31,234 nucleotides of DNA from a virus. Location of the stretch: positions 1 to 31,234 of the IMG/VR virus record IMGVR_UViG_3300021375_002956; one strand, 5' to 3'. This document shows, piece after piece, positions 1 through 31,234 of this stretch. Below the pieces are notes generated by a model. That model saw only the letters and a program-made list of their open reading frames with translations, made no database searches and was not told the DNA's origin. Position numbers and translations under genes: made by a program. Position 1 is the first letter of the stretch, and every line of letters begins with the position of its first letter.

Positions 1-1572
1 ATGAAAAAAGAAGAAGGCGAAAAGCCTCAGACCGTTATTCAGTTTCCTTCCGCTCAGGTCGAGCCATCGCTGCCCGATCAGGAGTATGCGACCTACAAGG
101 ACAAACTCTCAGGCATCATCGCATACCTGACCCAGCAAAAGCTCTCCAACAAGGTCATCGACGGCAAGAACGTCATTAAGCTGCTCGATGGCAGCGAGGA
201 CAATAGCCCGATCCGCACATGGCTCGATGACAATGGCGTCCTGAGCAAGTCCGGTTTCGACAGGGCACTCAGGCAGCATACCCGCGATACCATCGTTTAT
301 GAAAGGATTGGCTTCATCCCGAAGGACGAAGCCGACTTTGTGCGCCAGTATGCGGAGAAGCAGAACATCACCCTGACCCCGAACGGCATGTTGGTGCGTC
401 AACGCTCCTTCACGCTGAAAGGCCGCGACGGTAAGCCAGCCGGTGAGGTTACGAAATTCAATTACGAAACCTGCGAAGAAAGCCGCTTGGTGTTTCAGGT
501 CGCAAATGCCGAAGGTGCGAACCTCGACAGCTATGGCCGCGAACTGCGCTTGCTTGCCGCATCGTTGAAGCTGAACTTCCGTGAGAGCACGATTACCGAC
601 GCCATCGACGCTTGGCGCGAAGATATCACCCGTCAGATGAAGGTCGATGCGCTGTTACAGATTGCGTTCGAGAAGGGCCGTGCAACCGGTCCAGACGGAC
701 AAGCCATGTGGGAAGCGGTCGAAGCTGCCTGTTTCGACACGACCGATGTTGGCGCCGGTTTTCCCATCGCTGTCCTGAAAAAGTTCATGTGGCAGGTTAA
801 GCGTAAGGCTCGCGGCTTGCCAGTTACCAACCACCTCATGCCGGTGCTATCCGGCGCGCAGGGCAAGGGTAAGACGCATTTCGTCCAGGCCATGACCAAG
901 CCGCTGGAGCATTTTAAGCGTGAGGTCGATTTCAACATCATCACCGATGGCAAGACCGCTGACATTTGGAGTTCGTGGATTTTGTTCATCGACGAAATGG
1001 GCTTCTTCTCGAAGGCCGATGTGGACACGGTGAAGAACGTCATCACCGCCGAAAACAGGTCGATCCGCACGATGCGTCAGAATAGCAGCGCGCCGATCCG
1101 CAACCATGCAACGCTCATCGGCTGCACGAACAAGAGCCTTGGCCAGCTTATCCGTGACGAAACTGGCGGTCGTCGTTTCGCCGAATTGGTATGGCGCAAT
1201 GATCCGAATTGGGATGCCCTAAACGCGGTCGATTGGGTGATGCTCTGGAAGAGCGTCGATGAAACCGGCGAAGACCCGCTCATTGAGGCCAACATGATGG
1301 ACCGCCTGCGCGAGCAGCAGGAAGAGAACCGCAATCAAAGCCCGGTTGAGATTTGGGTCCGTGAACACGCCAGAAATTACAAGAGTTGGAAGCGAGCCAT
1401 CGAATTGCATGTCGATTATCGCGAATGGGAGAAGGAAGCCTTTCCACGTCAGGATACCAACCAGACGATGTTCGGTCGCAACTTGTTCAACCTCATGTCC
1501 AGTCTGGATGATTTCCCGCTGAAGAAGAAGAAGATGAGCAACGGCATTAACTACCGCTACACCGGCATTTGA
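1..1572 (+). CDS. VapE-like P-loop ATPase/helicase, phage DNA replication
   Basis: A 523-residue protein with the core of the virulence-associated protein E family, which acts as a primase-associated helicase or initiator in phages and satellites. Walker A (GAQGKGKT) lies at residues 285-292 and Walker B (ILFIDE) at 327-332. A sensor-like segment at 372-377 ends in C-T-N, and the family signature D-E-T-G-G-R-R is at 386-392, with R391/R392 as likely arginine fingers. The N-terminal 200 residues show no zinc-finger primase motif, so any primase would be separate. The gene begins at the first base of the window, so its ribosome binding site and upstream partners are unseen; a longer N-terminus cannot be excluded. 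It runs opposite to the structural genes, as expected for an early replication gene. The family call is firm; the exact biochemical role is inferred. Confidence 0.88.
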   Translation: MKKEEGEKPQTVIQFPSAQVEPSLPDQEYATYKDKLSGIIAYLTQQKLSNKVIDGKNVIKLLDGSEDNSPIRTWLDDNGVLSKSGFDRALRQHTRDTIVYERIGFIPKDEADFVRQYAEKQNITLTPNGMLVRQRSFTLKGRDGKPAGEVTKFNYETCEESRLVFQVANAEGANLDSYGRELRLLAASLKLNFRESTITDAIDAWREDITRQMKVDALLQIAFEKGRATGPDGQAMWEAVEAACFDTTDVGAGFPIAVLKKFMWQVKRKARGLPVTNHLMPVLSGAQGKGKTHFVQAMTKPLEHFKREVDFNIITDGKTADIWSSWILFIDEMGFFSKADVDTVKNVITAENRSIRTMRQNSSAPIRNHATLIGCTNKSLGQLIRDETGGRRFAELVWRNDPNWDALNAVDWVMLWKSVDETGEDPLIEANMMDRLREQQEENRNQSPVEIWVREHARNYKSWKRAIELHVDYREWEKEAFPRQDTNQTMFGRNLFNLMSSLDDFPLKKKKMSNGINYRYTGI

Positions 1573-1580
1573 TGCCCGAA

Positions 1581-1605
1581 TGTGGGGAGCATTTCGCTCC
1601 CCACA
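1581..1605 (+). terminator. Hairpin after the helicase gene
   Basis: A perfect 10-bp stem (TGTGGGGAGC/GCTCCCCACA) with loop ATTTC begins 9 bases after the helicase stop codon. No clear T-run follows, so it may be a Rho-independent terminator of modest strength or an RNA-stabilising 3' end. Confidence 0.6.
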
Positions 1606-1803
1606 ACCTGTCTCGTCCCGGTTCCAGATCGGCAATCAAGCCGGATGGAGAGGCGCGCATTTGACTAATCCGCGATGGCAATGGATCGAAATTATGAAGC
1701 CGATCAGAGATTAATATCAGGGAATTTCCCGGATAACAGAGTTCACGGTCCCTTAAGCATTGAGTGACACTTGCTGAATGAAATCGTTCAGCAGGAGGAA
1801 ATA
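1606..1803 (+). other. Gap between helicase and lipoprotein genes
   Basis: No gene is visible here. The stretch holds a short inverted repeat at 1773-1792 (GCTGAA/TTCAGC) directly in front of the Shine-Dalgarno of the lipoprotein gene. That repeat could fold in the mRNA and limit access to the AGGAGG at about 1793-1799. A GGGAA-T-TTCCC palindrome lies near 1729-1739. A TTGACT near 1669 has no convincing -10 partner, so no promoter is called. Confidence 0.35.
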
Positions 1804-2454
1804 GTGAAAGTATATCTGGTCACCGCCATGGCACTTCTTGCACTCGCGGCTTGTTCTAATGGATCGAAAACGGATGCAAGCCTGACAAGAGGAGAGGAAT
1901 CTCAGGAAGCGGCGCAAGAGGCCAACGAAGCTGCTGCTAACTCTGACAAATTAATTCCCGCAATGTATGATTTTACAACCAATCCTGATCGCGAGGCGCA
2001 CGACGTTGCGACATCTCTAGTCAACACTTCAACAGAATGTGTTGGCCATTTTCAAGGTCCAGCAGTGAAGCTGTTTTTCACCTACAATCCTGCCGATAAG
2101 AAAGGTGTATTGACAGCTTACACAATGGGTGGCGATCGGTACAAAGAGCAGTTCGAAGGATTAACCGAGGCGGGGTCCATGAAGGTCATGCTGGTCGACG
2201 GCTCGCCTGCTGCGGAGATTATATCGCCAGTAAAGGATAACACCCTGTTCGACGTGACGTCGCTGTTCAAGGACAAAAGTGGAGACGTAGTTCTCTATGC
2301 CGGAAACTGGTTTCCTGCACTGCAAGATGTAATGCAATCCAGGACGGTCGAGATGTATTGTGGGCGGCCGAAGTCGGAAAAGTGGTCGAAGAAGGTGGAC
2401 GGTTGGAAAAGCTACGTCACAACGCTGCAGAACACTAATTTCATGTATATATGA
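1804..2454 (+). CDS. Predicted lipoprotein of unknown function
   Basis: A 216-residue protein with a lipoprotein signal peptide: a short basic start, a hydrophobic core rich in Leu/Ala and the lipobox L-A-A-C, giving Cys17 as the lipidated residue. I chose the GTG at 1804 because AGGAGG stands 5 bases upstream and the signal peptide then starts correctly; the upstream ATG at 1771 would add 11 unlikely residues. The mature part starts with a Ser/Ala/Glu-rich linker and then a mixed region with two cysteines that could pair. No enzyme motif is recognised. It is the last rightward gene before the converging late operon. Phage lipoproteins are often exported by lysogens to block superinfection; that role is only a guess. 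The gene looks more AT-rich than the structural genes. Confidence 0.75.
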   Translation: MKVYLVTAMALLALAACSNGSKTDASLTRGEESQEAAQEANEAAANSDKLIPAMYDFTTNPDREAHDVATSLVNTSTECVGHFQGPAVKLFFTYNPADKKGVLTAYTMGGDRYKEQFEGLTEAGSMKVMLVDGSPAAEIISPVKDNTLFDVTSLFKDKSGDVVLYAGNWFPALQDVMQSRTVEMYCGRPKSEKWSKKVDGWKSYVTTLQNTNFMYI

Positions 2455-2517
2455 TTTTGACATCAAGCTGAGGCTATGCAGCATCGTCAGCAAATCTCTT
2501 ATTCGAGACACAAGGCA

Positions 2518-2539
2518 GCCCCGGAAGCAATTCCGGGGC
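2518..2539. terminator. Hairpin between converging transcription units
   Basis: A perfect 9-bp GC-rich stem (GCCCCGGAA/TTCCGGGGC) closes a GCAA tetraloop. It sits between the rightward lipoprotein gene and the leftward lysis-like genes. Rightward it is followed by CTTCTC, leftward by TGCCTTG, so a bidirectional terminator is likely though neither side has a long T-run. Confidence 0.65.
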
Positions 2540-2546
2540 CTTCTCA

Positions 2547-2735
2547 TCAGAGATCAAGTGGATTGATACGTCGCTTCTTGATCTTCGACCTAATCCATTC
2601 CGCGATACGAATGAGTGTCCAGCCGATTGATAGTACGGCAGCGATCTGGGGTAGGAGTTGGGCTAAAGTGCCAACTGCTAGAAGGCCAGACAGAATGTCT
2701 CCGATGTTACGGGCATCTTCCAGATGATGGATCAT
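2547..2735 (-). CDS. Small two-helix membrane protein, holin candidate
   Basis: A 62-residue protein with two hydrophobic stretches (about residues 12-27 and 29-46), the second containing the pattern W-T-x-I-R-I, and a basic tail (residues 50-56, K/R-rich). Size, two helices and a charged C-terminus fit small phage holins. Similar small proteins with a W-x-x-I-R-I helix occur near the lysis genes of other tailed phages, from memory of that family. Its ATG overlaps the stop of the preceding gene as TAATG, so the two are probably translationally coupled. No endolysin is in the window, so the lysis role is an inference from position and topology. Confidence 0.6.
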   Translation of the reverse strand: MIHHLEDARNIGDILSGLLAVGTLAQLLPQIAAVLSIGWTLIRIAEWIRSKIKKRRINPLDL

Positions 2736-2914
2736 TACAGCACCTGACTGACTACGGTAGCAACCGCTGTAACGATGTTAGTCCATGTGCTGGCGTCTTC
2801 TTGAGAAACAACGCCCATGATGGCGAAGAGGGATACAGCGGCAGCAGAGACTACCTTGTTCTTGGCGACAACGGTAGCTACCTTGTCGATAACGGAAGTG
2901 AGTTTGATCTTCAT
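2735..2914 (-). CDS. Small membrane protein, lysis-region candidate
   Basis: A 59-residue reading frame, start ATG at 2914 with GGAGG about 8 bases upstream and stop TAA at 2735-2737. A lysine-containing N-terminus (K2, K4, K11, K18, K20) is followed by one hydrophobic helix at about residues 21-36, a short polar stretch and a weakly hydrophobic C-terminal segment. It shares a TAATG stop/start overlap with the holin candidate downstream. Together they could form a holin/antiholin or holin/accessory pair. The pair has its own upstream TAAATA box and follows a strong hairpin, so it appears to be a separate late transcription unit. No homologue is recognised. Confidence 0.6.
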   Translation of the reverse strand: MKIKLTSVIDKVATVVAKNKVVSAAAVSLFAIMGVVSQEDASTWTNIVTAVATVVSQVL

Positions 2915-2942
2915 AGTCTGGCGACCTCCAAATGGTATTCCG

Positions 2943-2948
2943 TATTTA
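2943..2948 (-). promoter_or_regulatory. TAAATA box 1 (lysis-region unit)
   Basis: Minus-strand TAAATA preceded by C. It ends 28 nt before the ATG at 2914, and the leader contains GGAGG. It lies just downstream of the hairpin at 2979-3011. The arms ATTCC/GGAAT flank it as a short inverted repeat. Confidence 0.55.
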
Positions 2949-2978
2949 GAGGAATGGTCGTCAGATACTCATGGTAGT

Positions 2979-3011
2979 GCCGGGAGAATGAACTTTGTTC
3001 ATTCTCCCGGC
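2979..3011 (-). terminator. Long hairpin ending the tail gene block
   Basis: A perfect 15-bp stem with a 3-base loop (arms GCCGGGAGAATGAAC and its complement). It lies 7 bases past the stop of the 3019-3270 gene and about 30 bases before the next TAAATA box. There is no T-run, so it is either a terminator of unusual type or an mRNA 3'-end barrier. Confidence 0.65.
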
Positions 3012-3018
3012 AACTTAG

Positions 3019-3270
3019 TTAGGCTGCGTCCCAGACTGCAATGATGTTTGCTAGGCGCTGGCGCTCTTGTTCAAGCTGGATTTTGCTGCCGTTGAGAATG
3101 CTCACATGCTGAGCAATTACCTGAGCAGTCACATAGTCGAGTGCCGTGTCGGTAGCCGCATTGGCGTCTTCCATCATTTCATCGACAGCGGCCATCCTTA
3201 GCTCGATTGCTTCAAGGCTGGCTTCAACCTGCTGGCGTTGTGTTAGGTTTGGATTTGCATATTGGTTCAT
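3019..3270 (-). CDS. Small helical protein of unknown function
   Basis: An 83-residue, almost wholly helical, acidic protein. Residues 10-37 and 58-75 look like coiled coil (Q/E/A/L-rich with heptad-like spacing). There is no signal peptide or membrane segment. The ATG at 3270 has GAGAGG 7-8 bases upstream. It follows the tail tip/fibre gene directly and is probably translated from the same mRNA, though a one-mismatch box (TAATTA, 3291-3296) lies just upstream. Position suggests a fibre-assembly or tail accessory role; no family is recognised. Confidence 0.6.
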   Translation of the reverse strand: MNQYANPNLTQRQQVEASLEAIELRMAAVDEMMEDANAATDTALDYVTAQVIAQHVSILNGSKIQLEQERQRLANIIAVWDAA

Positions 3271-3301
3271 AGGTATTCCTCTCTTTCTTGTAATTATCGT
3301 A

Positions 3302-6300
3302 TTAGATGAACGTCCATTTCAGCCGCAGATTGTTGATCGAGAAGTTCAAGTAATTGCCGCTGATCTGACGCGTGTAGTAGTCGCCCTGATTGACCATTCC
3401 GGTATCGGTGTTGCCCTTGAACGGAACAACTTCGATAGTCACATCGCCGGTGAACGTGTCCGGGTCTGGGCCGTCGAAGTTCGTTGTGAGCGCAGCAGAG
3501 AACGACCGCGAAGCGTAGGTGCTCTGCGCCGTGCCGGTCCACGAGGCACTTGCAAGAAGAACGCCATTCTTCTTGATGTAGATAGTCAGACCGCCGTCTT
3601 GGAGATAGTCGATGTAATATGGCTTTCCGCTCTGTGTGTTCGTCTGTCTGCCGGTCAGATAAGTGAACGAGAGATTGCCTTCCAGCAGGTAGCTGCCGTA
3701 GCCGGTGGTCTGGCCAAGTGTTCCAGAATACATGGTAGCGCCAGGATTGCCTGCCGCTGTCACAGGGCCAATACGCTTCACGAAACGCTGTAGAGCCAGC
3801 GCTTCCGGGTTGATCGTGCCACCGATCATAGCGTTACCGGAAATGCGAAGATCGCCAAGGATATCGACACCACCACCGCCGTTGCTGTCAGCGAAAACGG
3901 TCAACTGAGCGCGACCACCTGACACGGCGTTGACCTGAAAATATGCAGCGGTCTTGCCATTCAGATTGTTGATTGCGGTCTGCTGGACGTTCACGGAGGA
4001 ATTGAGCGTCGAGACGCTATTGTTCAGGCTCGCGATGGACGAGTTTGCGGTGGCGATTGCAGTCTGTGCGCTATTGATGGATGCCTGCTGAGTGGTCGCC
4101 ACTGCGCTGCCGTTGCCGGGCGAGTAGCTGCAAGGCGTCGGAGCATTTGCGAATGTCTCGCGCACTTGCGGGCGCATGAACCATGCCCAGCTATCAGACT
4201 GGTTGCTGAGCGTCCCGAATTTGCGGAGATACAAACGCGCCTTCACAGCATCGGACGGGGCTTGCCCCTTGAAGCCGACCTGCGTCCAGTTGCCCATGCT
4301 AATGCCGCCGCTAAGCGGAGTTAGGGCGCCAGACGATGGAGTTGAAACTGCACCGCCAGACGCATTCTGGAACTGAAGATAGACTTGCACCTGACAGCGA
4401 TGCGCTGCGACTTGGACCGAAACATCGTACCATTTGCTTGGCTGGATCGTGATGTCCTGCATCCAGTCGGAACTTCCCGAACTGCTGCTGTTCTGCTGAT
4501 AAATGCTTATCGCGTTCACATATTGCGGATGCCAGTCGTTGCCACCGCCGTTGATGGGAAACACGACATTCGACTGACTGTTGATGCCGGTCCACCAGCC
4601 GGAAGTGTCCACCGCAAATTCCGTGTTGGTCAGGAGATTGCCGCCGCCAGTGCTATACTGAGCAGTCAGATTTGCTTGGGTGGTAGCCGTCGATGCTGCG
4701 CTGGATGCCGTCGCGGCCGAACCAGATGCCGCGCTTGCACTGGATGATGCTTCATTGGCTTTGGTCGATGCCGTGTTTGCGGAATTGCTTGCCGATGTTG
4801 CGGATGATCCAGCGTTAGACGAATGGGTCGCGGCACTCGATGCGCTACCAGCAGCCGCGCTGGCGCTATTTGAGGCATTATTCGCCTGTGTCGCTGCCGT
4901 GTTGGCCGAGCCACTAGCCGACGAGGCTGAATTGCCTGCATTTGTGGCGCTGGTCTGGGCGTTAGACGCACTGGTCGCCGCTGCGCTCGCTGATCCGGCT
5001 GCGCTGTTGCTTTCGGTAATGTCCTCAATGCGAAGTCCGACGACACGCGCATCATGCACGGACCCGGCTTGACCGGCGTCGTTCTGAGATTGGACGAAAG
5101 GCTTGAAGCGAAGGATGTTTGCCGGAATGCCGAGATTAAACTCGAAATAGCTCCAGGTCGTGACACCGGCATTAGCCGCACGGCTATATGGGAACGAATA
5201 TGATCCGTTGGCCAATTGTCCCTGAATGCCGACGTTAACCGGATATGCAGATGATGAGCCGCAGCGCGCATAACCCGAAATGCGAAAAACGCGATCATTG
5301 GTCTGGGGTAGCGGAATGAACTCTGCACCTTCGGTGGCGTCACGCGCCTGACTACGCAGTTCCTTTGTCGTGCCTATCGAGCCGTTGGAATAACTGGTGA
5401 CGGACACCGAGCCATTCCACATGCCCGTGCTACCGTCTTCAAATGTCGGCTTTGCGACGAAATTACCGGTCGCATAGCTGCCAGCATAAAGAGCCTGCGC
5501 CGCTGAGGTCGATGCGCTGTTGCCCGCGTTCGATGCCGACGTGCTAGCCGCTGATGCGCTGTTGCTGGCGCTCGTCGCGCTGCCAGATGCGGCATTTGCG
5601 GAGTTGCTGGCGTTCGTCGCCTGTGTCGATGCAGTGTTGGCGCTGCCAGCGGCATTGTTGGCCGATGTCGACGCATTGCTTGCACTGGTCGATGCCTGAC
5701 CCGCTGATGTCGCCGCGTTGGTTGCGCTGGTCTGGGCCGATGAAGCGGACGATCCAGCAGCGGACTGACTTGCGGATGCCTGAGAAGCGCTATTGGCTGC
5801 TGCGCTTGCTGATCCGGCCGCACCCGTGCTTTCGGTGATATCCTCAATACGGATGAATGCATAATCGACCGTGACCGTGGATGACGCAGCCAAGAGCCGC
5901 AGCAAGCAGCGAATGCTGGACGCGCCAGCCGCAATCATTGCGTTGGTCGTGGATGCCGGAACAGTGCCGGTCAGTTCGACCCACTGGTTCAGCGCGGTAA
6001 AAGTATAAGTCGACTGAACTGTGCCATTGCCCATCGTGCTGCCGGTCGTATTCACGCCAATGCGGTAAAGCTGAAGCTGGGCAAAAACAGAACCGGTCTG
6101 CTGACGGACCTTTGCGGTGATGCGATAAACGCGATCCGCTTGGAGCGGCATCATTCCGATATTGCCAACGTCAATCTGGCTATTTGCAGTGACGCGCATG
6201 GATCGACCGACATCGCTGTTGTTGACGAAAGCGAAGGTCGAATTGGCGGTGATCGGGTTTAGTGCAGCCGGTAGACCGCCAAAACCCTGCTGCCAGAACT

Positions 6301-9300
6301 TGCCGTCCTGCTGGAAATCCGATGGCATTTGAGAAGCCGCGCTGAGCTTCGCGGAAACATCGGATGAGTTTGCAGCGGTCGCGCTGTTGCTGGCATCGGT
6401 CGAGGACGACGACGCGCTAGACGCGCTATTGGCCGCCGAGGTCGCGCTATTGGATGCTTCGTTGGCCTTGGTGGAAGCCGTGTTTGCGGACTGGGTTGCG
6501 CTGTTCGCGCTATTCCCCGCGTTGGTCGCGGACGTGCCTGCCGACGATGCGCTGGTTGCGGCGGCGGAAGCAGACGAGGCAGCGGCCAATTGGCTCGTAA
6601 CATCTTCGATTTTCAGAAATGCGAGCTGGATCGTGTGTGTTTCGCCCGGTTCGAGGCGCAACAGTGGTCGCAAGTAAGCGCCGCTACCCGCGATCACTGC
6701 GTCACCGGTTACGTCGATTGTTACGTTATACCACTGGTTTTGGACCGAAAGGGTCTGCAGAGTGGATGGCTGACCAATCTGACCATATGAACTGGACAGG
6801 TAAATGCCGTAGAGGCGCACGCCCGGTGCAGTGGCAGATGTTGCGCGCACCGACATGGTTAGGCGATAGGTTCGACCGGCGATCACGCTGACAGCACCCA
6901 GCGGCGCGATGTATCGATATGTGGTTGTACCGCCCATTTGAGCGACGCGACCGACATTGGCGACATCGGGATACGAGACCGCATTGGACAAAGCGCCTTG
7001 AGAGCCGGGCACACCCGTAAAAGTGTGCGACCAGAACAAGCCATCTTGCATGAAGTCGGATGGCAACAGCGATGCGGCGGTTACTTTCGCGCCATCAAAG
7101 CTGGATGAAGCTGAAACCGCCGAAGCAGCGGCCGACGATGCCGAGTTGCCCGCATTCGTTGCGCTGGTCTGGGCGTTGCTGGCACTGCCGGATGCTGCAG
7201 ACGCCGAACCACCGGCAGCAGTCGCGCTATTGGCGGCATTTGTTGCACTGGTCGAAGCCGCATTCTTCGATGCGTTGGCGTTGCTCTCGCTGGTCGCTGC
7301 ATTGCTGGCGCTGGTCGATGCTTCGCCTGCCTTGGTGGTTGCGGTGTTTGCGGAATTCGACGCCGACGTGGCCGACGTTCCAGCATTCGTCGCATTGGTC
7401 GATGCAGTGGAAGCGGAAGTTGCTGCCGCCGATGCGCTAGCCGCTGCACCATTTGCCGAAGCTAGAGCTGCTTCGCGTTCGGTAACGTCCGTGATGCGAA
7501 TTTCACCAACACGGAAAATCAGCGATCCCGCAGTCTCTGATGAGTTCAGGCGAATGCCAGCGCGAAATAGCACGACATCGGCTGGGATGGTGGTCACACC
7601 GGAGATGGTATCAAGCGAGAACTTGGCAGTTAGGACATTGACAGAACCGGTGGTCGAATAGTTACCGATAGTGCTTGATCTATAATTGGATGCTGCTGTT
7701 CCGAAGCCGGAGAGCATCGTTCCCAACGCTATGTTGAAACTAACCGCGCCGTCACTCTGCGTGATCTTGAACGAAACCGAGACTTCATAGATGCGACCGG
7801 GTTTCGGTGCGATCACGCCTTTGGTCAGGATATTATTGCCTGCACCGGCCCAATTGTTGAATTCCAACGACGGACCCATGTCGGCGTCGATCACCGCCGT
7901 TCCGGGAATGTCGGCCAAGCTGGTTGGATTGCCGGTTCGCTGGTTGGTCCAGTGCTTCGCGCCTTCATCAAAGGTCGATGGCAAAATGGGCGAAGTGACA
8001 TAGAGCGCACCGAGCGTGCTGTTATAGGTCGAGTTCGCGGACACCGCCGATGCTGCGGCAGAAGTCGCCGCGTTACCTGCTTCCGTGGCTTTTGTGCCTG
8101 CGGTCGATGCCGAGCCGCTTGCAGCCGTCGCGCTATTTCCCGCATTTGTGGCGCTGGTCGCGGCGTTGGTCGCGGAAGTTGCAGCCGCGTTCTTCGACCC
8201 TAGCGCATTGCTTTCGCTGGTTGCGGCGTTCGTCGCACTGGTCGATGCTTCACCGGCCTTAGTGGTTGCAGTATTGGCCTGAGTGGTCGCGGTCGATGCG
8301 GATTGACTTGCTTCCGTCGCTTTTGAGCTAGCCGTGGACGCCGATGTCGCTGCGGCAGTAGCCGAGTTGCCCGCGTTCGTCGCAGATGTCGCAGCGGCCG
8401 TCTGAGACGTTTTTGCTGCATTTTCCGACCCCTTAGCGTTTGTCTCGCTCGTCGCGGCATTGGTGGCGGAAGTGGATGCTTTACCAGCCTGTGTCGTGGC
8501 AGTGGTCGCGCTAGTCTGGGCAGCAGATGCGGAAGTGCCCGCGTCGGTAGCGCTGGTAGCTGCGGCGCTGGCAGAAGTGGAAGCTGCATTGGCGGAGGCA
8601 GCGGATGCTTCGCGCTCGGTCACGTCGAGCAGGCGAATTTCACCAATAACGAGAGTCAGTCCGGTTTCTGACGAGTTCAGACGAAGGCCGGGGCGGATAT
8701 ATTTGGTATTGGATGGAAGCGAGGCCATGCCAGTGCCGCCACCGATCGCGAACTTGGCAGTGAAGGTCTGGACGGTATTGTTGGTTGTGACGCTAGACGA
8801 ACCGCCCGAAGCGAATGCTGCTGACGATCCATCTGTGCCGACATAGTTTTCAGCCATGGTCGCAAGGATAGGATTGAAGCTGACCGAACCGTCGGAAGCC
8901 GTGACCTTGAGGCGAACCGTCACTTCGTAGATGCGACCCGCCGAGACAGCGACCGCGCCTTTGCTCAGGATATTCGTTCCGGCAGAGGTCCAATCGGAAA
9001 ACTGTAGCGCCTGACCGAGATCCGCATCTGTGACCTGAGTGCCTGTGGTCGTCGCTAGGGTTGCAGGTGCGCCATTGCGAACACGGGTCCAGTGCTTTGT
9101 GCCTTCCTCAAACGAGAACGGCAGCAACGGCTGATTATAGACCGTGTTGAGCAGGTCATTATATGTAGACGTGGCAGAGACGTTGCTTGCCTGTGCAGCG
9201 GTCGCGCTATTTCCTGCTTCAGTGGCCTTGGTGCTGGCGGTAGATGCCGAGCCAGATGCAGCAGTTGCGCTATTGCTGGCATTGGTCGCGTAGGTCTGGG

Positions 9301-11041
9301 CATTATTGCGGGCAGTTTCGGCCGCACCCTGAGCCGCAACGGCAGCATTTTTTGCCGTGGTCGAATTGCTGAATGCGGTTTCCGCGTCGGTCTTCGCTGT
9401 CTGTGCGGCTGTTTTGGCCGTTTCAGCAGCGGTCTTTGCAGTCTCGGCAGCGGTCTTCGCCGTGGTTGCGTTGGTCGCTGCGGTCTGGGCCTGTGACCTG
9501 GCTGTCTCCGCTGCGGTCTTTGCCGCAATGGCATCCGCTTCTGCTGCTTCTGCGTCGGCTTTTGCCTGAGCAGCATTATTGCTCGCGGTTTGAGAGGTGG
9601 TCGCTGCTGCCTTTGCCGCGTCTTCTGAGATTTTAGCCGCATTGGCCGACGCTGCTGCGGTTGCGGTGCTGCCATAGGTATCGATTAGCTCAGCAATGTC
9701 GGCGTTCGCCTCGTTGACCTTCTCCTGAATGGTCTTGGACTTGATGACCGTGCCGTCATCATCCTTGACCGCATCAAGCGCGGTGTCGGCAACGCCCTTG
9801 GCGTCATTGGCCAGCGATTGCGCGTTGTCGGCAGTCGTCTGGGCAGTCTGTGCAGCTAGAGCCGCTTCATCAGCAGCTTCCGCCAGTTCATTGACGATTG
9901 GCGAAGCATCGCTGTCCGAGTGGACGCCCCAGCACTTTTGATAGCCGTAGCTGACTTTGCAGATCGGAGCCTTTGGCGGCTCTTCTTTCCAATCCAGAAA
10001 CAGGGGAAAGGTCGAGCGATCCGCATTAAGAGTGACCGCGCTTTTAGCGGACTGATAGAACTTGCCGCACTGGTAAACGCCATTCTTGTCCGCAAAGACA
10101 TAACCACCGGCATCCCTGAACAGCTTTTGCAGCGCGTCGAAGAACTCGGTCTGGCTAGTGACATACAGGTCCGTCTCAACAGCATTGAACGCGGAGAAGT
10201 CACCGATCTTATCGGCAGACACGCCAGCAGCTTGAAGAAGCGCAGTAGCGACAGCGGGCAGGGTAGTGCCACCTGACATAGAAACGTCGGCGGTGATCTT
10301 CGGAGTAGGCGTGCCACCGAAACGGAACAAGCCTTCTGCAAAGCAAGTCGCATATTCACCCGGCTTTAGGGTTGCGGCGATCAGGTTCGCATATGAAGTG
10401 GCATTGCCCTTATACTGAGTGGCATCCAGTGGAAGACCATATTCATAAGGCTGGATCGCATAGACAGCGCCATAGCCATGAACCTGATAAACGAGATTGA
10501 CCGGATCAATCTCAACAGGCTCGACGGACTTGGGATTGCCGAAACAGCGCGGCTTTAGATTGCCCTTTGAACCAATCGGTCCTTCTGCGCCACCACTGCC
10601 CGCATATGTCTTCGATAGTATCTTGGTAGTCAGGTCAGCTTCTGGACCGAGCAAGCGAACGGTAACGATATTGCCTTCGCGCTCTAGGTTCGATGCTTTG
10701 CCTTCGCCCCATTTCTGATAGTTGGAGAAGTCAGTGCCATGCTCGCCATACCAAGCCTTGTAAGTTGCACCGTTCCAGACATAGCTACTCCACTCATGGT
10801 TTGTGAAGTCGTCAGAGCAGAAGAAGCTAATCTCGCCGCGTTCGACCTTGGGGTCATCGAGCAAGCCATCGCTTGAGAGCGTAAAGCTCAGCGAAGGCAT
10901 TGAGGTGATGCAGGGAAGCCATGCTTGATCGTTTGCAGTGGTCGCCAGTTTGTCGGCGCTCACATTAGTAAGGCGAAGGGTTTTAGGGGTCGCGCCGTTG
11001 AGAGGCGTAACTTCAAGGAGCATGTTATACACTGTAGCCAT
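3302..11041 (-). CDS. Giant modular tail tip/fibre protein
   Basis: A 2579-residue host-recognition protein. Residues 1 to about 380 are a globular hub-like region that probably docks on the tail tip. From about 382 onward come long Ala/Ser/Thr/Asn-rich coils of the phage fibre-repeat type. These alternate with six beta-type modules at about 632-812, 1012-1190, 1323-1482, 1568-1736, 1858-2010 and 2131-2300. Modules 1 and 2 are close relatives (shared H-W-T, R-I-Y-E-V, L-R-L-N-S-S-E-T, D-V-T-E-R-E-A), and modules 3-5 end in I-E-D-(V/I)-T. The size and form suggest carbohydrate-binding jelly rolls (inferred). A perfect A-E-T-A-K-T-A heptad repeat lies near 530-550. The last 270 residues resemble the C-terminal part of lambda J-type tip proteins. 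The ATG has no Shine-Dalgarno but a TAAATA box 5 nt upstream. Confidence 0.85.
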   Translation of the reverse strand: MATVYNMLLEVTPLNGATPKTLRLTNVSADKLATTANDQAWLPCITSMPSLSFTLSSDGLLDDPKVERGEISFFCSDDFTNHEWSSYVWNGATYKAWYGEHGTDFSNYQKWGEGKASNLEREGNIVTVRLLGPEADLTTKILSKTYAGSGGAEGPIGSKGNLKPRCFGNPKSVEPVEIDPVNLVYQVHGYGAVYAIQPYEYGLPLDATQYKGNATSYANLIAATLKPGEYATCFAEGLFRFGGTPTPKITADVSMSGGTTLPAVATALLQAAGVSADKIGDFSAFNAVETDLYVTSQTEFFDALQKLFRDAGGYVFADKNGVYQCGKFYQSAKSAVTLNADRSTFPLFLDWKEEPPKAPICKVSYGYQKCWGVHSDSDASPIVNELAEAADEAALAAQTAQTTADNAQSLANDAKGVADTALDAVKDDDGTVIKSKTIQEKVNEANADIAELIDTYGSTATAAASANAAKISEDAAKAAATTSQTASNNAAQAKADAEAAEADAIAAKTAAETARSQAQTAATNATTAKTAAETAKTAAETAKTAAQTAKTDAETAFSNSTTAKNAAVAAQGAAETARNNAQTYATNASNSATAASGSASTASTKATEAGNSATAAQASNVSATSTYNDLLNTVYNQPLLPFSFEEGTKHWTRVRNGAPATLATTTGTQVTDADLGQALQFSDWTSAGTNILSKGAVAVSAGRIYEVTVRLKVTASDGSVSFNPILATMAENYVGTDGSSAAFASGGSSSVTTNNTVQTFTAKFAIGGGTGMASLPSNTKYIRPGLRLNSSETGLTLVIGEIRLLDVTEREASAASANAASTSASAAATSATDAGTSASAAQTSATTATTQAGKASTSATNAATSETNAKGSENAAKTSQTAAATSATNAGNSATAAATSASTASSKATEASQSASTATTQANTATTKAGEASTSATNAATSESNALGSKNAAATSATNAATSATNAGNSATAASGSASTAGTKATEAGNAATSAAASAVSANSTYNSTLGALYVTSPILPSTFDEGAKHWTNQRTGNPTSLADIPGTAVIDADMGPSLEFNNWAGAGNNILTKGVIAPKPGRIYEVSVSFKITQSDGAVSFNIALGTMLSGFGTAASNYRSSTIGNYSTTGSVNVLTAKFSLDTISGVTTIPADVVLFRAGIRLNSSETAGSLIFRVGEIRITDVTEREAALASANGAAASASAAATSASTASTNATNAGTSATSASNSANTATTKAGEASTSASNAATSESNANASKNAASTSATNAANSATAAGGSASAASGSASNAQTSATNAGNSASSAAASAVSASSSFDGAKVTAASLLPSDFMQDGLFWSHTFTGVPGSQGALSNAVSYPDVANVGRVAQMGGTTTYRYIAPLGAVSVIAGRTYRLTMSVRATSATAPGVRLYGIYLSSSYGQIGQPSTLQTLSVQNQWYNVTIDVTGDAVIAGSGAYLRPLLRLEPGETHTIQLAFLKIEDVTSQLAAASSASAAATSASSAGTSATNAGNSANSATQSANTASTKANEASNSATSAANSASSASSSSTDASNSATAANSSDVSAKLSAASQMPSDFQQDGKFWQQGFGGLPAALNPITANSTFAFVNNSDVGRSMRVTANSQIDVGNIGMMPLQADRVYRITAKVRQQTGSVFAQLQLYRIGVNTTGSTMGNGTVQSTYTFTALNQWVELTGTVPASTTNAMIAAGASSIRCLLRLLAASSTVTVDYAFIRIEDITESTGAAGSASAAANSASQASASQSAAGSSASSAQTSATNAATSAGQASTSASNASTSANNAAGSANTASTQATNASNSANAASGSATSASNSASAASTSASNAGNSASTSAAQALYAGSYATGNFVAKPTFEDGSTGMWNGSVSVTSYSNGSIGTTKELRSQARDATEGAEFIPLPQTNDRVFRISGYARCGSSSAYPVNVGIQGQLANGSYSFPYSRAANAGVTTWSYFEFNLGIPANILRFKPFVQSQNDAGQAGSVHDARVVGLRIEDITESNSAAGSASAAATSASNAQTSATNAGNSASSASGSANTAATQANNASNSASAAAGSASSAATHSSNAGSSATSASNSANTASTKANEASSSASAASGSAATASSAASTATTQANLTAQYSTGGGNLLTNTEFAVDTSGWWTGINSQSNVVFPINGGGNDWHPQYVNAISIYQQNSSSSGSSDWMQDITIQPSKWYDVSVQVAAHRCQVQVYLQFQNASGGAVSTPSSGALTPLSGGISMGNWTQVGFKGQAPSDAVKARLYLRKFGTLSNQSDSWAWFMRPQVRETFANAPTPCSYSPGNGSAVATTQQASINSAQTAIATANSSIASLNNSVSTLNSSVNVQQTAINNLNGKTAAYFQVNAVSGGRAQLTVFADSNGGGGVDILGDLRISGNAMIGGTINPEALALQRFVKRIGPVTAAGNPGATMYSGTLGQTTGYGSYLLEGNLSFTYLTGRQTNTQSGKPYYIDYLQDGGLTIYIKKNGVLLASASWTGTAQSTYASRSFSAALTTNFDGPDPDTFTGDVTIEVVPFKGNTDTGMVNQGDYYTRQISGNYLNFSINNLRLKWTFI

Positions 11042-11046
11042 ATCGC

Positions 11047-11052
11047 TATTTA
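11047..11052 (-). promoter_or_regulatory. TAAATA box 2 (tail tip/fibre, leaderless spacing)
   Basis: Minus-strand TAAATA preceded by C, separated from the ATG at 11041 by exactly 5 nt. No Shine-Dalgarno is present. The box is enclosed by TCGC/GCGA, so TCGC-TAAATA-GCGA is a perfect inverted repeat with the box as its loop. Confidence 0.55.
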
Positions 11053-11068
11053 GCGACTGGCTCAGTGC

Positions 11069-11833
11069 TTAGATTTCTCGGACGTAGAGTTCCAACTTGT
11101 AATAGTCGGATGAAACCGGACTGCCTTTGGCTGAACTTGTGATGCGGCCAAAGACGGCTTCGCTCTGCAAGTAGACGCTCTGGCTATCAGGAATGAACAG
11201 TAGACCCTTCTTAGTGCCTACATCGCGCAGTAGCGGAAACCAATTGCTCCAGTAGGATACTTCCTTGACGTAACCGATGCTGAACTTCCAAGACGTTTTG
11301 GTGTCGTAGGGATCGACAGTCTCGAAATTGCGATACTCGGTGCGCTGGCTGTTATCCTCGAAAGTATGCTCTGCGTTCAGGTCGATACCATCTTCTTCAA
11401 TGCGCTTGCCGATGATGAGACGACGCGCTTCCACATAGGTCGCCGGATTGCCCGTGCTGGTGATGTCGATGCGGATAAATGTCTCAGTGCGGACACTCGG
11501 AGTGAGGATCAGCGACGTATTGCCACCGCCATTCGCCGCTCCGCTAAAAGCGGGGAGAGCGGTGCTATCGTAGGTCGGGGCACTGGTGGTCGCCGCTGCG
11601 GTCGCTGCTGCACGGATGCGAATGGTATCGGTGGCGCGCAGATTTGTGCCAGACAGGCAGACCGTATCCCATGAGCCAGCAGGCAATTGCACGGTGATCT
11701 GCACGGAAGTCAGGTTAGACGAGCGCCAGACCATCGACGGGTGATCGAGGTTCAAATTGGTCGCTGGTGCGGTTGTGCTGTTGTTCGATGATTGAACGGT
11801 GAAAGCCCTAGGGGCACAGATGACGACTGCCAT
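11069..11833 (-). CDS. Distal tail / baseplate protein
   Basis: A 254-residue protein, beta-rich, with no catalytic motif. A Thr/Ala/Asn-rich first third leads into a region around residues 136-160 with the pattern R-R-L-I-I-G-K-R-I-E-E-D-G-I-D. Phage proteins of this style are tail-end structural proteins placed between tape measure and tip, which is where this gene lies. The ATG overlaps the TAA of the preceding gene as TAATG, so translation is coupled. No precise family name can be assigned; distal tail protein or hub adaptor are the likely options. Confidence 0.6.
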   Translation of the reverse strand: MAVVICAPRAFTVQSSNNSTTAPATNLNLDHPSMVWRSSNLTSVQITVQLPAGSWDTVCLSGTNLRATDTIRIRAAATAAATTSAPTYDSTALPAFSGAANGGGNTSLILTPSVRTETFIRIDITSTGNPATYVEARRLIIGKRIEEDGIDLNAEHTFEDNSQRTEYRNFETVDPYDTKTSWKFSIGYVKEVSYWSNWFPLLRDVGTKKGLLFIPDSQSVYLQSEAVFGRITSSAKGSPVSSDYYKLELYVREI

Positions 11834-12186
11834 TATCCATGCACCTTTGCGGTTGTAATTCCCTTGTTCAAATCGGTGGTGAAACTCAGGACGCGATAAG
11901 TCCTGCCGTCTGTGCCGTATTTGGGGATAACAGGAATGTAGCGGGGAACGCCTGTTAGAAAATCCTCAAGGGTCATCACGCCATCAATGCTCACTGTGAA
12001 AATGCGAGCAGTGTTGTTCTGAGCGAGGATCAACGGACCTAGCTGGCTTGCGGTAGTAGGATCGACGTTACAGGAAAACTCTTCCTCACGAGCGGTATTG
12101 TCACGCGCCTTAACGGCAGTGTCTTCCTTTACGTCCCAACGATATTCCTTCTTGATGAAAGATGCTCTGTTTGCGTCTATTGCCAT
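11833..12186 (-). CDS. Small tail-tip assembly protein
   Basis: A 117-residue protein with predicted beta strands and no membrane or enzyme motif. It lies directly after the tape measure gene, the usual place for distal tail components, and is coupled to the next gene by a TAATG overlap. The ATG at 12186 has an AAGGGAGG, but 15 bases away, too far for normal use. A TAAATA box lies 5 nt upstream of the ATG. The gene may therefore be read from a leaderless transcript as well as, weakly, from read-through mRNA. Function is inferred from position only. Confidence 0.6.
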   Translation of the reverse strand: MAIDANRASFIKKEYRWDVKEDTAVKARDNTAREEEFSCNVDPTTASQLGPLILAQNNTARIFTVSIDGVMTLEDFLTGVPRYIPVIPKYGTDGRTYRVLSFTTDLNKGITTAKVHG

Positions 12187-12191
12187 GTGCT

Positions 12192-12197
12192 TATTTA
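12192..12197 (-). promoter_or_regulatory. TAAATA box 3 (distal tail gene, leaderless spacing)
   Basis: Minus-strand TAAATA with G in front, the only copy not preceded by A or C. It stands in the 21-nt gap after the tape measure stop. Exactly 5 nt separate it from the ATG at 12186. Confidence 0.5.
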
Positions 12198-12207
12198 CGC
12201 GCCTCCC

Positions 12208-15200
12208 TTAAACATATTGCAGCTTGCCGTTGATGGCCGTGTAAGTCGTTCCGCCGGTTGTGGTGTAAACGACAGTTCCAGCGCTATTACCCGACTTGAT
12301 CGCGGATAGGATTTGCGCGAGGTAATCGGTCTGTAGTGTCTGGTTAGTTGTGATCGCGTTCGTCTGGCTGTTTAGAACCGAAGTCACGTCCGACGTTGTG
12401 GCAGTGGTAGAAGCCACACCAAGCGCAGTTTCGACATTTGTTAGGAAACCGGTGGTCGTGGACTTCAAGTCGAATAGGAGCGCCTGATACTCCTTGGAGT
12501 TCGTGCCATAGACCGACTGACTGTTGTTCAGGATTTTATCGACAAGAGTTGAATATGCGTCCTGATCGACTTGCTTGCCCGCAAGTGCATCGCTCTGGTA
12601 GGAAGCGAACGCGGCCATGTTCTCGGTCAACTGCGCCATAGCGGACTTGCCGCTTGCTTCGCCGTTCAGAGTGTCCAAGATATCGCGCAGACCGGAAGTC
12701 TGTTCCTTAATGATGTCCTGTAGCTTGAGTGTGCGAAGCTGTTCTAGCTGTGCATATTCCTCGCTGGTCGCACCAGCCTCATTGAATATCTTCGTGAGGT
12801 TCTTGAACTCCAAGCTGAGCGCATCAAGTGCAGAGCCAACCGGATCGAGACGGCTCTTCAAGTCCTTGAAGACGTTTTCGAAGGTCAGAGCCTTTTCCAT
12901 CTGCGCTTCGATATCGTCGCCAGCCTTCAACAGTGCATTAGTGGAAGCCCTGACACCGACGATTGCACCATCACTGATTGCGTCCGCGATGGCTGCGCGA
13001 AGTGCCGCTTCTGCGCCATCCTTGCCGTAGTCGGAAACATCGCTGTATTTGCCCTTGAGCTTACCAGAACGTCCGCTGCTGCTGACACGCCATTTGCCCT
13101 TATACTGGCCTAGCGAAACGGAGTAATTGCCCACGTCTGCACCAAGCTGGGCAGCGATGTTGTCGAGCGTCGATATGATGCTGTTACCGGCAGTGGACGC
13201 GTTGTCTTCATATGCCTGCTTGTTACCGCGAGTGCTGACAGTGCCGTTCGTGACGGTCGCTGTGCCCCACTTGGCCTTCTTCAACAGGTTTGCACCAAGC
13301 CCGCCGATGATGGAGCCAGCAAGCGAGCCAAGAGGGCCGCCAATCGAGCCGAGAGCGCCGCCAATGGATGAGCCAGTGCTGTTTAGGCCGAGCATCGAGC
13401 CGACTGCGCTACCAAGGCCAGCACCGCTAGCGGCGTTGCCCATGATGTTGCCAAGGCCGCTCATAAAGTCGCCGCCCTTACTGAACATGCTGCCGAAGGA
13501 TTTCTTAAATCCACCGAAGCTGTCGGAAATGCTGGACAGCGGTTTGGTCCAAGTGCTGCTTGTGAACAGCTTGTCACCAAACGAACTTGCGCCGCTCTGG
13601 AATGATTTGCCCAGACCGTTTAGCGACCCATCGACCTTGCGACCGAAGACATCGACCAGCGATCCGATTGCACCAAGGCCACCGAAATTCTTGCCAGTAG
13701 CTGCGGCTGCAATGCCCTGAATGGCACGGCCTAGCTTGCTGATCGCGGAGCCGAACGCACCTTGGAATTGATCGCCAAGGGCCTCGATGCGCTGACCGAA
13801 CTCGTCGCGGAATTGCATTGAGGAATCGAGCGCAGCTTGTGCCAGACCCTCCTTAATTTCCTTATAGACCGCATCGCTGATCGTGCCATTTGCACGGCCC
13901 ACTTCGAGCGCAGCCATATCGGTCGCGGACTGCTTTGCGGCCTGTGCCTTGCGATAGGACGCGCTGTATTTGTCGGCCAGTTCAGCAGAGCGGTCCAACT
14001 GCTGGTTGAGCAGCTTATTTGCATCCACGCGGGCAAGATCGGTGCGCAGTGCCTTTTCAGCGGCCTGATACGCAGCGCTTTGCAGGTCCACGCCTTCGGC
14101 AGCAGCCTTTGCACGGAATTCCAGAATGCCGCGTTCGCTCTCAATCTGATCCTGAGTGAGACCGGCAATTCGCTTCTTGGTCATCTCTTCCGAGATCCCG
14201 GCAGCGGTCACAGCGTCGATATGGGCCTGAGCGGCATCGGCCAGGAACTTGTTGGTGCGGACGAGCTGGGTCGCGGTGGTCAGGCGCTGCAACTCAGCAG
14301 CAACCAGATCACGGCCTAGGATTCTCTGTAGCTCTAGCTGCTTTTTATGATCTTCGGCTTTGATGCCCAGCAGTTCGGCAGTGGCAGCTTCGTTTTTGAG
14401 TGTTTCCCAGAACTCCTTTTCCGCCTTGGCGCGCTTTTCGGCATCGCTTTCGCCGCTCTTCTTTTTATCCGCTGCTGGCTTGTCCTTGCCCAATGCGGCA
14501 AAGTCGATGTTGCCCTTTGCCGATTTTCCGGCTGCTTCATCGATCCATTTGCGATTGCCGCGCTGGTCTTGCTGGACACGACCTGCACCGGTCATCACAC
14601 GACTTGCCACTTTCTGGGTGCGGCTAAACGAAAGATCGATTTTGCTGAACTTGGAGAAGTCGCCGGTCAGGGCAGCAGCAAGAGCCGCGCCGGTCTGCAT
14701 GAACGTGGCCTTCAATTCGGCCAGTGCGACCTTGAAGATATTCGGAAGCTGACCAGCGACATACTGAGCGGCGCGCAGAATACCGACGAGGCTTTCACCC
14801 ATACTCTGGCCGGTCGATTGCGTCGCGGGCATGAGCCAATCGAAGGCCATACCGAACGCGCTGCGAATGCCCCCAGCGACCATGCCGATGATGCCACCGG
14901 CGAAGCCCATAACGCTGCCGATGACGCTGCCCGCCATCGAGACCCATTCGCCTACGAATTTGAAAGCGACGGCTAGGCCATCGAGCGCAGACTTGAATGT
15001 GCCAGCGCCCTGAGTGCCGCCGACGAACATGGAAAGCAGGCCGCCAGCTACATCGACCACAACGGACAACAGGCCGCCGACAATATCCATGATGCCAGAA
15101 AGCAAGGGAGTGATAGCATCGAGGCCAGACGACACAGCACCGACGACCTTGCCGACGGTCTTGTTCAGAACGCCGTCACCCATCGCCGCGAGTGTGTTGA

Positions 15201-16032
15201 AAATCTGATCTTCGAATTGGGAGAATGCACCTTGAGCGGTAGCCATCTGTCGAGCCATCGCGCCACCGAAATTGGTGTTGCCGATACCAACGATATACTT
15301 CTGGATGGCTGATGCGTTTTTATCGACGGTCGTGGTCACGCCTTGGAAGGTGAATTTGACCTTGTTGCTTTCTTGGCTGGCTTTGATGCCGAATTCCTTG
15401 AGGCGTTCAAACTCGCCGGTCGTAGCGTCTGCGACCGCTTCGACCATCTGCATCATGTCTTTGCCCATCGCGGCAGACGTGTTGCCGAAGCTGGTCATGA
15501 TCTCGGTCGAGGTCTCTAGACCCAGAGCGCGCATTTTAATGAAGCCATTGACGGACTGCTCCGTCGAGAACGGGGTATTGTTACCGAAAGCGACCAGTTC
15601 ACGATAAGCTGCGTCAGCGGCTTCCGTGCTTTTCGTCATGGTCAGCAAATTGGCTTTCCATGTCTCGACCTTCGCGGCTGCTCCGACTGCTACGGTCGCG
15701 AGCGCACCAATACCCAGCACGACACCACCGATGATGCCCGCGACCGGACCCATGCCCATGAGTTTGGAAATGAGATTACCGACAACCGGAATTGCGGCAG
15801 CAGAACGACCATTGATGTCGTCCATGATCTTGCCGACTGCGCCACCGGCTTTGGCGTTGTCGTTCATTGCGCGGGTCAGGCGACCCAATGCTGATGTCTG
15901 ATTGTCGTTTGCCGCTGCCGTGCGACGTGAGGAATTACCGACTGAACCAATGGCCTGATTGACGCGGCGAGCGCCAGCCTCCGCACCAGCAGCCTCGATA
16001 TTGATCCTAATTACTGCTTGTGCGTCTGCCAC
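12208..16032 (-). CDS. Tail tape measure protein
   Basis: A 1274-residue protein with the classic tape measure layout. A short N-terminal region is followed by a hydrophobic Gly/Ala/Val stretch at about residues 93-117. Next comes a conserved-looking TP901-type segment with F-G-x-x-T-P-F-S at about 149-156. Further hydrophobic Gly/Val stretches (about 305-400), Lys/Glu-rich helical regions and a Gly/Ser-rich section near 860-930 follow. It fixes tail length and is ejected with the DNA. At about 0.15 nm per residue, the usual rule, the tail would be close to 190 nm. The GTG start at 16032 is supported by AAGGAG with a 5-base spacer. It follows the tail chaperone pair as in most long-tailed phages. 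Confidence 0.93.
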   Translation of the reverse strand: MADAQAVIRINIEAAGAEAGARRVNQAIGSVGNSSRRTAAANDNQTSALGRLTRAMNDNAKAGGAVGKIMDDINGRSAAAIPVVGNLISKLMGMGPVAGIIGGVVLGIGALATVAVGAAAKVETWKANLLTMTKSTEAADAAYRELVAFGNNTPFSTEQSVNGFIKMRALGLETSTEIMTSFGNTSAAMGKDMMQMVEAVADATTGEFERLKEFGIKASQESNKVKFTFQGVTTTVDKNASAIQKYIVGIGNTNFGGAMARQMATAQGAFSQFEDQIFNTLAAMGDGVLNKTVGKVVGAVSSGLDAITPLLSGIMDIVGGLLSVVVDVAGGLLSMFVGGTQGAGTFKSALDGLAVAFKFVGEWVSMAGSVIGSVMGFAGGIIGMVAGGIRSAFGMAFDWLMPATQSTGQSMGESLVGILRAAQYVAGQLPNIFKVALAELKATFMQTGAALAAALTGDFSKFSKIDLSFSRTQKVASRVMTGAGRVQQDQRGNRKWIDEAAGKSAKGNIDFAALGKDKPAADKKKSGESDAEKRAKAEKEFWETLKNEAATAELLGIKAEDHKKQLELQRILGRDLVAAELQRLTTATQLVRTNKFLADAAQAHIDAVTAAGISEEMTKKRIAGLTQDQIESERGILEFRAKAAAEGVDLQSAAYQAAEKALRTDLARVDANKLLNQQLDRSAELADKYSASYRKAQAAKQSATDMAALEVGRANGTISDAVYKEIKEGLAQAALDSSMQFRDEFGQRIEALGDQFQGAFGSAISKLGRAIQGIAAAATGKNFGGLGAIGSLVDVFGRKVDGSLNGLGKSFQSGASSFGDKLFTSSTWTKPLSSISDSFGGFKKSFGSMFSKGGDFMSGLGNIMGNAASGAGLGSAVGSMLGLNSTGSSIGGALGSIGGPLGSLAGSIIGGLGANLLKKAKWGTATVTNGTVSTRGNKQAYEDNASTAGNSIISTLDNIAAQLGADVGNYSVSLGQYKGKWRVSSSGRSGKLKGKYSDVSDYGKDGAEAALRAAIADAISDGAIVGVRASTNALLKAGDDIEAQMEKALTFENVFKDLKSRLDPVGSALDALSLEFKNLTKIFNEAGATSEEYAQLEQLRTLKLQDIIKEQTSGLRDILDTLNGEASGKSAMAQLTENMAAFASYQSDALAGKQVDQDAYSTLVDKILNNSQSVYGTNSKEYQALLFDLKSTTTGFLTNVETALGVASTTATTSDVTSVLNSQTNAITTNQTLQTDYLAQILSAIKSGNSAGTVVYTTTGGTTYTAINGKLQYV

Positions 16033-16061
16033 GGGTTCTCCTTCTTATGAGAGGTTCCCGT

Positions 16062-16067
16062 TATTTA
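16062..16067 (-). promoter_or_regulatory. TAAATA box 4 (tape measure)
   Basis: Minus-strand TAAATA preceded by C in the gap after the chaperone T region. It ends 29 nt before the GTG at 16032; the leader holds AAGGAG. Confidence 0.55.
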
Positions 16068-16074
16068 GCTGGCT

Positions 16075-16416
16075 CTACTTGCCCTTAGAGGACATGGCTC
16101 GCTCTGCCTGCTCACGCGCTTTGTTGAGAACAAAGCCGTCAAGTTCGCGAATGATGTAGAGGAAGTCGGAGCGCTCTTTACCCTTCAAATGCCACTCGTC
16201 TGCCATAAGCCGGATTGCAGAATGAGGGATGGGGAGTAGCGCACCTTGTATTGCTGGACGATCCGTAGATAGTTCATGATATGCCCACCAATACCATGTC
16301 CATTCGATATCTGGCTGGTCAGCTAGTGCTTTAATGGCAAGCTCATTACCGGCATCGGCTCCTTTCTGGAGTAGCGCGAGATCATCACGCATACTCCAGT
16401 CCAAAGCCTTTATTAG
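16075..16416 (-). CDS. Tail chaperone T region, read by -1 frameshift from G
   Basis: This frame has no ribosome binding site and, as an isolated ORF, would need a TTG start at 16404. Its frame is open upstream through the slippery site at 16416-16422. It is therefore best read as the C-terminal extension of the preceding gene: after the slip the ribosome adds L-I-K-A and the 109 residues that follow, giving a G-T fusion of about 264 residues. The extension is helical, Trp-rich near its middle (W-T-W-Y-W-W) and Lys/Arg-rich at the end. In lambda-type systems G and G-T coat the tape measure and recruit tube subunits. The gene order chaperones-tape measure fits exactly. Confidence 0.82.
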   Translation of the reverse strand, partial: LIKALDWSMRDDLALLQKGADAGNELAIKALADQPDIEWTWYWWAYHELSTDRPAIQGALLPIPHSAIRLMADEWHLKGKERSDFLYIIRELDGFVLNKAREQAERAMSSKGK

Positions 16417-16868
16417 TTTCCCGAGATTTCGTCCTTGTCGGCTGCACCATAGTTGCGAACGTCAGCAGCAAATTCCAGCAGTTCCACAAAGACCACCTTG
16501 CGAACAGCCGGGATGGAAAAATACTGCTTGGCGACTTCCTTGCTGTATGGCACTTCGTTGCCACCCTTCTTGACGCCCTTCCAATCGAGCAGGATTGCTT
16601 CAAGGAAGACTTCAAGTGCAAGATCGTCAGCAGTGACTTGCTTCAAGCGGATCGCCTTGGCATACTTGTTTTTGACGCGCTCCTGTGTCTTCTTGATTGC
16701 TGGATTGTCGCCGTCATACATGACTAGCTTAAATTCACCCCAGCACTGGTCATGTTCGTCCAGAACAGGAGGCGACCAAACGCCTTCAACTGCAACATCT
16801 GCGTCATAGCGGACTGGGATATCAAAACCGAAGTTATCATCGGCTACGGTAGTTTCGTTCTTTGCCAT
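16413..16868 (-). CDS. Tail assembly chaperone (G-type)
   Basis: A 151-residue acidic protein, not present in virions in related systems, that chaperones tail assembly with its frameshifted longer form. Residues 90-140 are helical with a hydrophobic pattern (F-L-E-A-I-L-L-D-W, V-F-V-E-L-L-E-F-A). The last three sense codons overlap the heptamer G-GGA-AAC, followed at once by two stop codons TAA TAA, the usual arrangement for a -1 slip. The ATG at 16868 has AAGGGAG 8 bases upstream. Position between tail tube and tape measure supports the call more than sequence identity does. Confidence 0.8.
   Translation of the reverse strand: MAKNETTVADDNFGFDIPVRYDADVAVEGVWSPPVLDEHDQCWGEFKLVMYDGDNPAIKKTQERVKNKYAKAIRLKQVTADDLALEVFLEAILLDWKGVKKGGNEVPYSKEVAKQYFSIPAVRKVVFVELLEFAADVRNYGAADKDEISGN
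16416..16422 (-). promoter_or_regulatory. -1 ribosomal slippery site G GGA AAC
   Basis: Read on the minus strand in the G frame, the codons are TCG GGA AAC TAA. GGGAAAC matches X-XXY-YYZ exactly. Slipping back one base gives GGG AAA and continues CTA ATA AAG, which is open to 16075. Confidence 0.85.
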
Positions 16869-16902
16869 CTTATGTTCTCCCTTATTGGTTTATCGGCAAA
16901 GG

Positions 16903-16908
16903 TATTTA
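16903..16908 (-). promoter_or_regulatory. TAAATA box 5 (tail chaperones)
   Basis: Minus-strand TAAATA preceded by A. It lies about 13 bases past the tail-tube terminator hairpin and ends 34 nt before the ATG at 16868; the leader contains AAGGGAG. Confidence 0.55.
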
Positions 16909-16920
16909 TGCGTCTGATAA

Positions 16921-16989
16921 GGAAACGGCCCTGAGCCGAAGCCCAGAGCCGCCGAGAGCTACAGGAGGGAGAGAGAACGTGTAGCTCTC
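16921..16989 (-). terminator. Double hairpin terminator after the tail tube gene
   Basis: Two hairpins in series follow the tail tube stop. The first (16954-16989) has a perfect 10-bp stem GAGAGCTACA/TGTAGCTCTC with a 16-base loop. The second (16926-16951) has an 11-bp stem with a stable TTCG tetraloop and is followed leftward by TTTCC, a normal Rho-independent form. Confidence 0.75.
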
Positions 16990-16995
16990 TATCTT

Positions 16996-17901
16996 TTACA
17001 ACTTAGTGATTACCAAATCGGTGCCCGAAGTCGCATCATAACCAGCCTTGAAGGTGATCGTCACGAAAGCCGAACCATCGCTGATGCTATCAACGGGCAT
17101 ATCGCCATATGCAGCAGGAAGCTGGAAACGGTAGCCAGCACCGGTCGTTCCGATGTCGAAGCTGACAGCCTGAGCCAGACCGGTGATCGCGCTATTGATC
17201 GCGAGGCTTTCACGATAAGCCCTGACGGTGACAGTCGTTTCGCGAGTGCCGTTGACGCCGAACTGTAGACCGGTGTTCGAGCCGAGGACCGGACGACGAG
17301 TGCGGTCCAGCGTGGTTTCAAAGGCCAGTTCAGCAACGGAGAGGGTCTGACCCGCGACAGTGATGCTCTGGACTTCCGATGCTAGAAACTCGGTCGCACC
17401 GGTGATCGCCGTAACAGCCAGCGCGTTATCGGTTGCGCCGTCGGTCACGCTTGCGCCGATCAAGTTCCACGAGCTTTTCACTTCGTCATTGCCGGTGGTC
17501 GAGATCGAGAAGCCAGTGACCATGTTGCCCGCGTAGGTCTTATACATGTCATTGGCCAATTTATGGATGACCGAGAAGCTGCTATCGACAGTGCCCGCTT
17601 TCAGGACTTTGGTAGCAAAGGTATTCGACAGAGCGCTTTGCAGCAGAATATCCATGAACGCATGGTTCTGGAAACGAATGTCCATCGAGCCTTCTGGATT
17701 GACCATGCCACGACGCGAACCGTTGCTGGCGCGGTTAGGGCGCTTAGTAGGGCTTGCAATTGTGGTAGCAGCAGCGGTCAGAAGAGCAGCATCCGCTCCA
17801 AGCGGAAGTTCGTAACGGGTAGCAGTTGCGGTTGGCGTAACGCCAAACACTGTCTCAGCGATGATGCTGGACGTAATATCAGATGAGCTAACGAGTGCCA
17901 T
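16996..17901 (-). CDS. Major tail tube protein
   Basis: A 301-residue, beta-rich protein with no cysteine and many Thr/Ser/Ala/Gly residues, in the style of siphovirus tail tube subunits. A loop with R-x-N-R-A-S-N-G-S-R-R-G (about residues 55-66) recalls the basic loops that stack between tube rings. It lies between the tail terminator and the chaperone pair, the standard place. The ATG at 17901 has AAGGAG 5 bases upstream. Its own TAAATA box, a leader hairpin and a double terminator make it a one-gene, probably strongly expressed, unit. Low sequence identity is normal in this family, so the call rests mainly on size, composition and order. Confidence 0.85.
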   Translation of the reverse strand: MALVSSSDITSSIIAETVFGVTPTATATRYELPLGADAALLTAAATTIASPTKRPNRASNGSRRGMVNPEGSMDIRFQNHAFMDILLQSALSNTFATKVLKAGTVDSSFSVIHKLANDMYKTYAGNMVTGFSISTTGNDEVKSSWNLIGASVTDGATDNALAVTAITGATEFLASEVQSITVAGQTLSVAELAFETTLDRTRRPVLGSNTGLQFGVNGTRETTVTVRAYRESLAINSAITGLAQAVSFDIGTTGAGYRFQLPAAYGDMPVDSISDGSAFVTITFKAGYDATSGTDLVITKL

Positions 17902-17925
17902 GCGGTCTCCTTGTTGTTAAACTAG

Positions 17926-17946
17926 GGAGCCGCAAATACAGGCTCC
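17926..17946 (-). promoter_or_regulatory. 5' leader hairpin of the tail tube mRNA
   Basis: Stem GGAGCC/GGCTCC (6 bp) with a 9-base loop. If transcription starts about 6 nt after box 6, this hairpin would sit within the first few bases of the transcript, where it could protect the mRNA from 5'-end decay. Confidence 0.45.
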
Positions 17947-17953
17947 GTGCCTA

Positions 17954-17959
17954 TATTTA
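17954..17959 (-). promoter_or_regulatory. TAAATA box 6 (tail tube)
   Basis: Minus-strand TAAATA preceded by AA, just after the stop of the tail terminator gene. It ends 52 nt before the ATG at 17901, with a hairpin and AAGGAG in the leader. Confidence 0.55.
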
Positions 17960-17967
17960 TTGCGAGG

Positions 17968-18399
17968 TCAGGAGCGATTGCTTTCGTAGGCAAATGAGCC
18001 ATTCACCTGATAGAACTTGTTATCATTGCCCTTGTGTTGATCCGTGGACAGGACGCGGAGGCAAGTGTCTTCACTTCGATACTTACGGAAGTGGTTATGG
18101 AAGCAATCAACAATGTCGGTTGCAGGGCCAGTTCCCATCCCCTTTGGAACAAAAACCTGCAAATAGGCAGTGCCAACGCTCTTGAACATATGTGGGCCAG
18201 CATTGACCTTCTGGACACTCGCGCCGGGTTCAATCAACCAGCGGACATATGGCTGCGTTGCATCAATCTCTTCGTCTGGCTGGTTCTCAACTAGCTTCTG
18301 GCTATCAGGCATAACAACCGTGTCGCCGTCTTCGTTTTTGTAACTCAGTTCACAAGCCCAGAAACGGGCATTCAAATCGTCTACGTCCAGATAAATCAT
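17968..18399 (-). CDS. Tail terminator / tail completion protein
   Basis: A 143-residue protein placed between the gp10-like connector gene and the tail tube gene, where gpU/gp17-type tail terminators lie. Internal features fit the DUF4128-like group: Y-V-R-W-L-I-E-P-G at about residues 51-59 and a G-x-x-Y-L-Q-V-F-V-P-K-G strand pattern at about 76-87. It would cap the tube and join it to the head. The ATG at 18399 has AAGGAG overlapping the previous stop codon, so it is tightly linked to the upstream connector genes and has no box of its own. Confidence 0.7.
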   Translation of the reverse strand: MIYLDVDDLNARFWACELSYKNEDGDTVVMPDSQKLVENQPDEEIDATQPYVRWLIEPGASVQKVNAGPHMFKSVGTAYLQVFVPKGMGTGPATDIVDCFHNHFRKYRSEDTCLRVLSTDQHKGNDNKFYQVNGSFAYESNRS

Positions 18400-18408
18400 C
18401 GGTTCTCC

Positions 18409-18714
18409 TTAAAGTCGGGTTGCAGCTAGGACGGCATTATCGATCCAGCCCTTGGGTGCCTGATCGGAATGACCGTTCACTAGCTGTGGGCCGTATGGTG
18501 TAGTGTTTTCGACCTTGCCGTTCTCAAATGGCTGTGTCGGAGTTTCAACAGTCCACTTGCCGCGAAACTCGCCTGTATCAACCGGCGATCCAGCTACGAC
18601 ATTGGCATGAACATCAAGTGTGACTTTAGCTGCCACCTCAACGACTTTCTGTTCCACCATCTTTCTGATGGCCGGTGTCTTGTTGAGAAGGTCTGACAAG
18701 TCGATATTAAGCAT
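18409..18714 (-). CDS. HK97 gp10-like neck/tail-completion protein
   Basis: A 101-residue protein with the hallmark of the HK97 gp10 family: S-P-V-D-T-G-x-F-R-G-x-W at about residues 42-53 and N-x-x-P-Y-x-x-x-L-V-N-G-H-S near 70-83. These proteins act at the head-tail junction. Its ATG at 18714 overlaps the end of the preceding gene by 8 bases. It belongs to a compact four-gene connector run (19449-17968) with overlapping or touching ends. Confidence 0.85.
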   Translation of the reverse strand: MLNIDLSDLLNKTPAIRKMVEQKVVEVAAKVTLDVHANVVAGSPVDTGEFRGKWTVETPTQPFENGKVENTTPYGPQLVNGHSDQAPKGWIDNAVLAATRL

Positions 18715-19051
18715 TCTCTACCTCCGCAAAATGAATGATAGCTAGATTAGTTGGCTGAACAGTGGTCACTTTTCCGATTGTCCACTTGCGATCACCCAAT
18801 GTCAGAATGTCGCCGGTTGCTGGCTTTGCGAGCAAATATGCGACAGTGCGAACAACAAGGCGGCCAGTGTTCTCATCCAGCACTTCAAGTTCATCCATCA
18901 CGGCCATGGTCGCCACTGGATCGACCGTGACAGCAATGCGTCGATTGGTCTTCTTGTCGAAGGAAGCTGTCTCACGGCTCAGGGTTGCAGCCGCACCAAA
19001 CTCGTTCAGCATCTCAACTGCTAGTTCCGCCATTTCCTCATAGAACATCAT
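18707..19051 (-). CDS. Head closure / stopper-like connector protein
   Basis: A 114-residue, beta-rich protein in the slot for head-closure proteins. The stretch from about residue 63 to 92 (R-L-V-V-R-T-V-A-Y-L-L-A, then G-D-I-L-T-L-G-D-R-K-W-T-I) has the strand pattern of small SPP1 gp16-like stoppers. Its ATG shares TAATG with the stop of the upstream adaptor gene. The next ATG follows at once (M-M), so the exact start is uncertain by one residue. The role is inferred from order and size. Confidence 0.65.
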   Translation of the reverse strand: MMFYEEMAELAVEMLNEFGAAATLSRETASFDKKTNRRIAVTVDPVATMAVMDELEVLDENTGRLVVRTVAYLLAKPATGDILTLGDRKWTIGKVTTVQPTNLAIIHFAEVENA

Positions 19052-19449
19052 TATCGAACCAGCTTTCCGAAGCTAACCGATGGGACAGCTACCGTGGGTA
19101 GTTTGATGGTTTCGATTAGCTTGGTCACGCCGGGAAAGGGATCAAGTGCGGATGGCTCGAAATACTCGACCTCCTTCTTCATTCCCTTCATTTCCTTCTT
19201 CTCACTCTTCACGACAGGCTGCGCTGTAATGGGATCGACGGATTGGAAAAGGCGAAGTGCAAGAAGGGCCACCGACATGAGATAGCGCGGGTGCGCTTCT
19301 GCCTCCGCAATAAGCGGAGCATAGTTTGTTTCCACATAATCGAGAGCGCGGACAATCATTGCGCGACGTGTGTCTTCGGCAATCGCTGCCCACTCGGAGT
19401 AGCCGCGATCTGCATGGAAGGTATCAACTTGATCTAGTGTAACTGCCAT
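19051..19449 (-). CDS. Head-tail adaptor (DnaT_2-like)
   Basis: A 132-residue protein. The opening pattern, T-L-D-Q-V-D-T-F-H-A-D-R-G-Y-S-E-W followed by R-A-L-D-Y-V-E-T-N-Y, matches phage proteins listed as DnaT_2-like, which sit directly after the capsid gene and act as head-tail adaptors. I chose the ATG at 19449 because AGGAGG is 5 bases upstream and the TAAATA box lies just before it. A longer frame reaching 19575 would run back through the capsid terminator and into the capsid gene. A Lys/Glu-rich loop lies near residues 81-93. Confidence 0.75.
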   Translation of the reverse strand: MAVTLDQVDTFHADRGYSEWAAIAEDTRRAMIVRALDYVETNYAPLIAEAEAHPRYLMSVALLALRLFQSVDPITAQPVVKSEKKEMKGMKKEVEYFEPSALDPFPGVTKLIETIKLPTVAVPSVSFGKLVR

Positions 19450-19469
19450 TGGGCCTCCTGAGTTTTCAG

Positions 19470-19475
19470 TATTTA
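19470..19475 (-). promoter_or_regulatory. TAAATA box 7 (connector genes)
   Basis: Minus-strand TAAATA preceded by A, between the capsid terminator and the adaptor gene. It ends 20 nt before the ATG at 19449; a start 6 nt later would leave a leader of about 15 nt that still includes AGGAGG. Confidence 0.6.
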
Positions 19476-19487
19476 TGAGGCACAAGA

Positions 19488-19515
19488 AAACCTGCTCCGT
19501 TTCCAGAGCAGGTTT
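19488..19515 (-). terminator. Rho-independent terminator of the capsid gene
   Basis: A 10-bp stem AAACCTGCTC/GAGCAGGTTT with an 8-base loop, ending in GGTTTTCTTG on the minus strand. It lies 22 bases after the capsid stop codon. Confidence 0.8.
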
Positions 19516-19537
19516 CTGTTTCCCTTTCGCGAGAGAA

Positions 19538-20500
19538 TTAAGCGGTCTTGTTGAACTGGATGAAGCGGAAGCCAAACTGTGCGTCTGGAGCGACCTTATC
19601 CCACGAAGCCGCAGCTTCCAGGATGCTCTTCACCTGAGCAGGGGTGGTTGCGATCGCACCCTTGAAGTCCATGCCCAGCGGATGAATAACACGCGAGAAA
19701 CGAGCGTGCAGAATGTCAGCGCCACCGCCGTTAGCAGCGTTTGCACGACGCTCGACTTCAAATGCCTGCTGTGCAGTGCCTTCGCCGTAAGCCAGCGCAC
19801 CGGTGCGGGCAACGGTCACATCGTTGTCAGTGTGGGTGTTGCTCTTGAGCAGGATATAGCCCTTGTATTCATCGAAGTGAGAGAGGGTCTGCGAAGCTGG
19901 AACAAAACCGTTTACGTTCTGGCCCTGTAGCTTTGCATAACGACCGTGCGAAACGATCATGATCTTGAACGAGTCGGCCCATTCCTCTGCGGTTGCTACC
20001 TGATCGAAAACAACCTGCATGTCGAAGTCGGTAGCGACTGCCTTGGTGATTGCGGCATTGGAAGCCAGCTTGGCCTTAACGCCCTTGAGCGCCGACGACA
20101 TCAGGCTCTTGGTGACTGCGTTCTGATAGCCTGCGATACCTGCGTAAATGTCGCCTTGACGACCATACTGGGTCACAATCTGGGTCAGGTCGGTGGTGCC
20201 CCAAGCATAGTTCAGGTCCAGACGCTGGACGCTGTAGCTTCCACCTTCCATGTTGCCAACATCGCCTTCAGTGTTGATATTGTCGCTGGTGACGTTGAAC
20301 ACGTCAGCGGAAAGAGGCTTCTTATAGTCGAGCGATACCTTGCGAGGGCCGCCGTTTGCAAGCGCGGTGACTTCCTCACTCGAAGCGGTGAGGCCAGTGC
20401 CTACCAGTTCGTTCGACGCTTCACGGATGTTGTTCACACGAACTTCCATCTTGCGTTCGGAACCAGCAAGACCAGTGATAGTGGTATTGGTAATTGCCAT
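19538..20500 (-). CDS. Major capsid protein
   Basis: A 320-residue protein directly after the scaffold gene, in the capsid slot. Composition and size fit an HK97-fold subunit. Residues 1-50 would form the N-arm. A stretch near 200-215 (F-K-I-M-I-V-S-H-G-R-Y-A-K-L) resembles the strand-helix edge typical of this fold. The segment around residue 280 (R-V-I-H-P-L-G-M-D-F) resembles the ends of related phage capsid proteins. No protease-cleaved N-terminal delta domain is evident, in keeping with the separate scaffold gene. The ATG at 20500 has TTGGAG upstream. It stands alone between a TAAATA box with hairpin leader and a good terminator. Confidence 0.85.
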   Translation of the reverse strand: MAITNTTITGLAGSERKMEVRVNNIREASNELVGTGLTASSEEVTALANGGPRKVSLDYKKPLSADVFNVTSDNINTEGDVGNMEGGSYSVQRLDLNYAWGTTDLTQIVTQYGRQGDIYAGIAGYQNAVTKSLMSSALKGVKAKLASNAAITKAVATDFDMQVVFDQVATAEEWADSFKIMIVSHGRYAKLQGQNVNGFVPASQTLSHFDEYKGYILLKSNTHTDNDVTVARTGALAYGEGTAQQAFEVERRANAANGGGADILHARFSRVIHPLGMDFKGAIATTPAQVKSILEAAASWDKVAPDAQFGFRFIQFNKTA

Positions 20501-20548
20501 GTTTTGTTTGTCTCCAACTTAGTGAACTGCGGCCCACAATGTCGGAGC

Positions 20549-20573
20549 CGGGCAAGCTATCTCTGCTTGCCCG
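20549..20573 (-). promoter_or_regulatory. Hairpin at the start of the capsid leader
   Basis: A perfect 9-bp stem CGGGCAAGC/GCTTGCCCG with a 7-base loop begins 2 nt after box 8. If the start site lies 6 nt after the box, the left arm would be cut short. It may instead act on read-through RNA from the scaffold gene, as a terminator or processing site. Confidence 0.5.
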
Positions 20574-20574
20574 T

Positions 20575-20580
20575 TATTTA
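20575..20580 (-). promoter_or_regulatory. TAAATA box 8 (major capsid)
   Basis: Minus-strand TAAATA preceded by A, in the 104-nt gap between scaffold and capsid genes. It ends 74 nt before the capsid ATG; the leader contains a hairpin and TTGGAG. Confidence 0.6.
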
Positions 20581-20604
20581 TCCCGATGGTTCTGAGTTAA
20601 GTTC

Positions 20605-21252
20605 TCACACCTTGAGTTGAGGTGCGTTGATGCTATCGCAAAGCGCATTGCGAACGTCCGCTGGAAGACTATCTAGATAGTCCCATTCCTGCTGGGTTGC
20701 TGGGGCCTTGGTCAGCTTCATGGGTGCAACAGTGGTATTGTTGCCGGATGCACCAGCGCCGCTATTGTCGGCCACTCGACGGAAATGCGCGCCGGTGTTG
20801 CTGTTCAGGTAGTTGGTGACATATTCCCCGACGCCGACAGCTTCGATTGTCGCAATGCCATTCTCATACTGAACGCGATCCTTTGCCCAAGCGATGAACT
20901 GCTCGGCTAGTTCGGGCCTGCCGCTTTCGTTGTAGGCGCGAGTAAGTTCGTTATCGATGCGGATTTTACGCAGGTCGCTATCCGCTGCATCTAGCTTGTC
21001 TTGCAGCTTCTTGAGTTCTTTCACATGAGCGGTTTTCAGCGCTTCGATGTCGCCATTGCGTTCTGCTGCCTGAGCCGCTGCTTCGTCGGCTGCATCTTGG
21101 GCTTCCTGAGCTTTCAGCTTGACCTTCTGCTTCTCAGCTAGAAGTTCCTTGTTTTTAGCGCGCAGCTTATCAATTTCGGTTAGAAGATCAGCAGTGTCGT
21201 TGCTGGTGTTGATTTCGCTGTCTTCAGTGACAGTCTTAGTATTGTCGGTCAT
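20605..21252 (-). CDS. Capsid scaffold protein
   Basis: A 215-residue acidic, helical protein directly before the capsid gene. Residues 20-100 are a strong coiled coil (repeated K/E/A/L with Q and D), followed by a linker with G/N/S and a C-terminal helix with Q-E-W-D-Y-L-D-S-L-P at about 190-199, the likely capsid-binding tail. Scaffolds guide prohead assembly and leave before DNA entry. I chose the ATG at 21252 because GGAAGG is 7 bases upstream; a GTG at 21270 would add six residues and place the binding site inside the gene. No protease domain is fused to it. Confidence 0.85.
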   Translation of the reverse strand: MTDNTKTVTEDSEINTSNDTADLLTEIDKLRAKNKELLAEKQKVKLKAQEAQDAADEAAAQAAERNGDIEALKTAHVKELKKLQDKLDAADSDLRKIRIDNELTRAYNESGRPELAEQFIAWAKDRVQYENGIATIEAVGVGEYVTNYLNSNTGAHFRRVADNSGAGASGNNTTVAPMKLTKAPATQQEWDYLDSLPADVRNALCDSINAPQLKV

Positions 21253-21285
21253 TTTTTTCCTTCCCGCCACAGGCGTTCTCGGTTA

Positions 21286-21299
21286 CTTCCACTTGGAAG
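21286..21299. repeat. Palindrome between divergent genes
   Basis: CTTCCA-CT-TGGAAG is a perfect 6-bp inverted repeat with a 2-bp centre. It lies between the leftward scaffold gene and the rightward cargo gene at 21322, so it could be an operator for either. No second copy was seen nearby. Confidence 0.35.
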
Positions 21300-21305
21300 C
21301 AGTTG

Positions 21306-21311
21306 TATTTA
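21306..21311 (-). promoter_or_regulatory. TAAATA box 9 (scaffold)
   Basis: Minus-strand TAAATA preceded by C. It ends 53 nt before the scaffold ATG at 21252 and only 10 nt from the divergent ATG at 21322. Confidence 0.5.
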
Positions 21312-21321
21312 GCGGGGGAAT

Positions 21322-21957
21322 ATGGGTTCGGGAGAGGATCGGTATGGCGTCGAGGCACGTTCTTATTTGGGTCGATGTAAAGAGCGCCTTTTAGAAAATA
21401 CCAAGGCTTCGCTTTTTTACGCCGCCTATGAACTTCGTAACTGCGTCGAAGCACGATTGTCCGAGTATATTGAGCATTTCGAGCCGATGAAGAATAAGAA
21501 GGTGAAGCCGTATAGAATCGGTGAGAATGCCCGGCTCGTCAGGCAGATCAGTCAGGGCCATGCTATTGCTTGCTTTGAGGGTGAATTCGAAGGGTATACT
21601 CTGAAAGAGTATCACACTCCGGTTCCGATCGAGTTGAAGCGATACTGTGAAAAGAAGGTGGACGAACTGAGGCATGCTCAGGTGAAATTCCGTCATTCTG
21701 ACGATGAGTGGTGGATCAGCACTCGCAATGATTTGCTGGCGAATTACCGACTTGCTTGGTTCGCATGTCAGGGGAATATGCCAGTTCCGCCGTTATGGGA
21801 AAATGGCACTAAGCGGATGCATCCAACTATATTCATGCTTACCGATGAAAATCGTGATGCGCTTCAAGCATTTGCAAAAGATGCTATCGGCCGAGAGGGT
21901 GAATTTCGAATCAGCTATATAAGCAACCCATATGATTTGTGGGAACCCGACCTTTAA
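21322..21957 (+). CDS. Rightward cargo gene in the head cluster, function unknown
   Basis: A 211-residue soluble protein. Residues 10-52 form helices with the pattern L-F-Y-A-A-Y-E-L-R-N-C-V-E-A-R-L, and R-L-S-E-Y-I-E-H (R-x6-H) lies at about 45-52. This looks like, but does not prove, a HEPN-type helical domain as found in toxins and abortive-infection proteins. The C-terminal half is mixed, with W-W and several aromatic clusters. The ATG at 21322 has GGGGG 3-4 bases upstream. The gene is transcribed against the head operon, between scaffold and Mu gpF-like genes. Its TAA shares TTAA with the stop of the converging gene. It looks AT-richer than its neighbours, so it is probably an acquired moron. 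A superinfection or defence role is only inferred. Confidence 0.65.
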   Translation: MGSGEDRYGVEARSYLGRCKERLLENTKASLFYAAYELRNCVEARLSEYIEHFEPMKNKKVKPYRIGENARLVRQISQGHAIACFEGEFEGYTLKEYHTPVPIELKRYCEKKVDELRHAQVKFRHSDDEWWISTRNDLLANYRLAWFACQGNMPVPPLWENGTKRMHPTIFMLTDENRDALQAFAKDAIGREGEFRISYISNPYDLWEPDL

Positions 21958-23027
21958 TTTAGGATTGAAGGGTATTTGTCCTTTAGCTGGTCCAGTGTCA
22001 GCTTTGTGCCATCCGACTTTACAAGCTGGTCTAGTTTTAGCTTGCCGTCGCGGAACAAAGCTGCGCGGGCTGGGCCTAGTATGTCGTCCTGAACTGCCGC
22101 GCTCTTAGCGGACAGCCATTGCTCATAGCGCGGTGTGCTAGCCACCTGACCGTCCATGCTCGCACGATCACCCTTGGCCAGTTCGTCCTTGTCGATACCC
22201 ATTTCCCGGAAGCTCTTTGTCACCGCAACGCTGATCGAGCGGCAGCGGATATGTCTGGGTGGGATTGGACCTTCGCCAATCGGAAAGACTTTTCCGTCGA
22301 GGCTGGCGCATCCGATGGTCGTGCGCGTGTCTAGCGTGGCCAGAAACTGCCAGCCTTTGACCACATGGCTGTTTGCCTTCCACGTCTCCTGAGCGGTGAC
22401 ATTGGAGACATGAGTAACAGCGGTGCGGACAATCGACTGAGCGGATCGACGGCTAACATCAAGGATTCCATCGCTATATTGAGCGGCTTTCGTGCCCCGG
22501 ATGCGACGGACAATCTGATCCGTCGTCTCACTCTGAGTGAGGCCCAAACGGATCGCATGTGTGACGCGATCAATGCGTCCTTGCTCCATACCTTCGGTCC
22601 AGCTTTTTAGCAGGCGACCTTCAAACGGCACTTCCTCAACAATGGCCTTCAAGCGGGCAGGGGAGGGCAGTTTCGTACCGACTTCCACCAGCAATGCGCC
22701 ATCGATCGCTGCCTTCTGGAAACCCGCTTCCGCCGCTGCAAAATCGTTTAGCTCGTCGGCCAGGCTGTCATGCAATTGCTCATAGATCGCGGCGTTGAGT
22801 GCGCGCAGCTCGTCCAGCAGGGCAAGCAAACGCTTGGTGCTTTTCGGGCCAAGATCGTATCCGCGTTCCTCTATGGAGGCGAGCCGACCAGCGATCTTCT
22901 CCAGAAGATCAGCATCAGCGCTGTTGAGCAATTTGACGATGCGGTCGGAAATGCCGTTGCCATAGCGACTGATCGCTATGGCATGGGCAATGGCGCGGTC
23001 CTGTAGGGACTGATTGACTGTGGCCAT
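21954..23027 (-). CDS. Mu gpF-like head morphogenesis protein
   Basis: A 357-residue protein of the Mu F/SPP1 gp7 family, a minor head protein bound to the portal. The signature lies at about residues 230-266: L-D-T-R-T-x-x-x-C-x-x-L-D-G-K followed by P-P-R-H-I-R-C-R-S. The N-terminal 160 residues are helical. Its ATG overlaps the portal stop as TAATG, so it is coupled to portal translation. A few copies per head are usual; it may be ejected with DNA. The 3' end overlaps the converging cargo gene by four bases. Confidence 0.88.
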   Translation of the reverse strand: MATVNQSLQDRAIAHAIAISRYGNGISDRIVKLLNSADADLLEKIAGRLASIEERGYDLGPKSTKRLLALLDELRALNAAIYEQLHDSLADELNDFAAAEAGFQKAAIDGALLVEVGTKLPSPARLKAIVEEVPFEGRLLKSWTEGMEQGRIDRVTHAIRLGLTQSETTDQIVRRIRGTKAAQYSDGILDVSRRSAQSIVRTAVTHVSNVTAQETWKANSHVVKGWQFLATLDTRTTIGCASLDGKVFPIGEGPIPPRHIRCRSISVAVTKSFREMGIDKDELAKGDRASMDGQVASTPRYEQWLSAKSAAVQDDILGPARAALFRDGKLKLDQLVKSDGTKLTLDQLKDKYPSILN

Positions 23028-24454
23028 TATAGAGCCTCAGTGCTTGGCCTGTCCGCGACCTCGACCTTCGTGGCTTCGATTTCGGCCGCAACGTCGAGTG
23101 CCGGCGACAGCACTTCGCCATCCTTGAGGCAGAGCAATAGCTGGTCATGCGTGATAGCACCGGCCTGCCATAGACCTTGAAGCGCAGAGATTGCCTGCGG
23201 CGACAAGCTCTGTGGCACGAAGTCCTTGTTGACCGAGAATGTCAGGTCCGTTTCTGCCGCTGGATCGGCCCAGCGCGCCAGCAGCTTGAGAGCGCGAAGC
23301 ATCTTGGCGGAAATCGTGCGGGCAAAGCTGGCAAGGATGGCCATTTCCGCAGCGCGGTAGATCATTTGTGTTTCGGGTGCCTCTGGTGCGGGCTTATCGG
23401 GAGCGACAATGGAATGGCCCGCGATGCGCAGTTCGTCCTTGATTTCCTTGACCGAGTTTTCGAGCGTGGCCGCTCCCTGTCCCTTGAATTCCAGATATTC
23501 AGCAACCGTGTCCTTGCTCTCAAAGAGCCACAAGCTACCGGGCGCTACCGGGAAGTCTGGAAACTGTAGCTGGCCGTTTTCATCGAGGACATAGCCGCCA
23601 TCATTGTCCTTCAACGGTGAAATGCCGCGAATGGTAGGGATGGGGGCACTCAACGTGTAATGGACGTTGGAAAGCAAACCCTGCTGGATATAAAGCTGGA
23701 GATTGAGATCCACCACATGCTGCAAAAGCGATGGCTGCGGCGTCAGCTTTTCCGACGTGCTGACCAGAACGAATGGAATTTCGCCTAATGCCTTGCCGTT
23801 GACCAATGGTGTTTGGATCGGGCCGGGAATGAATGCCTCACCATCCTTGGTCCAGATACGCACCTGATAGATGCCCTGATTGACCATCAACTCGCGGATG
23901 CGAGTGCAATCCTGTTCCATAAGTCGGACGCGGACTAGCTGGCGCTTTCCACCGACCAAGCCGGGCTTCAATTCAAGGATGCTTTCGGCGGTATAGCCTG
24001 CAATGAACGGGCGATATCCCTGCTCGAACGCATTAGCTGCGCTCAGTCCGGTAAATTCATCCCTACTGGGGTGATCGACAAGCAGACCAGTGAAATTGGT
24101 GATTAGCGTCTCGCGGATCAGCCATTCGGTCAGTTCGTTGAGGTTCAGGTAGTCGGGGGTGAGCAGTTCGCAGAGCGTGCCGATAATCTCGCTTTTCGTG
24201 CCAAGCTGATCGGGCTTGCGCTTGATGAGGCCGACCCAGCCTTGCAGCGTTTTTGATGCTGCGGGAAAGAAACGGGTTCGGAAAAGGTGCGAGTTGTATG
24301 TCGCGTCATCATCTGCGGGATTAGCAGCCGGTAGATAGGTGGACTTTTTTGCTTTTACGGCTTCTTCGCCATCTGCAAAGTCGCGGTTGCGAACGAAACG
24401 CGGGTGATGCTTAGCAATCTCAGGTGTTGCTTTGGAAATATCATCGATAGGCAC
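23027..24454 (-). CDS. Portal protein (DUF4055 type)
   Basis: A 475-residue protein that would form the dodecameric DNA entry ring. The N-terminal region (K-K-S-T-Y-L-P-A near residue 37, then Y-N-S-H-L-F-R-T-R-F-F and T-L-Q-G-W-V-G-L-I-K-R-K-P near 72-83) matches the DUF4055 portal group. Later stretches contain the long helical stem region and a Q-M-I-Y-R-A-A-E-M-A-I-L-A-S-F segment at about residue 365. The GTG at 24454 follows GAGGATTTTA, a usable Shine-Dalgarno. It is the first gene of a unit with its own TAAATA box and is coupled to the head morphogenesis gene. Confidence 0.85.
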   Translation of the reverse strand: MPIDDISKATPEIAKHHPRFVRNRDFADGEEAVKAKKSTYLPAANPADDDATYNSHLFRTRFFPAASKTLQGWVGLIKRKPDQLGTKSEIIGTLCELLTPDYLNLNELTEWLIRETLITNFTGLLVDHPSRDEFTGLSAANAFEQGYRPFIAGYTAESILELKPGLVGGKRQLVRVRLMEQDCTRIRELMVNQGIYQVRIWTKDGEAFIPGPIQTPLVNGKALGEIPFVLVSTSEKLTPQPSLLQHVVDLNLQLYIQQGLLSNVHYTLSAPIPTIRGISPLKDNDGGYVLDENGQLQFPDFPVAPGSLWLFESKDTVAEYLEFKGQGAATLENSVKEIKDELRIAGHSIVAPDKPAPEAPETQMIYRAAEMAILASFARTISAKMLRALKLLARWADPAAETDLTFSVNKDFVPQSLSPQAISALQGLWQAGAITHDQLLLCLKDGEVLSPALDVAAEIEATKVEVADRPSTEAL

Positions 24455-24530
24455 TAAAATCCTCTGGCAAAGGCATTAAGGGGGCGCGTCACGGACGCAA
24501 CAAAGCGGCGTGGCACAGCCCTGCCTTGGC

Positions 24531-24536
24531 TATTTA
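24531..24536 (-). promoter_or_regulatory. TAAATA box 10 (portal unit)
   Basis: Minus-strand TAAATA preceded by AA. It ends 76 nt before the GTG at 24454. It follows two hairpins that may end the terminase transcript. Confidence 0.55.
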
Positions 24537-24566
24537 TTTGAAATTGAGTCGACTTGACGGAGGTGC

Positions 24567-24603
24567 ATTCCGGCGTCATCTTGGTAAATGCACGCCCCGG
24601 AAT
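24567..24603 (-). terminator. Bulged hairpin after the terminase unit
   Basis: Arms ATTCC+GGCGT pair with ACGCC+GGAAT, giving a 10-bp stem with a 2-base bulge and a 15-base loop. There is no T-run, so termination is only possible. Confidence 0.4.
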
Positions 24604-24606
24604 GAA

Positions 24607-24623
24607 GTGAATAGGCTATTCAC
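24607..24623. repeat. 17-bp palindrome
   Basis: GTGAATAG-G-CTATTCAC is a perfect 8-bp inverted repeat around one base. As a protein-binding site it is operator-sized; as RNA it cannot form a normal loop. It is adjacent to the larger hairpin at 24567-24603. Confidence 0.45.
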
Positions 24624-24736
24624 CCATCGGAATGGACAAGCGTGAAACGACGTGCCTAGTTCAGCGGCGGATGCCGTGCCCCTTCCGGTGGCTGGGGCTA
24701 TCGAACAGGAAGCCACACGGCGCTATGCGGAGCGGT

Positions 24737-24976
24737 CTAGAACGCCGAGCGTAGGTCCATAATCTCACGAACGGGGATTGAACCGTCAATGTGAGGCGCT
24801 CTTCCGTAGCCTTTTTGGCCGCGGCCGGTCGTGGCCTTGAGGTTCATCCAATGAATATCAAGACCGACATTGCGATACAGGTAGAAGTGAACGCGGCAAA
24901 ATGCCTCTGGCCGATCGTCACATTCATTCTCTACTTCTGGTCGTAAGGATGGGGGTGGGCTTGGGCCCGCCCTCAT
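24737..24976 (-). CDS. Small hypothetical protein after the large terminase
   Basis: A 79-residue frame beginning 4 bases after the terminase stop (TGAGCGAATG). No Shine-Dalgarno is present, so translation would depend on re-initiation. The first 20 residues are Pro/Arg/Glu-rich and may not be translated. From about residue 25 the sequence looks like a compact domain with R-V-H-F-Y-L-Y-R-N, H-W-M-N-L-K and a Gly/Arg-rich loop. No family is recognised. It could be a portal-leader or packaging accessory protein. Confidence 0.5.
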   Translation of the reverse strand: MRAGPSPPPSLRPEVENECDDRPEAFCRVHFYLYRNVGLDIHWMNLKATTGRGQKGYGRAPHIDGSIPVREIMDLRSAF

Positions 24977-24980
24977 TCGC

Positions 24981-26414
24981 TCAGCGTAGTCGTTTGTATC
25001 GGTATGCGCCGCCGCCTGTCGGCTCGGGCTTTTTCTCTTGGTTCAAGTCCAGCAGTTCAGTAATGCCCCAAACTACGGCGTCCATACGGTCAGGCGACTT
25101 TTTACGACTTGCGGGACTACCCCAATCGCACATTTGCATCTCTAGTTCTTTCAGCTTGCCAACATGATGAACAACGCCGCGCTCATACTGCGCTGCTACT
25201 GGCTCAGCACGGGAAGTCTTGTTACCCGTCGTGGAGTTCGCATTGACGAACTTCAAGGGTAGATGGGGACTATGCTGAATGATGGTCGATTCCAACCAAC
25301 GTCCACCAGCGTTATCTTCCAAGATGACACGGCTTGCACCCCATTTTCGATATGCCTCAGCAACGACATCGCAGACATGGATCGGGGAGCCATGGCAGCT
25401 ATAATCGGCCAGCACATAAACCTGAGCGTCGGCACCTGAACCTGATACAGCCTGTACGGTAATGCCGTGAAGATCGTTTTTGACATCACCTTTGGTGGCA
25501 GGGTCAACAGCAATCGTAAGTCGGTCTAATTTAATGTCGCGTTCTGCCAACATAGCCAGAACGTCCTCAGGGGTCTTAACTGCATCAGGTTTAGGTTCGC
25601 GATGGCTGTTAAACATAGCCTCAACAAACAGCGCATTGCTGTTCTCGTCCGACCATTCACCTTCTAGATATCGACGACGATCACTAGCGCCCATCGCCTC
25701 CATACCTTCGATGTAGTCTTCGGACAGGTTATCAGAGTTCGCAATGGTGCGGAGTTTCTGAGATACCCATTGATGCTCACGCGGCATTGCATCGCCGTCG
25801 CTAGGATTGATGTGCAGCTTGAACGCTTTGTATTCCCAGTCGCTGTAGAAGCGCGGATTGCAGTCGAAGAACATCTTGTTCTTGAGTTGCTTTCCATCTT
25901 CCGTCTGCGCCTTCTTTCGAAGTCGCGTCATTAGTGTGGAAACCTGACTGTAGCCAAGTCCGTCCTCATTGCACTCGTTGAGCCACACTGTGTTAAATTC
26001 GTCACCAAGGACTTTCGAGGTTCGGTTTTCATCAAGGCCATTGAAGTAGATTTCACTACCATTGGGCAGAGTGACAATCATCTTGGAATAGCTAATGCCG
26101 TTCTTGGCTTCGATCTGTTCGCGCAGGCCCGGAAAGCCCTGATCGAGCACTTCGAAAAGTGTCTTGTTGAAAAGGGTCTGCTCACACGAGTTTCTGGTTA
26201 GGCGGTAGATCGCATGACGAGTGTTTCGTGCGCGATAGGCACGGAGCAACACAATGAACATGATAAGCCAGCTTTTGCCGGAACCACCACCACCGTAAAA
26301 CAGGTGGAACTTGTTGCCCGCTGTAGTGGCAAGGCGATAAGCCTCCCACTGATCTTCGTTAAATCCCTCGAAATTGGGCTTTATGCCTTTTAATTGCTTT
26401 TCTTCTCCTGCCAT
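24981..26414 (-). CDS. terL: Terminase large subunit
   Basis: A 477-residue packaging motor. Walker A G-G-G-G-S-G-K-S lies at residues 41-48. The Walker B region near residue 150 reads V-W-L-N-E-C, with Asn where Asp is usual. The nuclease half carries the expected acidic residues: D in A-V-D-P-A-T (about 300), E/D in I-L-E-D-N-A-G-G (about 370) and D in K-S-P-D-R-M-D-A-V (about 450). An in-frame TAA immediately upstream forces the ATG at 26414. It has no Shine-Dalgarno at normal distance (AAGGAGA is 26 bases away) but has a TAAATA box 4 nt upstream. Packaging partners are the small subunit at 28359-28877 and the HNH nuclease at 29364-29870. Confidence 0.93.
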   Translation of the reverse strand: MAGEEKQLKGIKPNFEGFNEDQWEAYRLATTAGNKFHLFYGGGGSGKSWLIMFIVLLRAYRARNTRHAIYRLTRNSCEQTLFNKTLFEVLDQGFPGLREQIEAKNGISYSKMIVTLPNGSEIYFNGLDENRTSKVLGDEFNTVWLNECNEDGLGYSQVSTLMTRLRKKAQTEDGKQLKNKMFFDCNPRFYSDWEYKAFKLHINPSDGDAMPREHQWVSQKLRTIANSDNLSEDYIEGMEAMGASDRRRYLEGEWSDENSNALFVEAMFNSHREPKPDAVKTPEDVLAMLAERDIKLDRLTIAVDPATKGDVKNDLHGITVQAVSGSGADAQVYVLADYSCHGSPIHVCDVVAEAYRKWGASRVILEDNAGGRWLESTIIQHSPHLPLKFVNANSTTGNKTSRAEPVAAQYERGVVHHVGKLKELEMQMCDWGSPASRKKSPDRMDAVVWGITELLDLNQEKKPEPTGGGAYRYKRLR

Positions 26415-26418
26415 CCAT

Positions 26419-26424
26419 TATTTA
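26419..26424 (-). promoter_or_regulatory. TAAATA box 11 (large terminase, leaderless spacing)
   Basis: Minus-strand TAAATA preceded by C, 4 nt before the ATG at 26414. The arms CCATT/AATGG flank it. An AAGGAGA further upstream (26441-26447) has no start codon at the right distance. Confidence 0.55.
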
Positions 26425-26452
26425 GAGAATGGCAATCAAATCTCCTTAAAGG

Positions 26453-26481
26453 ATGACGCGGCTATTGCGCGGCATTATAGT
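26453..26481 (+). promoter_or_regulatory. Sigma70-like promoter of the secreted-protein gene
   Basis: ATGACG (26453-26458) and TATAGT (26476-26481) are 17 bp apart, matching TTGACA and TATAAT at 4 and 5 of 6 bases. The start codon follows about 29 bases after the -10 box. Confidence 0.5.
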
Positions 26482-26509
26482 CGCGATCCATAGCAACAGG
26501 GAGTAAGTC

Positions 26510-27013
26510 GTGAAGAAAGTAATAATGGCCGTTTTGGCACTGGGTGTTTCGGCTCCGGCATTTGCAGCGCCAGTTTGGAACAACATCGAATTCGGCATGA
26601 CACGCGCACAGGTCGAGGCACTGTATCCAAGGGGCAAGGGCGTAAGCTATCAGCCCAAGAACATCGAACTTAGCGATATCAAGATCACGGAGAAATGCGA
26701 CGCGGAGGTCAATATCCGCTTCGATGATGCCGGGCTGGTGCGCGAGGTCATGATCGCAGGCAACCCAAGCATGGGCGGTCGTTGCTCGAATGATGTCCTG
26801 ACGGCTTTGTCGGCAAAATACGGCCAGCCCGCAAACTGGGACAGCAGCGCAGGTTCAATTCTCGCTCGTCAGGGTAAGGTCGCAATGTGGCCGCGAGCCG
26901 ATGGTGTGGCAATGCGTTTCAAGAAATTCGAGAATGGCGCTTTCGGCGGTGGCGGTCTGGGCAAGTCCAGTTGGGAACTCAGCTATACGAAGGCTGACGC
27001 GATCTCGCTATAA
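26510..27013 (+). CDS. Secreted (periplasmic) protein, moron candidate
   Basis: A 167-residue protein with a clear Sec signal peptide: Lys2-Lys3, a hydrophobic core and A-F-A before the likely cut at residue 19/20. The mature part has two cysteines (about 63 and 92) that can form one disulfide, the phrase F-G-M-T-R-A-Q-V-E-A-L-Y-P at about 28-40 and a Gly-rich stretch near 145-152. The GTG at 26510 has GGGAG 8 bases upstream. It has its own promoter-like site and a strong terminator and lies opposite to the late genes between the two terminase genes, which is the textbook form of a moron. The target is unknown; it may alter the lysogen's envelope or be host-derived. Confidence 0.75.
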   Translation: MKKVIMAVLALGVSAPAFAAPVWNNIEFGMTRAQVEALYPRGKGVSYQPKNIELSDIKITEKCDAEVNIRFDDAGLVREVMIAGNPSMGGRCSNDVLTALSAKYGQPANWDSSAGSILARQGKVAMWPRADGVAMRFKKFENGAFGGGGLGKSSWELSYTKADAISL

Positions 27014-27037
27014 GGCGTCCACTAATAGTGGAGCAGG

Positions 27038-27063
27038 AGGGCAGGGGTTTTCCTGCCCTTTTT
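27038..27063 (+). terminator. Rho-independent terminator
   Basis: Stem AGGGCAGG/CCTGCCCT (8 bp), loop GGTTTT, followed by TTTTT. It ends the secreted-protein gene. A smaller hairpin TCCACT/AGTGGA lies just before it (27018-27032). Confidence 0.85.
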
Positions 27064-27068
27064 GCTGA

Positions 27069-27407
27069 CTATAATCGCTGATTTTCGGTGCCTAGTATTT
27101 CATGAAGGCGCAGCAGGAACAAAAAATAAGCGAGAAAGGCGAGAAAGCTCAGCAGAATCCAGAACGAAGGTGGCTTGATTGCTGCAATGGCGCTCGATGC
27201 AGCCTTGAAGGCATCAGGTTGGATGAACGGACTCAAAGCTCCAAATGCCTCAGTTACAGCGAGCGACCAAACCTGAACGCAAAGCATTGCAACGGTCGCG
27301 ATGCAAGTTAATGGCCAAAAAATGCGCTTGAAACCAGCCGGGTGATTGTAGGCGATCCACGCGAAAGGGCTTCCGACTGCGATAACAACGCCAATTATTT
27401 CTACCAT
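27069..27407 (-). CDS. Three-helix membrane protein of unknown function
   Basis: A 112-residue protein with hydrophobic helices at about residues 4-20, 30-52 and 82-99, a basic N-K-R type loop after the first and a charged C-terminal tail. The ATG at 27407 has only a weak CAGGGA upstream. It lies inside the accessory island between the terminase genes, running leftward, with no TAAATA box. Small membrane proteins in such islands often act in superinfection exclusion; that is a guess here. No holin-like context is present. Confidence 0.55.
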   Translation of the reverse strand: MVEIIGVVIAVGSPFAWIAYNHPAGFKRIFWPLTCIATVAMLCVQVWSLAVTEAFGALSPFIQPDAFKAASSAIAAIKPPSFWILLSFLAFLAYFLFLLRLHEILGTENQRL

Positions 27408-27816
27408 TGAACTGTCCCTGCCTCTGCGCTCAATATCATGCGCTACCGCAGGAGAGCATTTTTGGAAAGGTGGAGAAAAAATCTCAGGTCAGCAGGAGGG
27501 GTTTTCGAGAGGTAGAAAATAGTCCGCTAGTCCCACACCCGGTCCTAGCCCTCCATAGGGGTATATACAGCCCCTCCGATTCCTCCTGTCACTGATGCCC
27601 GTCGAGCATCACTCGCTCCCGACATGGCGATCCGGCACTCCGACTGTCCCTCACTTCTAGTGGCGCTCATTGGGCGTCTAAGGGGACGATCATGCCCATG
27701 CGTTGTAACGACTGGGTAGTCCCTGCCATTACGTCACACGGCCTGTCACAAATAGGTTGATCCATAGGGAATGTGACAACATCGCAAGCGGGTCTTAAAC
27801 CCTAAGGTGACACACC
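27408..27816. other. Accessory-island gap with several inverted repeats
   Basis: About 0.4 kb without a convincing gene. It contains AGGGG-TATATACAG-CCCCT (27557-27575), TGATGC/GCATCA (27593-27611), a C/T-rich stretch (27530-27660) and the TGTCACA/TGTGACA pair described separately. It could include a recombination site for the adjacent recombinase or a packaging site, since it lies between the terminase genes. Confidence 0.45.
27744..27778. repeat. TGTCACA/TGTGACA inverted repeat, candidate recombinase site
   Basis: Perfect 7-bp arms at 27744-27750 and 27772-27778 with 21 bp between them. The 35-bp size fits a site bound by a serine-recombinase dimer. Related half-sites appear at 27587-27592 (TGTCAC) and 27807-27812 (GTGACA). 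The right arm overlaps a possible -35 (GTGACA) for the recombinase gene, so autoregulation is plausible. Confidence 0.45.
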
Positions 27817-28362
27817 ATGCTTGTTGGCTATGCCCGCGTATCAACTACTGACCAAGACCTGACAGTGCAGCTTGAACGGCTATCGCAGGCCGGATGCGAG
27901 AAAGTCTTTGCAGAGAAACAGTCCGGCACAACGGCTGACCGTGATGAGTTGCAGCGCTGCATAGAGTTCGTGCGTGAGGGCGATGTCCTACTCGTCACAC
28001 GGCTTGACCGCTTTGCTCGGTCGATGGTCGATCTCCACAGCCTTATCCACAGACTTATCCACAAGGGCGTCGGCTTCCGCTGCATAGATCAGGCCGGTGT
28101 CAATACCACTACATCGCACGGCAAGCTGATGCTGGGCATCCTTGGCAGCGTGGCTGAGTTTGAGACGGACCTACGCAGAGAGCGTCAACGAGAGGGGATC
28201 GCTAAGGCCAAAGCGCAGGGCGCATATAAGGGCGGGAAAGCGCGCATTGACGCTCAGAGGGTAAATGAGATGCTGGCTGATGGCGCGAACCCCAGCGCTG
28301 TAGCGAGAGCGCTGGGGATCAGTAGGCAATCGGTTTATCGGCTCATGCAGCCCAGCGGTTAA
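27817..28362 (+). CDS. Serine recombinase (resolvase/invertase family)
   Basis: A 181-residue small serine recombinase. The catalytic set is intact: R7, S9 (Y-A-R-V-S), R42, D64, R65 and R68 (R-L-D-R-F-A-R-S). The long E helix follows, and a C-terminal helix-turn-helix lies at about 155-177 (A-N-P-S-A-V-A-R-A-L-G-I-S-R-Q-S-V-Y-R). Length matches Tn3 resolvases and Hin/Gin invertases. The ATG at 27817 has AAGG 9 bases upstream. No transposase or invertible segment is visible, so resolution of phage or plasmid multimers, or a relic of an inserted element, are both possible. Its stop shares TTAA with the converging small terminase gene. Confidence 0.9.
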   Translation: MLVGYARVSTTDQDLTVQLERLSQAGCEKVFAEKQSGTTADRDELQRCIEFVREGDVLLVTRLDRFARSMVDLHSLIHRLIHKGVGFRCIDQAGVNTTTSHGKLMLGILGSVAEFETDLRRERQREGIAKAKAQGAYKGGKARIDAQRVNEMLADGANPSAVARALGISRQSVYRLMQPSG

Positions 28363-28877
28363 ACGCCGTCACCACCTGGCCCTTCGATGATCTGCATGTC
28401 GATGATGACGGGTTCGTGGTGGATAACGTCAATCTGCTGCTTTTCTGCAAAGCGACGGTTTAGCTTGCCCAGCCTGTAACGCAGATGCCCAACGCGGGCT
28501 TCGTCGCGCTTAAAATCGCCTGTGCTGCCGATGCCGCCGCACAAGATGCTGTCAGCCATGTCGTCCATCGTACGCGCATGGAACTGGTATGCCACATCCA
28601 CCATCGACAATAGTTCAGGGTCTTCTCGCTGCCAGCGGTTGAATGTGCTGTAACCGGGTAGGTGATCGTCCTGACATATGTTGATCAGGGATTCCCCATT
28701 CGCAATGCGGTCTAGGATTTCCTCAACAACTTCATCCGTGCGCTTCGTGGGCTGACCGGCTCGTGGCCGTGTCGCTGCCTTTACAGCTTGTGCGACAGGG
28801 TGCGCCAATGCCTGCTGTTGCTGCACTACGGTTGCGAGGCCAGTATTAGGGTGTGATTGCTTGGTATTTTTCGCCAT
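28359..28877 (-). CDS. terS: Terminase small subunit
   Basis: A 172-residue DNA-recognition subunit of the packaging enzyme. Residues 38-100 match the helix-turn-helix part of small terminases: R-x-G-Q-P-T-K-R-T-D-E-V, then I-L-D-R-I-A-N-G-E-S-L-x-x-I-C, then Y-S-T-F-N-R-W. A helical oligomerisation region follows, with R-D-E-A-R-V-G-H-L-R-Y-R-L-G-K-L at about 126-141. It is separated from the large subunit by about 1.9 kb of accessory DNA, whereas the two are usually adjacent. The ATG at 28877 has no proper Shine-Dalgarno and a TAAATA box 5 nt upstream. Confidence 0.85.
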   Translation of the reverse strand: MAKNTKQSHPNTGLATVVQQQQALAHPVAQAVKAATRPRAGQPTKRTDEVVEEILDRIANGESLINICQDDHLPGYSTFNRWQREDPELLSMVDVAYQFHARTMDDMADSILCGGIGSTGDFKRDEARVGHLRYRLGKLNRRFAEKQQIDVIHHEPVIIDMQIIEGPGGDGV

Positions 28878-28882
28878 GCACC

Positions 28883-28888
28883 TATTTA
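28883..28888 (-). promoter_or_regulatory. TAAATA box 12 (small terminase, leaderless spacing)
   Basis: Minus-strand TAAATA preceded by A. Its TAA is also the stop codon of the Ntn hydrolase gene. Exactly 5 nt separate it from the ATG at 28877. Confidence 0.55.
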
Positions 28889-29344
28889 TGGCTTTGGCGT
28901 GTCGGACTTATCTTTAGCTTTAACCGTGACTGACCTGATCGTGCCGCTAGACCAGACGTCACGCTTACAAGCTGCCTTAACTGCCTCTTTTGGAGTTGCG
29001 CCTAAATCCATTGCGGTTATCGCGTATTGCATTCCTGAACCTGTCGTATATGGGGCTGGCATCTTCATTGTTCTTAGTAAATGGTCGAACACTAGAACGG
29101 TCTTGCTCCCATCAATCACTACTGCTGAGAAGTCCTCACTTAACGTGGGTAGTTCATCTAAGTTCATGCCATTATCGGGCCACCACTGGAACTGAAAGCC
29201 ACTTGCTAGGCATCCTGCAAACCCGAACGCTCTTCCGTCTTTTAATCGGAATACATTCTTGGCGTTCGTATCCTCGATTGTATCGCCGCATGTTACCTGT
29301 CCATCTGCCGCGATAGTCGTTCCGTCTGTTGCAAGTGTCGTCAT
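28886..29344 (-). CDS. HslV-like Ntn hydrolase (proteasome-type peptidase)
   Basis: A 152-residue protein closely patterned on bacterial HslV. Thr2 would become the N-terminal nucleophile after removal of Met1. I-A-A-D-G-Q-V-T-x-G-x-T lies at 11-22, N-A-K-x-V-x-R-L at 27-34 with Lys29 as the likely catalytic lysine, G-F-A-G at 41-44 and G-S-G at 102-104, followed by a helix with A-x-x-A-x-x-L-G-A. No HslU-type ATPase is in the window. The ATG at 29344 has AAGGAG 11 bases upstream, partly within a GGAG-AAAA-CTCC hairpin. It is adjacent to HNH and small terminase genes, so a role in head maturation or host take-over is inferred. Confidence 0.8.
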   Translation of the reverse strand: MTTLATDGTTIAADGQVTCGDTIEDTNAKNVFRLKDGRAFGFAGCLASGFQFQWWPDNGMNLDELPTLSEDFSAVVIDGSKTVLVFDHLLRTMKMPAPYTTGSGMQYAITAMDLGATPKEAVKAACKRDVWSSGTIRSVTVKAKDKSDTPKP

Positions 29345-29363
29345 GGGAGTTTTCTCCTTCTTG

Positions 29364-29870
29364 TTATCTGCCTAGTCGCTTTGCCAGCAGTCGCATCTTT
29401 TGGGCTATCTCGCTGCAATCTGTCTCGCGTTCGACAGTTGAGTGGTGCCGGTTGCAATTGCATGATTTGCAGCTTGTAACGAGATTGTCAGACGAGTTAT
29501 CGGTGCGGTCCCAATCTACATGATCGACTTCAACCTGCTTCCATGTCAGTGCTTTGTTGCACCAATGGCATGCTTGATCGCCTGAGCCATATTTGTCGTA
29601 AGCAAGCAGGCGATGTTCTGTGATTAAGCCGTTGACGCTCGATAGAGGATGGTCAGGCGCATAGCCGACGCGGTATCCGTTTCTATCAACGCTGTATTTG
29701 TTCGGGACTACGATAGGCTCTTTTAGGCCCGCAAGCACTCGATCCCTGCGTTGCTGTGTGACATATCGGGCATGACAGGCATGGCACCTTGGCTTCGTCC
29801 TGAGTGATCGGATGCCGAGATTGTTGCATCCCTCGGTTGTGCATGTGCTGTAGGTTCGTGGTGCTTTCAT
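29364..29870 (-). CDS. HNH endonuclease of the packaging module
   Basis: A 168-residue zinc-dependent nuclease. Cys10, Cys15, Cys29 and Cys32 could hold a first zinc ribbon. The HNH core has C101-x2-C104, D116-H117, N129 and C134-x2-C137 with nearby His142-His143. Such nucleases beside terminase genes take part in cos cleavage and packaging in HK97-type phages; homing is the other option. The ATG at 29870 lacks a Shine-Dalgarno but has a one-mismatch box TAACTA (29875-29880) 4 nt upstream, the same spacing as for the large terminase gene. Confidence 0.85.
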   Translation of the reverse strand: MKAPRTYSTCTTEGCNNLGIRSLRTKPRCHACHARYVTQQRRDRVLAGLKEPIVVPNKYSVDRNGYRVGYAPDHPLSSVNGLITEHRLLAYDKYGSGDQACHWCNKALTWKQVEVDHVDWDRTDNSSDNLVTSCKSCNCNRHHSTVERETDCSEIAQKMRLLAKRLGR

Positions 29871-29971
29871 CCAGTAGTTAGCTGGAGGGAAACCGGGCGT
29901 TAAGGGCTTAGTTTGCTATTGTAGCCGCGAGAGAAATTCAACAAGGAATCAACCTGATGAACGCTCTATGT
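29871..29971 (-). promoter_or_regulatory. Gap with possible sigma70 -10 and a degenerate TAAATA box
   Basis: On the minus strand TACAAT (29918-29923) resembles a -10 element, with CTTGTT 16 bp upstream as a weak -35. TAACTA (29875-29880) is a one-base variant of the late box directly before the HNH start codon. No gene is seen here. Confidence 0.35.
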
Positions 29972-31234
29972 TTATAAGTGAGTTAGCATCGTGTCCGTAG
30001 TTGAATAGCTGATATTGAACTTATGTCGATTGTTGAGGATGCTGATGACGTCCTCGCTCGATGCAAAGCGCCCAAGTGACTTGACGAACGCCTTAACAGT
30101 GCCGCTCTGCCATGTATTGATTTTCGCTGAATCGCTCATGCTGTTCTGTTTTGTGAAGTTGTCAAAGATGGATTGCCACGGCTTCCATGTGTTCTGGTCG
30201 ATAGAATGGACAGTCGTTAATTGGGAAACTGGTACATCCCTATTATGCAGTGTCGCAATCAAATCGTGCGCTAGCTTTGGCGAGGTTTTGTAGAAGAGGC
30301 TATCGTCCCAATTGTCTGTCCAGCCATAACCATCTAGTACGACGCAATGACAATGCCCTGCTGCTTCGAGGAGGGAGAAGCCATAGGACTCGCTTTTGCT
30401 CGGCATATAGAACACCTTGGACGACCTGATGAAGTCGACCTTTTCCTGACCGGTAATGCCTCCTCTTACATCATGCTGGGCATTGATTTTGTCTAGTGCG
30501 GCTTGCCACTTCTCCACACTGTTTGCGGCGGTCATGACCTTGATAGGTAGATTGACCTGTCCAGCAACCCGTAGGAACTCCTTGTAGTTCTTTCTGTCTT
30601 CCCATCTGCCGATGAAGAGTAAACCTGACTTTTTGCCTTCATAGGCTTTGAGCAGTTCGCGTTCAGGCATTGGCATGGGAAGCGTGATCGCATTGCATTG
30701 TGCTGCCCCTAGCTCTTGCTTGTTACGATCCGTCTGAGTGCCGATAATAAGGTGATCGGCTCTTATTAGTGCTGAAAAGAAGACGTCGAACGTCTGATTG
30801 AAAACGCCTTTGAAGCCTTCATTCCTGAATACCAAGTTCTCATTATGGGTATAGAATACGGTTGGGATATGTTGTGATAGATCAAGGCCATACACGCCAA
30901 GCAGTGCTTCTGGCGTATTGAGGACGATCAAGTCGTATAGATTGCTTTGGAAGGCTTTCATTGTTGCATTGCGGAAGTTGGTTGCTCTCTCCAAGGAGTA
31001 GCTGTCCTTGAAAGCGAAAGCTGCTCTATGGTCTTTCAGGGATTGTGGGTTGTCCGGCGTGATCGTGAGGCCGTTATGCTTGAAAAACGCATTGCGGGGT
31101 TCATTGTCGAGGATCAAATCGACCACGCAATCATTACTCTCTGCCATTTCGCAGAAGCCCTTTGCGAATTGGCCAATTCCGCCGTGGGGGATGAGGTGCT
31201 GATCGCTAATGAGGAAGGCAACGCGTCTTTTCAT
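29972..31234 (-). CDS. GT4-type (GT-B fold) glycosyltransferase
   Basis: A 420-residue enzyme that would transfer a sugar from a nucleotide-sugar donor. G-G-I-G lies at 18-21 in the N-terminal domain and F-I-G-R-W-E-D-R-K-N at 207-216 in the donor domain. The E-x7-E motif spans E282 to E290 (S-E-S-Y-G-F-S-L-L-E). There is no membrane segment. The ATG is the last base triplet of the window, so upstream signals are unseen and a longer N-terminus is possible. Targets may be modified phage DNA, virion proteins or host surface sugars; the sequence does not decide. The gene looks AT-richer than the structural genes, which suggests separate origin. Confidence 0.85.
   Translation of the reverse strand: MKRRVAFLISDQHLIPHGGIGQFAKGFCEMAESNDCVVDLILDNEPRNAFFKHNGLTITPDNPQSLKDHRAAFAFKDSYSLERATNFRNATMKAFQSNLYDLIVLNTPEALLGVYGLDLSQHIPTVFYTHNENLVFRNEGFKGVFNQTFDVFFSALIRADHLIIGTQTDRNKQELGAAQCNAITLPMPMPERELLKAYEGKKSGLLFIGRWEDRKNYKEFLRVAGQVNLPIKVMTAANSVEKWQAALDKINAQHDVRGGITGQEKVDFIRSSKVFYMPSKSESYGFSLLEAAGHCHCVVLDGYGWTDNWDDSLFYKTSPKLAHDLIATLHNRDVPVSQLTTVHSIDQNTWKPWQSIFDNFTKQNSMSDSAKINTWQSGTVKAFVKSLGRFASSEDVISILNNRHKFNISYSTTDTMLTHL

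Follow-up and report, generated by a model that had tools for sequence, protein, structure and literature searches.

Within the window, by which we mean the whole 31,234-nucleotide stretch analysed here (IMG/VR virus record IMGVR_UViG_3300021375_002956), we find an intact open reading frame at 28886-29344 on the minus strand, encoding a 152-residue protein that begins MTT and that we assign to the PPH family of proteasome-like phage proteins. The gene stands between an HNH endonuclease gene and the gene for the small terminase subunit (TerS), as a preliminary description of this DNA had stated, and genes for the large terminase subunit (TerL) and the portal protein lie further along the same strand. 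The main features of the region are as follows:

29972..31234, minus strand: glycosyltransferase-like gene at the contig end, within the accessory stretch that holds PPH (PF00534, E=1.2e-7)
29364..29870, minus strand: HNH endonuclease, 19 bp upstream of PPH (PHROG 9443, E=5.9e-21)
29354..29360, minus strand: GAAGGAG, a putative Shine-Dalgarno-like site ahead of the PPH ATG, read from the sequence
28886..29344, minus strand: PPH-type proteasome-like protein (Ntn-hydrolase fold), 152 aa
28883..28889, minus strand: ATAAATA, a late-promoter-like box ahead of TerS, lying over the PPH stop codon (28888-28886) and at the edge of homology with the sibling contig L129 (from sequence and motif count)
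28359..28877, minus strand: Sf6-type TerS, 8 bp downstream of PPH (PF20901, E=4.3e-15; PHROG 1482)
27817-28362, plus strand: small serine recombinase between TerS and TerL (PHROG 125, DNA invertase)
24981..26414, minus strand: TerL (PF04466/PF17289; PHROG 979)
23027..24454, minus strand: portal protein, DUF4055 (PF13264; matches phage portal genes)

PADLOC returned no match for the PPH protein that would point to a role in defence, and the neighbouring HNH gene drew nothing beyond weak matches to ZorE-type HNH. Recombinase-like genes between TerS and TerL are also present in six other loci (L129, L131, L132, L133, L134 and L103, located by tblastn or from ORF starts). Elsewhere in the window, a 2579-residue protein (3302-11041, minus strand) contains long Ala/Ser/Thr-rich repeat runs separating repeated modules, and is probably a tail fibre or spike.

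Family identity and predicted fold

The 152-residue protein matches PHROG 1040 ('peptidase HslV family') across residues 1-148 (E=2.4e-33) and, marginally past its cut-off, the Pfam Proteasome family (PF00227, E=5.7e-5). Our equation of PHROG 1040 with PPH is drawn from shared features, and no database states it. PPH was named in 2021 by Fuchs, Alva and Lupas from Caudovirales and prophages; the parts of their paper used here (PMC8665760) define it by a length of ~140 residues and by the lack of helix H2 and of a propeptide, present it as the first true proteasome-like family from viruses, of function not known, and report neither an AAA+ partner nor a telling genomic context. In the literature searched we found no functional study of a phage PPH: the main text of the rV5 paper (PMC3606486) has no mention of proteasome, HslV, protease or peptidase, and the sections consulted of two further papers (PMC7823757 and PMC8953757) merely annotate such genes. 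By tblastn, 429 of 50,697 phage records match at E<=1, every match below 60% identity and 347 of them spanning 80% of the query or more; the nearest kin of the window protein are ~46% identical to it.

The first alignment (A1, 9 rows) was too divergent for scans, and smaller alignments (A2 and A3) were used; with the 8-row A3, AF2 gave a model of the window protein with mean pLDDT 91.4 and pTM 0.84. The model has one main helix (46-57) and a 3-residue turn before the strand at 73-77, and helix H2 is missing. Foldseek against the PDB places HslV first (3ty6, E=6.9e-9) and BPH at rank 4 (5ovs, E=5.9e-8), VIA-align superposes the model on E. coli HslV (4g4e) with Z 17.9 at 2.7 A over 140 residues (range 2-144 against 1-174), and the BFVD matches are phage proteins, for example from Aeromonas, Caulobacter and Vibrio phages. 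The profile matches, the model and the structural matches together bear out the earlier suggestion of a proteasome-fold protein with an N-terminal threonine, and the structure prediction that had been proposed as a check yields a confident proteasome-beta fold. With its profile match, its 152 residues with Met directly before Thr and its beta core lacking H2, the window protein fits all testable PPH features except the catalytic lysine, and is not a true HslV; moreover, it has no C-terminal extension, which argues against RPC.

That HslV is the best structural match raises the question of whether the protein replaces host HslV or docks on host HslU, which would supply the ATPase, a pairing that had been proposed at the outset. 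We regard this as highly improbable. In the model, the stretch from the oxyanion glycine to the next sheet is ~20 residues shorter than in HslV and forms one main helix, such that the helix layer carrying H2 is reduced, and PPH as characterised by Fuchs et al. (PMC8665760) lacks H2, with no AAA+ partner found. The statement in the preliminary description that no ATPase partner is present agrees with the record at hand, in that no HslU/Clp-type AAA_2 domain is found in the window record or in three related records, all of which may be fragments.

Two side observations concern gene models in relatives. PPH forms the N-terminal part of proteins of ~270-304 residues with an extra C-terminal region in five large-phage loci (L002:6001-6915, L006:6001-6867, L016:1673-2548, L033:6001-6876 and L046:4016-4822). 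In Caulobacter phage CcrColossus (L018:6001-6426), the annotated Ntn-hydrolase start falls 30 bases late in a frame that opens MTT at 6001, so that the nucleophile is probably absent from the protein as publicly annotated.

An asparagine at the position of the catalytic lysine

Counts at the active site refer to 107 unique PPHs (127 in total, window included) aligned with E. coli HslV. Relatives were fetched with conserved-peptide patterns that included MTT[IL]A, and the near-invariance of Thr2 is therefore partly a product of selection; among 17 named phage records retrieved with tblastn, which involved no such pattern, 16 proteins start MTT and one MST. The codons of the window gene, all on the minus strand, are:

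29339..29341: Thr2, the mature Thr1 nucleophile position (T in 105/107, one Ser and one truncated row; model residue 2 aligns with HslV residue 1)
29303..29305: Asp14, equivalent to Asp17 (D 107/107)
29258..29260: Lys29, aligned with the non-catalytic Lys32 of HslV and not conserved (K 12/107)
29255..29257: Asn30, at the catalytic Lys33 position (K 103/107)
29213..29215: Gly44, equivalent to the oxyanion Gly47 (G 107/107)
29036..29038: Ser103, equivalent to Ser129 (S 101/107, T 5, N 1)
28958..28960: Asp129, equivalent to Asp166 (D 102/107, N 2, C 2, S 1)
28949..28951: Ser132, equivalent to Ser169 (S or T 107/107)

Four rows lack lysine in the Lys33 column, namely the window (Asn30) and L007, L009 and L074, the latter three having a lysine of their own 1-2 residues off in the alignment. 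Asn30 is placed at Lys33 by five routes (phmmer, BLASTP, MAFFT, residue spacing and a profile of the family run against PDB chains), and the BLASTP alignment of the window protein with E. coli HslV is ungapped from Asp17 to Lys33. The Asp17-Gly47 distance is 30 in 36 unique sequences, and at this spacing the residue at Asp+16 is lysine in all 35 sequences besides the window, which has asparagine. Compared by secondary-structure boundaries rather than coordinates, the model of the L100 PPH, which carries Lys30, agrees with the window model over residues 10-57 (strands 10-13, 17-19, 22-25, 31-33 and 39-43, helix 46-57); because these boundaries agree, window residue 30 is in register with Lys30 of L100, with no sign of a bulge.

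The preliminary description had counted Lys29 among five retained motifs and on that basis thought an active peptidase plausible. Four of the motifs stand (Thr2, D14-G15-Q16, G41-F-A-G44 and G102-S-G104), while Lys29, the one that matters most for the mechanism, is a register error for HslV Lys32, and with Asn30 as the aligned residue the argument for activity is not supported. Loss of Lys29 in close homologues, which had been named as evidence against the claim, is what we find: lysine is present there in one of seven relatives in A3 and in the 12 of 107 overall, window included. A shift of one residue that would make Lys29 the catalytic lysine was considered, since the Asp-to-Lys distance is likewise 15 in 12 of the 107 sequences; it was rejected, as those 12 have a Lys-to-Gly47 distance of 13 or 14, never 15.

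The same observations bear on the possibility that the window protein is an active stand-alone peptidase in which Lys29, the free Thr2 amine or water substitutes for Lys33. Every other catalytic-site residue is retained, Lys29 is adjacent, and a terminal amine serves as base in some Ntn hydrolases. However, neither the spacing of the 12 sequences, nor the 35 relatives with lysine at the Asn30 position, nor the lack of conservation at column 29, nor the common register of the L100 and window models favours such a substitution, and we consider it unlikely. In yeast beta5 with free Thr1, K33A loses ~83% of activity and K33R has none in the tabulated values of PMC4792962; by analogy, the fraction retained in K33A is a counterpoint to a complete loss of activity in the window protein.

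An alternative explanation is that Asn30 is an error of sequencing or assembly and that the phage carries an ordinary active PPH. The sequence of the window comes from one assembled contig, every other unique PPH in the set examined has lysine at this position or 1-2 residues away, and an error could explain the asparagine; a single-protein scan of viral contigs gave no near copy of the gene in which to check the codon. The reading frame is otherwise clean, and we judge an error to be distinctly unlikely. As the catalytic Lys33 position is occupied by Asn30, activity of the window PPH appears doubtful, and that of its relatives likely. Weak or no hydrolysis would be expected of the window protein, subject to the single contig and to amine-assisted chemistry.

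Packaging neighbourhood and the slot upstream of TerS

Proximity to packaging genes recurs in many relatives. On records of 35-70 kb, 20 of 32 PPH clusters (defined at 85% identity) have a gene for TerS, TerL or portal no more than 3 kb away, against ~22% expected under random placement (binomial P 7e-7, with shared ancestry ignored); for three others the distance is 3.6-4.2 kb, and around the remaining nine no gene of this kind was found. Neighbour labels were taken from iterated HMMs, scanned representatives and cluster membership, and were partly assigned by hand, and 'head-tail adaptor' proteins of PHROG 332/449 were counted as portal in this context count. The PPH gene overlaps a TerS, TerL or portal gene by 1-4 nt in 10 of 127 loci (L012, L025, L026, L027, L071, L100, L114, L115, L120 and L127, with L027 and L127 encoding the same protein). 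On records above 70 kb, one cluster in ten is next to a terminase (Caulobacter phage J4), while phoH, helicase or other genes are the neighbours of others. An association with the packaging genes is therefore characteristic of mid-sized phages; the link is positional, and a packaging function is not implied. A search for the order HNH-hydrolase-small terminase in other phages, suggested earlier, gave no support for it: the HNH family of the window has no homolog among the ORFs of loci L002-L098, a result that applies to this HNH family.

A sibling contig, L129 (35,938 bp), was found with a TerL query and is close to the window in TerL (98% amino acid identity), TerS (96.5%), portal (95%) and serine recombinase (92%); its DNA also matches the window throughout the region of the major head protein and the scaffold. 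DNA homology stops at window position 28889, at the edge of the PPH stop codon. The PPH profile has no match in this record, which may be a fragment, nor in those of five other TerL relatives (L130-L134), while the same profile finds PPH in both control records, L100 and L103 (2 of 8 records searched, most of them fragments). L129 holds instead, in opposite orientation, a gene with an AbiJ N-terminal domain (L129:1697-2761, minus strand; PF18863, E=2.5e-7, just under its cut-off), and since this AbiJ-like gene occupies the same position, the slot is a variable accessory one. GC3 is 0.477 in PPH, against 0.613 in TerS, 0.544 in TerL, 0.634 in the portal gene and 0.629 in the major head protein gene. 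A tree built from 76 PPHs makes the window protein sister to that of L100 (95/86), but the gene orders differ, being HNH-PPH-TerS in the window, TerL-PPH-portal in L100 and TerS-recombinase-PPH-TerL in L103. PPH is accessory here, the record of the sister phage being without the gene.

Processing of head proteins had been put forward as one role for the hydrolase, and a head- or packaging-specific protease, acting in prohead maturation or scaffold removal, would suit a gene that stands beside TerS, TerL and portal here, that is near such genes in most clusters on 35-70 kb records and that overlaps one of them by 1-4 nt in 10 of 127 loci; in addition, no recognised prohead protease was found among the window proteins scanned, in a scan that was not exhaustive. 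The proposal is nevertheless weakened by L129, which has the same TerS, TerL and portal genes and matching head genes and lacks PPH, with the reservation that its record may be incomplete. Moreover, L117 has a head maturation protease (PHROG 530) directly after PPH, the association with packaging genes falls to one in ten on the longer records, and Lys33 is lost in the window copy. A head protease therefore seems to us very unlikely.

The box at the PPH stop codon belongs to a series. TAAATA occurs 12 times in the window, always on the late (minus) strand and never on the other, with starts at 28888, 26424, 24536, 21311, 20580, 19475, 17959, 16908, 16067, 12197, 11052 and 2948. Eleven of the 12 are intergenic, against 0.55 expected, a number reached in none of 1000 simulations, and the twelfth is the one over the PPH stop codon; this box, ATAAATA at 28889-28883, lies 5 nt before the TerS ATG. 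The frequency of the box is far above chance, and the earlier claim that the stop codon forms part of a promoter-like box ahead of the small terminase is upheld. The usual form in the window is [CA]TAAATA, and several boxes lie 4-5 nt ahead of an ATG. The L100 record (45,212 bp, 60.6% GC) has 13 TAAATA, all on the late strand, and the pattern TAAATAnnnGCATG ahead of TerS is common to the window, L129, L131-L134 and L100. The T4 late promoter is TATAAATA. From its sequence and distribution, the TAAATA box is likely a late promoter, and if it acts like that of T4, the spacing of 4-5 nt to the ATG suggests T4-like late promoters and leaderless mRNAs. Sigma-70 region 2 or 4 domains that might read the box (PF04542, PF04545) gave no match in five records.

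Assignment of the gene to the packaging module holds for its position, which recurs in many relatives, but a transcript begun at the TerS box would not include it. The TerS box is downstream of PPH and no box belonging to PPH itself occurs within 130 nt, so expression of PPH from that transcript is improbable.

Proposed role and comparison with known systems

We propose, with a probability of roughly 60%, that the gene is accessory PPH-family cargo occupying a variable slot immediately before the TerS promoter, and that this Lys-to-Asn copy, with hydrolysis strongly reduced or absent, is most likely non-catalytic or degenerating. The protein would fold as a proteasome-beta-like Ntn-hydrolase unit without propeptide, and host methionine aminopeptidase would expose Thr2. 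In active relatives, a peptide or amide bond would undergo attack by Thr1, Lys33 serving as base and Asp17 in support, if they behave as their family suggests; the window copy, with asparagine at the lysine position, could still assemble or bind a target. A counterpoint to a degenerate copy is the retention of T2, D14, G44, S103, D129 and S132, and since these other hydrolase residues are kept, the reading frame is intact and the ribosome-binding site is good, selection for some function is likely. One broader hypothesis, decidedly speculative at this stage, treats PPHs as mobile late genes that have entered the TerS-TerL-portal cluster again and again, often overlapping its genes by 1-4 nt, because their Ntn-fold product has a binding or regulatory action on the packaging motor or on late assembly; the window copy would then be a naturally occurring pseudo-enzyme, retaining this role in the absence of the catalytic lysine.

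The family has been known since 2021, and the window copy is a new, probably catalytically impaired member of it, carried as cargo. Two handles on PPH function emerge: the strong enrichment of PPH beside packaging genes, in several slots, in 35-70 kb phages, and a natural member that lacks the catalytic lysine, paired with an almost identical sibling phage that has no copy of the gene. In combination they make it testable whether catalysis, or PPH at all, matters for phage growth. Additionally, the box over the PPH stop points to a late-promoter type in this phage group; we found no description of TAAATA as a phage late promoter in the literature searched.

Compared with other PPHs (PHROG 1040), the window protein shares the ~140-residue length class, the phage host, one helix instead of H1-H2, the Met-Thr start without propeptide and the Thr1/Asp17/Gly47/Ser129/Asp166/Ser169 positions, and differs in the asparagine at Lys33 and in its slot just upstream of an Sf6-type TerS. 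With HslV (ClpQ) it shares the fold, as superposed on 4g4e, and the N-terminal motifs D-G-Q and G-F-A-G; unlike HslV, it has 152 rather than 176 residues, lacks H2 (of the H1-H2 layer that meets HslU) and Lys33, and shows no HslU gene in its record, which may be a fragment. Its RD..S/T-G motif is one that we take to be closer to proteasome beta than to HslV. BPH likewise has a group I proteasome-like fold without known ATPase, according to the part of PMC8665760 used here, and is the 5ovs match noted above, but its subunit is longer (186 residues in 5ovs_J) and it is not a phage family in the table of that paper. Judged as a Thr-Lys-Asp peptidase, the window protein has Thr1 and Asp17 and lacks the Lys33 general base, a combination of Thr1 and Asp17 without Lys33 that it shares with the yeast 20S beta5 mutants K33A and K33R, as given in PMC4792962; those mutants, however, are engineered, and carry alanine or arginine in place of the asparagine of the window.
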